Shown here: positions 1 through 64,000 of the stretch, piece by piece
Position numbering within the stretch: position 1 is the first letter of the stretch
Layout of the letters: every line of letters starts with the position of its first letter
Source: SAR86 cluster bacterium
GTDB taxonomy: Bacteria > Pseudomonadota > Gammaproteobacteria > Magnimaribacterales > Magnimaribacteraceae
Direction: 5' to 3'
Assembly: GCA_023703575.1 (NCBI GenBank)
Contig: CP097969.1
Span: forward strand, 496,001-560,000
Length of the DNA: 64,000 nt
The notes under the pieces: model-generated
What the model was told of the DNA's origin: nothing
What the model saw: only the letters and a program-made list of their open reading frames with translations
Databases searched by the model: none
Program-made: the position numbers and the translations under genes

Positions 1-1
1 T

Positions 2-112
2 GACGTAACTCCTATTGCTTTTCCCATTACTACCCTCCCTGAGAGACCAAAAAATGGTATTTCAGATGATTTTATTGGTTATAAAATGTTTGGATTATTA
101 CCTAAAGAGTAA
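2..112 (+). CDS. 3' end of an unidentified protein (partial)
   Basis: An open frame enters from the left edge and ends at the TAA at 110-112, giving 36 C-terminal residues that finish ...FGLLPKE. It overlaps the convergent SGNH hydrolase by 11 bases, a normal tail-to-tail arrangement in this compact genome. The piece is too short to assign a family. It could be a chance frame, but no stop interrupts it and the composition is protein-like. Confidence 0.45.
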   Translation, partial: DVTPIAFPITTLPERPKNGISDDFIGYKMFGLLPKE

Positions 113-875
113 ACATTGTTTTTAAGTGCTCTCTGACTAGTTTTGTCCAAATCTCATACCCCTTAGCACTCATATGGAGACCATCTTCAATAAAAAGGTC
201 AGGAATCCGTTCTCCTTCAGCCGATAACATACCATCCCAGATATCAATAAAAGTTACCAAATCATCTCTCGAAGCTATTTTGGCAATCATCTCGTTGTAA
301 GCTATCTCTTCTTTTTCTAAATAAACTCTAGCTGGAGACGGTTTTATACCTATTACGAATAAATGAACGCCAGGTAAAGCTTGATGAATCTTGTCTTTTA
401 GGATTTCGAAATCTTGAATAGTTTCCTCAGGTGTTTTCAAAGCAGTTAAGTCATTTGTGCCACAAAAGAAAACAATAGCTTTAGGAGAGTAACGTTGAAT
501 GACATCTTCAAAATGATGATTGACATGGGAGATATGAGCACCACCAAAACCTCTGTTTAAAACTTTGAGAGGTTGCATATCCTCTTCCAAAGAATTCCAA
601 AATCTTATACTAGAACTACCTGTAAAAAGAACTTCAATTTCTTTTGGAAAATCTAACTTATCCTCTTCTAAGAACTCATTTATTTCATCCTTATAAAAAT
701 CTTTTTTACTCCAAGCATTGAGATAGAGTGCAGTCTTTTTTATCTCTGCAGAAGAAATTTCTGTATTATTTAATTCTGCTTGAGTTTTAATTCTCTCTTC
801 CAAAATTTGAATATCATCAGAGCACCCAAAAAAGGTAAGTGCTAATAATATTGATACTAATTTGCTTATTTTCAT
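102..875 (-). CDS. SGNH/GDSL-type hydrolase lipoprotein
   Basis: The 257-aa protein begins with a lipoprotein signal peptide (lipobox ending FFGC near residue 18), so it should be anchored in the envelope. The SGNH blocks are visible: block I as FTGSSSIRFW (the catalytic Ser region, GSS instead of GDS), the conserved GTND in the middle, and the C-terminal DGLHMSAKGY block with the catalytic Asp and His. Such proteins are esterases or acetyl-esterases acting on lipids or cell-wall and carbohydrate acyl groups; the substrate cannot be read from the sequence. Its start overlaps the stop of the yqgE-like gene by 4 nt, suggesting an operon with the two genes upstream of it (NUDIX, YqgE). Confidence 0.85.
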   Translation of the reverse strand: MKISKLVSILLALTFFGCSDDIQILEERIKTQAELNNTEISSAEIKKTALYLNAWSKKDFYKDEINEFLEEDKLDFPKEIEVLFTGSSSIRFWNSLEEDMQPLKVLNRGFGGAHISHVNHHFEDVIQRYSPKAIVFFCGTNDLTALKTPEETIQDFEILKDKIHQALPGVHLFVIGIKPSPARVYLEKEEIAYNEMIAKIASRDDLVTFIDIWDGMLSAEGERIPDLFIEDGLHMSAKGYEIWTKLVREHLKTMFTL

Positions 876-1435
876 GCGTTACCAAAATTGGGACTTATCA
901 TTCGAATATCATAACCAACTATTTTTGACATTTCATTGATTTGGTCACTTGGATTTATTTTAAATATTAAATTACTATTTTCTTCAAATGCAATCCAAGC
1001 ATTATCTGCGATTTCAGTATTAAGCTGTCCTGGACCCCATCCTGTATAACCCAGTGTCAGCCTAAAATTTTTGGGACCATCTCCTCTAGCAATATCCTCT
1101 ATAGCCTCAAAATCTGTACTCATGTAAACATTTTCACTCACTTTTAAGGTTCCTTTCCAGCATTTATCTGAACTATGAAGTATAAATATTGCTCCGGGAT
1201 TAACGGGCCCACCTAAAAATACATTCCCTTTAGCATTATCAACTTCACTAATCTTTAAGCCTCTTAGTAGTTCCTTTAAATCGAGCTCTAAAGGTCTATT
1301 AAAAATTAAGCCAAGGGAACCTTGTTCATTATGATCGCAAATGTATATTAATGAGTCTGTAAAATAAGATGTTCCTTCTTCATTCGGAGAAAAGAAAAGA
1401 ATTTTTCCTTTTATTTTGTCTTCTTCAGTCCACAT
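872..1435 (-). CDS. YqgE/AlgH family protein (UPF0301)
   Basis: This 187-aa protein matches the YqgE/AlgH family along its length: the N-terminal KGKILFFSP strand, then GLIFNRPLELDLKELL, the GGPV motif, and a C-terminal LGYTGWGPGQLNTEI segment. The family is widespread in proteobacteria, and its molecular function is not firmly established despite the AlgH (alginate regulation) name. The gene sits in a three-gene minus-strand run, overlapping the NUDIX gene by one base (TAATG) and the SGNH lipoprotein by four. Confidence 0.9.
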   Translation of the reverse strand: MWTEEDKIKGKILFFSPNEEGTSYFTDSLIYICDHNEQGSLGLIFNRPLELDLKELLRGLKISEVDNAKGNVFLGGPVNPGAIFILHSSDKCWKGTLKVSENVYMSTDFEAIEDIARGDGPKNFRLTLGYTGWGPGQLNTEIADNAWIAFEENSNLIFKINPSDQINEMSKIVGYDIRMISPNFGNA

Positions 1436-1986
1436 TACATATTTTCACTCAGCTTATACAAGTTATAAAAATAAAAGGCACTTATAACCAACGCATGTTC
1501 AATCTCCCGATTTTTTATCAAAGAAGGTATCTCGTCAATATTTTTACTGATAATCTCAATGTCTTCAGTTCCATCCAAATTCTGATCAGCAGACTTTTCG
1601 CAATTAAGAGCAAGGTATGTATAAGTATGGTTGGCCAAAATTGCAGGATTAGATTCTACTCTTCCTATTTCAACAACTTCACTTCCTTCAAAACCTGTTT
1701 CTTCTTTCAATTCTCGAATAGCTGCTTGTTTTGGATCTTCCCCATGATCAGCCATTCCTCCAGGTATTTCTAAGGATGTCTTTTCTAAACCAAATCTATA
1801 TTGATTTACCAAAATTACCTCTCCTGATGAGGTAATAGGAATAATATTTACCCACGTGGGTACTTCCATTACCCAGACACTATGTTCTGTGCCAAGTTTT
1901 GGAGAAGTGACTTGATCTTCCCTCATTTTAAAGATTTTATTCTCTAATAAATATTTAGAAGAATTTTTTTCCCATTTCTTTATCAT
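1435..1986 (-). CDS. NUDIX hydrolase, ADP-ribose pyrophosphatase-like
   Basis: The 183-aa protein carries a complete Nudix box: a GG start, a central E, and RELKEETGF (pattern GX5EX7REUXEEXGU) near residues 76-99. The upstream WVNIIPITSSGEVILVNQYR segment resembles the NudF/ADP-ribose pyrophosphatase subgroup, which hydrolyses ADP-ribose and similar nucleoside-diphosphate sugars. It is the first gene of a minus-strand trio with yqgE and the SGNH lipoprotein and diverges from the dedA-like gene across a 47-bp spacer, where both promoters must lie. Substrate specificity is inferred from the family. Confidence 0.88.
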   Translation of the reverse strand: MIKKWEKNSSKYLLENKIFKMREDQVTSPKLGTEHSVWVMEVPTWVNIIPITSSGEVILVNQYRFGLEKTSLEIPGGMADHGEDPKQAAIRELKEETGFEGSEVVEIGRVESNPAILANHTYTYLALNCEKSADQNLDGTEDIEIISKNIDEIPSLIKNREIEHALVISAFYFYNLYKLSENM

Positions 1987-2033
1987 GTATCTAACTTAAA
2001 TTTAAAATTTTCTTAATAAATATCCTAACTCAA

Positions 2034-2543
2034 ATGAATTCAGAACAGTTCTTAAATTGGATTATAAGCAATCCAGAGTATGCTGGCCTTGCGATGTTTA
2101 TTATAGGTTTTCTTGAATCTTTTTTTATTTCAGGTGCAGTATGGCCTAGTGTGATTCTTTTATTATTTGCAGTTGGACTCAGTGAATCTGATATTAAGCT
2201 TGCTTTCATTTGCATAGGGGCCGGATTAGGTTCTTGGGTTGGGGATACCCTAAGTTTTTACTCTGGTTTACTTTTTGGACCGAGATTGAAGAGACTCAAT
2301 TTTTTACAAAAAAGACAAGCAGTCTTTAATAGAGGAGAAGATTTTTTTAAAAAATATGGTTGGGTTGGAATTCTAATTGGAAGACTGATACCAGCAATAA
2401 GACCTTTTATTCCGTTTATAGCCGGCATTTCATCGATGAAACCTATTGTTTTTTTTATTAGCTCAATACTTGCTTGCTTAATATGGTCAATTGCACTGGC
2501 AATTTTGATAATAGGAATAGATAATATAATTAACTTTTTTTAA
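2034..2543 (+). CDS. DedA family membrane protein (VTT/SNARE-associated domain)
   Basis: A 169-aa integral membrane protein with the DedA signature: an N-terminal hydrophobic hairpin, the conserved GSWVGDTLSFYSGLLFG stretch and the GRLIPAIRPFIPFIAG motif containing the essential Arg and Pro residues. DedA proteins are thought to be lipid or ion-coupled transporters/scramblases important for envelope homeostasis. At 169 residues it is slightly shorter than many members (about 200). It begins a short plus-strand run with the Bax-inhibitor-like protein and a 70-aa membrane protein. Confidence 0.88.
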   Translation: MNSEQFLNWIISNPEYAGLAMFIIGFLESFFISGAVWPSVILLLFAVGLSESDIKLAFICIGAGLGSWVGDTLSFYSGLLFGPRLKRLNFLQKRQAVFNRGEDFFKKYGWVGILIGRLIPAIRPFIPFIAGISSMKPIVFFISSILACLIWSIALAILIIGIDNIINFF

Positions 2544-2557
2544 TAGATAATAAAATT

Positions 2558-3316
2558 ATGTCAAAACATCAAGCTTTAGATACTTTCGGAAGATCAGGAA
2601 ATCCTGTCTTCGGAAACAAATTTGATGGAGATGCTCAATTTAGAGATCTTCCTGTTGCACAAAAAATGACTTTAGATGGTACGGTAAATAAAACTGGAAT
2701 CCTTTTATCTTTGTGCTTTGCAACTTCAGCTATCAGCTGGAACATTCCTAATCCTGCATTAATGGGCTTTGGGGCTATCGGAGGATTAATACTGGCCCTG
2801 ATAACAATGTTTCGTCCTACATCGGCTGGCATGACAGCTCCTTTATATGCTGCTTCTCAAGGCCTTTTTCTAGGTGGTATAACGGTCATGTTTGAATCTC
2901 AATTTCCGGGTATTGCTATACAAGCCATCGGTCTTACTTTTGGAACACTAGCTTCTCTACTTGTGTGTTACAAAACTGGCATAATTAAGCCGACTGAGAA
3001 TTTTAGACTAATGATAGTTAGCGCGACAGCGGGTATAGGACTTCTCTATATTGTTAATATTGGAATGCTCTTGTTTGGTGGAGGAGAAGGTATTGGATTT
3101 ATTCACTCTAACGGAATTATGGGAATTGGATTTAGTCTATTTGTAGTTGGTATTGCTGCATTAAACTTAGTTCTAGATTTTGATTTTATTGAACAAGGCT
3201 CTGAGAATGGACTTCCTAAACATATGGAATGGTTTGGGGCATTCTCTTTAATGGTTACTTTAGTTTGGCTTTATTTAGAAATACTCAGATTACTTACAAA
3301 ACTAAGAAGTAACTAG
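2558..3316 (+). CDS. Bax inhibitor-1/YccA family membrane protein
   Basis: The 252-aa protein has a hydrophilic N-terminal tail of about 45 residues containing a GNPVFG segment, followed by about seven hydrophobic helices and an acidic FDFIEQG motif near residue 205. This matches the longer bacterial Bax-inhibitor-1-like proteins (BaxI_1/YccA type). These are inner-membrane proteins, possibly calcium or proton leak channels; function in this organism is unknown. It lies 14 bp after the DedA gene and directly abuts the next small membrane gene. Confidence 0.8.
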   Translation: MSKHQALDTFGRSGNPVFGNKFDGDAQFRDLPVAQKMTLDGTVNKTGILLSLCFATSAISWNIPNPALMGFGAIGGLILALITMFRPTSAGMTAPLYAASQGLFLGGITVMFESQFPGIAIQAIGLTFGTLASLLVCYKTGIIKPTENFRLMIVSATAGIGLLYIVNIGMLLFGGGEGIGFIHSNGIMGIGFSLFVVGIAALNLVLDFDFIEQGSENGLPKHMEWFGAFSLMVTLVWLYLEILRLLTKLRSN

Positions 3317-3529
3317 ATGGATTTAAATACCATCTTCTTTGGTGGTCTTGCATTGCTTTCTTTTGCCGTGTTTTTCTACTTAGGTAAGATGAAGGCTTCT
3401 AAGTCTCAAACTGAAAGGGAAGATAGAATAGATTGGTCGGGCAGAAAATTTTCGTTCAGAAGTTGTATAACGATAGCCCTTGCATTCTTTCTTATACTTT
3501 ATTTCCTTAATTTCTTTATTCTTTCCTAA
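3317..3529 (+). CDS. Small two-helix membrane protein of unknown function
   Basis: A 70-aa product with a hydrophobic helix at about residues 5-24, a charged middle (KASKSQTEREDRIDW) and a second hydrophobic helix at the C-terminus. The ATG begins on the base after the TAG of the upstream Bax-inhibitor-like gene, so translational coupling is likely. No family is recognised. It meets the convergent alcohol dehydrogenase gene with only one base between stops. Confidence 0.65.
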   Translation: MDLNTIFFGGLALLSFAVFFYLGKMKASKSQTEREDRIDWSGRKFSFRSCITIALAFFLILYFLNFFILS

Positions 3530-3530
3530 A

Positions 3531-4661
3531 CTACATTGCATCTAAGAAGAGTTTTTCCCACTCATCTTGGGTAGGTAGTCTCGGTGTTGTAGCATTACTA
3601 GGGTCAGTCATGGAGTGAGCTACAAGCCCCGGAATCATTTCTTCCGTAATTCCCATCTCTTTTAAGCCACTGGGTAGACCGATGGCTTTATTAAGGATTT
3701 CTATCTCCTCTGCTAGATCCTTGGATTTATCTTTTCCCATGGCACGCAATATTTTTGAATACTTATTGCCAACATGATCTCTATTGAATCTCAAGACTGT
3801 GGGCAAGATAACACCATTTAACGTTCCATGATGTAGTCTAAGTTCTTGGTCTGCACCTATTGCATGACTCATGGAATGGACTGCGCCTAGTCCTTTTGAA
3901 AAAGCCATTGCTCCCTCAGTAGAGGCCATCATCATATTCCATCTTGCTTCTTTATCTTGACCATCTTTTACTGCCCTAATCAAGCTCTCTTCACCAACAA
4001 CCTTTTCAACTCCATCTAAACCTACTGCTTCAGCAGGCGGGTCTATAACAGGAGAAAGTATCGCTTCTATACAATGCGTTAAAGCATCCATTCCTGCACC
4101 TGCAGTTAGAGTAGGAGGCAATCCAAGGGTAAGCTCTGGATCACATATAGCAGCATCAGGTCTTAAATGATCACTAGCTAAAATAAGCTTTCTTCCATCA
4201 TTCATGATTATCACTGCTCCTAATGATACTTCGCTTCCAGTCCCTGAAGTTGTAGGAATAGCTATCATCGGCATAGTTTCATTAATTTTTCCTACGCCCC
4301 CCTCATTAACAGAATAATCTACAACATCTCCTTCATGATTAGCCATTAATGCAACTGCTTTGGCTAAATCCATACTTGAACCACCGCCAAAACCTATTAC
4401 TCCGTCACAATTATTTTCTTTATATGCTTTGAGGGCAATATTTACTGCCTCTTCGGTAGGATTAGCGGGAGTTTCTTCATAAAAAGTAGGAGATAATTCA
4501 TTTGAAAGAAGACCCCTAATCTTGTCGGACATCCCAATGGAAGCTAGGCCAGGATCAGTGCATATGAGTGGGTTTTTTACTCCAAGATCTTGTAAAACTG
4601 AAGATATATTTTTTATTGACCCATTTTCAAAGTAAGGTTTATTTAAATAATTTAGCTGCAT
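3531..4661 (-). CDS. Iron-containing alcohol dehydrogenase
   Basis: A group III (Fe-ADH) NAD(P)-dependent alcohol dehydrogenase. The N-terminal half shows the nucleotide-binding GFGGGSSMDLAK motif and the PTTSGTGSEVS loop. The C-terminal helical half carries the metal-ligand region with DALTHCIEA and the His-rich HSMSHAIGA...HHGTLNG segment. The frame is open 34 codons further upstream, but that extension would overlap the divergent recX start and lacks family similarity. The ATG at 4661 gives the expected length of 376 aa. The substrate is unclear: family members reduce aldehydes, oxidise short alcohols or 4-hydroxybutyrate, or act as maleylacetate reductases. Confidence 0.88.
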   Translation of the reverse strand: MQLNYLNKPYFENGSIKNISSVLQDLGVKNPLICTDPGLASIGMSDKIRGLLSNELSPTFYEETPANPTEEAVNIALKAYKENNCDGVIGFGGGSSMDLAKAVALMANHEGDVVDYSVNEGGVGKINETMPMIAIPTTSGTGSEVSLGAVIIMNDGRKLILASDHLRPDAAICDPELTLGLPPTLTAGAGMDALTHCIEAILSPVIDPPAEAVGLDGVEKVVGEESLIRAVKDGQDKEARWNMMMASTEGAMAFSKGLGAVHSMSHAIGADQELRLHHGTLNGVILPTVLRFNRDHVGNKYSKILRAMGKDKSKDLAEEIEILNKAIGLPSGLKEMGITEEMIPGLVAHSMTDPSNATTPRLPTQDEWEKLFLDAM

Positions 4662-4735
4662 AATTTTCTTCCAAATTAAAGAACATAATTCTATATGTTT
4701 TTTATTATATTTAGAAAGAATATACTTAATGAGGA

Positions 4736-5197
4736 ATGAAAATTTTAGATCAACCACAAACAATTAGATTAAAGATTATGGATTTTCTTTCAAGAAGAGA
4801 GCACTCCGTAAAAGAAATTTTTCAAAAACTTTCGCACAGGGTTGAATCTCAAGATATGTTGCTTCAAGCCATTGACGATCTAGTAGAGGATGGCTTATTG
4901 AGTGATGAAAGATTTGCCGAAAGTTATTTTCAAAGCAGAAAAAATAAAGGTTTCGGCCCTCTCAGAATCAAGAATGAACTTAGCCAACGAGGTATAAAAG
5001 AAAGTATTTTTGATTCTATTCAAAGAGATACTGATTGGACGGCATGTGCTCTGAAAGCTTTAAAAAAGAAGACGAATGGAAAAAATCTTACGGAAACTAA
5101 GGAGATTCTTAAATTAAAAAAATTCTTAAATTACCGAGGTTACGAATTTCAAGATATAGATAAGGCTTTTTTAGAATTCAATAAGGAAAATTTATAA
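4736..5197 (+). CDS. recX: Regulatory protein RecX
   Basis: This 153-aa protein has the tandem three-helix repeats of RecX: FLSRREHSVKEIFQKL, then DGLLSDERFAESYFQSR and the downstream KGFGPLRIKNELSQRGI motif. RecX binds RecA filaments and inhibits recombinase activity. recA is not adjacent here, although recX often sits directly after it. The GAGG just upstream is too close to be an ideal ribosome binding site for the ATG at 4736, so an in-frame ATG at 4778 is an alternative; the longer form matches family length better. Confidence 0.88.
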   Translation: MKILDQPQTIRLKIMDFLSRREHSVKEIFQKLSHRVESQDMLLQAIDDLVEDGLLSDERFAESYFQSRKNKGFGPLRIKNELSQRGIKESIFDSIQRDTDWTACALKALKKKTNGKNLTETKEILKLKKFLNYRGYEFQDIDKAFLEFNKENL

Positions 5198-5234
5198 AAC
5201 TTCTTCTTACTTAAACTATACTAATGAAGACAAC

Positions 5235-6869
5235 ATGAGTTACCAAGTTTTAGCTAGAAAATGGAGACCCAATGACTTTTCAGAAGTCGTCGGGCAAGAA
5301 CATGTGGTTCAGGCCCTATCTAATAGCTTAGATAATCAAAAGGTTCATCAGGCATTTGTTTTAAGCGGCACCAGAGGTGTTGGAAAAACTACCATTGCCA
5401 GGATATTGGCTAAAAGTCTAAATTGTGAAGAGGGACTAGATTCTAAACCTTGTGGAAAATGCCCTACATGCTTATCAATTGCTGATGGAAGCTTTATGGA
5501 TTTCCAGGAAATAGATGCTGCATCAAGCAGAGGGGTTGATGATACGAAACAGCTTTTAGAAACAGTTATGCATATGCCTAGTTCTTCAAGATATAAAGTA
5601 TACCTGTTAGACGAAGTTCATATGCTTTCAACTCAAAGTTTTAACATGCTTCTAAAAACTTTAGAAGAGCCACCAGAGCATGTTATTTTTATTTTAGCTA
5701 CTACCTTGCCTGAGAAAATTCCTGCCACTGTAATTTCAAGATGTCTGCAATTCAATCTTAAAAATCTCACCAATAAACAATTAATAGAAAGACTCTCTTA
5801 TATTTTGAAAGAAGAGGGCATCGATTTTGATATTGATGCTATAGAGCAAATAGCCAGAGCAGGAAGAGGAAGCTTGAGAGATTCCCTGACAATTACCGAT
5901 CAAGCCATTGCTTTTTGTAAAGGCAGGCTTTCAAGTGAAGCTGTGGCGAATATGTTAGGTACACTTCCCTCAGACAACGTACTAAAATTGATCAACAATA
6001 TTGCACAAAGGGATCCAAAGTCTTTATTGGATAATCTCAATGAAATCAATCAATTAAGTATCGATTATTTTAGGTTGATGGACTTAATTCTAGAAAACCT
6101 ACAATTACTATCTTTCGCCAAAGTCTCTGAAGAAATTCTTGATGAAATTGATCTCAACAAAGGTGAAGCATTGAAATTGATGGAACTTCTTTCTGAAGAA
6201 GATCTCCAGATGTTATATCAAATAGGACTGATTGCTAAACGTGATATGGAATTAGCTCCAAGCTTGTCTGGTGGTTTCGATATGGCTCTTCTCAGAATGG
6301 TCTCTTTTATTCCTAATGAAATGGAAGAACTTAAAAAAAAAGTTGAGTCATTGGAAATAGACAGTAAAACTGATACTTTTTCAAAAATAAGCAAAACTGA
6401 AAATTCACCTGAAGATGTAAAGGTAGAAAAAAAAGAAATAAATCAAGATATTGAAGTAAAGAATTTACAAAAAATTGATATCAGTTCAACAAATTGGAAG
6501 AGAGTGTTTGACAAATTAAAACTCGATCCGGGTACAAAGCAATTAGCTTCTCACTGTTCCTTTATCAAGTCTGATGAAACGGTAATTTATTTATCTATGC
6601 CTAGTGAAAAACTAAGTGTTTTTAGTGGAAAGCATAGAAAACAACTTCAAGATGCTCTTTCTTCTCACTTTAATACTCAATGTAACTTATTTTTAGAGGA
6701 GGGGGGGTACTCAGACGAATCTCCAAATCAGATTAAGGAAGAAGAAAAAAGAAAAGAATTAAAACAGGCTAAAAGAGAAATTGAGCAAGATCCTAATGTT
6801 CAAAATTTAGTTGAAGCATTTGGAGCTAAGGTGGTTGAGTCATCAATAGAACCTAGAACAGAAAAGTGA
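5235..6869 (+). CDS. dnaX: DNA polymerase III subunit tau (and possibly gamma)
   Basis: The 544-aa clamp-loader ATPase. Domain I starts with YQVLARKWRP and carries Walker A GTRGVGKT (residues 45-52), the zinc-binding cysteines C64, C73, C76 and C79, the Walker B DEVH and the SRC sensor/arginine-finger motif. Domain III ends at the conserved MALLRMVSF segment near residue 360. The C-terminal tau region binds the polymerase core and the helicase. Nine consecutive A residues (6333-6341) fall right after domain III and could generate the shorter gamma form (see the separate entry). The recR start overlaps the stop; the ybaB gene common between dnaX and recR is absent. Confidence 0.95.
   Translation: MSYQVLARKWRPNDFSEVVGQEHVVQALSNSLDNQKVHQAFVLSGTRGVGKTTIARILAKSLNCEEGLDSKPCGKCPTCLSIADGSFMDFQEIDAASSRGVDDTKQLLETVMHMPSSSRYKVYLLDEVHMLSTQSFNMLLKTLEEPPEHVIFILATTLPEKIPATVISRCLQFNLKNLTNKQLIERLSYILKEEGIDFDIDAIEQIARAGRGSLRDSLTITDQAIAFCKGRLSSEAVANMLGTLPSDNVLKLINNIAQRDPKSLLDNLNEINQLSIDYFRLMDLILENLQLLSFAKVSEEILDEIDLNKGEALKLMELLSEEDLQMLYQIGLIAKRDMELAPSLSGGFDMALLRMVSFIPNEMEELKKKVESLEIDSKTDTFSKISKTENSPEDVKVEKKEINQDIEVKNLQKIDISSTNWKRVFDKLKLDPGTKQLASHCSFIKSDETVIYLSMPSEKLSVFSGKHRKQLQDALSSHFNTQCNLFLEEGGYSDESPNQIKEEEKRKELKQAKREIEQDPNVQNLVEAFGAKVVESSIEPRTEK
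6333..6341 (+). promoter_or_regulatory. A9 slippage tract in dnaX, candidate gamma-subunit site
   Basis: Nine A residues encode Lys367-369 of DnaX, exactly in register, just after the end of clamp-loader domain III. A shift to either other frame meets a stop almost at once: TGA at 6344-6346 in the -1 frame and TAG at 6358-6360 in the +1 frame. The product would be a protein of about 370-375 aa corresponding to gamma. Thermus dnaX is known to use a homopolymeric A run for transcriptional slippage, and E. coli uses a ribosomal frameshift. Use of the site here is inferred. Confidence 0.5.
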
Positions 6870-7480
6870 GTAAAGTTAGCCCTCTAGTAGATAGCCTAAT
6901 AGAGGCTTTTCAGTGCTTGCCCGGCGTAGGCCCTAAGTCAGCTCAGAGGATGGTTCTTCATCTTCTTGAAAGAAATAAGAATGCTGGCTTAATATTAGCG
7001 AATACTCTTAGTAATGCCTTGGAAAGCGTGGATAAATGTTCGAATTGTAGAATATTTACAGAAGATGAGATTTGCCAAATTTGTTCTAATGAAAAACGCA
7101 ACAAGAAGCAGATATGCGTTGTTGAATCTGTTTCGGATGTATTTGCAATTGAGATGAGCAACCAATTTACAGGTCAATATTTTATATTGCATGGGCACCT
7201 TTCACCGATTGATGATATTGGCCCTGATGAGCTCGGACTTGAAAAACTTTTTGCAAGAGCTAGAGAAGAAGGGATAGAAGAAATTATTTTAGCTACCAAT
7301 TCAACGCTAGAGGGAGAAACTACATCTCATTTCATTTATGACAAAATCAAGACTATAGAGAATCTTAAGGTGACAAAATTAGCTAGAGGTGTTCCTTTAG
7401 GAGGAGAATTAGAGTATGTTGATAGAGGAACTATAATGCATGCGTTTAGTGGAAGACAAAACATACGAATGGAAGACTAA
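6866..7480 (+). CDS. recR: Recombination mediator protein RecR
   Basis: A 204-aa RecR. It has the N-terminal helix-hairpin-helix (LPGVGPKSAQRM), a four-cysteine zinc finger (C58, C61, C70, C73), the Toprim domain beginning ICVVES, and the C-terminal ARGVPLGGELEYVD Walker-like segment. RecR acts with RecF/RecO in loading RecA on gapped DNA. The start is GTG at 6866, overlapping the dnaX stop as GTGA, so translation is coupled. Length and motifs are typical. Confidence 0.95.
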   Translation: MSKVSPLVDSLIEAFQCLPGVGPKSAQRMVLHLLERNKNAGLILANTLSNALESVDKCSNCRIFTEDEICQICSNEKRNKKQICVVESVSDVFAIEMSNQFTGQYFILHGHLSPIDDIGPDELGLEKLFARAREEGIEEIILATNSTLEGETTSHFIYDKIKTIENLKVTKLARGVPLGGELEYVDRGTIMHAFSGRQNIRMED

Positions 7481-7888
7481 ATGAAGTTTTTCTTTGGTCT
7501 TCTTTTTACAACATTAGTAAATTTTACATGTGGACTTGCAGGTTTTTACATTGCGAGTACATTTCTAATTTCTTTTGTTCCTGAGCATCAAAATGCTGTT
7601 ACCACCAATGACTTTTTATGGAGTTTCCTTCTGAAATTTACTGTTATTCTTATTTTAACTTGGATAATGTACAGAGTGATGTCTATGTTAGATACACCAA
7701 AAAAAAGAATATTATTTATTTTTCTTTTGGGAAGTTCTTTTTCTATTTATAACGAAGTTGATATTTTTTGGTCTAATAATTCACTAACTTGGAGTTTGGT
7801 AATTATTTTCGGTAAATCAATAAATTGGCTAATAACAGGCTACTTATTATCAAAGTTTGTAAAGCCAAAACATTTAGGTGCTTTTTAA
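7481..7888 (+). CDS. Membrane protein of unknown function
   Basis: A 135-aa product with about four hydrophobic segments, a short basic loop (TPKKR) and a C-terminal KPKHLGAF tail. The ATG follows the recR stop with no gap, so it is probably cotranscribed with dnaX-recR. No recognised family. Confidence 0.6.
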   Translation: MKFFFGLLFTTLVNFTCGLAGFYIASTFLISFVPEHQNAVTTNDFLWSFLLKFTVILILTWIMYRVMSMLDTPKKRILFIFLLGSSFSIYNEVDIFWSNNSLTWSLVIIFGKSINWLITGYLLSKFVKPKHLGAF

Positions 7889-7980
7889 AAGAAATAGCTA
7901 AGCCACTTCATTCTTGAAATAAATATTTATGTTTTTTATTTACTCCGCATTATTATACGTAGTAATAATCAATAAAAAAA

Positions 7981-8550
7981 ATGAGTATTAAATCTGATAG
8001 GTGGATCAAGGAAATGGCAATTAATCATGAAATGATTAAGCCTTTTGAATTAAACCAAGTACGGCTAGGAAAAAATGACGAGAAATTAATCTCTTACGGT
8101 ACTTCTTCATATGGCTATGATGTTAGATGTTCAGATGAATTTAAGGTCTTTACCAATATCAATTCTGCTACTGTTGATCCGAAGAGGTTCGACGAGGATA
8201 GTTTTGTTGATGTTCAAAGTGAGGTTTGCGTAATTCCACCTAATTCTTTTGCGCTAGCTAGTACTATTGAATATTTCAAAATCCCTAGAAATGTTTTAAC
8301 TATTTGCTTGGGTAAATCTACATATGCACGGTGTGGGATTATAGTGAACGTAACTCCTCTAGAACCAGAATGGGAAGGCCATGTTACCTTGGAGTTTTCC
8401 AATACCACTAGCCTGCCTGCTAAAATTTATGCCAATGAAGGCGTGGCTCAGATGCTATTTTTAGAATCTGATGAAGAATGCGAAGTCAGTTACAAAGATA
8501 GAGGTGGTAAATATCAAGGCCAAAGAGGCGTAACTTTACCTAAGGCCTAA
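7981..8550 (+). CDS. dcd: dCTP deaminase
   Basis: The 189-aa protein matches proteobacterial Dcd, which deaminates dCTP to dUTP to feed dTMP synthesis. Visible motifs are SYGYDVRC near the N-terminus, the GKSTYARCG loop, the catalytic [20 protein letters not shown] segment (catalytic Glu and substrate contacts), and the C-terminal [12 protein letters not shown] that closes over the triphosphate. The gene is preceded by a 92-bp AT-rich spacer likely to hold its promoter and overlaps the convergent DUF3108 gene by 4 nt. Confidence 0.95.
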
Positions 8551-9242
8551 CCCATCTCCTGAAAGTCTTTAATCTTTATTTCAACTTCTCTATCATTCTT
8601 GTCATAAATTTTAATGACTGAGTAATCTAAATCAGGTGCTAGCCAAAATACTTGTGATCGATCACTTTCGTCATTAAATTTTCTAGAAACTTTATAAGCC
8701 TCATAAGTGCCAAAAGAAGTTTCGACAGATTCTTTATCTTTTTTTACACTATAAACTCTATTTTTGATGGCACCTTTCCAATATACGATGTAAGAAATCT
8801 CATCAGGAATATTTTCTTCACCAAACTCTCTAAAGTCTAGGCGTAATTGCAACGATGCCGAACTTGGGCCTAATACATTATCTTGGAGAGCAATAATTCC
8901 TTGATCTTTATTTTCAATAAATGAAACTTCATCTTTATTCCAGTCAAATTCAGCTGAAGCCTTATACCTTCTGAATAATATTCTTTGATTAAATTTATAG
9001 TTTAAAGGTTTAATTTGATTATCAATAAGTTCAAAAACCTCAGATTCCTCCCTTCTGACTATTGAACCCCCATCTAATAAAGACGTTAACTTCCAAGAGC
9101 CATTATCTAATTTGATCATTTCAACCTGCATTTCACCCACATTACTCTCTAATGTAGCACGAGAAGGTTTAATTTCTTCTTCAGCTCTTAATATTTGCAT
9201 TGATACAGCAATTATTAATATCAAGGAGTGTATTATTTTCAT
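8547..9242 (-). CDS. DUF3108 domain-containing exported protein
   Basis: A 231-aa protein with an N-terminal signal peptide (cleavage after about residue 20, before EEEIKPSR). The rest is a beta-rich domain with the features of DUF3108: [18 protein letters not shown], then [16 protein letters not shown] and a C-terminal [13 protein letters not shown]. Members are periplasmic proteins of unknown role and are often found next to purN in gammaproteobacteria, as here (3 bp downstream of it). Family assignment is from recall of pattern and context. Confidence 0.7.
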
Positions 9243-9245
9243 TAT

Positions 9246-9851
9246 CTATACTTTTTTAACTATTTCCCCGTCGGACAAAAAGATTTTTTTATTTGCTATT
9301 TGATCAATAACCCATGGATAAAGTTCATGCTCTAATTCATGGATAGCTCTTTGCAGTTCTTCTATATCTTTTGTTTCTACTTTTAAACTCGATTGGGCAC
9401 ATATTGGCCCTCCATCTAACGTATTGTCAACAAAATGAACTGTAACGCCATGATATTCTTCATTATTTTCTAATACTCTTCTATGAGTATCTAGGCCTTT
9501 GTATTTAGGTAATAAGGAGGGATGTATATTTATTAACTTACCTAAGTATTTATTTACAAATAGAGGACTAAGAATTCTCATAAATCCTGCCAGAACAACT
9601 AAATCAGGTTTGTATTTTTCCAGAGTTCCTATTAACTTCCTATCAAAGTCCTCCCTAGAAGGGTAATTAGTATGGTCTACAAAAAAATTATCAATATTTG
9701 CTTTGGAAGCCCTCTTTAATCCATGTGCATCTTTTTTATTGCTTAAAACGCAAGACAATTCAATAGTTTCGTCTGATTGGAACTTATCAATGATAGCTTG
9801 TAAATTAGAACCACCGCCCGATATAAGGACAGCTACTTTAAACTTACTCAT
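9246..9851 (-). CDS. purN: Phosphoribosylglycinamide formyltransferase
   Basis: The 201-aa GAR transformylase uses 10-formyl-THF to formylate glycinamide ribonucleotide in purine synthesis. Motifs: N-terminal VLISGGGSNLQAII (phosphate binding), the formyl-folate site HPSLLPKYKGLDTHRRVLE with the catalytic Asn-His pair just before it, and GVTVHFVDNTLDGGPI with the catalytic Asp. It follows purM by 5 bp, the usual purMN operon order. Confidence 0.95.
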   Translation of the reverse strand: MSKFKVAVLISGGGSNLQAIIDKFQSDETIELSCVLSNKKDAHGLKRASKANIDNFFVDHTNYPSREDFDRKLIGTLEKYKPDLVVLAGFMRILSPLFVNKYLGKLINIHPSLLPKYKGLDTHRRVLENNEEYHGVTVHFVDNTLDGGPICAQSSLKVETKDIEELQRAIHELEHELYPWVIDQIANKKIFLSDGEIVKKV

Positions 9852-9856
9852 TTAAA

Positions 9857-10909
9857 TTAGACATATAAGATTTGCGATTCGTTCGGTTCTTTTTCTTGAA
9901 CTTTTCCTATGGTTTTTGCAAACAAAGATTGATTCAAGGCACCTAAAGCATCTTCTTCATTTGATTTATTTACAGAGATTATCAAACCTACACCGCAATT
10001 AAATGTATTAATTAGATTCTTTTTAGGTATACCAGTTGTTTCCATTAGCCATTTGAAATATTTTCCAGAAGGCCAATCATCAAAGTCATGTTTAATAATA
10101 GCCTTTTGATTTTCTCCAAGCATACGTGGAATATTCTCATCGAATCCGCCTCCTGTTATGTGTGCAATGGCATTGATACTTGTTATTTTTTTCAAAGCTA
10201 AGATTTCATTTACGTACACATGAGTTGGTTTTAGAAGTATGTTCCCTAGTTTTTCACGACCAATTTTTTTTTCTAGATCAATATCAAACTCATTTATAAC
10301 CTTACGGATTAAAGAAAACCCATTAGAGTGAAAACCAGAGGATTCTATCCCAATTAAAATGTCATCATTTTTAGGACCTTCTATACCCAAAATTTCGGTT
10401 TCCTCAACAACACCTAGTGCAAACCCAGCAAGATCAAAACTATTTTCAGGAAAGGCACCGGGATGCTCCGCTGTTTCACCGCCTACCAAGGAACAATTTG
10501 CTAGCTCACAACCTTTTGCAATCCCTTTGATGACATCTGCAGCAGTTTCAACTTTCAGCTTATCAGTTACATAGTAATCTAAAAATACGAGTGGTTCTGC
10601 TCCGCAGACGATCAAATCGTTGACACACATAGCTACAAGATCAATACCAATACTATCAAAATTATTTAATTCCTTTGCTATTTCGATCTTTGTGCCCACA
10701 CCATCTGTGCAAGTCACTAAAATAGGATTCTTTATATGTTTTGGTATTCTACTCAGAGCTGAAAAGGAACCAAGTCCACTCAAGATTTCCGGTCTTTTTG
10801 TTTTTTCCACAAAAGGCTTAATTTTATCTATAAGAGCATATCCAGCTTCAACATCAACACCAGATTTTTTGTAGCTCAATTCTTTATGTTCTTTATCTCT
10901 CTTAGCCAT
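9857..10909 (-). CDS. purM: Phosphoribosylformylglycinamidine cyclo-ligase
   Basis: The 350-aa AIR synthetase closes the imidazole ring in an ATP-dependent step of purine synthesis. Typical PurM motifs are present: the N-terminal SYKKSGVDVEAGYALID, TCTDGVGTKIEIA, IDLVAMCVNDLIVCGAEPL, GGETAEHPG and the C-terminal GGGFDENIPRML. Length is normal. It is transcribed with purN and diverges from the DUF2066 gene across 64 bp, the standard gammaproteobacterial arrangement. Confidence 0.95.
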   Translation of the reverse strand: MAKRDKEHKELSYKKSGVDVEAGYALIDKIKPFVEKTKRPEILSGLGSFSALSRIPKHIKNPILVTCTDGVGTKIEIAKELNNFDSIGIDLVAMCVNDLIVCGAEPLVFLDYYVTDKLKVETAADVIKGIAKGCELANCSLVGGETAEHPGAFPENSFDLAGFALGVVEETEILGIEGPKNDDILIGIESSGFHSNGFSLIRKVINEFDIDLEKKIGREKLGNILLKPTHVYVNEILALKKITSINAIAHITGGGFDENIPRMLGENQKAIIKHDFDDWPSGKYFKWLMETTGIPKKNLINTFNCGVGLIISVNKSNEEDALGALNQSLFAKTIGKVQEKEPNESQILYV

Positions 10910-10973
10910 CGACTTAAATTAGATTTTGCTTTATTTTATCAACCTTAGGTAAATACTTCCTGATTTATTAAAG

Positions 10974-11984
10974 ATGTTACAAAAATTAATTCTCTGCTTC
11001 GCAATTCTTCATTTAACTTGCTTTGTCAACTCACAAGAAATATTCAGCTTAAAAAAGACTTATGAATCTCAAGTTTTTATTGAGGGAACAGATCAGGTTT
11101 CAATTAAAGAGGGAATGCAACTTGCACTATCTTCACTATTAGTGACTATCAGTGGAGATTCACAAATAATAAAAGGAAAATCTATTTCCAAAATGTTACA
11201 AACTCCTGAAAAGTATATAAATCAATACAAATTGGGAACGGAAGATGAAAAAATTTATGCAAGTTTTATTTTTGAAGGGGATCTGATTAGGTCTTATTTA
11301 TCCGAAAATGAATTACCCCTTTGGTTATCTAATGACAACTTAATTTTGTCTTATCTTCCATGTAAAGAGGAGAGCAATGGCATTAAATCAAAAGAAGAGT
11401 ACGAGAAATGTAACAATTTAGAAAAAATACTTACTCCGTTATCTAATAAGAGAAATTCAAAAATTATAAATCCGTTAATGGATTTGATGGATATCAATTA
11501 TTTTGAAGCTTTAGGATCAATATCTGCAGAAAAATTTATGAAAAGAATGTCCAGAAGATATGATTTAGATGCATGGTTACTATGCACCATTAAAGATGAA
11601 TTCGGTCTTCTATTAGATAGTCCTAAATGCTTAACATCTCTAGGAAGACAGTCTTCTCCCCAAGAAGCCCTCAATTATTTATTAGATAGAGTTAATTCAA
11701 AAAAATCACTAGTTGTTGACAAGAAATTAAAGAATAAAACCTCTATAAGGATTGTCGGTATAACTAGTCTTTCATTTTTAGAAGATGTTTTGAGTAACTT
11801 GAACTCGCAAGTACTTGTGTATGGGGTTTCTTTAGAAAAGGTTGAGGGAGATAAACTAGATATTTTACTTTCACATTATGGCAAATCTGAAGATCTTAAA
11901 AACTTATTAAATATCAATGATGATTTCAAAGGAATAGATAATAGTTCTAGGGAAATAATTTCTTACAAATATAATAATAGTTAA
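10974..11984 (+). CDS. DUF2066 domain-containing exported protein
   Basis: A 336-aa protein with a signal peptide (hydrophobic to about residue 20). The N-terminal half matches DUF2066 in pattern, with EGMQLALSSLLVTISGD and IFEGDLIRSYLSENELPLW. DUF2066 genes conventionally sit between purM (divergent) and a CDP-alcohol transferase/hda pair, exactly as here. The function is unknown; the product is probably periplasmic. The C-terminal half is Lys-rich and poorly conserved. Confidence 0.75.
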   Translation: MLQKLILCFAILHLTCFVNSQEIFSLKKTYESQVFIEGTDQVSIKEGMQLALSSLLVTISGDSQIIKGKSISKMLQTPEKYINQYKLGTEDEKIYASFIFEGDLIRSYLSENELPLWLSNDNLILSYLPCKEESNGIKSKEEYEKCNNLEKILTPLSNKRNSKIINPLMDLMDINYFEALGSISAEKFMKRMSRRYDLDAWLLCTIKDEFGLLLDSPKCLTSLGRQSSPQEALNYLLDRVNSKKSLVVDKKLKNKTSIRIVGITSLSFLEDVLSNLNSQVLVYGVSLEKVEGDKLDILLSHYGKSEDLKNLLNINDDFKGIDNSSREIISYKYNNS

Positions 11985-11987
11985 GTC

Positions 11988-12533
11988 ATGTTATCTGCTA
12001 TCCCAAACATCATCACCTCTCTGAGATTTATTTTGGTAGTACCAATTAGCTTTTATATTTACCAAGGTAATGATCTTTTGGCTTTGATTCTTTTCATTAT
12101 TGCCGGTCTATCAGATGGCTTAGATGGATATTTAGCACGTAAATTCAATTGGCAAAGCGCCTTTGGTCAATTTGCTGATCCATTAGCTGATAAATGTCTG
12201 ATTGTGGCAACCTTATTAGCTCTTGCTTTTTCGGACAAACTCCCTCTGTGGTTTGTATATATAATACTTTCAAGAGATGGAATTGTACTAATAGGAGCTA
12301 TGCTACATCTTCTTCTATTCAATAATAAACAAGCTCTTTCTAATAGATGGGGAAAACATTACACAGGATGGACAATAGCGTTATTTATTATTCTTTTAGT
12401 TCAATCTGCTTTCCAAATTTTACCTTTTTACTTTGCATGGATAGCTATGTCTGGGGTGATAATTTTTACATTATTAAGTCTTTTTTATTACTTTAAAAGC
12501 GAGGGCAAATTAATTTTTAAACAATTTTTATGA
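11988..12533 (+). CDS. CDP-alcohol phosphatidyltransferase family protein
   Basis: A 181-aa membrane enzyme with the CDP-alcohol phosphotransferase signature spread over residues 42-69 (SDGLDGYLAR, then GQFADPLADK), which coordinates two metal ions and CDP. It resembles PgsA (CDP-diacylglycerol to phosphatidylglycerophosphate), but genes in this position beside hda may be a second paralogue, so the acceptor is uncertain. The DUF2066 gene ends 3 bp upstream and hda overlaps its stop by 4 nt (ATGA). Confidence 0.85.
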   Translation: MLSAIPNIITSLRFILVVPISFYIYQGNDLLALILFIIAGLSDGLDGYLARKFNWQSAFGQFADPLADKCLIVATLLALAFSDKLPLWFVYIILSRDGIVLIGAMLHLLLFNNKQALSNRWGKHYTGWTIALFIILLVQSAFQILPFYFAWIAMSGVIIFTLLSLFYYFKSEGKLIFKQFL

Positions 12534-13258
12534 GCAAATCACCAGATCAGCTTAGTCTAAACATCAAACTTGATGATACTGTAAGCTTGGATAGGTTTAT
12601 TGAATGCGATAGTAATAGAGATTGTTTAAACTTCCTTAAAAGTACACTACGAGAAGACTCAATCTCAAATTTATTTTATATATGGGGAAGAGAAGGGGTT
12701 GGAAAATCTTACATAATGCAAGCTTTAAATAGAGAGTTTATTAATCAGGGTAAGAGAACTTTTCACTTATCCCTCACTGATAGGAAAGTATCATCTCACA
12801 AAATCTTACAGCACCTAGAGGCCTTAGATGTCATACTGATTGAGAATATAGATAATCTTCCAAAAAGTGAGGAATGGGAAACTCAAATTTTTTCACTCAT
12901 CAACAGTGCCCTGACAAGCAAAATCAAAATTTATCTATCATCTAGAATAGTTTCAAAAGATCTTGAAATAGACCTTAAAGATTTACACTCTAGATTGGCA
13001 TATTTTACTGCCATCGAAGTTCCAGAGATTACCAATGAAGAAAAATTAGATGCAATATCTCAGTCATCAGCTAGAAAGGGCATTGATTTGGATACAAAAA
13101 CAAAAGAATTTATTATCAACAATACTTCTAGAAGCTTATCCGATCTATTGCAACTCTTAAGCGACATTGATGACTTCTCTCTTGAGAAAAAGAAAAAAGT
13201 AAACCCATACCTTATCCGACAACTATTAAAAGTTAGATCGGGCAGTCCTCACAAATGA
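12530..13258 (+). CDS. hda: DnaA regulatory inactivator Hda-like protein
   Basis: A 242-aa AAA+ protein homologous to the central domain of DnaA but without its DNA-binding domain IV. It has SKSPDQLSLNIKL at the N-terminus (the clamp-binding QLSLN motif is clear at residues 6-10), Walker A GREGVGKS, and a Walker B position reading VILIENID. Hda with the sliding clamp stimulates ATP hydrolysis by DnaA to prevent re-initiation. Its 3' end overlaps the convergent sppA by 26 bp. Synteny with the CDP-alcohol transferase supports the call. Confidence 0.9.
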   Translation: MSKSPDQLSLNIKLDDTVSLDRFIECDSNRDCLNFLKSTLREDSISNLFYIWGREGVGKSYIMQALNREFINQGKRTFHLSLTDRKVSSHKILQHLEALDVILIENIDNLPKSEEWETQIFSLINSALTSKIKIYLSSRIVSKDLEIDLKDLHSRLAYFTAIEVPEITNEEKLDAISQSSARKGIDLDTKTKEFIINNTSRSLSDLLQLLSDIDDFSLEKKKKVNPYLIRQLLKVRSGSPHK

Positions 13259-15068
13259 TATAAATTCCTTTAGGATCATTAAACTGATTTATATCTTTTA
13301 GAGCATTGATTGCATTTTTTACTACCAAATTATCTTTTATGTAAGGTGGTATCACCCAACTTACATAGCCTGAAAATCTTTTCGCCAATTGCGTTCTCCA
13401 ATCAACAGATTGAGTAGGATAATAGGTTGTGTATTCACTAATTTCAGCTAGCTCAGCTGCTCTTTTTATAGCCATTTTTAGATTTCCGATTTTATCAACT
13501 AAGCCTAGCTCTTTTGCTGATGTTCCGGCCCATACACGACCTTGAGCAATTTGATCAACTTGATCTATTGGAATATTTCTCGCTTCGCTAACTAATCCTA
13601 TAAAACGTTTATAACCATACTCAATTTCACTTTGGATTATGTTTGATAAACCTTCACTTAATGGTTGAGTGACATCTCCTGATAGATCGATCTTTGAGGT
13701 TTTGACACCATCGCTGTTGATACCAATTTCATTAAGGGCTCTATTAAATGTTGGAAGCAAACCAAAGATTCCTATCGATCCAGTTATAGTGTTATGAGAA
13801 GCCCAGATTTCATCTGCATTAGCTGAAATCCAATATCCACCGGAAGCAGCGACATTTCCCATTGAAGCAATAACTTTTAAACCTTTTTCTTTCGCCTCTA
13901 AAAGTTCTTGTCTAATTTGTTCAGATGCAAATACTCCACCCCCGCCTGAATCGACTCTCAGGACTATAGCTTTAACATTTTCATCTTCATATGCTTCCCT
14001 AATAAGTCTTGAGGTTGAATCACCTCCAATTGTCCCTGGAGGCTGCACACCATCAACTATAGTCCCTTTAGCCACTATGACAGCTATCTTATCTTTACCT
14101 CCTAGGTCTTTTTTTTCTGAGCGAATAAGTTGAAGATACTCAAAACCAGAGATTCTGGCAAAGGATTTCTTGTCTTCAGATTCACCAAATAATTCTCTGA
14201 GATAAGATCTTGTTTTTGTTCTTGGTAATAACTTATCTACCAACCCATAATCAAGGAAAGCTTCAGATGTAGAGCCACTTTTATCTGTTAAAACCTTATC
14301 AGCATTATCAACTAGGTACTGAATCTCATCGGACGTCATCTCGCGATTCTTTGAAACTTCATCTTTATAAGAGTCCCAAAGAACATTTAAATAAGCCAAA
14401 TTAGCTTCTTTAGCTTCTTTAGACATTTTATTATCAAGATATGGTTCTACTGCAGATTTATAAGTACCTACTCTGAAAACATTAAAATCTATTTTGATCT
14501 TATCGAGAAAAGATTTAAAGAATAATCTACTGCGTCCAAATCCATCTAAGCCAACCAATCCATCATTATTCATGATTATCTCATCGGAAAATGACGCAAG
14601 ATAATAACCACTTCTAGAATAATAATCCCCAACAGCGATTATCGTCTTATCTGCATCCTTAATTTTTTGCAAAGCAACTCCGACATCATATAAAACTGCC
14701 TGACCGGTTTCATCCATATTATCTAAGTTTAATAAGACATTCTGTACTCTTTCATCTATGGCTGCCGATTCCAGAACTTCCAGTAAGTCCCCAACATACA
14801 ATTCCCTTGGTAAATTACCGCTAAATTGATCGATAGGATCATTTGTACCTGTAATTTGTTCAACAATTGGTCCCATCGGGTTAATTACTAGTGCTTTATT
14901 AGTTGGATCTTTAAATTCATCTACAAATAAAGAGCTGATAAAAGAAAATATTGAAATGATTATGACGATTGAAAAAATTATATTCAGTGATAAAAAAAAT
15001 AATTTTCCTGAAAAAAGCCAAAAAAGTGGATTACTTTTAAATTTTTCTAAGAGAGTTTTTTGTTCCAT
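13233..15068 (-). CDS. sppA: Signal peptide peptidase SppA (67 kDa type)
   Basis: The 611-aa duplicated S49 protease is inner-membrane anchored by an N-terminal hydrophobic helix (about residues 18-48) and degrades cleaved signal peptides in the periplasm. The N-terminal half carries the catalytic Lys in VGTYKSAVEPY, and the C-terminal half the nucleophilic Ser in GNVAASGGYWIS, followed by TGSIGIFG. Length matches the E. coli-like long form (about 618). The gene is followed on the complementary strand by hda; the arsC-like gene lies just upstream. Confidence 0.92.
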   Translation of the reverse strand: MEQKTLLEKFKSNPLFWLFSGKLFFLSLNIIFSIVIIISIFSFISSLFVDEFKDPTNKALVINPMGPIVEQITGTNDPIDQFSGNLPRELYVGDLLEVLESAAIDERVQNVLLNLDNMDETGQAVLYDVGVALQKIKDADKTIIAVGDYYSRSGYYLASFSDEIIMNNDGLVGLDGFGRSRLFFKSFLDKIKIDFNVFRVGTYKSAVEPYLDNKMSKEAKEANLAYLNVLWDSYKDEVSKNREMTSDEIQYLVDNADKVLTDKSGSTSEAFLDYGLVDKLLPRTKTRSYLRELFGESEDKKSFARISGFEYLQLIRSEKKDLGGKDKIAVIVAKGTIVDGVQPPGTIGGDSTSRLIREAYEDENVKAIVLRVDSGGGGVFASEQIRQELLEAKEKGLKVIASMGNVAASGGYWISANADEIWASHNTITGSIGIFGLLPTFNRALNEIGINSDGVKTSKIDLSGDVTQPLSEGLSNIIQSEIEYGYKRFIGLVSEARNIPIDQVDQIAQGRVWAGTSAKELGLVDKIGNLKMAIKRAAELAEISEYTTYYPTQSVDWRTQLAKRFSGYVSWVIPPYIKDNLVVKNAINALKDINQFNDPKGIYIICEDCPI

Positions 15069-15075
15069 ATTCCTT

Positions 15076-15429
15076 TTAGTTTATTAAATTTAAGACATTT
15101 TCTGGAGGTCTACCTATGATAGCTTGATTGCTTGAAACAACAATTGGTCTTTCAATTAATTTTGGATTTTCAGACATAAGTTTAATAATTTTTGAGTTGT
15201 CTAGAGTCCTGTCTTTCAAATTCAATTCTTTATATTCGACTTCACCGGTTCGAAGTAATTCTCTAGGTTCAATTCCTAAGAAATCCAAAATTTTCGTTAA
15301 ATCAGATTCTGACGGTGGGTCTTCAAGATATAAGACGATTTTTGGATTAATACCTTCCTGCTTTAATAAATCTAATGTTTGTCTGGATTTACTACACCTT
15401 GGATTGTGGTAAATGGTAAAATGCTTCAT
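15076..15429 (-). CDS. ArsC/YfgD family glutaredoxin-like reductase
   Basis: A 117-aa thioredoxin-fold protein with the ArsC motif NPRCSKSRQTLDLL at the N-terminus and a C-terminal IIGRPPENVLNLI. Glutaredoxin-dependent arsenate reductases have this CxxS active site. The neighbourhood (next to hda and sppA) is that of E. coli YfgD, an ArsC-like protein whose arsenate role is not settled, and no arsB or arsR is nearby. A true arsenic function is therefore doubtful. Confidence 0.82.
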   Translation of the reverse strand: MKHFTIYHNPRCSKSRQTLDLLKQEGINPKIVLYLEDPPSESDLTKILDFLGIEPRELLRTGEVEYKELNLKDRTLDNSKIIKLMSENPKLIERPIVVSSNQAIIGRPPENVLNLIN

Positions 15430-15444
15430 AGGATAAAAAATTAA

Positions 15445-15909
15445 ATGACATTAAAAGATCTATATTACAAGACAAAATATATTTTACTTATAAATCTTAT
15501 TTTTATTTTAAGTGCTTGCTCAGAACCAGATTACAGGCTTGCTGATGGAGGTTCTGGGAAAGTGGATGACTTTTTAGGAAAGTGGTTAATCGTAAATTAT
15601 TGGGCAGACTGGTGCCCACCTTGTATTAAAGAGATGCCTGAACTTGAAAATTTTTATAATGATAATAAGGCACAGGCTCTAGTATTAACTTATAACTTCG
15701 ATAGACTTGAAGGTAAAGAATTGGAAAATCAAATTATCAGATTTGGTGTTAATGTCCCAAGTATTTTAAATGATCCTGGAGCATTGTTTGGATGGGAGTC
15801 TCCACCAAGCTTACCAGCTACCTATGTTCTTGATCCCGAGGGTGAGCTCATCCACACATTAATAGGACCTCAAACACAGGAGAGCCTCGAAGCTCTATTA
15901 GGGCTTTGA
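15445..15909 (+). CDS. TlpA-like thioredoxin-fold lipoprotein
   Basis: A 154-aa protein with an N-terminal lipoprotein signal (lipobox LSAC near residue 25) and a thioredoxin domain whose active site is NYWADWCPPCIKEMPEL (CPPC). The cis-Pro region reads SLPATYVLDPEG. It probably acts as a membrane-tethered periplasmic thiol-disulfide reductase. It diverges from the arsC-like gene over 15 bp. Confidence 0.88.
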   Translation: MTLKDLYYKTKYILLINLIFILSACSEPDYRLADGGSGKVDDFLGKWLIVNYWADWCPPCIKEMPELENFYNDNKAQALVLTYNFDRLEGKELENQIIRFGVNVPSILNDPGALFGWESPPSLPATYVLDPEGELIHTLIGPQTQESLEALLGL

Positions 15910-15915
15910 AAATAA

Positions 15916-16752
15916 CTAATTAATAAATATTTCTGGATTTATTGGTATGCCTAGGAAATATACCTCCCAATGTAAATGAGGTCCTGTAACCCTTCCTGTG
16001 CTACCAACATATCCAAGTACCTCTCCTGCAATCAACGATTGGTTCATTACGACAGCCTCTTTACTCATATGAGAATAACTACTTACCAAGCCATTTCCAT
16101 GATCTAGGTAAACGACATTTCCTTTATAAAAGAAATTACCGATAAGAATTACTTTACCATCTAAAGGAGTTCTAATAGGTTCTCCCTCATTGGCAGCAAT
16201 ATCCAAACCTATGTGTCTATTTCTAGGCTTCCCATTTATAAACCTTCTTACACCAAATTCACTGCTAGTTATACCTATTACGGGTATAACCATCTTTGTT
16301 TGCTTGAGATCTGAGGACGATAAGGTATTTTTCGCGGTCAAACCTTGTAGGTACTCTCTTTCGATTCTTTCTTGCATTGAACTTGGAGGATTGACTAAGT
16401 CTTTATTCTTTATCTGTATCCTAGATTCCCTATAAAATTTATTCTCAATACCTATCGAGTCTATAAGTTCATTATTGAGGATTACTTCAATTTTATTCTT
16501 ACTATAAGTAAGCGGAATTGGAACAAGAATGTTCGCATTAAAATCGTCATCTCTACAAATCGTAAATTTGAGATTGCTCATTTGTAACTTATTCTTTAAA
16601 TCTGAATCATTCGACTTCAGATAATAGTTAACTAATCCTCCTGGATAATTCTTATCCATAGGATAAGAACAGCTTTCGATGTTGTTAAGAGTAGGAAGGT
16701 TTGCACAAGATGATAATAAACATATCAATAAAACTAAAGACTTAGTCTTCAT
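15916..16752 (-). CDS. M23 family metallopeptidase lipoprotein
   Basis: The protein has a lipobox (LLSSC) shortly after the ATG at 16752, which is preferred over an upstream ATG at 16776 because it gives a normal lipoprotein signal. The C-terminal LytM/M23 domain contains GVRRFINGKPRNRHIGLDIA with the first zinc ligands, then the SYSHM segment and the final GPHLHWEVYF, giving the HxH zinc site. Such enzymes are endopeptidases of peptidoglycan cross-links. All metal ligands appear present, so catalytic activity is expected. Its start overlaps the end of xseA by 11 bp. Confidence 0.88.
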   Translation of the reverse strand: MKTKSLVLLICLLSSCANLPTLNNIESCSYPMDKNYPGGLVNYYLKSNDSDLKNKLQMSNLKFTICRDDDFNANILVPIPLTYSKNKIEVILNNELIDSIGIENKFYRESRIQIKNKDLVNPPSSMQERIEREYLQGLTAKNTLSSSDLKQTKMVIPVIGITSSEFGVRRFINGKPRNRHIGLDIAANEGEPIRTPLDGKVILIGNFFYKGNVVYLDHGNGLVSSYSHMSKEAVVMNQSLIAGEVLGYVGSTGRVTGPHLHWEVYFLGIPINPEIFIN

Positions 16753-18091
16753 CAATCTTATTAAGTATTTGAGCAAGAATTTCTCCTTTTTGAAATCTTG
16801 CTTTAATTTTTTGATTTATGTTTAACTCTTCAGAAGAGGTAATAATTTTATTAGTATCGTCTGTCACAATTGAGTAGCCCCTGCTCAATACAGCCAAAGG
16901 GCTTACCGCCTCTAAAGTATTGATATTTTTAAGATAGCTTTTTTTGGTTTTCTCAATATTCAATTTTATGGAGTTAATAAGATTTAAATAACTTTCGTTT
17001 ATTTTAGTTTGTTTAAATTTGATATCTATTTTTGGAGAAGAGGCCTTCAGTTGTGAGGTATTTCTCTCTAATCTATTTTTCTTATCTAAGGCTATATTCA
17101 ACAAAAGATCTTTCATCCTTGTTTCAAAATTATCTAATTTTTGTGATGTCTCTCTCAATTTTTCGCCAGGATGTCTGATGAGAGCCATTTTAAAATCGAG
17201 CACTTCTTTTAAGGCTTCAATTTTATTTAGCAATTCCTTTTCAATAGTGTCTTTATTCCTTGAGAAGGATTCCAATAAATTAGTATGATTCTGACTTATT
17301 ATTTCAGCGGCTGCAGACGGCGTAGGTGCTCTCAAATCCGAAACAAAATCGCTAATTGTAAAGTCAGTTTCATGACCAATGGCACTAATTATTGGAAGTT
17401 GAGATTTTGAGATCTCTCTTGCAACAGATTCCATATTAAAACACCACAAGTCTTCTATTGATCCGCCACCTCTAGCTAAAATAATCACATCAAAATCCAC
17501 TACTTTATTGGCTCTCCTAATTGCTTTAACAATTTCTTTATCTGCCGTTCTTCCTTGAACTTGAGATTCCACCAAAGTGAGTTTAATAAATGGTGATCTT
17601 CTTCTAAGCACGTTTATGATGTCTTGAAATACCGCTCCCGTTTCCGAAGTGATTACAGCAACTGCTAAAGGAAGTTTAGGAATCAATTTTTTTCTACTTT
17701 GATCAAAGAGACCATCATTTTCTAGCTTTATTTTTAGATCTTCAAATGCTTTTAATAATGCTCCTTCGCCAAAAACCTCTATATGTTTTACATTAAATTG
17801 ATATCTTCCTGAAGGTGCGTAAATACTAATATTGCCATTTAGAATAAGTTCATCCCCGATCTTAGGATCAAATAAAACACTTTGGTTTTCAAATTTAAAC
17901 ATGACACAACTCAAAGAGGACTTCTTATCTTTTATGGTAAAGTACCAATGGCCTGATCCATGAGCTGTGAAGCTAGAAATTTCGCCTTGTATCCAAACAT
18001 TAGATAAATCCTTTTCTAATAAACCTTTAGCAAGGTTATTAATGTCAGATACCGAAATAATTTCTTGATTATTCGATGGAACTTGGCTCAT
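16742..18091 (-). CDS. xseA: Exodeoxyribonuclease VII large subunit
   Basis: A 449-aa protein with an N-terminal OB-fold (WIQGEISSFTAHGSGHWYFT) followed by the nuclease core, including the AVITSETGAVFQDI motif, LARGGGSIEDLWCFN and SAIGHETDFTISDFVSDLRAPTPS. The C-terminal half is a long coiled coil ending with SRGYSIV. Exo VII degrades single-stranded DNA as XseA with several XseB; xseB is not in the window. Confidence 0.95.
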   Translation of the reverse strand: MSQVPSNNQEIISVSDINNLAKGLLEKDLSNVWIQGEISSFTAHGSGHWYFTIKDKKSSLSCVMFKFENQSVLFDPKIGDELILNGNISIYAPSGRYQFNVKHIEVFGEGALLKAFEDLKIKLENDGLFDQSRKKLIPKLPLAVAVITSETGAVFQDIINVLRRRSPFIKLTLVESQVQGRTADKEIVKAIRRANKVVDFDVIILARGGGSIEDLWCFNMESVAREISKSQLPIISAIGHETDFTISDFVSDLRAPTPSAAAEIISQNHTNLLESFSRNKDTIEKELLNKIEALKEVLDFKMALIRHPGEKLRETSQKLDNFETRMKDLLLNIALDKKNRLERNTSQLKASSPKIDIKFKQTKINESYLNLINSIKLNIEKTKKSYLKNINTLEAVSPLAVLSRGYSIVTDDTNKIITSSEELNINQKIKARFQKGEILAQILNKIDED

Positions 18092-18115
18092 GTTACAAAA
18101 GTATAACTGAAGATT

Positions 18116-18991
18116 TTGAACGAAGAAAAAAATATATCGAGAGATCTTGTTAAAGGTATTTTCTTATTACTTATTGGTGCTTCAATGTTGGGAGGTTCCG
18201 GAATTTTTGTAAAACTAAGTGATTCATCACCCTCATTGATAGCGTTTTATAGATCCCTCTTTGCATTGCCTTTTTTATATGCCTGGATGAAATTTGAAGA
18301 AAGAAATGATTCCGCAAAGATTATTTGGGATAAAAAGACATTTTTCTTTCTGGTATTAGGCGGATTATGTTTTGCTTTGGACATGTCAATTTGGAATTGG
18401 TCTTTGACCTTTACGTCGGTTGCTAATGCAACACTCATGGCAAATATAGCGCCAGTCTTTGTTGTTATCTTTGGTGTCTTATTTCTTGGCTATAAAATTG
18501 AAATCTTTTTTATAGTTACTTTATTGCTTGCCTTAATGGGAGTATTTCTTGTCATATTGCCAGGAGAGCAAATAATGATTTTCGGGGATTCATTGGGAAT
18601 CCTAGCTGCTGTTTTTTATGCAGGATATATATTATCTATAAAAGATCTGACCAATATACTTCAACCAGCAAGAACTCTTTTTTTGGTAACAATAATAACT
18701 ACTCTTTGTTTGCTTCCCATTAGCTTGATTGAAACGGACAGCTTGATCCTAAGCAAATCAGAGTTTTTTATACTCATCTCTTATGCTATTTTTTCTCAAA
18801 CTCTTGCTCAAGGTTTAATTACGTCAGGAATTTCAAAAGTTTCCGCCCATTTATCTTCATTAGTACTTTTGATGCAACCTGTGGCGGCTGCATTTTATGG
18901 ATGGTTTTTTCTGCAAGAGTTATTGAGCCCGTTACAAATGGCCGGGGGATTAATAGTTTTGGCTGCTATTTATTTAGCTTCAAGAGAATGA
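18116..18991 (+). CDS. EamA/DMT-type transporter
   Basis: A 291-aa membrane protein with about ten hydrophobic helices arranged as two EamA repeats: the first begins LLIGASMLGGSGIFVKLSD, the second after about residue 150 (GDSLGILAAVFYAGYIL). Family members export or import metabolites; the substrate is unknown. Translation appears to start at TTG 18116 because no earlier ATG exists and the first in-frame ATG would cut into helix 1. It diverges from xseA. Confidence 0.85.
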   Translation: MNEEKNISRDLVKGIFLLLIGASMLGGSGIFVKLSDSSPSLIAFYRSLFALPFLYAWMKFEERNDSAKIIWDKKTFFFLVLGGLCFALDMSIWNWSLTFTSVANATLMANIAPVFVVIFGVLFLGYKIEIFFIVTLLLALMGVFLVILPGEQIMIFGDSLGILAAVFYAGYILSIKDLTNILQPARTLFLVTIITTLCLLPISLIETDSLILSKSEFFILISYAIFSQTLAQGLITSGISKVSAHLSSLVLLMQPVAAAFYGWFFLQELLSPLQMAGGLIVLAAIYLASRE

Positions 18992-18992
18992 G

Positions 18993-19781
18993 CTAATCCC
19001 ATTTAGGTTCTCTTTTCTCAAGAAAAGCTGCTATACCTTCTTGGGCATCAGGGCCGGCGAATGTTTCAGCACTCTTCTTACCTAGATATGGAAGAGCTTC
19101 ATCAAAATTCATAGCATCTTGATTAACATAAGCTTCTAAACCAAATTGCATTGTTCCGGGTGCTAAGTTTGCAAGATCCGATGCTAGTCTATCAACAGCT
19201 TCATCTAATTGATCGCTAGGTACAGATTGATTAATTAAACCCCATTGCTCAGCCTTCTTAGAATCGATTGCTTGACCTCTCATACAAAAATCTAATCCAG
19301 CTCTTTTTGGCATAACTCTAAATAATCCGGCCATAACCATATGAGGCCAGACACCTCTAAGAATCTCTGGAGCTGAGAACTTAGCTTCTTCAGTCGCAAT
19401 AGCATGTGTGCAATTTGTAACCATTAAAAGGGCACCTGCGTGAACTGAGCCTTGTATCTTACAAATTACAGGTTTGTATAAATGTCTAATGAGAAGACTA
19501 ATATCATCAGATCCCTCTATTTTGGGCACATTTGATTCTGCCTTTTCTCGTCTGAGATCGGCTCCCGCACAAAAAACATCTCCTTCGGCAGCAATTATTA
19601 CAACTCTGATTTCCCTTTCTTGCTTTGCATAAGACAATGCATAACAAATTTCATTCATCATCACATTATTAAGTGCATTTTTCTTTTCAGGCCTATTAAG
19701 GGTAATGGTGAGTACATTATTTTCTACTTTTATTTTGGTGGCTTGAAATATTAATCCTTCGAGAGATAGTTTATTTTCCAT
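18993..19781 (-). CDS. Enoyl-CoA hydratase/isomerase family protein
   Basis: A 262-aa crotonase-fold protein. It shows LNRPEKKNALNNVM, the AEGDVFCAGADL oxyanion-hole loop, and a second oxyanion/catalytic region IQGSVHAGALLMVTNC, where the usual catalytic Glu positions are not obvious. It is the last gene of a four-gene minus-strand run (carboxyltransferase, biotin carboxylase, AtuA, this), so it probably hydrates the unsaturated acyl-CoA in the same pathway, like AtuE or LiuC. Substrate is inferred from context. Confidence 0.85.
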   Translation of the reverse strand: MENKLSLEGLIFQATKIKVENNVLTITLNRPEKKNALNNVMMNEICYALSYAKQEREIRVVIIAAEGDVFCAGADLRREKAESNVPKIEGSDDISLLIRHLYKPVICKIQGSVHAGALLMVTNCTHAIATEEAKFSAPEILRGVWPHMVMAGLFRVMPKRAGLDFCMRGQAIDSKKAEQWGLINQSVPSDQLDEAVDRLASDLANLAPGTMQFGLEAYVNQDAMNFDEALPYLGKKSAETFAGPDAQEGIAAFLEKREPKWD

Positions 19782-19788
19782 AGTCGTA

Positions 19789-21558
19789 TTAATTTTTTAA
19801 AAAATCGGGTATTTCAATATCTTTCGCTCTCAAGTATTCACCTAAAGATTTTGCTTGGCCGTCTAGACGAGTCGAGGAGGAAACTCCATCTTGTAAGATG
19901 TCATGAACATAGAAGTTCAGTGAGAGTATATTGGGCAGTTCGTACCTATCTATTTCATATTGTTTCAGATCTGGTAATAGCTCCTTAAGCTTTTCTACTG
20001 AGAGAAATTCATATAGATATGAATATGCCTCCTGAGTTTTTGCCCAAACACCTAAATTAGCGCATCCACCTTTATCGCCGGATCTAGTTCCATAAAGGCT
20101 TCCAAATTTTGCCGTAGAAACATTTTCGTAAGATGGGACTTCATTTTCATAAGGTTGCTTTTGATAATAGGTTTCTTCGAAATCCATTTGACTAGTTGGT
20201 TCGACTTCTATTATTTTTCCTTCAAAATGAACGTTTTCTTTTATAAATTTAGAATCGATTAGAGCAGGCCAATATTGAATGTAAGGACCTGAAGGCATTC
20301 CGGATCTTCCCGTATAACCGGGTATGCTCGCCAAACCTAATTCAACTATCTTTGCACTAAAAAGTCGTCCAACAAGATCAGGATTTTGTGACAATACAGA
20401 AATTCTTAGAGATGCTTGTGCTTCTTCATTAGAAATCGGATTATCATGATCTGTCCTTATAAGTTGAATATCAACATGATCAAATTGATCCTTCCCTCCT
20501 ACATTATCAAATATTAGATCTGTGACTAGTTTAGCTTTATCCTCAATATCAATTCCTGTTAATAGGATCTCTGTTCCATTTCTAAAACCGCCAGCAAGGT
20601 TTACGCAAACTTTATGAGTCTTTGGAGCACTTGACCCTCTGCATCCACTTACAAAAACTCTGTTTTCTGCCTCTTGTTCCATCTTCAGGGTGTCAAAGTG
20701 TCCAATGACATCAGGATTCATATAAGCAGGTGAACCAATTTCATATAAAAGTTGTGCAGTGACTGTACCAACAGATACTAAACCACCTGTTCCAGGATGT
20801 TTTGTTATCGTGAAACTTCCATCTTCATATATCTCAGCAATTGGATAACCGATATTGAAGAAAGAGGGGACTTCATGAAAAAAAGAATAATTACCTCCAG
20901 TAGCTTGAGCTCCGCATTCAATTACATGACCCGCAGCTAAAGCTCCGGCTAAAGCATCATAATTATCCCTAGACCAATTATATTTCCAAGCTGCTGGACC
21001 AATTACAACTGCAGCATCTGTTACTCTAGGACAGATCACTACATCAGCGCCATGATCTAGGGCTTCTTTGATGCCCCAGGCACCGAAATATGCATTTGCA
21101 GTAAGAGGCCTTTTGGAGTAATCATGAAGAGAAATACCTTTTTCCATATTAGCTAGAGGCTCATTTGCTTTTTTTAGCTCTTCAAACCTTGGAATAAGAT
21201 CATCACCGTCAATATAAGCAACTTTTAAATCTAAATTTAATTCTTGAATAATTTCTTCAATTTTGTTCGCCATAGACGAGGGATTTAGACCTCCTGCATT
21301 CGTAACTATTTTTATATTTTTTTCTTGGCAAGACGCTGCTACATCTTTGAACTGCTTCAAAAAGGTACCTACATATCCTTGATCTGCTCCTCTATTCATC
21401 TTTTGGTTGTAGAGGATTGTCATAGTTAGTTCAGCTAGATAGTCACCTGTGAGGACATCAATAGGTCCACCATCAACCATGTCTTTTGCGGCCGAAAGTC
21501 TATCTCCATAGAAACCACTGCAGTTACCTATAATTATTTTATCTTTAGAGTTTGCCAT
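19789..21558 (-). CDS. AtuA-like acyclic terpene utilisation protein (DUF1446)
   Basis: A protein of about 589 aa matching the AtuA/DUF1446 family, with an N-terminal GNCSGFYGDRLSAAKDMV, then GPIDVLTGDYLAELTM, and the conserved ITNAGGLNP-type segment (VTNAGGLNPSSMA). The C-terminal part has RSGDKGGCANLGVWA. AtuA is required for growth of Pseudomonas on citronellol/geraniol-type terpenes, though its reaction is not defined. The ATG at 21558 is chosen over an upstream TTG at 21573 that would overlap the biotin carboxylase stop. Confidence 0.88.
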   Translation of the reverse strand: MANSKDKIIIGNCSGFYGDRLSAAKDMVDGGPIDVLTGDYLAELTMTILYNQKMNRGADQGYVGTFLKQFKDVAASCQEKNIKIVTNAGGLNPSSMANKIEEIIQELNLDLKVAYIDGDDLIPRFEELKKANEPLANMEKGISLHDYSKRPLTANAYFGAWGIKEALDHGADVVICPRVTDAAVVIGPAAWKYNWSRDNYDALAGALAAGHVIECGAQATGGNYSFFHEVPSFFNIGYPIAEIYEDGSFTITKHPGTGGLVSVGTVTAQLLYEIGSPAYMNPDVIGHFDTLKMEQEAENRVFVSGCRGSSAPKTHKVCVNLAGGFRNGTEILLTGIDIEDKAKLVTDLIFDNVGGKDQFDHVDIQLIRTDHDNPISNEEAQASLRISVLSQNPDLVGRLFSAKIVELGLASIPGYTGRSGMPSGPYIQYWPALIDSKFIKENVHFEGKIIEVEPTSQMDFEETYYQKQPYENEVPSYENVSTAKFGSLYGTRSGDKGGCANLGVWAKTQEAYSYLYEFLSVEKLKELLPDLKQYEIDRYELPNILSLNFYVHDILQDGVSSSTRLDGQAKSLGEYLRAKDIEIPDFLKN

Positions 21559-21562
21559 TAAT

Positions 21563-23485
21563 TTAGTTATCAACGACCATTAATAGAGCACCATTCTCTA
21601 ATTGATCGTCCTTTTTAATTAAAACCTTAGTAACCTTACCATCCTCAGAAGCCTTAACTTGATGTTCCATTTTCATAGCCTCTAGAATCACGAGGGTATC
21701 TCCCTTTTTAACTTTCGAGCCTACCTTAACTTTCAGATCAATAACTTTTCCTGGCATAGGAGCAACTAAGCCTCCTGCTTGCTGCTCTGAGCCAGGTAAA
21801 GTAAATCTAGGTAAGATTTTAAATAGTACATCTCCCCAAGGACCATGGACTACAATACTGTCACTGTCTCTTGTTATCTTCGAAAAGAATCTTGAATTAT
21901 TGACTTCAATATCGATACCTGAAGGAGTCCATTCAATTATTTTTGCAGTTGTTCCATTATTCACTGTAAAAGAACCATCTCTATTTGATCTGTAAGTAAT
22001 TTCAATATCTTGATCAAGATAATTAAAGGTTATTTTTTGTCCAGGAAGTCGAGAATTCCTCCATCCAGTAGGTATTTCTCTTAAAATAGTTGCATTCTCT
22101 CTATTTTGACCTTGTATCCATAATGAAGCAGCTGATAAAGCATTTTCAAGAGACTCGCCGTCAAGAATTACTGCTCTTTGAGGATTAGTCTTTTCGATGA
22201 AGTCCGAAGTTGTTTTTCCATTTAAAAAGTCTTTTGATCTCAATGAAGCTACTAAAAAATCTCTATTAGTAGTTACTCCACCTATGTGCAAGCTTTCCAG
22301 GGCTAAGGCAAGTTTATTCGCGGCATCCACTCTAGTTTTGCCTTTAGTTATGACCTTTGCAAGCATTGGATCGAAATCTGTACCTACTACTGATCCTTGT
22401 TCAATTCCTGTATCCCACCTTGCATCTATATTGATGTCACTTTCATAAGCAATAAGAGTTCCAGTAGCAGGTAAAAAGTCATTAGAGGGATCTTCAGCAT
22501 ATAATCTGGCCTCTATAGAAGAACCTGTCCAAGTAATATCATCTTGAGAATAGCCAAGTTCTTCTCCCCTAGCAATGCGCAGTTGCTCATAGACCAAGTC
22601 CTTACCAGTAACTTCTTCAGTGACAGGATGCTCAACTTGTAATCTGGTATTAACTTCTAAAAACCAAAACTCTCCAGTCTTATCATCTACTAAGAATTCA
22701 ACTGTGCCTGCGGACTCATATTTAAGCTTTTTAGCAAGCTTAATTGCTGCATCACCCATCGCAGCTCTCATCTCTGGATTAACTCTTGGAGAAGGAGACT
22801 CTTCTATGATTTTTTGATGCCTTCTTTGTATAGAGCATTCTCTTTCTCCGAGGTGGACTACATTTCCATGAGAATCCCCTAAAATTTGTATTTCAATATG
22901 CCTAGAGGATGCTACGTATCTTTCTATGAAGACTCGATCATCTCCAAAACCAGTCTTAGCTTCTCTTTGAGCTCCAGCAATAGCTTCTTTCAGATCTTTT
23001 TTATCTTCAACTATCCGCATACCTTTTCCACCACCGCCTGCGGCAGCTTTTATAAGAATTGGATAGCCAATAGAGTTTGCTTTTTTAGGATCAGTGGTCA
23101 TTGGCAGAGTTGGGACACCAGCCTTTTCAGCTATATCTTTAGCTTTCAATTTATCTCCCATTGAGGTTATCACTCTTGAATTAGGTCCTACCCAAATCAA
23201 GCCTTCCTTTTGAACGGCTCTGGCAAATTTTGCATTCTCTGAAAGAAAACCATAACCAGGATGAATTGCTTCAGCACCAGTTTGTTTAGCAGCATTAATT
23301 ATTTCGTTACCATTTAGGTAAGAGTCACTTAACTTTATGGCTTGATCTGCCATTCGAACAAATGGCGAATAGCTGTCGGCCTCTGTATAGACAGCAACAC
23401 AAGCAATGCCCATTTCATGAGCAGTTTTAATAATTCTGCAAGCTATTTCGCCTCTATTAGCAATTAATAATTTATGAAAAGTCAT
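21563..23485 (-). CDS. Acyl-CoA carboxylase alpha subunit (biotin carboxylase + BCCP)
   Basis: The 640-aa protein contains, in order, the biotin carboxylase N-domain (KLLIANRGEIACRI), the ATP-grasp domain with the glycine-rich KAAAGGGGKGMRIV loop, the VEFLVDD...FWFLEVNTRLQVEHPVTE active site, and a C-terminal biotinyl domain with the EAMKMEHQV lysine. It pairs with the carboxyltransferase encoded just upstream (4-nt overlap). Homologues carboxylate methylcrotonyl-, geranyl- or propionyl-CoA. The adjacent AtuA favours geranyl-CoA or a related branched substrate (AtuF-like). Confidence 0.93.
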   Translation of the reverse strand: MTFHKLLIANRGEIACRIIKTAHEMGIACVAVYTEADSYSPFVRMADQAIKLSDSYLNGNEIINAAKQTGAEAIHPGYGFLSENAKFARAVQKEGLIWVGPNSRVITSMGDKLKAKDIAEKAGVPTLPMTTDPKKANSIGYPILIKAAAGGGGKGMRIVEDKKDLKEAIAGAQREAKTGFGDDRVFIERYVASSRHIEIQILGDSHGNVVHLGERECSIQRRHQKIIEESPSPRVNPEMRAAMGDAAIKLAKKLKYESAGTVEFLVDDKTGEFWFLEVNTRLQVEHPVTEEVTGKDLVYEQLRIARGEELGYSQDDITWTGSSIEARLYAEDPSNDFLPATGTLIAYESDINIDARWDTGIEQGSVVGTDFDPMLAKVITKGKTRVDAANKLALALESLHIGGVTTNRDFLVASLRSKDFLNGKTTSDFIEKTNPQRAVILDGESLENALSAASLWIQGQNRENATILREIPTGWRNSRLPGQKITFNYLDQDIEITYRSNRDGSFTVNNGTTAKIIEWTPSGIDIEVNNSRFFSKITRDSDSIVVHGPWGDVLFKILPRFTLPGSEQQAGGLVAPMPGKVIDLKVKVGSKVKKGDTLVILEAMKMEHQVKASEDGKVTKVLIKKDDQLENGALLMVVDN

Positions 23486-25137
23486 AGTCTGTATACTCCA
23501 TATCCAGGTGAACCCTCGATATTTCTTCCATTAACCAAAGATAGACACATTCCCAGCACTGTTCGTGTATCTCTAGGATCTATAATCCCATCATCACTAA
23601 TCGCACCAGTTGCTCTTAGGGCAAGTGAACCTTCCTCTTGAGCCTTTTCAGCAAATGCAACCATTTTGGCATCTTCTTTTTCGTCAAATTTTTCTCCCGT
23701 TCGTGCAGCTCTAGCTCTACGAACTATCGACATTACTCCTGCAATTTGCTGAGGGCCCATTACTGCAACCTTTGCTGTCGGCCACAAAAAAGTAAATTTA
23801 TTATCATAAGCTCTACCCGACATTGCATAAGTTCCTGCCCCGTAACTGGCCCCTAAGATAATAGTGAGATGAGGAACGGTCGAATTCGAAACAGAATTTA
23901 AAAATTGAGCTCCTCTTTTAATTTGACCAGCTTGTTCATAGTCTTTTCCTACAACAAAACCAGTAATGTTGTGTAGAAAGATAATGGGTATGTCTATTTG
24001 ATTACATAACTGAACAAATTGACCACCCTTAGCAGCTGTATCTGGAAAAATAGGTCCATTATTACCCAATATACCAACTGTATATCCATGAATAGCTGCG
24101 AAACCACATATTAGAGTGGGCCCGAATAAAGGTTTAAATTCTTCAAATCTTGAGCCATCGGTAATACGTCCAATAACCTCCCTAACATCAAGAGGTCTTT
24201 TTAAATCTGGATCCACTAACCCTAGAAGATCTTCGCTATCTAGAATTGGATCATCAGCTTTCATAGTAGGTTCTTTACCTTCTTTCCTCCAATTTAAGTG
24301 AGACACAACTTCTCTTCCTATCCTAAGAGCATCCATTTCATCTTCGGCAAGATAATCAGCTAACCCTGAAACTTCTGCATGCATTTGCCCTCCACCAAGA
24401 GTTTCATCATCAGACTCTTCTCCTGTAGCCATTTTTACAAGTGGCGGACCTCCAAGGAATACTTTAGATTGCTTTTTGATGAAAATATTGTAATCAGACA
24501 TACCAGGTTGATAGGCTCCTCCAGCTGTTGAAGATCCAAAAACAATTGATATAGTTGGAATTCTTAATTTTGATAGCTCTGTAACTTCATAGAAAGTTCT
24601 ACCTGATTCGGCAAAGTGACCAGCACCTAATATAGTTCCAGCTGCACCTTTTTTGCCTTTGCCTCCTCCCATTCTCAAATCACCACCAGCTGACTCCACA
24701 AATTGAACATAAGGAATTTTGTTTACCCTCGAAATTTCCATTGCTCTAGACCATTTTTTTCCCGAAAAAGCATGCATTGCACCAGCCAGAACAGTAGGAT
24801 CATTTGCAAAAATAACTACTTCTGTTCCTGCTACTATTCCGATACCTGCAACCGCACCCCCTCCAACGGGATAATCAGATGCGTAAGCAGCTAAAGAGCT
24901 TATCTCTAAGAAGGGTGTATCTGGATCTAAAAAGTTAGCAATTCTATCTCTAACAGACATTTTGCCTCTAGCAGCGAGTCTCTCGTGGTGATGCATTCCT
25001 CCACCAAGTTCAACATAATCAAGCAAGTCTTCAATGCCATCTAGTTTTTCTAACATAGCATCTTTATATTGATTAAATTCTTCAGATCTATTGTCGATCT
25101 TACTTTCCAGGGCAGGTGCTAATAGGGTATTTTTCAT
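23482..25137 (-). CDS. Acyl-CoA carboxylase beta subunit (carboxyltransferase)
   Basis: A 551-aa carboxyltransferase with the two crotonase-like halves of MccB/AtuC-type subunits: RGKMSVRDRI near the N-terminus, VGGGAVAGIGIVAGTEVVIFAND, the acyl-CoA-binding GSSTAGGAYQPGMSDYNI, and the C-terminal biotin-binding GASYGAGTYAMSGRAYDNKF and WPTAKVAVMG. It is the first gene of the four-gene catabolic run and overlaps the alpha subunit by ATGA. Which branched enoyl-CoA it carboxylates cannot be decided from sequence alone. Confidence 0.92.
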   Translation of the reverse strand: MKNTLLAPALESKIDNRSEEFNQYKDAMLEKLDGIEDLLDYVELGGGMHHHERLAARGKMSVRDRIANFLDPDTPFLEISSLAAYASDYPVGGGAVAGIGIVAGTEVVIFANDPTVLAGAMHAFSGKKWSRAMEISRVNKIPYVQFVESAGGDLRMGGGKGKKGAAGTILGAGHFAESGRTFYEVTELSKLRIPTISIVFGSSTAGGAYQPGMSDYNIFIKKQSKVFLGGPPLVKMATGEESDDETLGGGQMHAEVSGLADYLAEDEMDALRIGREVVSHLNWRKEGKEPTMKADDPILDSEDLLGLVDPDLKRPLDVREVIGRITDGSRFEEFKPLFGPTLICGFAAIHGYTVGILGNNGPIFPDTAAKGGQFVQLCNQIDIPIIFLHNITGFVVGKDYEQAGQIKRGAQFLNSVSNSTVPHLTIILGASYGAGTYAMSGRAYDNKFTFLWPTAKVAVMGPQQIAGVMSIVRRARAARTGEKFDEKEDAKMVAFAEKAQEEGSLALRATGAISDDGIIDPRDTRTVLGMCLSLVNGRNIEGSPGYGVYRL

Positions 25138-25251
25138 ATCTTGATTGTATAATGCTCTCCAAAGCGCTATTTTAAAAATCGTCCAAAAATGGGTTACCGA
25201 ATATTAACAATTGAGAGTTAGTAACAAAAGGATATTTTTATAAAATTACTT

Positions 25252-25440
25252 ATGCAAGCCAATCGTTTCCATATAGGTATGGTCATGGAAGAGATCAATA
25301 GAAATTCTTTTGACCCCGACCTATTAAATGAATCAAAAAAGAAAGCAAAGGGTATCGAACAAATTAGTTTTGCTTACTATATTATCCTTAGAGCTGAAAA
25401 GATTGCTTCAAAAGAGGAATTTCCTCTTAGAAAATTTTGA
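25252..25440 (+). CDS. Possible small protein (62 aa), unknown
   Basis: In the 388-bp gap between the carboxyltransferase start and the flavoprotein start lies a plus-strand frame with protein-like composition: an N-terminal MQANRFHIG, an acidic middle and a Lys-rich amphipathic C-terminus. The Shine-Dalgarno signal is weak and far (AAAGGA about 20 nt upstream). The remainder of the gap must hold divergent promoters; I see no convincing operator there. It may be a spurious frame. Confidence 0.35.
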   Translation: MQANRFHIGMVMEEINRNSFDPDLLNESKKKAKGIEQISFAYYIILRAEKIASKEEFPLRKF

Positions 25441-25525
25441 ATTTATTGAAGGTATAAAATCCTTATTTCAATTAAAAAATTATAAGAATTTATATATACT
25501 CAATAGAAGTGCTTGGAGAGAATTT

Positions 25526-27130
25526 ATGAGTAATACTAATGAGATAAAAGAATTTGATGCTGTAATAATTGGAGCTGGGTTTGCAGGAATCTATCAACTT
25601 CTAAAACTTAGAAGGCTCGGATTAAATGCAGTTATTTTAGAAAAGGCCGATCAGGTAGGTGGGACCTGGCACTGGAATAGATATCCTGGCGCAAGATGTG
25701 ATATCCCATCCCTTGAATATTCATATCAATTTGATGAAAGCTTGCAACAAGAATGGAATTGGACTGAGAAGTATTCGGCACAACCAGAGATACTAGAATA
25801 TTTAAACCATGTTACGGACAGGTTTGAGCTAAGAGATGGTATTAAGTTTGAAGAAGAGGTGCAGACCGCTAAATTCAATGAAGATAATTCAAAGTGGACT
25901 GTTACAACTAGTAAAGCTAAATACCAAACAAAATTCTGTATTTTTGCTACTGGTTGTCTATCTGTTCCTAATAAACCTAACTTTAAGGGCATAGAAAACT
26001 TTGATGGAGAATTGCTTCAGACATCAAATTGGCCTCACGAAGAACAAGACTTTAGTGGTAAAAAGGTTGCAATTATTGGAACAGGATCTTCTGCCATACA
26101 GTCGATACCTATAATCGCAAATCAAGCTGAAGAACTATATGTTTTTCAAAGAACACCTAATTATTCAATCCCTTCTAATAACGGACCTATGGATAAGGAT
26201 ATAGAGAAGGAAATTAAATCAAGATATTCAGAATTCAGAAAAGAAAATTACTCGAATGGATTTGGTATTGCAGGTATTTCAGATGAATCTTTAATTTCTG
26301 AAACTGAGCTTGAAGAGGTGCACCAACAACTTGAAGAAAATTGGCAAAGTGCAGGTCTCGGATTTTTTGGAGGATATGCGGACATCCCTGTGGACAAAGA
26401 CGCAAATAAAGTAGCCGCCGATTTTGTACGAAATAAGATTAAGCAAATTGTGAAAGATCCTGACACTGCCTCTTTGCTTTGCCCTGATTATCATATTGGT
26501 GGTAAGAGACTATGTGTAGACACAGGTTATTTTGAAACATTCAATAGAGAAAATGTTCATTTAATAGATCTGAATGCAAATCCAATAGAGAAAATCAGCT
26601 CAAATTCAATTGAAGCTGATAAAAAATATGAAATAGATACTTTGATATTAGCGACTGGCTTTGATGCCATGACGGGTGCACTTACAAATATTGATATAAG
26701 CGGAAGAGGAAATATCAAATTAAAAGACCAGTGGGAGCAGGGTGCCAAATCTTATTTAGGAATAGGTATTTCAAATTTTCCAAATCTTTTCACAGTTACA
26801 GGTCCGGGTAGTCCGTCTGTCTTATCAAATATGATGCCTTCAATCGAGCAGCACGTTAACTGGATAACTGATTGTATAGATTGGATGATTCAAAATGATA
26901 AAGCTGTTATTGAATCTTCTGAAACAGCCGAAGAAGAATGGATGGCTTTGGTAAATGAAATAGCAGATATGACAGTATTTACGGATACTAAGTCTTGGTA
27001 CAACGGATCCAACATTGAAAAAAAAGCGAAGGCATTTTTGCCTTTTATCGGAGTGCCTGTTTACACGGAAATGATCGAGGAAGTAGTCAATGAAGACTAT
27101 AAGGGTTTTATATTTGATAGGATGAACTAA
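25526..27130 (+). CDS. Baeyer-Villiger-type flavin monooxygenase, atypical fingerprint
   Basis: A 534-aa flavoprotein with two Rossmann motifs (VIIGAGFAG at residues 14-22 and IIGTGSSAIQ near 183-192) for FAD and NADPH, and the second family fingerprint GGTWHWNRYPGARCD intact. The type I BVMO fingerprint FxGxxxHxxxWP is present except that its His is Gln165 (FDGELLQTSNWP). The frame is open 66 codons upstream, but the ATG at 25526 is preceded by GGAGAG and begins directly before the FAD motif. It probably oxidises ketones or heteroatoms using NADPH and oxygen; the His change makes the exact activity uncertain. Confidence 0.87.
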   Translation: MSNTNEIKEFDAVIIGAGFAGIYQLLKLRRLGLNAVILEKADQVGGTWHWNRYPGARCDIPSLEYSYQFDESLQQEWNWTEKYSAQPEILEYLNHVTDRFELRDGIKFEEEVQTAKFNEDNSKWTVTTSKAKYQTKFCIFATGCLSVPNKPNFKGIENFDGELLQTSNWPHEEQDFSGKKVAIIGTGSSAIQSIPIIANQAEELYVFQRTPNYSIPSNNGPMDKDIEKEIKSRYSEFRKENYSNGFGIAGISDESLISETELEEVHQQLEENWQSAGLGFFGGYADIPVDKDANKVAADFVRNKIKQIVKDPDTASLLCPDYHIGGKRLCVDTGYFETFNRENVHLIDLNANPIEKISSNSIEADKKYEIDTLILATGFDAMTGALTNIDISGRGNIKLKDQWEQGAKSYLGIGISNFPNLFTVTGPGSPSVLSNMMPSIEQHVNWITDCIDWMIQNDKAVIESSETAEEEWMALVNEIADMTVFTDTKSWYNGSNIEKKAKAFLPFIGVPVYTEMIEEVVNEDYKGFIFDRMN

Positions 27131-27133
27131 CGA

Positions 27134-27325
27134 CTATACAAAAATATAAGTATTAAGGAGCATTGCTCCTCCCATAAATACGAGGCAAGCGGCCTGAACA
27201 ATAGTAGGTATCACTACAAACATAACAAGAGGGTTAAAATTCATCTTGTTCATATAGTCTTCTTTTCTCCAGTCTTGATAAGTGCTTTCATCAGCCTGTT
27301 CTTTCACGATTTTTAATCTTGACAT
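27134..27325 (-). CDS. Small membrane protein downstream of pseudoazurin
   Basis: A 63-aa product with a charged N-terminal half (KEQADESTYQDWRKEDY) and one C-terminal membrane helix of about 25 residues. It follows the pseudoazurin gene by 3 bp on the same strand, so cotranscription is likely. No family recognised; it could be a small anchor or a subunit of an electron-transfer complex, but this is speculation. Confidence 0.6.
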   Translation of the reverse strand: MSRLKIVKEQADESTYQDWRKEDYMNKMNFNPLVMFVVIPTIVQAACLVFMGGAMLLNTYIFV

Positions 27326-27328
27326 AAT

Positions 27329-27766
27329 TTATATCCTCGAAAGATAGTCATCTAATCTTTCTTGATTCATCAAAAAAGTTTTTTTGTAAGACTCTGCTTT
27401 TGCTCTTATTGAGTTAATATTGGAAGAGGATTCGACTTTTATAACTCCTACCATGGCCATCATATTGTGTGGAGTGCATTGATAGACATAGACACCTTCT
27501 TTAGTCAAAGTAACTTCTATGTCTTGATTCATTGCCCCTACCCAAGGCTCGGCTCCTTCTGGAATCATACCCTCTACCGAAGAAGAATTGTGAGCTAAGT
27601 CAGTTGCAACAAATTTTACAGTGTCACCTTTATTGATGGAAAGAACTGCTGGCTCAAAAACCATCATCCCTTCCTTACCAGCATTAAGCATTTTCACAAC
27701 ATGTTCTTGTGAGAAGGCTGAGAGGGTATATAGAGTGAGAAATAGTGTAAATGCGAGTTTTTTCAT
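27329..27766 (-). CDS. Pseudoazurin-like blue copper protein
   Basis: A 145-aa periplasmic cupredoxin with a signal peptide (cleavage near residue 20). The type 1 copper ligands can be placed as His59 (LAHNSSS), Cys97, His100 and Met105 in YQCTPHNMMAMVG, which is the pseudoazurin spacing C-x2-H-x4-M. It would shuttle electrons to a terminal reductase or oxidase. The C-terminal 35 residues form a helical Lys/Arg-containing extension typical of the family. No denitrification genes are nearby. Confidence 0.9.
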   Translation of the reverse strand: MKKLAFTLFLTLYTLSAFSQEHVVKMLNAGKEGMMVFEPAVLSINKGDTVKFVATDLAHNSSSVEGMIPEGAEPWVGAMNQDIEVTLTKEGVYVYQCTPHNMMAMVGVIKVESSSNINSIRAKAESYKKTFLMNQERLDDYLSRI

Positions 27767-27809
27767 GCTTACATTATATACTAAACTTATTAGTATGTAT
27801 AAGTCATAT

Positions 27810-28979
27810 TTATACTATATCGAAAGTTAAACCAGCTTTTTTAATGAGCCTATCAATTAACTTTTCACCCATAGATGGTGCAGGAGTATAAATGCCACCT
27901 GCAAGATCTGGACAGTCTTGAACAAGGCACAGGGCACTTTCAGCAATCATTTTTGATGTTGACCCATAACCTGGATCCATATCTCCAGTAACTCTAGCCT
28001 CTATTGATTTTTCCTCAAGATCTGCAAAAAACAAGATATCATAGTTACCTTTCTCTCTAGACTCCTTTGAAGGCCCCTCACCGGGTTGAGGTAGATTATC
28101 ACCACCCATTGGATTTCCTGAAGACATTGCTTTAGCCATCTGTTCTCCTTCATCACCTTCTCCAGCGATCATCATCTCGTCATAGCAAAAATCTACGCCA
28201 TATGCGTGATCAAACAATGCATTTGATCTGTGTATATTTTTGGTATTTATCGGAGCCATGACAAATGGTGACAGCCACATATTCATTTTTTCATCTAACA
28301 GAGGCTTTGAATCATCAAGCTGTGATGGCCCTTCAAATCCCTCTGTTAATGAAAAGGGATTTGCGAGTACTTTTATTAGTTCAGGTTTTTCTTTGAGAGT
28401 TGACATGGTCGCTCCTAGAGAGGCAATTGTTCCTCCGGAAAACTCTCCGTTCATCGCTTTAACTCTTCCTCTAACATGTGGAGCTGGTTTTCCAAACTTC
28501 TCCTTCGCAGCGTTTTGCACAAAATAGACCCCCAAATCAAAAGGAATGCTGTCAAAGCCACACGAAAATACAATTCTTGCTCCAGATTTTTGGGCAGTTT
28601 CTTTATGAGCATTTATCATTTCATACATCCAACCGGGCTCTCCTGTTAGATCAACATAATCAGTGCCATTTCTAGCACATGACTCAACCAATTTTGAACC
28701 ATAAAGCTGATAGGGACCGACCGTAGTTAATATACATCTGGCTGATCTTGTCATCTTATCCAAAGAATCAAGATTAGAACTATCCACTTCTAATATTGAT
28801 ATGTCTTCATTGAGCCTTAAGTCTTTTTTTACCTCGAGAAGCTTCTCAATATTTCTACCGGCAATTGCATATTTTATAGAATGATCATTTCCATACTGAT
28901 CATGCATATATTCTGCTACTAATTTACCGGTATAACCACTTGCCCCAAAAATTACTACATCAAATTCTCTATCAGACAT
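27810..28979 (-). CDS. Saccharopine dehydrogenase-like / trans-acting enoyl reductase family protein
   Basis: A 389-aa protein with an N-terminal Rossmann fold (VVIFGASGYTGKLVAEYM) and the ILTTVGPYQLYG and YVDLTGEPGWM motifs characteristic of the saccharopine-dehydrogenase-like family, which includes the mycobacterial trans-acting enoyl reductases. Lysine metabolism is not implied. The C-terminal part lacks the canonical saccharopine-binding pattern. It is divergent from the glyoxalase gene. Confidence 0.83.
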   Translation of the reverse strand: MSDREFDVVIFGASGYTGKLVAEYMHDQYGNDHSIKYAIAGRNIEKLLEVKKDLRLNEDISILEVDSSNLDSLDKMTRSARCILTTVGPYQLYGSKLVESCARNGTDYVDLTGEPGWMYEMINAHKETAQKSGARIVFSCGFDSIPFDLGVYFVQNAAKEKFGKPAPHVRGRVKAMNGEFSGGTIASLGATMSTLKEKPELIKVLANPFSLTEGFEGPSQLDDSKPLLDEKMNMWLSPFVMAPINTKNIHRSNALFDHAYGVDFCYDEMMIAGEGDEGEQMAKAMSSGNPMGGDNLPQPGEGPSKESREKGNYDILFFADLEEKSIEARVTGDMDPGYGSTSKMIAESALCLVQDCPDLAGGIYTPAPSMGEKLIDRLIKKAGLTFDIV

Positions 28980-29066
28980 TTTTTCTCCCTTATTCTGTGA
29001 ATAAAACCATTTTACATGACATAATCTATGGATAAATACATAGGTTGCTTATCAATAGGATTAAAC

Positions 29067-29489
29067 ATGAAATATCTACACACAATGCTAAGAATAAAGG
29101 ACGAAGAAACTTCTTTAAAATTTTTTGTTGATGCTCTGGGTCTTAAAGAAATAAGGAGAATTCCTGTTGAAGAGGGCAGATTTACGCTTTTCTTTTTGGC
29201 GGCAGAGGGAGATGAAGATTCCCAGATAGAACTTACTTATAATTGGGATGGTGATGATCTAGGTGAAGGATCCAGAAACTTTGGACATTTAGCTTACCAA
29301 GTAGAAAATATCTATGATGTTTGTCAAAGACTTCAAGAAAAAGGAGTAGAAATAAATAGACCTCCAAGAGATGGAAGGATGGCTTTTGTTAAATCACCAG
29401 ATAATATTTCTATTGAAATATTACAAAAGGGAGATGCACTTGAGCCAATTGAGCCCTGGCTATCTATGGAAAATATTGGAACTTGGTAA
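29067..29489 (+). CDS. Glyoxalase I / lactoylglutathione lyase-like
   Basis: The protein of about 140 aa is a single vicinal-oxygen-chelate domain: LHTMLRIKDEETSLKFF with a metal-binding His, ELTYNWD with a metal Glu, NFGHLAYQV with the second His, and the C-terminal SIEILQKGD with the last Glu. This is the metal-ligand set of GloA. The ATG at 29067 is preceded by AGGA at good spacing and gives the normal GloA N-terminus; an in-frame ATG at 29028 adds 13 residues without similarity. It begins the periplasmic oxidation cluster. Confidence 0.85.
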   Translation: MKYLHTMLRIKDEETSLKFFVDALGLKEIRRIPVEEGRFTLFFLAAEGDEDSQIELTYNWDGDDLGEGSRNFGHLAYQVENIYDVCQRLQEKGVEINRPPRDGRMAFVKSPDNISIEILQKGDALEPIEPWLSMENIGTW

Positions 29490-29510
29490 AATTGAAGGAT
29501 TATTTGAACT

Positions 29511-30527
29511 ATGAATAAATTTATTGCCTTGTTGATTTCATTTTTTCTTTTCGGCACTTTGCATTCAAAGGATTATGAATTTGAGAGAGGTATGGGAAAT
29601 TTAATAGGCAAAGAAACTTGGTCCAGATGCTCTGAAAAGTTAGCATCCAAAGAGGCAAAAGAGTATGAGCTTTCGTATGAAAGATCAACAACAATGCCAA
29701 AGTCTCCATTTGCAGGTGAATACGAACCTAAGTTTCTTCCACCAGTAGGATTAGCGGGATCAAAGCAAATTTATAATATGGATGTCTTAAATGAAAACGT
29801 TAATGATGGTAATCAAGGAACTCAGATGGATGCCTTTGGTCATTTTTCTCATACTCAAGAAAAATGGGATGGAGAGTCTGATCTAAAGGCAGAAGATGCG
29901 AAATATTTTGGAGGTTTCACTCAAAAGGAAGTTAAACCTTCACCTGATTCGCCTCTATTAAAGCTCGGAATGGAAACTGTTCCACCCATTATTACTAGCG
30001 CGATTTTATTAGATGTAAGGAAGCATATATTTAAAGGTAAACCTATGGAAGCAGGCCAATATGTAACTGTAGAACATCTCAAAAAGACTATTGAATTGTC
30101 CGGTTTGTCCGAGAGAGGATTAAAGCCTGGTGATGTGGTGCTTATAAACACCGGATGGAGTGATCATTATGAAGACCCCGATATATCCAAAATTTATTAT
30201 TCTTATGCTCCGGGTATTTCGTACGAAACTGCCAAGTTCTTGGGAACCAAGAAAGTTGTCGCAGTTGGTTTAGATACGCCTTTTGTAGATGCGGTGCCAA
30301 ATCCTAATTCAGAGAAAATCTTTAAGATGCCTGGAGGAATGCCTGACGGATTAGGCTTTCCAGTTCATCATTACTTTCTTACTCAAGTAGGTATTTATAC
30401 CTTAGAAAACTTGAAACTAAATAATTTAGCCAAAGATTCAGTTATAGAATCTTGCATTATGATTCTACCTTTACTTTCAAGAGGGAGCGCAGCATCACCA
30501 ATAAGGCCTGTCGCCATAGGTGGGTAA
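29511..30527 (+). CDS. Exported cyclase-family (kynurenine formamidase-like) hydrolase
   Basis: A 338-aa protein with a signal peptide (cleavage near residue 19). The conserved cyclase-family metal motif appears as NQGTQMDAFGHF near residues 101-112, a variant of HxGTHxDxPxH in which the first two His are Asn and Gln, followed by later conserved GDVVLINTGW and GLDTPFVDAV segments. Such variants are common in long cyclase-family proteins. Activity is probably hydrolytic on an amide or lactone, but the metal site is altered. The gene sits between the glyoxalase and the exported oxidation-cluster genes. Confidence 0.78.
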   Translation: MNKFIALLISFFLFGTLHSKDYEFERGMGNLIGKETWSRCSEKLASKEAKEYELSYERSTTMPKSPFAGEYEPKFLPPVGLAGSKQIYNMDVLNENVNDGNQGTQMDAFGHFSHTQEKWDGESDLKAEDAKYFGGFTQKEVKPSPDSPLLKLGMETVPPIITSAILLDVRKHIFKGKPMEAGQYVTVEHLKKTIELSGLSERGLKPGDVVLINTGWSDHYEDPDISKIYYSYAPGISYETAKFLGTKKVVAVGLDTPFVDAVPNPNSEKIFKMPGGMPDGLGFPVHHYFLTQVGIYTLENLKLNNLAKDSVIESCIMILPLLSRGSAASPIRPVAIGG

Positions 30528-30583
30528 ATTTATCAAATGATTATTTAATGGATCAGGAGTTATAAAAAAGAGGGAGAATTTTT

Positions 30584-31402
30584 GTGAGATTTTTAAGATT
30601 ATTGTTTTTTGGGGCTCTTTTAATTTTTCAATCGATACTCCTCTCTGAGATTATTCCAATTGGTCCTAATGGAAAGCCTGATTTAAATGGAGTATGGCAA
30701 GTAATGAATAGGGCTAATTTTAATTTGGAAGCTCACTCAGCTTCGGCAGCTATGCATCTTATCGAAGGACCTGTAGTTCCTATACCGCATCCAGATATTC
30801 TTGCATTAGGGGCAGTGGGATCTGTGCCAGGTGGATTAAGCGTCGTAGTTGGGAATAAAATACCTTACAAAAGAGATGCTTTAAGAAAAAGAGATGAAAA
30901 TCGAAATGATTGGTTAAATAGAGATCCTGAAATCAAATGTTATTTACCTGGAGTGCCCAGAGCAACTTATATGCCCTATGCCTTCCAAATATTCCATAGT
31001 GAGGAAGCCGTCTTTTTTGCTTACGAATACGCAGGTGCTACAAGAAATATATATCTGCAAGATCCTGGAGAGCCACCAGTAGATTCATGGATGGGACAAT
31101 CTTGGGGGTATTGGGAAGAAAATACTTTTGTCATAGAAGCTTCTGGGTTTAATGATCAAACCTGGTTTGATAGGTCAGGAAATTACCATTCAGATAAACT
31201 AAAGGTTACAGAAAGATATACACTTTTAAATGAGCATTTGATGGACTATGAAGCTATGATTGAAGATGAAGAGGTTTTTACAAGACCATGGAAAATACGG
31301 ATGAAGCTATATAAAAAAGTTGGGGATGATGCGCAATTACAACAATTTAAATGCGTTGAATTTGTTGAAGAGTTAATTTATGGAGAGTGGCGTGCAAAAT
31401 AA
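30584..31402 (+). CDS. Exported protein of the PDLNGVW-type family
   Basis: A 272-aa exported protein starting at GTG 30584 (AGGGAG 7 nt upstream), with a signal peptide and a first mature motif GKPDLNGVW. Later blocks include CYLPGVPRATYMPYAFQIF and SWGYWEENTFVIEASGFND. It is related to the next gene, which shares the PDL-GVW start and the same W-W-E-NT/DT layout (GWWEGDTLVV). I recognise this as a conserved family seen beside quinoproteins and DUF6152, without a known function. Confidence 0.7.
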   Translation: MRFLRLLFFGALLIFQSILLSEIIPIGPNGKPDLNGVWQVMNRANFNLEAHSASAAMHLIEGPVVPIPHPDILALGAVGSVPGGLSVVVGNKIPYKRDALRKRDENRNDWLNRDPEIKCYLPGVPRATYMPYAFQIFHSEEAVFFAYEYAGATRNIYLQDPGEPPVDSWMGQSWGYWEENTFVIEASGFNDQTWFDRSGNYHSDKLKVTERYTLLNEHLMDYEAMIEDEEVFTRPWKIRMKLYKKVGDDAQLQQFKCVEFVEELIYGEWRAK

Positions 31403-32366
31403 AATATTTATAACAATTCTATCTATCCTCTCGCTATCAACCTTTTCTGAAGAATTTAAAGTTAAAAAAACTTGGTTTGGTGACCCAGATCTTCAAGGAG
31501 TTTGGACCAATGCAAGTCTAACAACTTTAGAGAGACCTGATCATTTTGATGCACTTGAGATAAGCGATGAAGTAGCTGATTATGCAAAGAAAGCAAGTCA
31601 AGATTTTAACGAAATACTTGATAATCCTTACGAAGAAGGAGAAACGCCAGAATCTGGTGGGGATGTAGGTGGTTATAATGTTGCTTGGATGGATCCTGGA
31701 AATGATTTCATCAGACTAAATGGAAAATATCGAAGTTCGATCTTAACTTATCCGGAAAATGGCAAATTACCTAGAAGACTAACTAGATGGGCAATAGAAG
31801 GCCCATCAATTTACAGAATGTTTAACAGCGCAGATCATCCAGAAGAAAGAAGCCTTGGGGAAAGATGTATTGTTGGATTTGGTTCTAGTGGAGGACCGCC
31901 CATGTTGAATGTCCTTTACAATAACCACTATCAAATTGTTCAGTCTCCTGGCTTTGTCATGATAATGGTTGAGATGAATCACGACGCCAGGATTATAAGA
32001 CTTGAATCAGAGCATAATCCCGATGAGATGCGTCCTTGGCTGGGAGATTCCATAGGATGGTGGGAAGGAGATACCCTTGTTGTTAAAACTAAGAATCATC
32101 ATCCCCAACAAAAATTCAGAGCTGCTATAAGGCATCAAATCTTGATCATGGATGGCGCAGAGGTAACAGAAAGATTTACAAGGACAAGTGATAATGAAAT
32201 TTTATATGAGTTTGAGGTTAACGATAAAAAAGCTTACCGAGACATTTGGAAAGGAGAGATGCCTTTAAGGGCAACCGATGCAAAGATCTATGAATATGCT
32301 TGCCATGAAGGAAATTATGCAATGGCCAATATACTGGCTGGTGCTAGAGCGGAGGAAAGTAAATGA
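31380..32366 (+). CDS. Exported protein, paralogue of the preceding gene
   Basis: A 328-aa exported protein with motif DPDLQGVW just after the signal peptide, CIVGFGSSGGPPMLN near the middle, and IGWWEGDTLVVKTKNHH. It shares the layout of the gene before it and overlaps that gene by 23 bp. A GTG at 31392, 4 nt after GGAGAG, is an alternative start that gives a cleaner signal peptide. The mature part has aromatic-rich blocks; no catalytic residues can be assigned. The stop overlaps the DUF6152 start by 4 nt. Confidence 0.7.
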   Translation: MESGVQNKIFITILSILSLSTFSEEFKVKKTWFGDPDLQGVWTNASLTTLERPDHFDALEISDEVADYAKKASQDFNEILDNPYEEGETPESGGDVGGYNVAWMDPGNDFIRLNGKYRSSILTYPENGKLPRRLTRWAIEGPSIYRMFNSADHPEERSLGERCIVGFGSSGGPPMLNVLYNNHYQIVQSPGFVMIMVEMNHDARIIRLESEHNPDEMRPWLGDSIGWWEGDTLVVKTKNHHPQQKFRAAIRHQILIMDGAEVTERFTRTSDNEILYEFEVNDKKAYRDIWKGEMPLRATDAKIYEYACHEGNYAMANILAGARAEESK

Positions 32367-32800
32367 TAAACCTTATATGTAAATCAATTTTTTCAATATT
32401 TCTTGTAATATTAAGTATTAATAGTTTCTCACATCACGCTTTTACAGCTGAATTTGATGCAAATGCCCCAGTTAATCTTACTGGCGAGGTGATTAAAGTT
32501 GAATGGATTAATCCTCATGCCTGGGTTCATTTAGAAGTTGAAGAAAGCGGCAAAAAAACTACTTGGATGGTCGAGGGAGGAACTCCTAACACTTTGATAC
32601 GAAACGGCATAACGAAACAGAGCATTAAGCCGGGAACGGTTATTGTGGTAAGAGGTTATCAGAGTAAAGGAAAACTTTGTCTCCCACGCTGTATAGCAAA
32701 TGGAAGAGATGTAACCTTTCCAGATGGCAAAAAGGTATTTATGGGATCTTCCGGTACTGGAGCCCCTAGAGACGGAGCTGACCCTAGAGAGAGAAGGTAG
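32363..32800 (+). CDS. DUF6152 family exported protein
   Basis: A 145-aa protein with a signal peptide ending in SHHAFTAEFDANAPV, followed by LTGEVIKVEWINPHAWVHLEV, which is the DUF6152 pattern. Only a small beta-barrel-like domain is expected, and its function is unknown; it repeatedly co-occurs with PDLNGVW-type proteins. The C-terminus is charged and rich in Gly/Arg. It overlaps both neighbours by 1-4 bases, so it is part of one operon. Confidence 0.8.
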   Translation: MINLICKSIFSIFLVILSINSFSHHAFTAEFDANAPVNLTGEVIKVEWINPHAWVHLEVEESGKKTTWMVEGGTPNTLIRNGITKQSIKPGTVIVVRGYQSKGKLCLPRCIANGRDVTFPDGKKVFMGSSGTGAPRDGADPRERR

Positions 32801-33240
32801 TGAATAGGCTTAGAATCGCCATTTTTTTTAATCTCACTCTTCTTATTTCTTCCAATTCATTTGCTGACGATGACCATCATCATTCTGATATGCATGATGT
32901 TATGGCTCATCTTTTGACTCCAGCATCTGAAAAAATATGGAATGCTTCGGGTTCTATTATTACTAAAGAGGGCGAATTAAGTCTGGCACCAACTAATCAG
33001 AAAGAATGGAATGAGGTTATTTTTGGTGCCAAGGTGATAATGGAGAGCACTTTTATCTTAAATAGACCAGATCGTGCAAAAGGGAGAGAAGACTGGGTAA
33101 GATTTTCTGAACTTCTTGAACCAATAGGCAAAAGAGCTTTGAAAGCTGCTGAAAACAAGGATTCTGAAAAGCTTTTCGTTGTCGGCGCGGATTTATATCA
33201 AGCATGTGTCGCTTGTCATAATGTTTATATGAGAAATTAA
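32800..33240 (+). CDS. Periplasmic cytochrome c with C-terminal haem motif
   Basis: A 146-aa protein starting at GTG 32800 (sharing one base with the preceding TAG), with a signal peptide and a His-rich mature N-terminus (DDDHHHSDMHD). The single haem-binding motif CVACH lies 6 residues from the C-terminus, as in cytochrome c' family four-helix proteins. It may accept electrons from the quinoprotein dehydrogenase encoded convergently. The exact class is uncertain. Confidence 0.78.
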   Translation: MNRLRIAIFFNLTLLISSNSFADDDHHHSDMHDVMAHLLTPASEKIWNASGSIITKEGELSLAPTNQKEWNEVIFGAKVIMESTFILNRPDRAKGREDWVRFSELLEPIGKRALKAAENKDSEKLFVVGADLYQACVACHNVYMRN

Positions 33241-33245
33241 ATTTC

Positions 33246-33824
33246 ATGTTTAACTTCATTGACTGGCTGGCTTCAACTTCAGGAAGTATTGCTCTTCGTG
33301 AGTCACTCTATATGTATCCTTGGATAGAGTCTGCTCATGTTCTATTTATAACTATATTTTTTGGTACATTACTTTTTGTTGATTTACGGTTGACAGGATA
33401 TGGATTCAAAAATTTATCCATCAGTCAAATGAATGCGAAAATTCTACCCTTAACACTCATTGGTTTTCTTTTCATGATTATCACAGGCCTATTGTTATTT
33501 TATGCGCTCCCTGTGAGAAATTATCAAAATTTATTTTTTAGGATAAAGTTATTTTTGATGTTGCTCGCAGGCCTGAATGCCTGGTATTTTCACAGAACTA
33601 TGAATCGACATAGCAAGGCCTGGGACAAAAACAGCTTCATTCCATTTAGGATGAAGGTTTCAGCAACAATTTCTTTGGTTCTATGGGGACTGGTGATCAT
33701 ATCTGGCAGGATGATCGCCTACAATTGGTTCGATTGTGATAAGCAACCTCAATCTGAGTTAGTCAATTTTTTAATTAGTTGTACCGTGGATCCAGAAATT
33801 TACGAGTATTTAAATGGAATCTAA
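33246..33824 (+). CDS. Membrane protein, DUF6644-like
   Basis: A 192-aa product with about five hydrophobic helices, an N-terminal amphipathic region and YPWIESAHVLFITIFFGTL, where a membrane-embedded His in an ESxH motif resembles haem-ligating cytochrome b-type helices. I assign it to the DUF6644 type by recall. Its 3' end overlaps the next gene, a second member, by 11 bp. It likely forms the membrane electron path of the cluster; this is inference. Confidence 0.65.
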   Translation: MFNFIDWLASTSGSIALRESLYMYPWIESAHVLFITIFFGTLLFVDLRLTGYGFKNLSISQMNAKILPLTLIGFLFMIITGLLLFYALPVRNYQNLFFRIKLFLMLLAGLNAWYFHRTMNRHSKAWDKNSFIPFRMKVSATISLVLWGLVIISGRMIAYNWFDCDKQPQSELVNFLISCTVDPEIYEYLNGI

Positions 33825-34290
33825 TCAACTACTGGAAATTATCTATCTTCTCGAAGATAGCTATATTGGTGAATATGTAAGAGGTTCATTGTGGCTATTT
33901 CCTGTAATTCAGTCTTTTCATCTTATAGGCCTGGGAATTTTAGGTGGTGCAGTGGTTATCGGAGACTTTAGACTATTGGGAATTTTAATGAAAACTGAAA
34001 CCACTAGCTATGTAATAAGAGTCACGAAGCCTTGGTTTAATTTTGGACTTTCTATTTTGATTCTCACAGGCATCCCACTTTTTTTAAGTGAGGCAGTGAA
34101 ATGTTATTACAGCCGAGCTTTTTGGATAAAGATCTCGTGCCTATTAATGGGAACGATATTCGTTTATTTCATAAGGAATCCAATAGTCCTTTCAAGAGAA
34201 GAAAGCTTTTTCATGAAAATTTTGGGAGTTCTGTCCTTTTCTATTTGGGTTGTTACAGCTGCATCGGGACGCTGGATAGGGTTTTCCTAA
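33814..34290 (+). CDS. Membrane protein, second DUF6644-like
   Basis: A 158-aa paralogue-like partner of the preceding gene. It has four or five hydrophobic helices and the same QSFHLIGLGILGGAVVIGDFRLLG layout, with a His in helix 1 and an Asp-Arg pair after helix 2. It ends GRWIGFS and overlaps the convergent quinoprotein stop by 4 bp. Tandem DUF6644-type genes suggest a heterodimeric membrane component. Function unknown. Confidence 0.65.
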   Translation: MESNQLLEIIYLLEDSYIGEYVRGSLWLFPVIQSFHLIGLGILGGAVVIGDFRLLGILMKTETTSYVIRVTKPWFNFGLSILILTGIPLFLSEAVKCYYSRAFWIKISCLLMGTIFVYFIRNPIVLSREESFFMKILGVLSFSIWVVTAASGRWIGFS

Positions 34291-36089
34291 TCCAAAGAGA
34301 AAGCAAGTATTGCATTTCCAGCCATCTGCCCGTGTTGACTGTAACCACTGTTTACAAATACCCAGTCATCAACAATTACTGGTCCAGCTGAATCTATGGA
34401 ACCTCCAACTGCAGGCATTCCATTTACAGTAATAAAGTCTCTAAGGGTATCGAACTCCCATAATTTAGAACCATCTTCGCTTGCATGTGCTGAAAATCTA
34501 CCATCCAATGCTCCTGCAAAAATTACATTATTTGTCATTGAAATAGCAGCTGAGAAACCAGTACTGCATTTGCCTTCTCCATGCAAAGCTTTTCGAGATT
34601 CGCAAATGTCATCTAGCCGATATTCCCATAAGATATCTCCACCTTCAAAATCTAGAGCATACAGTCCTGGTTTTGCATCATTATCATAGTCTCTGTTGAC
34701 TTTTCTATCCGATACGGGAACATATAAATTTTTATTATCAGTTGTCATACCAAAGTGAACTCCTCCGAGTGTACCTCCATTTCCAACTTTACTTTTCCAA
34801 GAGATCTCTCCTGTATTTATATCAAGCCTAAAGACCCAGCCTGATTTTTGGCCGGCAAGAAGAATTTTTTCTCCTTCCTGATTTTTGGACTGGATTACCG
34901 AAGCACCAAAATCAAAGTCAGGACCCTTTTCTTCTGGACAGACCAATCTTTTTATACCTGGTATCTCACAACCCATATTATAAGCATCACCTTTAAGTGT
35001 TTGAGTTGCCCATATTTTTTCCCCTGATTCTAGGTTCATTGAAATAATAGCATCGCTATAATTTGAAGCAGGACTTTGTAAACTTTGACCAGTTCCAAAG
35101 AAAATTCTTTTATCTTCTCTATCAATACCAGGGGCATTCCACACAGCTGATCCTGCTGGAGCAAACTTTTCCATTCTTGTGATTAATGTTTTTCCAAGAC
35201 TTTTAGATTTCTCTTCAATCCTATGCGTCCATATTATTTCACCAGAAACAGTATCAACTGCTGCTATCCCCCCGCTTGTTTTACAGCACTCATGTCTGGG
35301 GTCTATGGCAAGTACTGTTTCAAAAGTAGATATTGGAACTATAAGATATTTTCCCGATTGTACTGGAGAAGCTGAGGGAATATTTGATTCATAATCAACG
35401 GGAATTTTTGATGCCCAAATCAATTCACCGGTTAATAAATTTAACTTATAAACTTCAAAATCAGAATCAACTAAAAAAATTGATTCACCATCTATTTTAT
35501 TTAAGACTGGTGCATTTCTAAGTCTAGCCTTGGATGAGAATTTCCAGTAAGTACAACCGTTTTCTCTATTTAGTGCATGTAGAGAATCTGAATCTGATAA
35601 TAAAATTACTTCTCCTATAACGATAGGTTGAGCTCTAACATCTTGTGAGCTAATACCGAAAGACCATTGTAGTTTCAAATTCTTAACATTATCAGCGTTG
35701 ATATCAGAATGTGGCTGATTTCTTGTGTTGAAATTATCATAACCCCAACTTGGCCAACTTGAGCTTTGTTTAAGGTCTTTTTTCTCTATGACATGAGGAC
35801 ATTTGTAATTAGACGAGACTGTCGTAGTCCCTAAGACTTCATTTTGTGCAAGATATTCTGAGATAGTCTCTATTTCTTGTATTGATAGGTTGGAAGCTTG
35901 CTGCTTCATTTTTCCCTTTTGAAGAACATACATTAGTTCTGACTGAGTTAAATACGTCATTGAAGAGAGCGAAATTAAATTCAGTCCCTCATCTTCATGA
36001 CATGAAGCACAATTTTCTTTAACCAACTTGCTTGCATCGGTAAAGGCTAATTGAGATACAAAGAAAAGTAATAAAAGGATTCTTTTCAT
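34287..36089 (-). CDS. Cytochrome c-quinoprotein dehydrogenase (PQQ beta-propeller)
   Basis: A 600-aa exported protein: signal peptide, N-terminal cytochrome c domain with Cys27-Ala-Ser-Cys30-His31, then a PQQ-type beta-propeller with repeated W-motif blades (for example GGIAAVDTVSGEIIWTHRI and GLYALDFEGGDILWEYRL). Architecture with the cytochrome before the propeller matches polyvinyl-alcohol dehydrogenase-type enzymes. It would oxidise an alcohol in the periplasm and pass electrons to cytochrome c. The gene meets the plus-strand DUF6644/cytochrome cluster tail to tail. Substrate unknown. Confidence 0.85.
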   Translation of the reverse strand: MKRILLLLFFVSQLAFTDASKLVKENCASCHEDEGLNLISLSSMTYLTQSELMYVLQKGKMKQQASNLSIQEIETISEYLAQNEVLGTTTVSSNYKCPHVIEKKDLKQSSSWPSWGYDNFNTRNQPHSDINADNVKNLKLQWSFGISSQDVRAQPIVIGEVILLSDSDSLHALNRENGCTYWKFSSKARLRNAPVLNKIDGESIFLVDSDFEVYKLNLLTGELIWASKIPVDYESNIPSASPVQSGKYLIVPISTFETVLAIDPRHECCKTSGGIAAVDTVSGEIIWTHRIEEKSKSLGKTLITRMEKFAPAGSAVWNAPGIDREDKRIFFGTGQSLQSPASNYSDAIISMNLESGEKIWATQTLKGDAYNMGCEIPGIKRLVCPEEKGPDFDFGASVIQSKNQEGEKILLAGQKSGWVFRLDINTGEISWKSKVGNGGTLGGVHFGMTTDNKNLYVPVSDRKVNRDYDNDAKPGLYALDFEGGDILWEYRLDDICESRKALHGEGKCSTGFSAAISMTNNVIFAGALDGRFSAHASEDGSKLWEFDTLRDFITVNGMPAVGGSIDSAGPVIVDDWVFVNSGYSQHGQMAGNAILAFSLD

Positions 36090-36094
36090 CTAAA

Positions 36095-36355
36095 TTAATT
36101 TAAATTTTTTTGGCTGGATTCCTTTTCTATCCAAGACAGCGCAAGATTAATTTTTTCTTCTAATTCAGTTACGTGTTGCGCAAGCATGCCTGATGCGTCT
36201 GTTACATTATTCATAGTTTCGGCATGTTGAATTAAGGTGATGATATTGTTACTAATTTCAAGCTGCTGAGCTTGTAAATCTTGAATTGTACTTTCAAGAA
36301 TTACTATTTTTTTTTCTAAATCTAATATCTTAGCTTTTAATAATTCTTCACTCAT
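36095..36355 (-). CDS. Small coiled-coil protein of unknown function
   Basis: An 86-aa, almost entirely helical product with heptad-like Leu/Ile spacing (LKAKILDLEKKIVILES) and no cysteine. Its start overlaps the end of the next upstream gene by 8 bp, indicating one operon with the NTF2-like and RidA genes. No family recognised. Confidence 0.55.
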   Translation of the reverse strand: MSEELLKAKILDLEKKIVILESTIQDLQAQQLEISNNIITLIQHAETMNNVTDASGMLAQHVTELEEKINLALSWIEKESSQKNLN

Positions 36356-36773
36356 TTCCTAGTGTAGCTAGATTTGGACTAAAGCCTCCTTTAAGTTTCC
36401 AGTTTCCATCTTTGTTTACAAGTAAATAAGTCACATCACCTGTTAAGATAATTTGATTATCCTTGTCAAATCTTGAAAAATTAACTTGGACCATAGAGGT
36501 ATCATCATCATTGTATAGAACCTTAGAAGTATTAATCTTTGAGTAAGACCAACCATCCTTTTTTAAACCATTAAAATTTATTGCATCGCTATATTTTTCT
36601 TCAAGGACAGTATTCTTCCCCATGATGTAAATGAAAGGGGAATCTGAATTTTTGTTAATGGCTAAAATATCTTCGTTATTAAAATCCCGAAAAAACTGTT
36701 TTATGGCTTCTTCAGGCCCAGCACTTAAATGGCCTATAAGAAATATGTTGATTATAAAAAATATTTTTTTCAT
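36348..36773 (-). CDS. Exported NTF2-like small protein
   Basis: A 141-aa product with a signal peptide (hydrophobic to residue 18) and an alpha+beta domain resembling SnoaL/NTF2-like proteins: EEAIKQFFRDFNNEDI near the start and a WKLKGGF strand near the end. The catalytic or ligand-binding residues cannot be defined. It overlaps the RidA gene by ATGA. Confidence 0.55.
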   Translation of the reverse strand: MKKIFFIINIFLIGHLSAGPEEAIKQFFRDFNNEDILAINKNSDSPFIYIMGKNTVLEEKYSDAINFNGLKKDGWSYSKINTSKVLYNDDDTSMVQVNFSRFDKDNQIILTGDVTYLLVNKDGNWKLKGGFSPNLATLGNE

Positions 36774-37159
36774 TTTTCAAAATGTGCGATGCATTTAATT
36801 TCGATTTTAAGGTTTGGCTGAACAAGAGCATTCACACCAATCAATGTTTGAGAAACTTCGGGCTTGCAACCATAAATTTTTTCTCTTTCTGCAAAGATCT
36901 CTGAAACGTTTTCCATACACTCATTCATATCCGTTACAAACCATGTTTCATCAATTATATTTTCAAGAGAACCGCCAAAATGATCTAAAATTTTTGAGAT
37001 ATTCTCATAACATATGATCATCTGACTTTTAAAATCGGCCGGAGTATTACCATTCTCATCGACGGCAATTTGTCCTGCCATGGTTAACACATTATCCACC
37101 TGTACCCCTTGAGAAAAAAAGTCTCCGTAAGGTCCTTCTCTTAATAACTTCTTCTTCAT
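36770..37159 (-). CDS. RidA family protein
   Basis: A 129-aa protein of the YjgF/RidA fold with GPYGDFFSQGVQVDNVLTMAGQIA at the N-terminus, then MIICYENISKILDHFGG and the VGVNAL/IEIKCIAHF C-terminal strands. RidA deaminates reactive enamine/imine intermediates. The catalytic Arg that classical RidA places near the C-terminus is not obvious (the segment reads TLIGVNALVQPNLKIEI), so it may belong to a non-deaminating subfamily. First gene of a three-gene overlapping run. Confidence 0.8.
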   Translation of the reverse strand: MKKKLLREGPYGDFFSQGVQVDNVLTMAGQIAVDENGNTPADFKSQMIICYENISKILDHFGGSLENIIDETWFVTDMNECMENVSEIFAEREKIYGCKPEVSQTLIGVNALVQPNLKIEIKCIAHFEK

Positions 37160-37243
37160 TTAGGCTCCTAAAACTATTACAAGGATTATTCCAAAAAATA
37201 ATGCCAAGAGAATAGATTTGAAGTCTTTTTTAATCTGTTTCAT
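37160..37243 (-). CDS. Tiny single-helix membrane peptide (27 aa)
   Basis: The reverse frame encodes a 27-residue peptide, a basic start (MKQIKKDFKS) and one hydrophobic helix ending LGA. Its stop lies immediately before the RidA start codon. It is too short for routine gene calling, but its composition is membrane-like and the packing matches its neighbours. Low confidence. Confidence 0.35.
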   Translation of the reverse strand: MKQIKKDFKSILLALFFGIILVIVLGA

Positions 37244-37258
37244 AAATTTCTCTTATTT

Positions 37259-37432
37259 TCATCTAGCTCTGATACTTTTTTTCATACCACAACTGGGGCA
37301 TTTGTATTTATATTTTAACGAAACAGCAGCATCGATATAACTATTGATTCTTTCAAGCTTAACATCGCATCGAGTACAGTAATAAATATTCTTGTAGTGT
37401 TTTTTAAACCAAGACAAAATTTTCTTAAACAT
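37259..37432 (-). CDS. Small zinc-ribbon protein (57 aa)
   Basis: A 57-aa product with two Cys pairs, YYCTRC and YKCPSCG, spaced about 25 residues apart, which is a zinc-ribbon layout. The N-terminus is basic and aromatic (MFKKILSWFKKHYKNIYY), and the C-terminus ends KKSIRAR. It probably binds nucleic acid or a partner protein; function unknown. The gene was missed by length filters but is clearly protein-like. Confidence 0.6.
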   Translation of the reverse strand: MFKKILSWFKKHYKNIYYCTRCDVKLERINSYIDAAVSLKYKYKCPSCGMKKSIRAR

Positions 37433-37472
37433 AAAGAATTAGATCAAGTAGGGCAACGTGTAAATGTGGCTT

Positions 37473-37703
37473 CTAGTTAAGATCATTATCCTTTTTTCTA
37501 TATTCCCAGAATGTATCTGCGTGCAAAAAAGTATCGTTAGCGTAATCTCTAATTTCTTTAAAGTTCATATCAACCGCATCAAATACTTGTTTCCACTGAC
37601 CCTGTTCTCTTTCAAAAGCTTTGCTCAAAGCTTCTTTTATTTCCTCAACAGATTTTTCTAGGTTTTCAATTCTACTTTCAATTTTTTTAATATCACTATC
37701 CAT
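37473..37703 (-). CDS. Small coiled-coil protein (76 aa)
   Basis: A 76-aa charged, helical product with heptads in the first half (IKKIESRIENLEKSVEEIKE) and a Trp/Phe-rich C-terminal half. It has no membrane segment. It sits among several small minus-strand genes with no recognised function. Confidence 0.55.
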   Translation of the reverse strand: MDSDIKKIESRIENLEKSVEEIKEALSKAFEREQGQWKQVFDAVDMNFKEIRDYANDTFLHADTFWEYRKKDNDLN

Positions 37704-37742
37704 TAATTATCTTCCTTTGTTATTTGAGATTTTTACCACGTT

Positions 37743-38072
37743 TTAACGTGCTTCACAGTTATTGAGGTTAGGTCTTCGGCATGGCTGAGACTTATCCATT
37801 AAAATTTCTTTATTAATATCATCAACATTTTTAATAGTACTTGCGAAATTGGAAAATTCATCACAATTAAAATTTCTAATTCTTTTTTCGTTTGCAATTC
37901 CTTTCATAATTATGAGTTGTTCTTCAGCGTGCAATTTTGAAAAGCCAATATCTGTATTTGGGAAACAAAGAAAGAAATTAGAATAGGCTGCTTGACTTCT
38001 TCCAATCTCTGAAATATTAAAAGCGCAGCCAAAGATCAGTAAAGCAAGTAAGAGGGTGGTTAAAGTTTTCAT
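37743..38072 (-). CDS. Small lipoprotein (109 aa)
   Basis: The N-terminus MKTLTTLLLALLIFGC is a lipoprotein signal with lipobox IFGC at residue 16. The mature part has four further Cys, probably disulfide-bonded in the periplasm, and no recognised domain. The coding start (the complement of AGGGTGGTT...TTCAT at 38052-38072) resembles the leader cassettes at 38292-38330 and 42064-42102, suggesting a shared modular signal peptide. Confidence 0.6.
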   Translation of the reverse strand: MKTLTTLLLALLIFGCAFNISEIGRSQAAYSNFFLCFPNTDIGFSKLHAEEQLIIMKGIANEKRIRNFNCDEFSNFASTIKNVDDINKEILMDKSQPCRRPNLNNCEAR

Positions 38073-38097
38073 TTAAATAATCTATTTCCAAATCTAT

Positions 38098-38262
38098 CTA
38101 GCCAGCAAATTGTGATATAAAAAACATAATGACAAAGAAAATTATAAACAAGAAAAAACTCTTACGAACTGGAATTCCTGCTTCATAATCAAAACTATTC
38201 CTGAACAAATAATAGATGCCGAAAGCAACTGAAAGGGCTATGAGGAATATAAGCATACCCAT
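38098..38262 (-). CDS. Small two-helix membrane protein (54 aa)
   Basis: A 54-aa product starting at 38262, with two hydrophobic helices separated by a charged loop (FRNSFDYEAGIPVRK). Its ATG overlaps the TAA of the 22-aa leader-like frame upstream as TAATG, so the two could be translationally coupled. Function unknown. Confidence 0.5.
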   Translation of the reverse strand: MGMLIFLIALSVAFGIYYLFRNSFDYEAGIPVRKSFFLFIIFFVIMFFISQFAG

Positions 38263-38330
38263 TAATCAATAATTGATGCACAAACACCAAGGACTAGCAA
38301 GGTTAGCAGGAGGGTGGTTAGGTGTTTCAT
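38262..38330 (-). CDS. 22-aa orphan signal-peptide-like frame
   Basis: The frame encodes MKHLTTLLLTLLVLG followed by only seven more residues, i.e. a signal peptide without a mature domain. Its first 39 bases match those of the element gene at 41704-42102 at 37 of 39 positions. It may be a decayed lipoprotein gene, a coupled leader for the downstream membrane protein, or a remnant of recombination. It may not be expressed as a functional peptide. Confidence 0.3.
   Translation of the reverse strand: MKHLTTLLLTLLVLGVCASIID
38292..38330 (-). repeat. Signal-peptide leader repeat, copy outside the element
   Basis: A 39-bp segment encoding MKHLTTLLLTLLV. It is nearly identical (37/39) to 42064-42102, where it leads a full-length exported protein inside the integrated element. 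A diverged third copy leads the lipoprotein ending at 38072. Confidence 0.7.
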
Positions 38331-38375
38331 AATTAAACGTTATATTCTATGTATGTATAGGTCAATAGAACTCTA

Positions 38376-38404
38376 GTGACTTACGCAACTTTGAATACTA
38401 TAAT
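38376..38404 (+). promoter_or_regulatory. Likely original promoter of tRNA-Val, now driving a dead copy
   Basis: A -10 box TATAAT (38399-38404) with a -35-like GTGACT (38376-38381) at 17-bp spacing and a GC-rich discriminator TCGCGC lies 12 bp before the truncated tRNA-Val copy. GC-rich discriminators are typical of stringently controlled stable-RNA promoters. The intact tRNA at 44990 has no comparable signal upstream. Confidence 0.55.
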
Positions 38405-38413
38405 TCGCGCTCT

Positions 38414-38456
38414 TTTGGGCGATTAACTCAATTGGTAGAGTGCCACCTTTACACGG
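38414..38456 (+). repeat. Left attachment repeat (attL core)
   Basis: Forty-three bases identical to 44987-45029, consisting of TTT plus the first 40 nt of tRNA-Val through the anticodon stem. The recombination crossover must lie within this segment, presumably in the anticodon region, which tyrosine recombinases often use. Confidence 0.85.
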
Positions 38457-38492
38457 AATAAGTCTACCATTCAAACCTGTATAGATACACCA
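38417..38492 (+). pseudogene. Degenerate tRNA-Val copy
   Basis: The first 40 nt equal the functional tRNA-Val. The following 36 nt have exactly the expected length, keep TTCAA of the T loop in register and end in CACCA, but neither the acceptor nor the T stem can pair. It is therefore a non-functional copy whose 3' half, contributed by the element, has decayed. Confidence 0.75.
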
Positions 38493-38551
38493 TTTAAGCC
38501 CTATAAATCAACATTATATGTATGCATATAGTAGATATTTATAGATAAAAG

Positions 38552-38570
38552 GCAGTGCATTAGCAGTACG
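38552..38570 (+). repeat. Left terminal repeat, candidate integrase arm site
   Basis: The 19-mer GCAGTGCATTAGCAGTACG matches 44907-44925 at 18 of 19 positions. Each contains two half-sites beginning GCAGT spaced about one helical turn apart. Position inside both ends, close to the att repeats, fits arm-type binding sites of a tyrosine recombinase. Confidence 0.55.
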
Positions 38571-38577
38571 GTATTGT

Positions 38578-38594
38578 ATAGGGAGTAAATAGTT
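38578..38594 (+). promoter_or_regulatory. 17-nt shared motif, copy 1 (upstream of integrase)
   Basis: ATAGGGAGTAAATAGTT ends 14 nt before the integrase ATG. An identical copy ends 15 nt before the 461-aa gene, and a one-base variant lies near the right end. The constant distance to two start codons suggests a shared operator or promoter-proximal control element. Confidence 0.6.
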
Positions 38595-38608
38595 GCTATC
38601 ATTTACAC

Positions 38609-40030
38609 ATGGCAAAATGGACTCAAGCAACAGTAGAAAGTTGGTTAAAGAATAAACCCACAGGTTCTGGATTGGGTGGAAAGAGAGACAGACATACATA
38701 TCAACAAGACAATCTAAGGGCTGTTGTATATAAGACTGGTAAGCTCACTTGGTACTTTTACAGGAAAGGTATTAAGAATGAAATATTAGGTACTTATCCT
38801 GCTATAAGTCTTAAACAGGCTAGAGCTTTAGTCATTAAGAATATGTCTGACGAGTTCACAGGTGAAAATCCTGACGGAAGACTGACCTTCAAAGAATACT
38901 GCAATTCTCCTAAGTTTCTAAGAGAAAAGAACAAGACTAGGAAAAGTAACCAAGCGAGTATGAAAGCTCTCAATAATCTCATTGTTCCTGTAATAGGTCA
39001 TATTCGAATGGATAAACTTACTTTAGAAGATATTAATAAGTTTAAGTTTGGTTATGAAGCTAAGAACTCTTCTGTTAATAGACTCCTTAATGAGATAAGG
39101 GCAGTACTGTCACATGCTTATAAAAACAAAGCTATTAAGAACAATATTCAAATAGAGAACCTAAAGGTAGATAGTAATCCTGACAAAAGATACTTATTAG
39201 AATCTGAAATAGAGGCTTTAAGAAGAGCTTGCAGAGAACCTTTAGAACACATGACTCCTAAACAATACCTTCAAGCAGGACACTTACCATTGATTATAGA
39301 CATTGCTTTATTCTGTGGATGTAGATTGGGAGAGATACTTAAAATCACATATGCAGATATTGTTGCTGGTGATGAATCAGATGATAGCTTCTGGAAGATA
39401 AACTTAAGAGGAGAGATAACTAAATCTGGTAACTCTAGAGATGTGCTTCTTCCTGAGTGGTTAAAAGAAAGATTATCTAAGTGGTGGTTCGACAACTTAA
39501 CTAAAGAAGAACTAGCAGAAGTTATACATGACAGAGCTACAAAGAAACGCCCGAGACTACATCATGATAAAAGACTCTTTCCTTTCCGTTCTATTCAAAC
39601 TGCTTTTGAGAAAGCAAGGGATAGGGCAGAACTAGACAAAGATATTTCGTTCCACAGTCTTCGACACCATTTCTGCTCTAATGCCCTTATCTGTGGAGTA
39701 CCAATACATCTAGTTCAGAAAATGGCAGGACATTCATCAATAACAACAACAGAGAAGTATCTACACATAATCGATTCGGACTCTGCCAAGTACCTAGATA
39801 AGTATTGGAAGTCTATTTATAGGTACGAAGAACCCAAGAAGATAGACAAGAAACAAGAACCAATAGTTTCTATTGAAGGAACTGCTGTACCAACATTAGT
39901 ACAACCACAAACAAGCATTACCTTTGATACTAATAAGATTAATTGGAACTTAGACGATGCTTTAGCTAGAGCAATGGCTTATGAACCTTTATCCATTACA
40001 ACAAAGAAAACTAAAGGGAAGAAGGTGTGA
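38609..40030 (+). CDS. int: Tyrosine recombinase/integrase of the tRNA-Val element
   Basis: A 473-aa P4-like integrase. The N-terminal region (residues about 25-75, with LTWYFYRKG and TYPAISLKQAR) resembles the arm-binding domain, a core-binding helical domain spans about 90-180, and the catalytic domain contains Arg239 (CGCRLGE), His349-x-x-Arg352 (FHSLRHH), His375 (AGHSS) and the nucleophile Tyr384 (TEKYLH). All five catalytic positions are present, so the enzyme should be active. The gene lies just inside attL and overlaps the next gene by 4 nt. The 17-nt motif lies just upstream. Confidence 0.95.
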   Translation: MAKWTQATVESWLKNKPTGSGLGGKRDRHTYQQDNLRAVVYKTGKLTWYFYRKGIKNEILGTYPAISLKQARALVIKNMSDEFTGENPDGRLTFKEYCNSPKFLREKNKTRKSNQASMKALNNLIVPVIGHIRMDKLTLEDINKFKFGYEAKNSSVNRLLNEIRAVLSHAYKNKAIKNNIQIENLKVDSNPDKRYLLESEIEALRRACREPLEHMTPKQYLQAGHLPLIIDIALFCGCRLGEILKITYADIVAGDESDDSFWKINLRGEITKSGNSRDVLLPEWLKERLSKWWFDNLTKEELAEVIHDRATKKRPRLHHDKRLFPFRSIQTAFEKARDRAELDKDISFHSLRHHFCSNALICGVPIHLVQKMAGHSSITTTEKYLHIIDSDSAKYLDKYWKSIYRYEEPKKIDKKQEPIVSIEGTAVPTLVQPQTSITFDTNKINWNLDDALARAMAYEPLSITTKKTKGKKV

Positions 40031-40305
40031 TTATTTCTTTCATAATAACTATTATTCAATTTGGTTCTATAGGTAATTTTTTTCTGTTTCTATATCGAGG
40101 CTGTATGAGGATTTATGATTACTTTTCTTACTTCAAACATAAACAACATATGCTTCCCAAAACATATAAAGCCACACAAAGAGAAAGTCTCCTAGATGCC
40201 TTTAAACATTTCGCAAGCTCTCTCGGTTTCTTAGCTGTCTTTTGGCTACTTTATGAGACTGGTTTAGTTGAATACTCTTTCTTTTATCTCTGGGATGGTT
40301 TTTAG
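40027..40305 (+). CDS. Membrane protein in integrase operon
   Basis: A 92-aa product from GTG 40027 (GTGA overlap with the integrase). It has an N-terminal hydrophobic helix, a basic central region (KHKQHMLPKTYKATQRES) and a second hydrophobic helix near the C-terminus. Function unknown; it may be anchored with the loop in the cytoplasm. Confidence 0.55.
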   Translation: MIISFIITIIQFGSIGNFFLFLYRGCMRIYDYFSYFKHKQHMLPKTYKATQRESLLDAFKHFASSLGFLAVFWLLYETGLVEYSFFYLWDGF

Positions 40306-40475
40306 TGAGAGTCAGAGAAAAACAATGCAATGGATGTTCAGAGAACTTTGATGTTTTGTTTCGTTGTAAATACAACAACTCAGATTGGATGTTCCTTTGT
40401 CAGGAATGTTTAACTCCTGTTAAGGAATACTCAGATTATATTTATGGAGGAACATGGAAAGCTCGAAAAGGATAA
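40305..40475 (+). CDS. Small cysteine-rich zinc-binding protein (56 aa)
   Basis: Starting at GTG 40305, sharing a base with the preceding TAG, the product has Cys pairs QCNGC and LCQEC with a further Cys at residue 21 (FRCKYN), a zinc-ribbon-like layout. It is immediately coupled to the next micro-gene. No named family; possibly a transcription or excision accessory factor, which is speculation. Confidence 0.6.
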   Translation: MRVREKQCNGCSENFDVLFRCKYNNSDWMFLCQECLTPVKEYSDYIYGGTWKARKG

Positions 40476-40591
40476 TGTTAGTTCTTGAACTAGACGACTA
40501 TAACCATGCTGAAGTTGTCTTTACCAAGAATCTTATCCAAACCAAGGAAGACTTTGAAGAATGTGAGGTAGTAGAGAAGTTTTCTATTTAG
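40475..40591 (+). CDS. Micro-protein (38 aa) in integrase operon
   Basis: A 38-aa acidic product (MLVLELDDYNHAEVVF...) whose ATG overlaps the previous stop as TAATG. Its four-gene coupling with the integrase makes translation plausible despite the small size. Unknown function. Confidence 0.4.
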   Translation: MLVLELDDYNHAEVVFTKNLIQTKEDFEECEVVEKFSI

Positions 40592-40634
40592 GAATAAATA
40601 TTTCTGGTACTCTTCATTTAAGAAGAGGTTGATT

Positions 40635-40889
40635 ATGGATGAAGAAAAATTTGACGAATTGAGACAAGAATTTGAATTACTAAAAGAATATCATGGAAAA
40701 CTTCTTGAAGCATTCCAACTATTGAGAAAAAAAACAGACCTACATACCTTGATGTTAGAAAATATAAATGAAAATCAAGAGGAGAAATGGAAAAAATATG
40801 ATGATTTAATTCAACAATTTATATCCAGTCATGACCAATCTTTAGAAGACTTGCAGAAAGCAGTGGAAGAATTTTTAGAAGATGAATGA
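40635..40889 (+). CDS. Acidic coiled-coil protein (84 aa)
   Basis: A highly charged helical product from the ATG at 40635, which has AGAAGAGG 6 nt upstream; a TTG at 40629 is an inferior alternative. Heptads span most of the length. It ends four bases before the convergent minus-strand gene. Unknown function; could be a small regulator or scaffold. Confidence 0.55.
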   Translation: MDEEKFDELRQEFELLKEYHGKLLEAFQLLRKKTDLHTLMLENINENQEEKWKKYDDLIQQFISSHDQSLEDLQKAVEEFLEDE

Positions 40890-40893
40890 CTGC

Positions 40894-41229
40894 CTACTTT
40901 ATCTTTCTTCTAGGAAACCTATCGTAAAGAATACAGGTTAAGTCTATCAACATCTCTCCTTTATCTTGACCAATTGTCTGAACTCTTGACTGAGTTACAA
41001 CGTTCCTGTCATATCTACACCAATTAGCCACCTCACCTGTAAGATAAAATTCTTTTATACTCCTTACTTTAAGGACATTGTTGCGTTCACATTTATCGAT
41101 AATAAATTTTGAATCTTTAGGCATCATGTAGCCTGTATCCACTTCAAGATAAACTTCACAAACCCTGTCCATATCAGCCCACAGACTAGTTGAAAGCAGT
41201 ATCCCGGTTATTAGTATTAGTTTTTTCAT
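40894..41229 (-). CDS. Small exported protein (element cargo)
   Basis: The ATG at 41229 gives a signal peptide (MKKLILITGILLSTSLWAD) and a 111-aa product with several Cys in the mature part, probably disulfide-bonded. A longer in-frame start at 41262 would overlap the upstream gene and spoil the signal. Last of seven small minus-strand cargo genes. No family recognised. Confidence 0.6.
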   Translation of the reverse strand: MKKLILITGILLSTSLWADMDRVCEVYLEVDTGYMMPKDSKFIIDKCERNNVLKVRSIKEFYLTGEVANWCRYDRNVVTQSRVQTIGQDKGEMLIDLTCILYDRFPRRKIK

Positions 41230-41242
41230 AAAAGCTAATATT

Positions 41243-41713
41243 TTACTTTTTTTGCCTAGCAATTTTTTTGCGAAAAGAATTAAATGTATTTCCCTGTAGA
41301 TTTTTTATTGGGTCAAACAGGTATAACCTTTTTACGATTTCGCTAGCACTCAGAGCAGAACCGGGAGAAACCAAGGGATGGTCATAGTTTTCGAATATAA
41401 AACATTCTTCAAAATTAACTGATTTATTGTATGCACAAAATTTAGTTATAAATCCACCATCCGTCAGTGAAACTAACATATTTCGATTATTTTTATCCAT
41501 TGAATTTTGCCAATCAAAAAATTCCCAGTCTCCAACCTCTTCTAATGGAAAATCCTTATCACAAACTTCATACGCCAGCCTTGCACAAGCTTTATTTTCA
41601 CCACATTCTTTGACTTTCTCAAATGAACATTCAGCAAAATTATCAGGACCAAACCAACTTGGTAATGTCCATGATGAAAAGGCTATTAACAAAATTACTA
41701 AACTTAGTCGCAT
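41243..41713 (-). CDS. Exported cysteine-containing protein (element cargo)
   Basis: A 156-aa product with a signal peptide (MRLSLVILLIAFSSWTLP) and six Cys in the mature region (for example ECSFEKVKECGENKACARL), suggesting disulfide-stabilised periplasmic folding. It overlaps the upstream cargo gene by 10 bp. Unknown function. Confidence 0.6.
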   Translation of the reverse strand: MRLSLVILLIAFSSWTLPSWFGPDNFAECSFEKVKECGENKACARLAYEVCDKDFPLEEVGDWEFFDWQNSMDKNNRNMLVSLTDGGFITKFCAYNKSVNFEECFIFENYDHPLVSPGSALSASEIVKRLYLFDPIKNLQGNTFNSFRKKIARQKK

Positions 41714-42102
41714 AAAGTTTTGTCGATTATTATATTGAATAGAAATCTCCTAGAAGTATCTGTGAAGTAATGTTCCAAAGCAATATTATTTTCTCTATAA
41801 ATTTTGAGTTCTGGATTTGAACAATAATTATTTTTCTCTCTTTCAAAACTTATGTTTCTAAGCTTTTCAATTCCTTTTTTAGTAATGTCAGATTTAACCT
41901 TTAGCTCATATTCATATACAAGACTTTTATTCAATCCAGCATATACCTTTGTTACCGTCATAACAGCATCTAACCTTATCGGGAGCAATTTACTGTATTC
42001 ATTAGCTACTTCTTGCAGGACTAAATCTAGGGTTTTAGCACCATCAGCCCACAAGCTTCCAGAGACTAGCAAAGTTAGTAGGAGGGTGGTTAGGTGTTTC
42101 AT
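41704..42102 (-). CDS. Exported protein with repeated leader (element cargo)
   Basis: A 132-aa exported protein whose first 13 codons are nearly identical to the orphan leader at 38292-38330 outside the element. The mature part is helical and charged, with two Cys. It overlaps the upstream cargo gene by ATGA. Unknown function. Confidence 0.6.
   Translation of the reverse strand: MKHLTTLLLTLLVSGSLWADGAKTLDLVLQEVANEYSKLLPIRLDAVMTVTKVYAGLNKSLVYEYELKVKSDITKKGIEKLRNISFEREKNNYCSNPELKIYRENNIALEHYFTDTSRRFLFNIIIDKTLCD
42064..42102 (-). repeat. Signal-peptide leader repeat, copy inside the element
   Basis: Thirty-nine bases matching 38292-38330 at 37 positions and encoding the same leader (MKHLTTLLLTLLV). 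See the finding on leader cassettes. Confidence 0.7.
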
Positions 42103-42455
42103 TGTCGTATTTGTTCTACATACACTTCATTCAGGTTTCTTAAATTCCCTTCATGCGTACTTAGATACCTATTTCTTGGATAAAGCAGTTCTCTGCAACT
42201 TGCCCTAAGTTCATTATATTTTTTTCTATAACGAATAAGGTAAACTCCCAAGTCTTCATTTTCAATTTCAAATCCCTTGTTCTTTTCTAGGCTAGTTGCA
42301 AGTTCCTTTTCTAGTGCCTCATTTAAAGCTTTTAACCTTTTAACTTCTTTTTTTAATAGAAAAGGAGAAATCAGATACATTATGGGGAAAAACAAAACCC
42401 CAACAGCACCTCCCATAATTACAATAAACCAAAAAATATTAGATAGTAATTCCAT
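42099..42455 (-). CDS. Membrane-anchored coiled-coil protein (element cargo)
   Basis: A 118-aa product with an N-terminal membrane helix (residues about 6-33) followed by a Lys/Glu-rich coiled coil (KKEVKRLKALNEALEKEL) and a positively charged C-terminus. Domain order resembles small envelope scaffold proteins or spanin-like anchors, but no family matches. Confidence 0.6.
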   Translation of the reverse strand: MELLSNIFWFIVIMGGAVGVLFFPIMYLISPFLLKKEVKRLKALNEALEKELATSLEKNKGFEIENEDLGVYLIRYRKKYNELRASCRELLYPRNRYLSTHEGNLRNLNEVYVEQIRQ

Positions 42456-42466
42456 AATCTTCTCCC

Positions 42467-42625
42467 TTATCCAAACAATCCGGTACTCATCAGAAACCTA
42501 AACACTATCCCTAATATTATGAAAGGTAGTGCAGCTATAAACTTTAAAGCCATGACCATATATTCCCATGTAAGTAACCAAATTATTACTCCTACAGCTA
42601 TGAACATCCAGTTTAACCAATTCAT
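42467..42625 (-). CDS. Small two-helix membrane protein (52 aa, element cargo)
   Basis: A 52-aa product, mostly hydrophobic, with Trp-rich first helix (MNWLNWMFIAVGVIIWLL). It starts directly before the stop of the next upstream micro-gene. Size and packing are consistent with a real cargo gene; no family. Confidence 0.5.
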   Translation of the reverse strand: MNWLNWMFIAVGVIIWLLTWEYMVMALKFIAALPFIILGIVFRFLMSTGLFG

Positions 42626-42763
42626 TTAAAGCTCCTCTAAATCCTGTATCTGGAAATACTTTCTCTTTAATTGATTCTTTTCCCGGTGTTGGTGTCCTTT
42701 AATCCCATTGGAAACTTTAACTTCTTTATCTAAAACTAAATCTCTTGGGTTAGGTAGTTTCAT
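42626..42763 (-). CDS. Basic micro-protein (45 aa, element cargo)
   Basis: A 45-aa product rich in Lys, Arg and His (GIKGHQHREKNQLKRKY) ending EEL, with the adjacent membrane gene starting immediately after its stop. It could be a nucleic-acid-binding peptide. Low confidence because of size. Confidence 0.4.
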   Translation of the reverse strand: MKLPNPRDLVLDKEVKVSNGIKGHQHREKNQLKRKYFQIQDLEEL

Positions 42764-42770
42764 ATAAGGT

Positions 42771-42971
42771 CTAAATTTCTTGGATAATCCCCCAAATTAT
42801 AAATCCAAAAAACCAACTCAATCCAAACATCCAAAAAGCATTTATGAGTACGTCTTTATATTCAACTTTATCATTAGGCTTTTCTGTACCTACTAAGTGA
42901 CTAATCAAAGCTATTCCGTGACAGAGTATCCAACTAATAACTATTAATCCTAAGAATAAAAATGAATCCAT
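42771..42971 (-). CDS. Small membrane protein, first cargo gene (66 aa)
   Basis: A 66-aa product with an N-terminal helix (FLFLGLIVISWILCHGIALISHL), a hydrophilic loop (TEKPNDKVEYKD) and a second helix with many Trp/Phe. It is the promoter-proximal gene of the minus-strand cargo run. Unknown function. Confidence 0.5.
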   Translation of the reverse strand: MDSFLFLGLIVISWILCHGIALISHLVGTEKPNDKVEYKDVLINAFWMFGLSWFFGFIIWGIIQEI

Positions 42972-43242
42972 AAACTGGTTAACAACATTAACTCTTTTTT
43001 ATAGTTTTTCAATGGAAAAAATAAACATACTGTAAATAACTTTATTTCTTACTTAACAATACTTTAAAGAGTTTTTCGGGCTACCTAAACAATGTCTAAA
43101 TATCTATTAATAAATATATAAATATATCTTTAAAAGGTATAAATAAAGGGGAGAATAAAGGTAATAAATATATATCTATACATATACATGTATTAAGACT
43201 TTTAGGGGAGATAGGGAGTAAATAGTTTAGAATAGCTAATCA
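42972..43242. other. Very AT-rich intergenic region, candidate origin and divergent promoter
   Basis: Between the first cargo gene (minus) and the 461-aa gene (plus) is a 271-bp AT-rich segment without coding potential. It holds two near-copies of AAAGGTATAAATAAA (43133-43147) and AAAGGTAATAAATAT (43157-43171), tracts of alternating AT, and the 17-nt motif at its right edge. Such composition next to a putative replication gene fits an origin of replication plus divergent promoters, but direct evidence is lacking. Confidence 0.4.
43211..43227 (+). promoter_or_regulatory. 17-nt shared motif, copy 2 (upstream of the 461-aa gene)
   Basis: ATAGGGAGTAAATAGTT, identical to the copy before the integrase, ends 15 nt before the ATG at 43243. 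A one-base variant occurs near the right end of the element. Confidence 0.6.
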
Positions 43243-44628
43243 ATGCCATTTATAGACTATTACCTTACATCTGATATTGAAATTACTAAGGATAAACTTA
43301 GTGAAACAGAGCTAACCAGAAAGCTCCTAAAGAACGTTGATTTAGGTTCTGATAATAGAACATGGAATAGAAAACAACTCAAAGCTCTTAAGCTACTTCT
43401 CTGCAATGCTATTACTTACATGAATGAAGATAATGGAGTGTTTCTTTATTCAAGAAAGAAGAGACAGATACCAACTCAATTCAATCCTCTAGACATAGCT
43501 TACAGTTCTTTATTCTTTGTTATTGATAAGTTAGTTGAAGGAAAGGTAATAACAGGAATAAAAGCACCACCTAGAACAAAGGGAACTAACCCTAAGAAAC
43601 TATCAGAGTTTAAAGTAACTCAAGACCTTGTGGACTTGGCAATCTCTTTGGGTATTAACAAAACAACGGTAAGAACGATAGCTAACTTCCATGTAAGACT
43701 TAGAGACACAGTAACCAATGAGAACTTAGAGTTCAAACACAACGAATATACAAGACATGTCGAGATGCTTATGTCTGAGTACTGTCACTATCTAAACCAG
43801 CACAACATTCTCTTTAGTACTGAAGATTATGATTTGGAAACTGAAGAAGGTTTAAAAGATTGGGGAGCTAGAGGACAGAAGATACATCTTTACAGGAACT
43901 ATAAAAACTACTCTGATAAAGAAAACCATAAGGAGTCTTTGAGTAAATTTTACTTTGTTGATGTGCAAATAGACTTTCTTCTTGGTGGTCGTAGTGGTGG
44001 TTATTGGCAAGGTAAGAAGCCAGATGATAGACAACATATTCTGATAGACGGTAAAGAAGTAGGCACAGCAGACTTTCCTTGCATGCATTTAAATCTTTGC
44101 TACAGACAAGAAACAAATGATTGGTATCAAAAAGAAACCTATAAAGAACTCAAAGCAGAAGGAAGAGAAAGAGAAGATGCCTACATAGTAAGTGAAAAGA
44201 TACATAGAGATATTGCTAAGAAAATGGTTCAGCTTATGTTCAACATCAAAGGTAGGAGAGCTGTAAGTAAAACCTTTAACACATGGCTAAAGGAAGAAGC
44301 TGATATTAAATTGGTAATAGCACACAAGAAGTCTCGCTATACCAATATTGAAATCATGGAGCTTATTGAGAGAAAGCATCACACTATTATTGATTACTTC
44401 TATAAGGGAGTTGTAGCAGGGCAGATAATACAATGGGAAGAAGCTAACCTTCTGCATGAGATAGCCAATAACTTTCAAAAGGGTTATGACTTTCCTTGCT
44501 TAACAATTTACGATGAACTAATCGTACCTAAAGAAGAACTAGCTATGGTTAAAGACTTTATGTTCTCTAGTGGGCATAACGAGATGTACTCCAAAATGTC
44601 TCTTATGAATCAAATAAAGAGCATGTAG
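43243..44628 (+). CDS. Putative replication protein with polymerase-palm-like motifs
   Basis: A 461-aa protein of no named family. Three conserved-looking blocks follow in order: residues about 249-288 with GRSGGYWQ (Arg250, Trp255), then EVGTADFPCMHLNLCY, where Asp277 sits as in motif A of family A polymerases; residues 321-338 (HRDIAKKMVQLMFNIKG), where the R-D-x-x-K spacing resembles motif B; and residues 417-429 (DFPCLTIYDELIVP), where Asp424 resembles motif C (HDE). I recall a widespread family with DFSGLHI and HDSFIV blocks that this resembles. The N-terminal 240 residues are helical and unassigned. It is the largest gene of the element after the integrase and the best candidate for its replicase or primase; function is inferred. 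Confidence 0.6.
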   Translation: MPFIDYYLTSDIEITKDKLSETELTRKLLKNVDLGSDNRTWNRKQLKALKLLLCNAITYMNEDNGVFLYSRKKRQIPTQFNPLDIAYSSLFFVIDKLVEGKVITGIKAPPRTKGTNPKKLSEFKVTQDLVDLAISLGINKTTVRTIANFHVRLRDTVTNENLEFKHNEYTRHVEMLMSEYCHYLNQHNILFSTEDYDLETEEGLKDWGARGQKIHLYRNYKNYSDKENHKESLSKFYFVDVQIDFLLGGRSGGYWQGKKPDDRQHILIDGKEVGTADFPCMHLNLCYRQETNDWYQKETYKELKAEGREREDAYIVSEKIHRDIAKKMVQLMFNIKGRRAVSKTFNTWLKEEADIKLVIAHKKSRYTNIEIMELIERKHHTIIDYFYKGVVAGQIIQWEEANLLHEIANNFQKGYDFPCLTIYDELIVPKEELAMVKDFMFSSGHNEMYSKMSLMNQIKSM

Positions 44629-44694
44629 AGAAGGTATCTAGAAGCTCCATAAATGGTTTCTAAGCAATGAAATATATACAGTTTTTAATCGTAT

Positions 44695-44711
44695 ATAGGG
44701 AGTAGATAGTT
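44695..44711 (+). promoter_or_regulatory. 17-nt shared motif, copy 3 (one mismatch)
   Basis: ATAGGGAGTAGATAGTT differs from the other two copies at one base (A to G) and is followed by TTAG as in copy 2. No gene starts after it, so its role may be DNA recognition rather than translation control. Confidence 0.55.
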
Positions 44712-44906
44712 TAGCCTTAAACTGTCTCTATTTAAAGTACTGGTTTACAACCTATGTAGGCTAAAATTGTAGGAGCATTAGATATACTACCCGGTATACC
44801 CTACGTACATCCTGCCCACTGCCAAAAGAGTTGATGCAAAATAAAAGGGGAAGTTTATAATATCGGCATTAGAGAGGTACAAAAGGGGAACAAGTAAGAA
44901 CCTTTA

Positions 44907-44925
44907 GCAGTGCATAAGCAGTACG
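44907..44925 (+). repeat. Right terminal repeat, candidate integrase arm site
   Basis: GCAGTGCATAAGCAGTACG matches the left copy (38552-38570) at 18 of 19 positions in the same orientation, 62 bp before the right att core. The left copy lies about 95 bp after the left core. Confidence 0.55.
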
Positions 44926-44986
44926 AAGATTTTATATCTATCTCTTAGGAAACTAAGAATGCTTATATAACAGTACTTTCAAAGCA

Positions 44987-45029
44987 TTTGGGCGATTAAC
45001 TCAATTGGTAGAGTGCCACCTTTACACGG
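44987..45029 (+). repeat. Right attachment repeat (attR core)
   Basis: Forty-three bases identical to 38414-38456. Here they form the 5' half of the intact tRNA-Val, so the element supplies this half and chromosomal DNA supplies the 3' half. Confidence 0.85.
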
Positions 45030-45065
45030 TGGAAGTTACAGGTTCAAGTCCTGTATCGCCCACCA
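44990..45065 (+). tRNA. tRNA-Val (anticodon UAC)
   Basis: A complete 76-nt cloverleaf: acceptor GGGCGAT pairs with ATCGCCC, anticodon stem CCACC/GGTGG encloses the loop TTTACAC with anticodon TAC, and the T arm ACAGG/CCTGT encloses TTCAAGT. Discriminator A and an encoded CCA end the gene. It serves as the attachment site of the element on its left, and its promoter region was replaced by element DNA. Confidence 0.96.
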
Positions 45066-45178
45066 TCCAAAATTCCTCAAGTTTCCATAATTTTGATAGA
45101 AAGGTATAGTTAGATCATGGAAATGATTTCCTTTATTTTTGAATAGCTTTTAAGTCTGATTTCAAAACGCTTTAAATT

Positions 45179-46090
45179 ATGACAGAGATGATTAAAGAAG
45201 AGCATATCGAGTTATGGAGAAAAGAAGGAGCAGTTGTGATTCCTGAATTCTTCAAAAGACAAGAAATAGATGCTGTAGTAGAAGACTTTCAAATTATATT
45301 TCCCGAACGACAAACGGCAGCAAGACCAATTGATAACAAAGAAAAAGGTGATGTGGGAAAAACAACTCTGGAACAATTTAAAAATTTTGAAAATATACCC
45401 TTCGAATGTTCTAGTTCATTAAATCTGATTTCTGTTCATCCGGATTTAATAGAGTTTGCAAAAAAAGCTTTAAAGACAGATGAAGTAAGGCTATATCAAG
45501 CTCAGGCCTGGGCAAAATTCACTGGTGAAGCAGATTTTGATCAAGCATTTCATTGCGATTTTGGAAACCATACACTGACGGTACCTTCTCGCGATGAATG
45601 TTTGAACTCTATTACTTTTATTATTTTTTTCAGTGATGTCACTGAAGCACATGGGCCTACGCATTATGTTAATCGAACAGACAGTGATAATTGCGGTGGT
45701 GTGAAACGTTTTCTCAAAAAACGTGAAGATTATGAATATCAAAAAGAGTTAATGAAGTTTGAGCGAAGTGCAGCTGGACCGGCAGGAACTCTTCTGGCTT
45801 ATGGCATTGATGTATTACATCGAGGCACAAACCTTACCGAACCAAATGGATACAGATATGCAATGACTTCTTGCTTTAAAAAAGCAGGTAATGATGCAAT
45901 TGGCTATACGGCTTGGCCATGGCATTTTAATAAACCATGGCATAAGGTTTTTGAACATGCTACACCTGAACAACTTAACTGTTTCGGAGTTCCCTTGCCT
46001 GGAGACCCCTTTTGGACGGAAGAGACAATATCACTGGCTAAATTGAGATATCCTAAATGGGAAATGTCTGAATATATAATGAAACAGTGA
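45179..46090 (+). CDS. Phytanoyl-CoA dioxygenase (PhyH) family protein
   Basis: A 303-aa Fe(II)/2-oxoglutarate-dependent oxygenase. The iron ligands can be seen as His125-x-Asp127 (FHCDFGNHT) and His214 (VLHRGTNLT), with the 2-oxoglutarate-binding Arg expected nearby (NGYRYAMT). The fold is completed by the HGPTHYV segment. PhyH relatives hydroxylate diverse small molecules, so phytanoyl-CoA is not implied. It is the first chromosomal gene to the right of the tRNA-Val site. Confidence 0.87.
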   Translation: MTEMIKEEHIELWRKEGAVVIPEFFKRQEIDAVVEDFQIIFPERQTAARPIDNKEKGDVGKTTLEQFKNFENIPFECSSSLNLISVHPDLIEFAKKALKTDEVRLYQAQAWAKFTGEADFDQAFHCDFGNHTLTVPSRDECLNSITFIIFFSDVTEAHGPTHYVNRTDSDNCGGVKRFLKKREDYEYQKELMKFERSAAGPAGTLLAYGIDVLHRGTNLTEPNGYRYAMTSCFKKAGNDAIGYTAWPWHFNKPWHKVFEHATPEQLNCFGVPLPGDPFWTEETISLAKLRYPKWEMSEYIMKQ

Positions 46091-46145
46091 ATCTTAAACA
46101 GCTTAGCGCCGACCATCATCTAACTCGAAAACACGATACTTAACT

Positions 46146-46162
46146 GGATTTTTTGAAAATCC
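46146..46162 (+). terminator. Stem-loop after the PhyH gene, possible terminator
   Basis: GGATTTT TTG AAAATCC forms a seven-base-pair stem (eight with the flanking T-A) with a three-base loop, 55 bases after the PhyH stop. It lacks a clear U tract and is AT-rich, so terminator function is doubtful. Confidence 0.3.
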
Positions 46163-46259
46163 ACTATACATCTATTTTTATTTGGTCTTATTGCTTTTCA
46201 TTGGTTCGATAAATAGCTAAGGTATGAATATTAGTTAAATTTTGAAAAGGAGGTCAATT

Positions 46260-47327
46260 TTGACTAGGACAATAGAAAGTTTAGAAGAAATAAATTTAGT
46301 GTGGCTTAATGACACTTTATCGCCCACAGAAGAGTTCAGCAAAAAAAAAGTTATTGAATTAAACGTCAAAAGAATAGGGGAAGGAATTGGCCAATTAGGA
46401 GAGTTTGCTTTACTAGAAACGACTCTGGATTGCGGTAGTAAACTGAATATCTTTGCAAAAATTCAGACTGAGACAGAAGATATGGATAACATTGCAAAGG
46501 ATTATCAATTTTATATTCGTGAAGTAAAGTTTTATCAAAACTTATGCTCAGAGCTAAATGTTAAAACGCCTAAGCCATATTACGTTGAGCATGATGAGGA
46601 GACTGGAAGAGTTCTATTGCTTTTGGAATTCATGGATGGATGGTATAACCCTGATCAAATAGAAGGCGCATCTGAAAAAGAAATACAACTCGCTATAAAA
46701 GGATTAATACCAATTTCATCTCAATTTTGGGGCAATATTGATGAACTGGAATGGGTACCTAATATGAAAGAAAGTTATATGCTGAACTTATCTACTGACA
46801 TGGTCGAGTATCAGCCTGAGTTTTTAAATCGTTTCGAGTATTTGATGGATGATTCAAGGGTTCAGCTCCTAGACAAGGTAGTGAAGTGGTACCCAAATTT
46901 TCATGACATACTTTCAGAGGGTACTTTGACTTTGACTCATTGGGATTACAGAGTGGAGAATCTTTTTTTTACTCCTGAAGTTGATGATTTAACGGTAATA
47001 GATTGGCAACTTATGATGGCAAATAAACCTGGTTGGGATTTGGCATATCTTTTGTGTACAAATATACAGATAGATCTCAGGAGAAAGATCTTTGAGGATT
47101 CTTGTAGCGAGTATTTAGATGGACTAAATAGAAATGGAATAAACTTTAGTAGTGAAGAATTGCACAAAAATATGATGCTTTCGCTTCTTGCAATGTTGAC
47201 TTTTCCAGTTGTTGGAGGAGCTAATTATGATCTAGAGAATATGCGTAGCAAAAAATTATTTGAGGTTTTAACTGAGAGATTATTTTCGTCTATTGAAGAC
47301 TATAATGCTATTTCTTTCATAGAGTGA
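46260..47327 (+). CDS. APH/ecdysteroid-kinase-like phosphotransferase
   Basis: A protein of 355 aa starting at TTG 46260: a near-perfect Shine-Dalgarno AAGGAGG at 46247-46253 lies 6 nt upstream, which excludes the in-frame TTG at 46242. Kinase-like motifs are the catalytic HWDYRVENLFF (HxDxxxxN) and the metal-binding VIDWQ, with a Lys-bearing beta strand (LNIFAKIQTE). Members phosphorylate aminoglycosides, choline, ecdysteroids or acyl substrates; the actual substrate is unknown. Confidence 0.83.
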   Translation: MTRTIESLEEINLVWLNDTLSPTEEFSKKKVIELNVKRIGEGIGQLGEFALLETTLDCGSKLNIFAKIQTETEDMDNIAKDYQFYIREVKFYQNLCSELNVKTPKPYYVEHDEETGRVLLLLEFMDGWYNPDQIEGASEKEIQLAIKGLIPISSQFWGNIDELEWVPNMKESYMLNLSTDMVEYQPEFLNRFEYLMDDSRVQLLDKVVKWYPNFHDILSEGTLTLTHWDYRVENLFFTPEVDDLTVIDWQLMMANKPGWDLAYLLCTNIQIDLRRKIFEDSCSEYLDGLNRNGINFSSEELHKNMMLSLLAMLTFPVVGGANYDLENMRSKKLFEVLTERLFSSIEDYNAISFIE

Positions 47328-47346
47328 TTCATGTCTGCCGATGTCT

Positions 47347-49557
47347 CTACCAACCGAGAGGAATCTGTTGTTGAGGATTAAAAACTTTTGCTCCTGAGAG
47401 GGGATAAGCTCTAGAAGCATCATAAATCTCTTGTTGACTTAAGTAATCACTAGGCAGCAACTCAAATACATCTAAGCCTCGTTTAATCTCTGTTGCATAA
47501 ATGAAACCATCGTAATAATAAGCAGACCAGTAACCTCCCATTACTAGAAGCTCACCATCTATTGGTCCTCTATCAAAGAATGCAATTTCTTTAGGATTTG
47601 ATGATTCAGTGAAGTCCATTAACGATATACCTCCCTGGTACCAGGCTTGCACAAATATATCTCTTCCTGGTACGGGTATAAGAGAGCCATTATGTGCCAC
47701 ACAGTTTTCTGTTTCGAGTTGTGGAGCAGGCATTTTGAAGTGACTTCGAAATACTAATTTCTTATCTACAATATCGTAGATAGCATTTGCACCCCAATCT
47801 AGTGGATCCCAAGCTCTGCATCTGGCCCTTCCTCCACCTCCCCATTCATCTGTAAAAATTACTTTTGTTCCATCATTATTAAATGTAGCTGAATGCCAGT
47901 AAGCAAAGCCAGTATCTGTAACGACATCAATTCTCTGAGGATTATGGGGATCCGCGATATCAAAAAGAATGCCATTTCCAGAGCAAGCACCTGCCGCAAT
48001 GTTGGCTGTTGGATAAACAGTTATGTCATGACATTGGTCTGTACGTCTTGTTTCCTGTGTTTCGTCACCATGATCACCTCCAGTCCATAACCCACCAAGT
48101 GCACCTGTTTCAGGATCAGCAAAAACAGCCGGACTGCTTACAATTTTGGATTCAGAAGGATTTGATATGGGAATCTCTATTACATCAATTCTAAACAAAG
48201 CAGTTCTTTTATCACCAGCTATATTACCAATACATTCTTCCATTTCTTCTTCATCTCTAACGCTAGCTGTTCCTGAGTTGTAGACAATTATTTTTCCACT
48301 TTCATCTGGACCAGAAACGACAGAATGCGTATGAGATCCCCTACAAGTTTGGACAGCACCTACTTGCTTTGGTCTTTCTAAATTTGATATGTCAAAAATT
48401 CTTAATCCTCTAAATCTTTCAGAACTCGCTTCTTTAGAAACTCCTTCAAGGCCACAATCTAATCGACTTCTCATTTGTTCAACTGACATTATGAGAATGT
48501 CTCCAACTATTGAGACATCTCCCTGTCCTCCTGGACAAACTACAGATGATATAAGATTCGGTATTCCATCAGTTTGTATTTCGTATATATTAAAACCATG
48601 ATAGCTGCCAGCTACTAAAATATTATCTCTAAAAGCCATATCAGTGCTTGCAAAACTAAGAATTGGCCACCTGAGAGAACTAGACATTTCTTCGATAGTT
48701 CTTACTTTTTCTTTCCTATAATTATCATCTGTCCTTTTTACACCTCTACCTTCAGGATTATCTGGATCAAAGAAGCCAATGGGTTTTTTTAGAGATGTTA
48801 CCAACTTAAGATTATGGATAGACTCACCAGCATCATATAAGCCCGGTTCAAGATTAGATCTAGGATCTTCCGAAAGATTAACAAAAATACCATTCATTCT
48901 TTCTATTTCAACGCCTTGATCATTGATTAATTCTGAAATAAATTCATCTAAAGCTGAATCGAAAGAGTTTCCAGGAAATTCTTTAAGAGTTCTGACCATC
49001 TCCAAAGCCCCATCATGATGATTGATCATTAGCTTCAAAAATAATTTATCGAAAGACGTACTTTTAGAATCTCTTAGCTCTTTCAGTTCCTCATTAGATG
49101 CCATCCCCGCCATTTTCATGTGTTTATGCTCTGGCATATGTTCAGAAAGAGAAAGATTTTTATTTTCTCCCCTTGATTCAAGCCAATTTCCCATGAAATC
49201 AATTTCATCCTCTTGAGAAATATTAATTCTATCTGCTAGATCGAGGATAGTTTTATTATTAGTTCTTTCTTCTGCTAATTCTGACATTAGAATTGCCTGC
49301 TGATGATGAGTAATCATTCCTTTCAAAAAGTCAACATCGGCTTGTATATATGATGTACTAGCAATTTTCGTTGCCTCAATAGGATCTAATGTTTTTGAGC
49401 TTTGTCCAGGCGCACCAGGCTGAATAATAGAATGAGAAACATTATTATTTTTAATTAATCTCTTATCCTCATTATTTAAAGGGATATCTCTTAGTTCACC
49501 TGTCTGAGTACAACCAACCGCGATTAGGGCTAATATTAAATAAATGGATTTTCTCAT
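47347..49557 (-). CDS. DUF305 plus LVIVD-repeat lipoprotein
   Basis: A product of about 736 aa with a lipoprotein signal (LIAVGC). It has a DUF305 region with paired metal-binding-like His motifs (DVDFLKGMITHHQQAILM, then LKLMINHHDGALEMV), followed by a long beta-propeller/LVIVD-like region with His, Trp and Gly-rich blades (for example FAYWHSATFNND). DUF305 proteins are helical ferritin-like domains of debated metal function; LVIVD repeats are cell-surface propellers. The ATG at 49557 is chosen because it starts the signal peptide; a start at 49617 would not. Its cellular role is unknown. Confidence 0.85.
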   Translation of the reverse strand: MRKSIYLILALIAVGCTQTGELRDIPLNNEDKRLIKNNNVSHSIIQPGAPGQSSKTLDPIEATKIASTSYIQADVDFLKGMITHHQQAILMSELAEERTNNKTILDLADRINISQEDEIDFMGNWLESRGENKNLSLSEHMPEHKHMKMAGMASNEELKELRDSKSTSFDKLFLKLMINHHDGALEMVRTLKEFPGNSFDSALDEFISELINDQGVEIERMNGIFVNLSEDPRSNLEPGLYDAGESIHNLKLVTSLKKPIGFFDPDNPEGRGVKRTDDNYRKEKVRTIEEMSSSLRWPILSFASTDMAFRDNILVAGSYHGFNIYEIQTDGIPNLISSVVCPGGQGDVSIVGDILIMSVEQMRSRLDCGLEGVSKEASSERFRGLRIFDISNLERPKQVGAVQTCRGSHTHSVVSGPDESGKIIVYNSGTASVRDEEEMEECIGNIAGDKRTALFRIDVIEIPISNPSESKIVSSPAVFADPETGALGGLWTGGDHGDETQETRRTDQCHDITVYPTANIAAGACSGNGILFDIADPHNPQRIDVVTDTGFAYWHSATFNNDGTKVIFTDEWGGGGRARCRAWDPLDWGANAIYDIVDKKLVFRSHFKMPAPQLETENCVAHNGSLIPVPGRDIFVQAWYQGGISLMDFTESSNPKEIAFFDRGPIDGELLVMGGYWSAYYYDGFIYATEIKRGLDVFELLPSDYLSQQEIYDASRAYPLSGAKVFNPQQQIPLGW

Positions 49558-49665
49558 CTCTGTTAATGCAATTAACTTCAACACATAACCTATATTAATA
49601 CATAATATCCGTTGCACAGTATTAATAAGGGAATATCATTAAAATTTATTTCTATGTAAAAACCA

Positions 49666-49857
49666 ATGCAATATATCGAAGGTACTATTTTTGACTTATT
49701 TATTTTTATCATCATGATATTTTTGGGTGGCTTTACTTGGTTCACACTGAATAACCTATTATCAAAAGTTTTAAATAACCAAAGAATGGTCGAAGTTATT
49801 TCTATAGTCTGCGGCTTATCCGTTGGTGTATTTGTTATAAATAAGTTTTTGCTCTGA
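49666..49857 (+). CDS. Small membrane protein (63 aa)
   Basis: Two hydrophobic helices flank a basic loop (LLSKVLNNQRMVE). It sits 42 bp before the MHS transporter gene and diverges from the DUF305/LVIVD gene. No family recognised. Confidence 0.55.
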   Translation: MQYIEGTIFDLFIFIIMIFLGGFTWFTLNNLLSKVLNNQRMVEVISIVCGLSVGVFVINKFLL

Positions 49858-49899
49858 CAAATCTATGTTTAGAAATAGATTTCAGTTTATTATTAACTT

Positions 49900-51207
49900 A
49901 TGAGTAATACACAAAAAGAGTCAAATATAAGAAAAGTAGCTTTGACCTCTTTGAGTGGAACAAGTATCGAGTGGTATGACTTCTTCTTATATGGAGCAGC
50001 AGCAGGTTTAGTATTCCCAAAACTATTTTTTGGAGAAGTCGATGCAACTACTGCACTAGTTTTATCTTTTATGACTTTTGCTGCAGGATTTATAGCTAGG
50101 CCTATTGGCGGAATTGTCTTTGGTCATTTCGGAGATTTGATAGGAAGAAAAAAGACATTAGTGATTGCTCTAATGCTTATGGGTATTTCTTCAACTCTTA
50201 TCGGATTATTGCCTACCTATGACACCATAGGAATAGCTGCTCCAATAATTCTTACATCCTTAAGATTTTGCCAGGGCATTGCAATAGGAGGACAGTGGGG
50301 CGGCGCTATGCTATTGGTTACTGAGAGTGCTCCCAATCACAGAAGAGGCTTCTATGGTGCTTATGCTCAAGCAGGAGCCCCTGTTGGAGTTATTCTTGCA
50401 AATATAGCTTTTATCTCAGTAAGTATGTTTACATCAGAAGAAAACTTCTTGTCTTGGGGTTGGAGAATCCCTTTTCTTATAAGTTTTGTTCTTGTAATTA
50501 TCAGTATGTACATACAGCTCAATCTAGAAGATACAAAGGCCTTTAAAGATTTGGAGGCATTGAAGTCAGCCGATGATAGTAATGAGAAAGTTGTTAAATC
50601 ATCTCCAATTTTAGAAGCGTTAAGAAGATATCCTAAAAGGATTTCACTAGCAGCGGGAGCCTTCCTTTCGGTACAAGTAACTTTCTATATATTAGTGGCC
50701 TTTATACTTGCCTATGGTGTTCAGACTACTGACTTATCCAGAAATGATCTTCTTATGGCTGTCTTGATAGGATCTGCTTTAATGGTACCAACGCAATTTA
50801 TGTTTTCAGATTACTCCGATAAAAATGGAAGGAAAGGAATCTTTATGGCTGGAGCTGCCTTAACTGCTTTATGGTCTTTTGCCCTGTTCCCTCTAATAGA
50901 CACAGGAAATTTTTATTTAGTTATATTCGGTGTTACTGGAGGATTAGCCTTTTTAGGCATGATGTACGGTCCTCAAGCCGCCTTTTTTGCTGAATTATTT
51001 TCTACAGAAGTCCGATACTCTGGTGCGTCGCTTGGTTACCAAATTGGAGCAATTATTGGCGGTTCTTTTGCGCCTACGATAGCGACGCTTCTTTGGAAAA
51101 ATTATGATATTTTTTGGGTGTCTGTATATATAGCATTTGCTTCTATCTTGTCTTTAATATCTGTCTATTTTTTAACTGAAACCTATAAGACTGACTTGAA
51201 TGAATAA
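49900..51207 (+). CDS. MFS transporter, metabolite:H+ symporter (MHS) type
   Basis: A 435-aa transporter with about twelve membrane helices. The N-terminal SGTSIEWYDFFLYGAAAGLV and FGHFGDLIGRKKTLV motifs are typical of the MHS group (proline/betaine, citrate, shikimate, alpha-ketoglutarate). The loop motif repeats as DYSDKNGRKGIF halfway. It probably imports a carboxylate or zwitterion; the substrate cannot be deduced. Confidence 0.9.
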   Translation: MSNTQKESNIRKVALTSLSGTSIEWYDFFLYGAAAGLVFPKLFFGEVDATTALVLSFMTFAAGFIARPIGGIVFGHFGDLIGRKKTLVIALMLMGISSTLIGLLPTYDTIGIAAPIILTSLRFCQGIAIGGQWGGAMLLVTESAPNHRRGFYGAYAQAGAPVGVILANIAFISVSMFTSEENFLSWGWRIPFLISFVLVIISMYIQLNLEDTKAFKDLEALKSADDSNEKVVKSSPILEALRRYPKRISLAAGAFLSVQVTFYILVAFILAYGVQTTDLSRNDLLMAVLIGSALMVPTQFMFSDYSDKNGRKGIFMAGAALTALWSFALFPLIDTGNFYLVIFGVTGGLAFLGMMYGPQAAFFAELFSTEVRYSGASLGYQIGAIIGGSFAPTIATLLWKNYDIFWVSVYIAFASILSLISVYFLTETYKTDLNE

Positions 51208-51210
51208 GGT

Positions 51211-51861
51211 CTAAATTAAATTTCCATTTTCCATTCTTAACTGTTTATCAGTCATGACCTCAGCTTCAAAAGCATCATGAGTTACTAAAAGAATACTAGA
51301 ATTTCTTTCAGAAAACACCTTCGACACTTCCTCATATAGACTTCTTCTAAGATCTTCATCTAGTGCACTAAAAGGCTCATCTAACATTAGTAAATCTGGA
51401 TTTGGTGCTAAAGATCGAGCAAGTGCTACTCTTTGTTGTTCACCTCCAGATATTTCATGAGGGTACTTATTCTTAAGAGAATCTATTTTTAAGAGTTCTA
51501 GAAGATCCGATACAATTTTGTTTTTATCTTTATTTCTCTGAATACCAAAACAAATATTTTCATAAACGGACAAATGGGGAAAAAGAGCCTTCTCTTGGAC
51601 AACTAGGCCTACGTTTCGTTTTTCAGGAGGAATGAATATTTTGTCACTGGTCATAACTTCGGCTTTCTTAATAATCTCACCGCTATTGGGGTTTTCTAAA
51701 CCAGCAATAAGTCTTAATAAAGTACTTTTTCCACATCCCGAAGGACCTAATATTGAAACTTTCTCTCCGATTGAAATATTTAAATTAAGACCTTTTATTA
51801 TTAAGTCAGACTTCCCATAAGCATGATTCAAGTCTTTAATTTCTAAGATGAGGTTTTCCAT
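51211..51861 (-). CDS. ABC transporter ATP-binding protein, ferric-iron type (short FbpC)
   Basis: A 216-aa ATPase with Walker A GPSGCGKST, the Q-loop VVQEKALFPHLSV, signature SGGEQQRVALARSL and Walker B LLMLDEPFSAL. It is the third gene of the iron ABC operon (substrate-binding, permease, ATPase). It lacks the C-terminal regulatory extension (about 130 residues) of full-length FbpC-type ATPases. Confidence 0.9.
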   Translation of the reverse strand: MENLILEIKDLNHAYGKSDLIIKGLNLNISIGEKVSILGPSGCGKSTLLRLIAGLENPNSGEIIKKAEVMTSDKIFIPPEKRNVGLVVQEKALFPHLSVYENICFGIQRNKDKNKIVSDLLELLKIDSLKNKYPHEISGGEQQRVALARSLAPNPDLLMLDEPFSALDEDLRRSLYEEVSKVFSERNSSILLVTHDAFEAEVMTDKQLRMENGNLI

Positions 51862-51865
51862 TTAC

Positions 51866-53470
51866 TTAATTGGGTCTAGAAGATCTTATCATTTTTGAGA
51901 GAAATATTATGGGTATCAATCCTATAATGACTATGGCAATAGCAGGTGCAGCTGCTTGCAACATTCTTTCTTCAGAGGCATAGGTATATGTTGAAACCGC
52001 CAATGTTTCAAAATTAAAAGGTCTAAGTATGAGAGTCGCAGGTAGTTCTTTCACTACATCAGACATCACTAGTAAAACGGAAGTCAATAAAGCGGTTTTC
52101 ATCAGCGGAAAATGAACATTAATCAGCATGCGCCAACCCGAGATTCCGAGCAATCTTGATGATTCATCTATTGAATTACTAACTCTTTGGTAACTGGATT
52201 CTATAGAGGAATTTGCAAGTGCATAAGTTTTTATGACGAAGGCAATCATTAATCCAAAGATTGAGCCAGTCAACACAATATCTACAATGGAAAATAAAAA
52301 AGTATCAAGATATACCATTAGCTGTACCATACCTACAGCAAGTATTAGGCCTGGTACAGCATATCCTAAAGACAACAGTGAACTTAATTTCTCAACTAAT
52401 TTATTAGGTTTAAATCTGACTGAAAAGTTGATTAATAGAGCTAACCCAGCACAAATTATACCTGTTCCTAAAGACAGGCTGAGCGTGTTCACTGAATTAC
52501 TTATAAATCTGTGATTGAAAAAGCCAAGGTTTACTTCGTATGCCCAAAGACTAAGTTCAACTACTGGAACGATAAAGCCTATAAAAATTGGAATAAAACA
52601 AATTAAAAATGCTACTAATCCCTTAAAACCTTGCAGATTATCCTCAAGATTGGGCGAGAAATTTGAATTATTAGATGTATAGATTGACCCGCCCCGAGTA
52701 TTTTTTTCGATTAGATAAAATACACCAATAACAATAAGCAATAAAGAAGCTAGTTGCATGGCAGTTTGTAGATCGTACAAGCCATACCAAGTTCTAAATA
52801 TCCCGGTGGTAAAAGTCTCTACTGCAAAGTGATCCACAGCACCAAAGTCAGATAAAGTTTCCATGATCACTAACATAACACCAGCTATAACAGCCGGCCT
52901 TATTATCGGCAATGCAAGCTTATAAAAAACTTGTATTTCATTGAGACCTAGTAACCGTGAGGCCTCTTTCATTGATTTTGATTGATTGAGGAGAGCGTTT
53001 CTAGACACTAGGTAAACATAAGGATATAGAGTAAAGGCGAATACTATTATTGCACCATACATGCTTCTCACATTTGGGAAGAAAACAAAATCATCATCGA
53101 GACCAAACAAATATCTAATTAAATTATTGGCATCCCCATAAGGATCAAACAGTCCGGTAAAAGTATAGGCCAAAATGTATGGCGGTATAGACAATGGAAG
53201 AATCAAAGCCCACTCAAATATGTTCTTGCCAATAAAGTTGTAGTTTGTAACCGTCCAGGCAGTCACTGTTCCAATAATGAATACTAAGACTGCAACTCCA
53301 ATTACTAATATAAGTGACGAATTAACATAGTCTAAAAGAACAAATTCATAAAGATGAGACCAATTGTCAGAATAATTTCCAAATAAACTTGATAAGACTA
53401 TTACTAGAGGAGCAGTAAAGATAATCAGGACTGCAAAGGGGAGAAGTCTCCATGAAGATACCATGTTCAA
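51866..53470 (-). CDS. Ferric iron ABC transporter permease (FbpB-like)
   Basis: A 534-aa fused permease with about twelve helices. Each half carries the conserved coupling helix region with EASRLLGLNEIQVFYKLALP in the first half and SRLLGISGWRMLINVHFP in the second. The fused double-length layout is the usual FbpB form. The gene ends 4 bp before the ATPase and begins 45 bp after the binding protein. Confidence 0.9.
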   Translation of the reverse strand: MNMVSSWRLLPFAVLIIFTAPLVIVLSSLFGNYSDNWSHLYEFVLLDYVNSSLILVIGVAVLVFIIGTVTAWTVTNYNFIGKNIFEWALILPLSIPPYILAYTFTGLFDPYGDANNLIRYLFGLDDDFVFFPNVRSMYGAIIVFAFTLYPYVYLVSRNALLNQSKSMKEASRLLGLNEIQVFYKLALPIIRPAVIAGVMLVIMETLSDFGAVDHFAVETFTTGIFRTWYGLYDLQTAMQLASLLLIVIGVFYLIEKNTRGGSIYTSNNSNFSPNLEDNLQGFKGLVAFLICFIPIFIGFIVPVVELSLWAYEVNLGFFNHRFISNSVNTLSLSLGTGIICAGLALLINFSVRFKPNKLVEKLSSLLSLGYAVPGLILAVGMVQLMVYLDTFLFSIVDIVLTGSIFGLMIAFVIKTYALANSSIESSYQRVSNSIDESSRLLGISGWRMLINVHFPLMKTALLTSVLLVMSDVVKELPATLILRPFNFETLAVSTYTYASEERMLQAAAPAIAIVIIGLIPIIFLSKMIRSSRPN

Positions 53471-53515
53471 TTTTAAATTTAAAAATGTTTCAATTAAGCT
53501 TAAACTAGATATTAG

Positions 53516-54535
53516 CTATTTCCAACCAGACCTATCCATAAGTTTTACTGCACTTGGATTCAGTTCACCAAAACTTCTTACAGAAATTTGATCTTCTTTG
53601 AAGTTTGTTCCAAAACCTGCTATTTCGGCGCTGGGTGCAACATCTTCAAGGACTGAATATTCATATGATTTATCAATCATATATTTTTGAACTCTTTTCG
53701 AAATCAAAAACTCAATGAAAGAATTAGCATTATCTTTATTTGGTGCATTTTTTAATATACCAGCCCCACTTATATTAATATGAGCTCCTCTATTTTTTTG
53801 ATTTGGAAAAATCATTTTTACTTTCCTTGCAGCTTCTAGTTGTTCTTGCCCAGCAGATCCGGAAAGCATTATCCCTATGTAATAGCTATTTGCCACAGCT
53901 AAATCTGCCTCTCCATTTGCTACTGCTATAATTTGTGATCTGTCATTACCTTGAGGCTTTCTTGCAAAGTTACCAACTAATTTTGTGGCCCATTTTTCAG
54001 TTGCTTCTTTTCCTATATTCTTAATCAGTGATGCAACCAAAGATTGGTTATACATATTATTGGAACTTCTTATAACAACTCTTTTACTCCATTTTTGATC
54101 CGCTAAGTCCTCGTAATTAAAATTCTCTACTAGCTCATCAGAAACATTCTCCGGATTATAAAATATAACTCTGGCTCTTTTAGCTATAGCTGTCCATTCA
54201 TCATTTGGACCTCTGAGATTTTCAGGAACCTCAGCGAGTACTTTTTCAGACTGAATGCTTTGAAACAAACCTTCTTTTTGAACTTTCCAAAGATTTCCCG
54301 CATCTACGGTGAAAAAGATGTCAGCGGGTGAATTCTTTCCTTCCGCCTTGAGTCTTTGCAATAGGGCACTGCCTTTTCCAGAGATGATATTAACTTTTAT
54401 ACCGGTCTCTTCAGTAAATTCTTCATAAAGCGCATCATCGGAATCATAGTGACGAGATGTATACACATTTACTTCATCAGCAATAACTAGGTCAATAAAA
54501 AAGGAAAAAAGTAAAATCATTTGAATTTTCTTCAT
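53516..54535 (-). CDS. Ferric iron ABC transporter substrate-binding protein (FbpA-like)
   Basis: A 339-aa periplasmic protein with a signal peptide (cleavage near residue 19) and the FbpA pattern: DEVNVYTSRHYDSD at the mature N-terminus, KGSALLQRLKAEG, SPADIFFTVDAGNLW, and the tyrosine pair of the iron site (ANSYYIG). It would capture free Fe(III) in the periplasm for FbpB/FbpC. A palindromic Fur box lies 19 bp upstream of the ATG. Confidence 0.9.
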   Translation of the reverse strand: MKKIQMILLFSFFIDLVIADEVNVYTSRHYDSDDALYEEFTEETGIKVNIISGKGSALLQRLKAEGKNSPADIFFTVDAGNLWKVQKEGLFQSIQSEKVLAEVPENLRGPNDEWTAIAKRARVIFYNPENVSDELVENFNYEDLADQKWSKRVVIRSSNNMYNQSLVASLIKNIGKEATEKWATKLVGNFARKPQGNDRSQIIAVANGEADLAVANSYYIGIMLSGSAGQEQLEAARKVKMIFPNQKNRGAHINISGAGILKNAPNKDNANSFIEFLISKRVQKYMIDKSYEYSVLEDVAPSAEIAGFGTNFKEDQISVRSFGELNPSAVKLMDRSGWK

Positions 54536-54553
54536 AAGTAGAATTTTACTTTA

Positions 54554-54570
54554 TTGAGAATGATTCTCAA
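54554..54570 (-). promoter_or_regulatory. Fur box upstream of the iron ABC operon
   Basis: The perfect 17-bp palindrome TTGAGAATGATTCTCAA matches the central region of the Fur consensus (GATAATGATAATCATTATC). It lies between the P450 stop and the fbpA-like start, so it likely represses the iron ABC operon when iron is abundant. Confidence 0.75.
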
Positions 54571-54577
54571 ATAGAAT

Positions 54578-55906
54578 TTACTTTCTATGAACGATTACTG
54601 GCAGTTCTGTAATACCTCTAATAAAACTTGAGTTGAGATACTTAGTTTCTCCTACAGTTTCAATGAATGAAAATCTTTTTAGAATTTCTTCCCAAAGAAT
54701 CTTCAGTTGAAGATCGGCAAGTCTATTGCCAAGGCATCTATGGATTCCAAAACCAAAAGAGATATGCTGCCTTGCATCCTCTCTTTCGACGTTAAGTTCA
54801 TCAGGGTTCTCAAATTTATTTATATCTCTATTTGCAGATGTGTACCAGATTGCAACCTTATCCCATTTTTTAATGTTCTTTCCGCCAATCTCAACATCTT
54901 CCATTGCTGTTCGACACATATGTCCAACAGGACTTTGCCATCTAATAATCTCAGACACCATATTGCCTATTAAATCATTGTTAGCTTGAACTTTAGCAAG
55001 TTGCTCCGGGAATTGATTAAAAGCTTTAATACCCCCACTCATCGAATTTCGAGTAGTATCGTTTCCTGCTACTATTAGAAGAATTACATTTCCTAAAAAT
55101 TCATTGGGCGTCATATTTTTGGTGTTTTCACCGCGAGCGAGCATTGAAATAAGATCGTTTCCATCACTACCGTTAGCCTTCCTTTCTTCCCATATTGAAT
55201 TGAAGTATTCAAAACATTTCCATAGTTCTTGAAAACCTTCCTCAGGAGTTTCAAAAAAATCTGGATCCGTTATTCTCTCAACCGTATCTGACCAATGTAT
55301 AAGCTTTAATCTATCTTCTTGAGGGACATCGAATAACGTAGCTAACATTCGGCTAGTAAGTTCTATCGATACCTTATCAACCCAATTAAAAGTCTCTCCA
55401 TCAGGAAGTTCATCAAGAATATTTTCAGTCCTTTCTCTAATTAATCGCTCAAAATTTCCTAAATGACCTGGAGTAAACATCGGCGCAACTACTTGTCTTT
55501 GTTCAGTGTGAATTGGTTGATCTTGCATGATGAACATAGGTAGATGAAATATTGCGTCGGGCGGCTCTGACATTGGCTGTCCACCTAGCCTAATGCCACC
55601 ATTCATGATGTCGGAAGAAAATATTTTATGGTTCATATCAATAGCTTTTACATCTTCATATCCTGAGATAGACCAATAAGGACCTGCTTGACTATCCTCA
55701 GTGAAGTGAACAGGACACTCTTCTCTTAACCTTTTGAATACATCGATATCAAGATTCTTTCCAAACCAGTCATTATTAGCAGGATTGATTTTATCGATGT
55801 CAACGGAGTAAGGATCAATGTCGTCTGGCAATCCCCACTTAGCTTTAATTTCTGCGTTTGATATATTTTCAATATCAAAGATATTATTTTTTTGTTCTGT
55901 GCTCAT
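54578..55906 (-). CDS. Cytochrome P450, CYP153-like
   Basis: A 442-aa bacterial P450. The haem-binding loop is FGFGIHRCLGNRLA with axial Cys391, the I-helix reads VAGNDTTRNSMSGG, and the ExxR motif is SEIIRWQSP. The MQDQPIHTEQRQVVAPMFTPG region and the I-helix match the CYP153 alkane/terpene omega-hydroxylases. No ferredoxin or ferredoxin reductase gene is adjacent, so redox partners must come from elsewhere. Confidence 0.88.
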   Translation of the reverse strand: MSTEQKNNIFDIENISNAEIKAKWGLPDDIDPYSVDIDKINPANNDWFGKNLDIDVFKRLREECPVHFTEDSQAGPYWSISGYEDVKAIDMNHKIFSSDIMNGGIRLGGQPMSEPPDAIFHLPMFIMQDQPIHTEQRQVVAPMFTPGHLGNFERLIRERTENILDELPDGETFNWVDKVSIELTSRMLATLFDVPQEDRLKLIHWSDTVERITDPDFFETPEEGFQELWKCFEYFNSIWEERKANGSDGNDLISMLARGENTKNMTPNEFLGNVILLIVAGNDTTRNSMSGGIKAFNQFPEQLAKVQANNDLIGNMVSEIIRWQSPVGHMCRTAMEDVEIGGKNIKKWDKVAIWYTSANRDINKFENPDELNVEREDARQHISFGFGIHRCLGNRLADLQLKILWEEILKRFSFIETVGETKYLNSSFIRGITELPVIVHRK

Positions 55907-55980
55907 ATGGCAAACATTATGTCAAAAGATATTGATTATTGTTATAAAGTTTTTTTTTAATATGTTTTAAAATATAACTA

Positions 55981-56658
55981 ATGTTAATAGGAATCTTATT
56001 TTTTCTAATTGTCTTTGTTATTCCCAAATTTTGGCTTTCTTATTCAATGAAAAGTAATGACAAAGAACTCACAAATATGCCATTCAATGCAGAAGAATTC
56101 GGAAGACTTATTCTCGAAGAGAATAATTTAAAAGACGTAAAGATCGAAGAATCTTCAATGGAAGATCATTATGATTTAAACGATAAGACTGTAAGAGTTC
56201 AAGAGGGTAGATTATCAAAAAAAAGTTTAACTTCATTAACTATAGTGTGTCATGAGATAGGTCATGCAATACAACATAACGAAGAGTATGGTCCGTTAGT
56301 TCGCAGAACAAATATAGTAGAAAAAACTCAGTGGATATCAAAACTTGGAGGAATAATCCTCTACAGTGGTCTGCCACTCATATTAGCAACTGGTTCTTTT
56401 GGTCTTATCAAAGTTTGCCTTATTTTTGTCATATGCTCAGTTCTTCTAGGAGTTTTGATTCACTTAATTACCCTAGATGTGGAGATTGATGCAAGCTTCA
56501 GACGAGCTATGCCTATTATTAGAGAAAAGATACCTGAACAATATCATGCCAATTGTAGCAATGTGCTTAAAGCAGCTGCTTTCACTTATGTAATTGGTGC
56601 ACTTACGAGTTTCTTGTCTCTTCGATATTTGTGGCTTCTCGTTTCAAGAGTACGTTAG
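55981..56658 (+). CDS. YugP-like neutral zinc metallopeptidase
   Basis: A 225-aa membrane protein with an N-terminal helix, the HExxH zinc motif in CHEIGHAIQH near residue 97, two central helices and a C-terminal helix. The layout matches the YugP-type zinc metallopeptidases. Its substrate is unknown. It diverges from the P450 gene across 74 bp. Confidence 0.85.
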   Translation: MLIGILFFLIVFVIPKFWLSYSMKSNDKELTNMPFNAEEFGRLILEENNLKDVKIEESSMEDHYDLNDKTVRVQEGRLSKKSLTSLTIVCHEIGHAIQHNEEYGPLVRRTNIVEKTQWISKLGGIILYSGLPLILATGSFGLIKVCLIFVICSVLLGVLIHLITLDVEIDASFRRAMPIIREKIPEQYHANCSNVLKAAAFTYVIGALTSFLSLRYLWLLVSRVR

Positions 56659-56662
56659 AAAT

Positions 56663-56905
56663 TTAATCTAACTTCTCTTCAAAGTCACAGACCATCTTAG
56701 CCTCAACAGACCCAACGACGGCTAAGTTTACTTTTGCACGACCTTCCATAGATCCAGAAACTAGACATTTCTCAAGACTTTCTTGAACAATTTCTCTAAC
56801 GATCTGAGTTAACTCCTCGACTGTTAAGTCACTAATTGTTTTTTCCTCCGTTGTTAAGATATTGAAGCTTATGAGAAAAATTGCACAAATTAATTTCTTT
56901 TTCAT
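56663..56905 (-). CDS. Small exported protein (80 aa)
   Basis: An 80-aa product with a signal peptide (MKKKLICAIFLISFNILTT) and an acidic helical mature part with two Cys. It lies 4 bp after the photolyase-like gene on the same strand. No family recognised. Confidence 0.55.
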   Translation of the reverse strand: MKKKLICAIFLISFNILTTEEKTISDLTVEELTQIVREIVQESLEKCLVSGSMEGRAKVNLAVVGSVEAKMVCDFEEKLD

Positions 56906-56909
56906 ATTT

Positions 56910-58415
56910 TTACTTAGTATTTTCTTTTATAAATTTTTCAGCATTTGCAAATATACTCTCCTTTCTCGCAGGATCCAATCTGTCTAAAGTTCTCGTGAGA
57001 AAGCTCATTCTGGCGTTCTTTTCAAAGAAGTTTCTATGTTTCTCTGTAAATCTCCAGTAGAGTCCGTCAACCGTATCGTTCCATTCCCCTTTTTTATAAT
57101 TGCTCATTTTCATAATATAGTTGGAACCGCATGTATAAGGTTTAGTAGACATCAATCCACCATCTGCAAAGGTTGCCATTCCATATACATTAGGGACCAT
57201 TACCCAGTCTGATGAATCAATGTACATTTCCATAAACCATTTATAAATTTCATCAGGATGAATTTCGCACATATTCATTAGATTACTTATAATCATCAGT
57301 CTTGGTATGTGATGATTGTAGCCGTCTTTAAGAACACTTTTTATGCAATCATCAAGAGGAACAATACCAGTCGTCCCGTCATACCAACTTTTAGAGAGTT
57401 TGTTGGTGTGATTCCAATAGTTACTTTGAAGTTGAAATTCACTTTGATCTTGATATATACCCCTTATAAATTCTCTCCATCCTATTAACTGCCTTAGGAA
57501 CCCCTCTAAAGAATTTAGAGGTACCTCAAATTTACTGACATGTTTATTAATAGATTTTAAAATTTCCTTTGGAGTTATCAGTCCTAGGTTTAACGAAGAA
57601 CTAATGCAACTATGAAAAAGAAAATTTTTTTCATTCAACATTGCATCTTCATATAAACCAAAGTTATTGAATTTTACTTTTAAAAAATTATCAAAATGAT
57701 TCTTAGCTTGTTCTCTAGTAACTGGAAACCAAAAATTATCTAATAATCCTGGGTGATCAGAAAAGTATTTTTCAATAATTTGGATAATATCATCGTGATG
57801 CTTAGATTTCTTATAAGTGGGCTGTATAGGAAGCTCTATGTCCTTCGGAAATTTTTTTCTATTTTCCTCATCAAAAGACCACTTGCCTCCTTCTGGATTT
57901 CCATCCTCGTCTATAAGGAGATTTAAATTTAATCGAGATTTTTTATAGAAACTAGCCATCCTATATTTACTACTGTCTCCTTGGAACTCTCTTAATTCCT
58001 CTCTTGAAAAGAGAAACATAGGTGACTTGATAAATTCTATTTCTTTCTCAATCTTATTAAAATAATTGATAGATTCCTCTTCGAAGGACTTATCTTCAAT
58101 CTGATACATAAAAATTTTATGAAAATCTTTACCTTTAAGAAAAGCACCAAAGTTATCAAAGTAACTTTTTGAGGCTTTTAGGTTTTCTAGTTTGTTGTAG
58201 TGAACATTTATGCCTTCAGCCATTAAAGTATCCTTGTATTCCCTCATAGCCGTCAAAAAAAGATAGAGCTTTAGTTTATGATGCTTTTGGTAAGTGCATA
58301 AACCGAAATCCTCAGACATGTATACATCTGTGCAATCTTTTTCTAATAACTCCTCGGGATTGAAAAGTTGATTGCCTAAGACTAAAAAAAGATTTCTACC
58401 GTTCTTGGAAGTCAT
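56910..58415 (-). CDS. Photolyase/cryptochrome-related protein (FeS-BCP family) without the FeS cysteines
   Basis: A 501-aa protein of the deoxyribodipyrimidine photolyase-related family: N-terminal antenna domain with LVLGNQLF, the helical FAD domain, and conserved motifs ADGGLMSTKPY and YWRFTEKHR near the C-terminus. In classical members the segment after this NYI block has a CxxC followed by CPF, forming a 4Fe-4S site. Here it reads SNYKKGEWNDTVDGLYW (Lys441-Glu444), so those three Cys are absent. It likely repairs (6-4) photoproducts or senses light using flavin, with an iron-free C-terminus. Confidence 0.85.
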   Translation of the reverse strand: MTSKNGRNLFLVLGNQLFNPEELLEKDCTDVYMSEDFGLCTYQKHHKLKLYLFLTAMREYKDTLMAEGINVHYNKLENLKASKSYFDNFGAFLKGKDFHKIFMYQIEDKSFEEESINYFNKIEKEIEFIKSPMFLFSREELREFQGDSSKYRMASFYKKSRLNLNLLIDEDGNPEGGKWSFDEENRKKFPKDIELPIQPTYKKSKHHDDIIQIIEKYFSDHPGLLDNFWFPVTREQAKNHFDNFLKVKFNNFGLYEDAMLNEKNFLFHSCISSSLNLGLITPKEILKSINKHVSKFEVPLNSLEGFLRQLIGWREFIRGIYQDQSEFQLQSNYWNHTNKLSKSWYDGTTGIVPLDDCIKSVLKDGYNHHIPRLMIISNLMNMCEIHPDEIYKWFMEMYIDSSDWVMVPNVYGMATFADGGLMSTKPYTCGSNYIMKMSNYKKGEWNDTVDGLYWRFTEKHRNFFEKNARMSFLTRTLDRLDPARKESIFANAEKFIKENTK

Positions 58416-58445
58416 AGCAAAATGTTGGGCGCAAAAGTTTTCAAA

Positions 58446-58781
58446 TTAGTTCAAACGGTATTTGAAGTTTATTTGAAATTCATTATCTTGTTCAAAATAT
58501 TGATTATCGACAAAAGCGTCTTGAGCAGGCTGTTTCAAGAAATCTATAGTAAATTTCCTTTCAGCTGTTTCATTGACGAAATCAGCTTCTTCAGAATCAT
58601 CACCACTATTCATGACGAAGTAGGCAATTAATCCTACTGCTACAATTGCTCCTGCAGCAGAGCTACTTCCACCGTAACCGCCTCCATCATCACCTGAAGA
58701 AGGATTTTCACTTCCTCCGTGGTAGCTCGCAAGAGCTAGATTCGAAGTTATTGAGAACAATAATATAAATAAGTATTTCAT
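58446..58781 (-). CDS. Exported Gly/Ser-rich protein with one membrane helix (111 aa)
   Basis: A 111-aa product with a signal peptide, a low-complexity GGSENPSSGDDGGGYGGSS region, one hydrophobic helix (AAGAIVAVGLIAYFVM) and an acidic C-terminal domain. It may be a small envelope protein. The opposite-strand frame over this gene is judged non-coding. Confidence 0.55.
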   Translation of the reverse strand: MKYLFILLFSITSNLALASYHGGSENPSSGDDGGGYGGSSSAAGAIVAVGLIAYFVMNSGDDSEEADFVNETAERKFTIDFLKQPAQDAFVDNQYFEQDNEFQINFKYRLN

Positions 58782-58823
58782 AAATATTTCCTTATATCAG
58801 TTCTGTGCGTCTAAGTTCGTAAC

Positions 58824-58850
58824 CGAAAGTGTCAGTGCCCTGACATTTCG
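58824..58850 (+). other. Strong hairpin in the intergenic region
   Basis: CGAAA-(G)-TGTCAG pairs with CTGACA-TTTCG around the loop TGCC: eleven base pairs with a single bulged G. No U tract follows on either strand, so a classical terminator is unlikely. It lies in a 235-bp gap before the Rieske dioxygenase gene and may be an operator or small-RNA stem. The rest of the gap shows nothing else. Confidence 0.35.
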
Positions 58851-59016
58851 TATAACCTAGCAAAGCAGATTATTAAGTTGAGCAGCGAGCAACACTGAAT
58901 GTGTTGGAAGTATTATAAATTGTTCTTTAAATGATTAATATATGAATTTAACTTTTAATGAATTTTTTTGATCTACAAACCTGTGATAAAGTAATGAAAA
59001 AACCAGTAAGTAGTTA

Positions 59017-60216
59017 ATGCAGAAAAAAGAACAGATGCGCCTTCTAAAGGGATTAATGCATCATTTAGATAACAAAACTAACATCGATGCAGGAGGTATA
59101 ATAAGAGCTCCCGCCGATACATACACGTCGGAAGAAAGATTCGATATGGAGTGGAATACTTTTTTTCAAAATTATCCTCAAATAGTAGGGTTATCAGGTG
59201 ACTTGCCTGGACCAGATACTTTTTTAACAACTGAGGATTTCGGTGTACCGGTCTTAGCTGTGAGGGATAGTAGTGGTAAATTTAAGGCTTATGCTAATGT
59301 TTGTTCTCACAGAGGTGTAACAGTTGAGTCAAATAAAAAGGGTGAAAAGACGAGATTTTCTTGTCCCTTTCACGGCTGGACTTTCAACAATGATGGTGAG
59401 CTCGTAGGCTATCCAAAAAAAGATCAATTCGGAGAAATAGATAAAACATGCTACGGACTAAAAGAGTTACCATCTACTGAGAAATTCGGGTTTCTATGGG
59501 TTCATCCTTCAAGAGATGGAATGATTAATTTTGATGAATTACTTGGAGAAGACTTAGTTAAAGAATTTGAATCTTGGAATTTTGATAGTTTAGTTTTCGA
59601 ACACCAAGAAGAATATGTAACCGATATGAATTGGAAATTAGCGATTGATACATTTGGCGAAACCTATCATTTTTCTGTTCTGCACAAAGATTCTTTGCAC
59701 GAAGTATTCCATGGGAACTGTCAAATGTTCGATAACTTTAATCGTAATGGAAGGTTAATATTGTGTAGAAGAGCCATAGACGAAATGAGAAAACTGCCCG
59801 AATCTGATTGGAATATCTGTGCTGGCACATTGCCTGTATATTATCTTTTTCCAAATATTATTTTTATGCCTACACAAGAGGGCGCCTTCCTAGTTCAAGA
59901 GTACCCCTTAGAAAATTCACCTCATAAGAGTATCTCTAAAATTTCATTTTATTTTTATCCCCATGTTTTAGAGCATGTCCAACAGCTAGAGAAGCAAGGT
60001 ATTAATGGAAAGGAACTGCTTCAACAGCAATACAATGGATTTGCCTCTGTAATTAGAGATGAAGATTATGTTGCAGCAGCCTCATCCCATAAAGGTCTTA
60101 AATCAGGGAATATCGATTATTTAACATTTGGTAAAAATGAGCCTGCTCTTCATCATTATCATAATACTTATCGCGAAGCTTTAGGCCTTCAATCTTTACC
60201 ACTAGAAGAAGCTTAG
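59017..60216 (+). CDS. Rieske aromatic-ring-hydroxylating-type dioxygenase, alpha subunit
   Basis: A 399-aa oxygenase with an N-terminal Rieske centre (Cys96-x-His98, Cys116-x2-His119 in CSHRG and SCPFHGW) and a catalytic iron site at His218 and His223 (DTFGETYHFSVLHKD), with the bridging Asp just before it. The substrate may be an aromatic, choline-like or steroid compound. No reductase or ferredoxin gene is adjacent. Confidence 0.88.
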   Translation: MQKKEQMRLLKGLMHHLDNKTNIDAGGIIRAPADTYTSEERFDMEWNTFFQNYPQIVGLSGDLPGPDTFLTTEDFGVPVLAVRDSSGKFKAYANVCSHRGVTVESNKKGEKTRFSCPFHGWTFNNDGELVGYPKKDQFGEIDKTCYGLKELPSTEKFGFLWVHPSRDGMINFDELLGEDLVKEFESWNFDSLVFEHQEEYVTDMNWKLAIDTFGETYHFSVLHKDSLHEVFHGNCQMFDNFNRNGRLILCRRAIDEMRKLPESDWNICAGTLPVYYLFPNIIFMPTQEGAFLVQEYPLENSPHKSISKISFYFYPHVLEHVQQLEKQGINGKELLQQQYNGFASVIRDEDYVAAASSHKGLKSGNIDYLTFGKNEPALHHYHNTYREALGLQSLPLEEA

Positions 60217-60219
60217 AGA

Positions 60220-60963
60220 GTGAATATTCTCGAAGTTAGAGGCTTAGAGAAATCTTATCCTGATCCGGAGTCTGATAAAGACTTAAAAGCTGTCGATGGC
60301 ATTTCTTTTATACTTGAGGAAGTCCAAATATATGGAATATTAGGCCCTAATGGGGCAGGGAAAACGACAACATTAGAAATGATAGAGGGCTTAACTGATA
60401 TAGACGAAGGTTATGCTACAGTAAAAGGAATTAATGTTGCGGATAATCCCTATGCAGTTAAAGAGATTATAGGAGTACAACTTCAATCAAACGAATATTT
60501 TGACTCCCTAAGCCTTAAAGAATTACTGATCCTTTTTGGCAAGCTTTACCAAAATAATGTCGATGCCAAAAGTCTTCTAAACAAAGTAGACCTTTTGGAG
60601 AAGATTAACTCAAAACCTGAAGAACTGTCAGGTGGTCAAAAACAGAGATTTTCCATTGCATGTGCTTTAGTTAATGAACCTAAAGTTCTTTTTCTCGATG
60701 AGCCAACTACTGGCTTAGATCCGCAAGCCAAACATAATCTCTGGGAGCTAATAAAAGAATTAAATTTTTCCGGAATGACAATTATTCTTACGACCCATAA
60801 TATGGAAGAGGCAGAAAACCTTTGCCACAAAGTAGCAATTATGGATAAAGGTAAAATCATTATTGAAGGAAATCCCAAAGATTTAATAAACAAATATGAT
60901 CGAGAGGATGGGAATCTTGAAAATGTTTTTTTGTCATTAACTGGCAAAGAACTTAGAGATTAA
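60220..60963 (+). CDS. ABC export ATP-binding protein
   Basis: A 247-aa ATPase starting at GTG 60220. Walker A is GPNGAGKTT, signature LSGGQKQRFSIACAL and Walker B VLFLDEPTTGLDP. It resembles DrrA/NodI-type export ATPases. The membrane partner follows directly. Confidence 0.9.
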   Translation: MNILEVRGLEKSYPDPESDKDLKAVDGISFILEEVQIYGILGPNGAGKTTTLEMIEGLTDIDEGYATVKGINVADNPYAVKEIIGVQLQSNEYFDSLSLKELLILFGKLYQNNVDAKSLLNKVDLLEKINSKPEELSGGQKQRFSIACALVNEPKVLFLDEPTTGLDPQAKHNLWELIKELNFSGMTIILTTHNMEEAENLCHKVAIMDKGKIIIEGNPKDLINKYDREDGNLENVFLSLTGKELRD

Positions 60964-62052
60964 ATGATTACTTCCTTGCAGTTACATTTATCCAAGATTT
61001 TTTTAAAGATATTCTTGAGAAATAGACAAGCTATTTTATTTAGTCTTTTTTTCCCACTCATATTCATCGGAGCCTTTTCTTTTTCGGGCAGTGAACCTCA
61101 GCCATTTCTTATCGGAGTAGAAGATAAATCCAATTCACCTTTTTCTTCTGAATTTTTAGAAAACTTAGAAAATGAAGATTTATTTACATTAATTAATGGA
61201 GATTTTGAAAACCTCAAACTATCTCTGGAAGAGGGCGAGATAGGAGGATTAATTGTAATTCCTGAGAATTTTGAGGAAATTGAAAATTTAGATGCATTGA
61301 AATTTTATGTGGATGCTTCTCAAGCAAGACAAGCTAGTATTATCAAACAGGCCATAGACAGATCGCTTGTTTCTATAGAAAGGAATATAAGAAATATGTC
61401 TCCTTTATTTTCTGTTGAATTGGAAGATGTGAAATCAAGAAATCAAAGGTATATAGATTTCTTACTTCCTGGACTATTAGCTTTTATGATCATGAATTTG
61501 AGCATTGCTGGATCAGGATTTAATATTGTGGAATATAGAAGAAGAGGAATACTTAAACGATTATTTGTAACTCCAATCAAACCTAGAGACTTTATGATTG
61601 GTATTGTTTTAGCCAGAATGGCCATCGTTCTAGTTCAACTTTCTGCCGTTTTATCTATAGCGTTACTTTTATTAGATATAAATATTATTGGCAGTTATAT
61701 TTCGTTTTATTCTGCTGTTATTCTAGGAACTCTTATTTTTTTATTTATAGGCTTTGCACTTGGGAGCCTCGCAAAGACTCAAGAAGGCATCAGGCCTGTT
61801 GTAGGTTTGGTTACATTTCCCCAAGTTATCCTGTCTGGAGTATTTTTTCCTATCAGCTCGATGCCTGAATTAGTTCAACCAATAGTTTACTCTTTACCGC
61901 TAAGTTCAGTTGTTTCCTCATTAAGAGAAATTGCTAATGATGGTGCAAGTCTTTTCTCTTTTAGTACCTCAACTATTGGGCTAGTCATCTGGGTAATGAT
62001 TGCTTTTTTTATCTCAATAAGATTCTTTGTCTGGAAAGAAGTGGCTAGATAA
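60964..62052 (+). CDS. ABC-2 type export permease
   Basis: A 362-aa permease with an N-terminal helix, a periplasmic domain of about 130 residues and five C-terminal helices. The YRRRGILKRLFVTPIKPRDFM segment is the typical coupling helix of DrrB/NodJ-type permeases. The gene begins directly after the ATPase stop. Substrate unknown; drug, lipid or polysaccharide export is possible. Confidence 0.88.
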   Translation: MITSLQLHLSKIFLKIFLRNRQAILFSLFFPLIFIGAFSFSGSEPQPFLIGVEDKSNSPFSSEFLENLENEDLFTLINGDFENLKLSLEEGEIGGLIVIPENFEEIENLDALKFYVDASQARQASIIKQAIDRSLVSIERNIRNMSPLFSVELEDVKSRNQRYIDFLLPGLLAFMIMNLSIAGSGFNIVEYRRRGILKRLFVTPIKPRDFMIGIVLARMAIVLVQLSAVLSIALLLLDINIIGSYISFYSAVILGTLIFLFIGFALGSLAKTQEGIRPVVGLVTFPQVILSGVFFPISSMPELVQPIVYSLPLSSVVSSLREIANDGASLFSFSTSTIGLVIWVMIAFFISIRFFVWKEVAR

Positions 62053-62135
62053 TCATTTATATTTTGAGAATATACTTTTAAAAAGAGTTAAAATGGAAAT
62101 ATTCCATTAAAACTCATTTAATAAGGCAAAAAAAA

Positions 62136-62579
62136 TTGTTCCAAAGTGCTAACTACAAGAACCCACGAAAATTATTAAATTCATGGGAAGCTCAAGCTTT
62201 AGCCACTTTGACTGCAAAGAAATTACCTAATTCCTTCAAAGCAGTCACAGAGATTATGCATGATGAAACAAAAGATCTTGAAGTGCGGACAGCATCAGAA
62301 ATACTTTTTTGGGGAAGAGTTTGGCGCCAATCTAAGACAAAAGAAGAGGTAGTAACTTCATGGGAAAGAATCCTAAGATTGATAAAGCACTCTAACTATC
62401 AAGGAATAGTAACTTTCGATGAAGGTAAAGCATCTATGGAAGGATTTGATGAAAGAGTTGATTTACCTGCTACAGAGAGAATTAAAGAGCTTACTGAAGA
62501 AGGTTTGTCACCAGAAGAAATCATTATGCGAGGTTTTAGTTTTGAAAAGGTAAACGAAGCTTTAAAAAATGGCTCATAG
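62136..62579 (+). CDS. Hypothetical protein (147 aa)
   Basis: A 147-aa charged helical product; the only start available is TTG 62136, with a weak AAGG about 12 nt upstream. The N-terminal half ([21 protein letters not shown]) has a faint resemblance to DUF5681-like or small-terminase helices, but I do not claim homology. The stop lies within the overlapping DUF2256 gene. Confidence 0.5.
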
Positions 62580-62709
62580 TAAACTATCACTAGAAACAAA
62601 AATTTGTGCAAACTGCAAAAGACCCTTTTCATGGAGAAAAAAATGGGAAAGGAATTGGGAAGAGGTAAGATTTTGTAGCAAAAGATGCAAAAGAGAGGGG
62701 AAATGTTAA
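62569..62709 (+). CDS. DUF2256 zinc-binding protein
   Basis: A 46-aa protein matching the DUF2256 pattern: [20 protein letters not shown] then FCSKRCK. Two Cys pairs form a treble-clef-like zinc site. Members are short, conserved and of unknown function. It is too small for most gene callers and overlaps both neighbours, so it is easy to miss. Confidence 0.85.
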
Positions 62710-63101
62710 GAGTAGATAAAATTATATTAACAATACTAGCAATTGAGCATTTAGGATTTGGCATCTATGGCTTTTTTTCTCCGGAAGGTATTGCTGAACT
62801 AACTGGCTATGGACTTAATAGTGAATTTGCTTTTTCTGAAATAAGGGCTTACTACACTTTAATTTCGGGATTGGGACTTATGGCCTTTTTGGCAATTTTC
62901 TTTCACAAGCTCGCAAGGCAAACCTATATCCTTTTTTCGTTCATGTTTAGTTGTATTTTCCTAGGAAGGCTTACTAATTATCTTCTCACTGGTCAGATGG
63001 ATAACTCTATTATGATCGCCATGATTGCAGAGGCCTTGGTGATAGTCCTATCGCTTTGGAGACTTGCTTCTTCTAAAAACAGGACAGTAGCAGAAGTTTA
63101 A
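62703..63101 (+). CDS. DUF4345-like membrane protein
   Basis: A 132-aa protein with four hydrophobic helices and an [15 protein letters not shown] segment resembling DUF4345. The ATG at 62703 is preceded by GAGAGGGG and overlaps the DUF2256 stop as ATGTTAA; a longer start at 62685 is possible. Function unknown. Confidence 0.65.
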
Positions 63102-63323
63102 ATGAGCTCTAATACCATCACACTTATATTTTGCTTAGGCGGTATAACTTTTCTGTTAAATTGGTTACTTATACTTCATTGGTATTTCAAAAATACTTCA
63201 TTACAAATAACTAACAAAATCCAGCTTACAAGAATCTTCTTACTTTGTTTGTTCATTTCCATTTTTGGAGTTTTAACAACTGGTGTTATATTTGTTTCCG
63301 CTTTAATGTTTTCCCACGGTTAA
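63102..63323 (+). CDS. Small two-helix membrane protein (73 aa)
   Basis: Two hydrophobic helices surround a basic loop ([15 protein letters not shown]). It starts directly after the DUF4345-like gene. Unknown function, probably part of the same operon. Confidence 0.55.
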
Positions 63324-63336
63324 GAAATTTAAAAGT

Positions 63337-64000
63337 ATGGACAATAAATATTCTCTTGAAAATTTTTCTAGACCAAAATTAGAGCTACCAAAGAAAGATT
63401 CTAAGCTGCTTCTTCATAGTTGTTGCGCACCTTGCGCAGGGGAAATAATGGAAGCCGTTGCAGCATCGGATATTGAAACTACAGTTTACTTTTATAATCC
63501 TAATATTCATCCTGTTGAGGAATATGAAATAAGAAAAGATGAAAATAAAAGATTTTGTGATGCCTTAGGATTTAAATTCATTGATGCTGATTATGATAAA
63601 GAAAATTGGTTCGAGCGAATAAGAGGTCTTGAAAATGAACCTGAAAGAGGGAAAAGATGCACAAAATGCTTTGATATGAGGTTCGAAAGATCAGCGCTAT
63701 ATGCAAGTGAAAATGATTATGCTGTTTATGCTACAACACTAGGTATCTCAAGGTGGAAAGATATGAAACAAATAAATGATTCCGGTCACAGAGCAGCAGG
63801 AAGGTATGACCAGGTCAGTTATTGGGATTTTAATTGGAGAAAGCAAGGAGGTTCTTCAAGAATGATAGAAATATCCAAAAGAGAAGAATTTTATCAACAA
63901 GAATACTGTGGTTGTGTTTATAGCTTGAGAGATACTAATAAATGGCGCAGAGAGAACAACAGGCCTAGGATAAAACGCGGTATAAAATATTATAATATTT
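63337..64000 (+). CDS. queH: Epoxyqueuosine reductase QueH (3' end outside window)
   Basis: An open frame from ATG 63337 runs to the window edge with no stop (about 221 codons visible). It shows the QueH cysteine pair SCCAPCAGE near the N-terminus, the [13 protein letters not shown] segment and the C-terminal [10 protein letters not shown], giving four conserved Cys for two metal sites, plus YNPNIHP and the DYD motif. QueH reduces epoxyqueuosine to queuosine in tRNA, replacing QueG. Only the last few residues should be missing. Confidence 0.88.

Follow-up and report, generated by a model that had tools for sequence, protein, structure and literature searches.

The window, the whole stretch of 64,000 nucleotides analyzed here, carries at 43243-44628 a gene that the first-pass annotation had read as a 461-aa protein with palm-like motifs, possibly the replicase of an integrative element. 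The ORF has exactly these coordinates, lies on the plus strand and starts with ATG. The integrative element claimed around it is also borne out, and an att repeat and an empty site now give its limits. Its features are as follows.

38414..44986, integrative element, 6,573 bp from the left att core to the right att core, defined by a 43-bp repeat and an empty site
38414..38456, plus strand, left att core, a copy of the 5′ part of tRNA-Val
38554..38570, plus strand, left copy of the 17-bp repeat AGTGCATWAGCAGTACG, near the left end, possibly a recombinase arm site
38577..38594, plus strand, copy 1 of the 18-bp repeat TATAGGGAGTAAATAGTT, about 31 nt before the integrase start
38609..40030, plus strand, tyrosine integrase, 473 aa, 195 bp inside the left end
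40894..42455, minus strand, four small ORFs (122, 156, 132 and 118 aa) with signal-peptide- or membrane-like N-termini, by eye
42456..43242, AT-rich spacer 5′ of the polymerase gene, a candidate origin or regulatory region
43210..43227, plus strand, copy 2 of the 18-bp repeat, first base different, about 32 nt before the polymerase start
43243..44628, plus strand, TV-Pol-like polymerase gene, 461 aa, ATG start, matching PHROG phrog_4756 at E 6.9e-31 (function unassigned there)
44694..44711, plus strand, copy 3 of the 18-bp repeat, one base different, 3′ of the polymerase gene
44909..44925, plus strand, right copy of the 17-bp repeat AGTGCATWAGCAGTACG, near the right end, possibly a recombinase arm site
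44987..45029, plus strand, right att core, overlapping the 5′ part of the intact tRNA-Val
44990..45065, plus strand, tRNA-Val (anticodon tac), the integration target, predicted by ARAGORN

The 5′ part of tRNA-Val is present as a direct repeat (38414-38463 and 44987-45036, 94% identity, with a 43-bp identical core) that brackets the integrase and polymerase genes. Genome G007, from the same genus, has the empty site: the flanks 36000-38456 and 44987-46149 are contiguous there at 96-97% identity and the core is present once. G010 has the same junction, with 38393-38456 running into 44989; further left in that genome about 2.3 kb of other sequence replaces window positions 38030-38392. Small ORFs, four of them on the minus strand, separate the integrase and polymerase genes.

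The 17-bp repeat has two matches in the 64 kb, a number that 0 of 100 shuffles reach. All three copies of the 18-bp repeat lie inside the element, and a search of the 64 kb allowing up to three mismatches found no further one; 2 of 100 shuffles also give three matches at three mismatches. These repeats resemble the TATAGGGAG part of T7-type promoters. The AT-rich spacer described earlier is real, with 23-25% GC in 250-bp steps over 42875-43249, the lowest within 38000-45499. A GC-poor upstream region is no general trait of the family: it falls in the lowest tenth in 20 of 84 loci. Pieces of the spacer, parts of 42974-43180, recur upstream of the homolog in G013 (142 bp at 84% and 39 bp at 97% identity, at 88-262 of locus L031). 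Since this upstream sequence is conserved although the window and G013 proteins share 24% identity, the spacer is a candidate cis-acting site. The spacer search matched 13 of 101 genomes; besides the window's own genome and G013, the other 11 gave short matches only (E 4.8e-5 to 9.9e-4).

A signal-peptide-like coding start is repeated at 38029-38072 and 38287-38330, outside the left att, and at 42059-42102, inside the element. These repeats may have been left by earlier insertions at this tRNA. Extra 5′-tRNA-Val fragments or left-end-like sequences are also found on L171, L172, L173, L174 and L175, contigs of G021, G015, G018 and G013. Such remnants, on contigs that have no match to the polymerase family, make the tRNA-Val site look like an insertion hotspot.

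The motifs reported for the protein are all present with the numbering given: GRSGGYWQ (Arg250), TADFPCMHLNLCY (Asp277), HRDIAKKMVQLMFN (Arg322 and Lys326) and CLTIYDELIVP (Asp424). They lie in the following layout.

Residues about 1-235, N-terminal domain; Arg250, hairpin; Asp277 and Asp424, palm; Arg322 and Lys326, fingers RxxxK

In an alignment of 12 diverse bacterial and phage members the invariant columns include R250, R263, D277, R322, K326 and D424. When 92 members were aligned, the window protein included, R250, R263, D277, Y314, R322, K326 and D424 were each found in 92/92, N334 in 88 and D312 in 84. The four residues flagged at the outset and Arg250 of GRSGGYWQ are among these seven positions, which places the motifs beyond chance. 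Position 423 is His in 90 members and Tyr in two, the window protein being one of the pair, and position 425 is Ser in 82 but Glu in the window protein. At the gate, position 282 is His in 66/92 and in the window protein; position 330 is Asn in 51 and Gln in four, and Gln in the window protein. GRFY, DxY and HDS motifs are present in most family members. The 92-member alignment left out L076, L080 and L086, where the gene is split into two frames (under 380 aa), though all three are kept in the 95 loci described below. Four further sequences were dropped: G038, among the 7 of 101 related-genome matches, which has an internal stop and whose picked ORF reads by eye as a dehydrogenase; G159, with a picked ORF of only 69 aa; and G025 and G218, copies of L044 and L100. 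G062, in which the gene is split over contig ends, is outside both sets.

We predicted structures with AlphaFold2 for the window protein, using 84 homologs (pLDDT 80, pTM 0.78), and for the relative at locus L112 (pLDDT 91.6, pTM 0.88). Ten-residue pLDDT means over 261-440 of the window model are 88-97, except for 59-77 at 291-310. In VIA-align runs over Foldseek's best 1000 chains, superfamily A enzymes make up 50 of the 50 rows listed for each model. They include yeast, human and T7 RNA polymerases and DNA polymerases I, T7, theta and nu, so that both folds named for comparison in the first-pass annotation, DNA polymerase A and T7 RNA polymerase, are among the matches of the predicted structures. 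The window model aligns with yeast mitochondrial RNA polymerase at Z 12.3 (369 aligned, rmsd 6.7), Bacillus DNA Pol I at Z 11.3 (244 aligned, rmsd 4.3) and T7 RNA polymerase at Z 11.1 (252 aligned, rmsd 3.9); the L112 model reaches Z 14.3 (257 aligned, rmsd 3.8). Mitochondrial RNA polymerase POLRMT (7pzr) is the top Foldseek match for both, at E 2.2e-3 for the window protein and 3.1e-4 for L112. Foldseek is weak for the window protein, this being its best E, and the list also has Fur-type regulators and family B polymerases; that of L112 also has reverse transcriptases, a helicase-primase and a few unrelated enzymes at low probability. The replication protein of the Zamilon virophage, which we take to be a TV-Pol, is at structure rank 36 (E 1.1e-3).

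In known palms the first Asp is at a strand end and the second where a two-strand hairpin turns. The models place the first Asp at or beside the end of a long strand (271-277 in the window protein; 282-289, with Asp 288, in L112) and the second at a hairpin turn (strands 420-422/425-429 and 415-417/420-424, respectively). The predicted secondary structure therefore agrees in both models with the adjacency expected of Asp277 and Asp424. Helices 168-185 and 226-236 are predicted before the hairpin, and strand 248-252 precedes R250. A length of 461 aa would leave no room for the usual exonuclease domain.

Profile comparison with hhalign gave the palm a score of 43.1 against nine single-subunit RNA polymerases (reversed control 14.2) and 25.8 against 25 PolA (reversed control 14.3), with 20 column-shuffled controls at or below 16.9 in each case. 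The scores thus exceed the shuffled controls, while HH-suite's own probabilities are 57% for the RNA polymerases and 3% for PolA. Its sensitivity is low, since the known relatives PolA and RNA polymerase scored just 16.5 by the same method. Against the RNA polymerases motif A falls out of register, leaving motifs B and C to carry the match; alignments of smaller profiles to PolA and to T7/SP6 RNA polymerase covered motif C only. Conservation, the shuffled controls and the two models together support the family A-like palm proposed at first, with the refinement that by sequence profile it is nearer single-subunit RNA polymerases than DNA polymerase I. With the phage and mitochondrial single-subunit RNA polymerases the protein shares the predicted palm and fingers fold and the best profile score, and GRFY, DxY and HDS are found in most members. 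It differs from them in having about half their length, no recognizable promoter-binding domain, no gate Gly, and Asn for Tyr eight residues after the motif B Lys. It differs from DNA polymerase I in that the equivalents of Glu710, Phe762 and Tyr766 are His282, Gln330 and Asn334; we assume the register that puts Asn334 at the Tyr766 position, and part of the Pol I and T7 numbering. Given these gate residues and the motifs of most members, the branch mixes DNA and RNA polymerase traits.

For the N-terminal half, where nothing had been recognized before, Foldseek adds matches of the window model to winged-helix DNA-binding proteins, namely Fur-type regulators, a GntR-type protein and the C-terminal domain of CodY (E about 0.04-0.27, probability up to 0.97). 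Several helix-turn-helix (HTH) models match one of the 12 members each, and none is listed in the Pfam scan of 85 members at E 0.01. With matches of this strength and no HTH model in the larger scan, a DNA-binding role of this domain is a lead and not a result.

The family libraries Pfam, NCBIfam and PHROGs assign no function to the window protein. Pfam gave a sub-threshold DUF2117 match only, listing neither DNA_pol_A (PF00476; limit E 10) nor RNA_pol (PF00940), NCBIfam gave no match, and a sequence search of the PDB gave nothing specific. The PolA locus of the same genome is its sole DNA_pol_A match at E ≤ 0.001. Among 85 members, all 85 match phrog_4756. Pfam RNA_pol is found in one of them at E 0.0061, which is chance level, as an unrelated HMG-CoA synthase model scores equally (1/85, E 0.0062). 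Two PHROG RNA-polymerase families match two of the 85 each (best E 3.2e-4 and 9.8e-4), a DNA-polymerase family matches one, and two nameless families match two and one. Searching the PDB with a profile of the 12 members gave a single entry, a DNA polymerase I (E 0.37). The same 12 matched eight NCBIfam models, one member each, several of which are HTH regulators. They also matched six PADLOC models, again one member each (CasR twice, Csa3 twice, CARF3 and HerA), none of them a polymerase; the window protein had no PADLOC match.

Scans of viral and genome contigs for close relatives, using the window protein alone or with G056, confirmed nothing, and a plasmid search with the window protein had no match. 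L112 found four plasmid records and, at E up to 0.1, 287 phage records, with Vibrio phages accounting for 143 and Rheinheimera phages for 115. The 60 of these that were listed, ICP1 included, are large genomes of 91-149 kb in which the gene is outside any small element; 59 annotate it as hypothetical and one is without annotation. Among related genomes the distribution is sparse, with phrog_4756 matches in 6/101.

To see what accompanies the gene, we assembled 95 loci, not thinned by similarity. Two peptide patterns gave 270 matches in genome contigs, the best 80 of which were kept as 79 loci; to these were added six IMG/VR loci, three of SAR86 type (G056, G017 and G013), G201 and G211 (others of the class), four phages and the window. 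As the loci were chosen by the polymerase, its constancy among them is by construction. The informative point is that only the integrase keeps it company across loci. A tyrosine integrase is encoded within 7 kb in 71/95 loci, the window included, and in 45 of the 51 with both flanks complete; four of the six misses are phage genomes. Measured with a profile built from integrases within 7 kb, integrase density is 16.6 per 100 kb in the first kb and declines with distance, reaching 0 at 7-10 kb. The most frequent non-integrase neighbor cluster is a resolvase (18/95). The other element genes vary and include methylases, restriction enzymes, resolvases, a Cas9-like protein, HTH and trypsin-like proteins. 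They were scanned with Pfam in 140 of 235 ORFs, with 25 of 89 families listed, so a replication gene could be missed among them.

ARAGORN predicts a tRNA in 50/95 loci. The polymerase gene is bracketed in 31 by an exact tRNA-derived repeat of at least 16 bp, a count made without a shuffled control, and in four of the loci (L045, L076, L110 and L119) both repeat copies are inside predicted tRNA genes. The bracketed spans are 5,905 to 15,043 bp long (median 9,664), and in 30/31 the integrase is within 400 bp of an end or, in L116, overlaps it; L091 has none inside.

Some loci have further peculiarities. A Desulfovibrio element (L112, 11602-14775) combines the same two main genes with a 1,058-aa Cas9-like protein (HNH_4, RuvC_III, Cas9_a). 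L090, L097 and L039 have two or more family ORFs each, possibly from neighboring elements. Both ends of the contig L029 (G062:C7, 7,952 bp) fall within a homologous polymerase gene. A circle, or tandem copies with an assembly gap, could explain this; the contig was rejected as evidence for a circle, since the ends do not join in frame. A search of G062 with L029 found L029 itself only, exact terminal overlaps were found in 0 of 26 whole contigs, and no excised or replicating form was seen in the contigs examined.

These features fit a known kind of protein. The TV-Pol family was named in 2008 by Iyer, Abhiman and Aravind (PMC2579912) and is defined by a hairpin Arg, two palm Asp, a fingers Asp plus RxxxK and a minimal core, in proteins of 400-600 aa like the one described here. 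A subset has an extra N-terminal domain, and its genes neighbor those of lambda-type integrases, resolvases or transposases, in regions where restriction-modification operons abound; primase plus polymerase activity was predicted for the family (PMC2579912). In the window family the hairpin Arg is R250 (92/92, after strand 248-252), the palm Asp are D277 and D424 (92/92, predicted at a strand end and a hairpin turn), and the fingers residues are D312 (84/92), R322 and K326 (92/92). The minimal superfamily A core is predicted by the 50 of 50 listed rows of both models, and the context is that of the integrase within 7 kb and the resolvase cluster. The TV-Pol thumb is a pair of antiparallel helices, to which the helices predicted at 168-185 and 226-236 could correspond. 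The published alignment names Rhodobacterales, Loktanella and marine gammaproteobacteria, among others, and Ma-LMM01 phage holds a TV-Pol (PMC2579912). Comparison with the 111 ORFs of Ma-LMM01 gave no significant match: the best ORF by palm profile (E 0.28) had an hhalign score of 19.7, below the best shuffled control (23.4), and six other Ma-LMM01 ORFs score higher. We assign the window protein to TV-Pol as a new member, with one reservation: the basis is a common set of defining features and a common context, not a significant alignment to a listed member. The window element differs from the published picture (PMC2579912) in three respects: a D5-like helicase was not recognized, the insertion is site-specific in a tRNA gene with bounded ends where replicative transposons were proposed, and the N-terminal domain is predicted to be winged-helix-like where an all-helical one was expected.

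CCPol of the SCC elements is included in TV-Pol and, by its authors' 2020 account, is the only one studied at the bench; Bebel et al. 2020 (PMC7581432) describe an enzyme that extends primers, makes DNA primers de novo with its partner MP and depends on D169 and D324. Like the window protein, CCPol is a superfamily A enzyme of an integrative element without exonuclease domains, and the spacing of its catalytic Asp, 155, is similar to the 147 seen here. CCPol keeps the Pol I gate residues E710 and F762, which in the window protein are replaced by His282 and Gln330, and it acts together with MP and the helicase Cch2 (PMC7581432); in the window element we identified neither a helicase nor an MP-like partner nor a mapped origin. 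With His282, Gln330 and Asn334 at its gate, the nucleotide choice of CCPol is not transferable to the window protein. The N-terminal domain, we infer, may take the place of MP.

The element also resembles other small elements. Tycheposons are tRNA-associated tyrosine-recombinase elements of marine bacteria that are packaged in vesicles or capsids, and the window element, judged by its genes alone, has the tRNA and integrase of this type. We know of no helper phage for it. The PICMI satellites (PMC10803314) are also from marine gammaproteobacteria, are about 6 kb long (PICMI115, 6,110 bp) and carry an integrase, one replication gene and a few small genes. They sit next to fis, and not in tRNA-Val with a TV-Pol; PICMI115 has alpA and a putative primase (PMC10803314), neither of which was recognized by eye among the ORFs of the window element. 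No description of this SAR86 element was found among the literature listings examined, which cover open-licence PMC. The kind of protein is already known; new here are this member, its element and the unusual sugar-gate residues.

We consider it probable that the window protein is a TV-Pol-type minimal superfamily A polymerase encoded by the replication gene of the 6.6-kb element in this SAR86-type bacterium, acting as a primase-polymerase that begins the copying of the excised circle. Genomic context and the TV-Pol literature support this predicted role, which is the element replicase first suggested. As the gene is kept with an integrase across differing elements and has all catalytic residues, replication of an excised circle is what it would most simply serve. 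We infer excision, template binding, priming and replication as follows. The integrase would excise the element from tRNA-Val as a circle, and the winged-helix-like N-terminal domain would perhaps guide the polymerase to single-stranded DNA or to the AT-rich spacer. There the polymerase would lay primers and then extend them by two-metal chemistry at Asp277 and Asp424. Host enzymes would complete the copy, and the circle could then reintegrate or be moved by a helper.

The gene could instead encode a miniature single-subunit RNA polymerase that transcribes the element genes from the 18-bp TATAGGGAG-type repeats before the integrase and polymerase genes, with an indirect role in replication. 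This would agree with a palm profile nearer RNA polymerases than PolA, with PHROG RNA-polymerase families that each match one more of the 85 members than the DNA-polymerase family, with motifs that resemble GRVY, DIY and HDS of T7 RNA polymerase, and with three near-identical repeat copies, two of them equally distant from the integrase and polymerase starts. A promoter motif shared across the family was, however, rejected: among 60 loci with both upstream regions the window alone (score 17) exceeds the control maximum of 13, two exceed the 99th percentile, and the three repeat copies themselves recur in shuffled sequence at the rate given above. The gate residue is mostly His and not the Gly of T7, and the single Pfam RNA_pol match does no better than HMG-CoA synthase. 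The studied relative CCPol prefers dNTPs (PMC7581432). We therefore regard a dedicated transcriptase as unlikely. A combined form, hardly less doubtful, is that integrase-linked TV-Pols are a branch nearer RNA polymerases whose His/Gln/Asn gate may permit both priming and transcription, making the protein a transcriptase-primase with an N-terminal domain that recognizes element sites such as the 18-bp repeats.

That elements of this family often carry restriction-modification genes, that one element carries a Cas9-like protein, and that homologs occur in phages, would suit a polymerase of anti-phage or inter-element conflict carried as cargo and not for replication of the element. Its pairing with the integrase across elements that differ in their other genes speaks against this, though the loci were chosen by the polymerase, as do the PADLOC results, and we think cargo of this kind improbable. 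A decaying or non-catalytic relic, such as a DNA-binding regulator built on a palm fold, would account for the sparse distribution among relatives, the winged-helix-like N-terminus and the genes in two frames at L076, L080 and L086; with the window ORF intact and the seven invariant residues retained in every aligned member, the window copy included, it is very improbable.

The window gene links the TV-Pol-like family to a set of tRNA-targeted integrative elements of proteobacteria, one of which now has precisely mapped ends and an empty counterpart site, in genomes for which Pfam, NCBIfam and PHROGs assign this gene no function. The proposed role suggests, in a form open to testing, how integrative elements this small may copy themselves, and the unusual gate residues provide a clean test of the choice between DNA and RNA building blocks in superfamily A enzymes.
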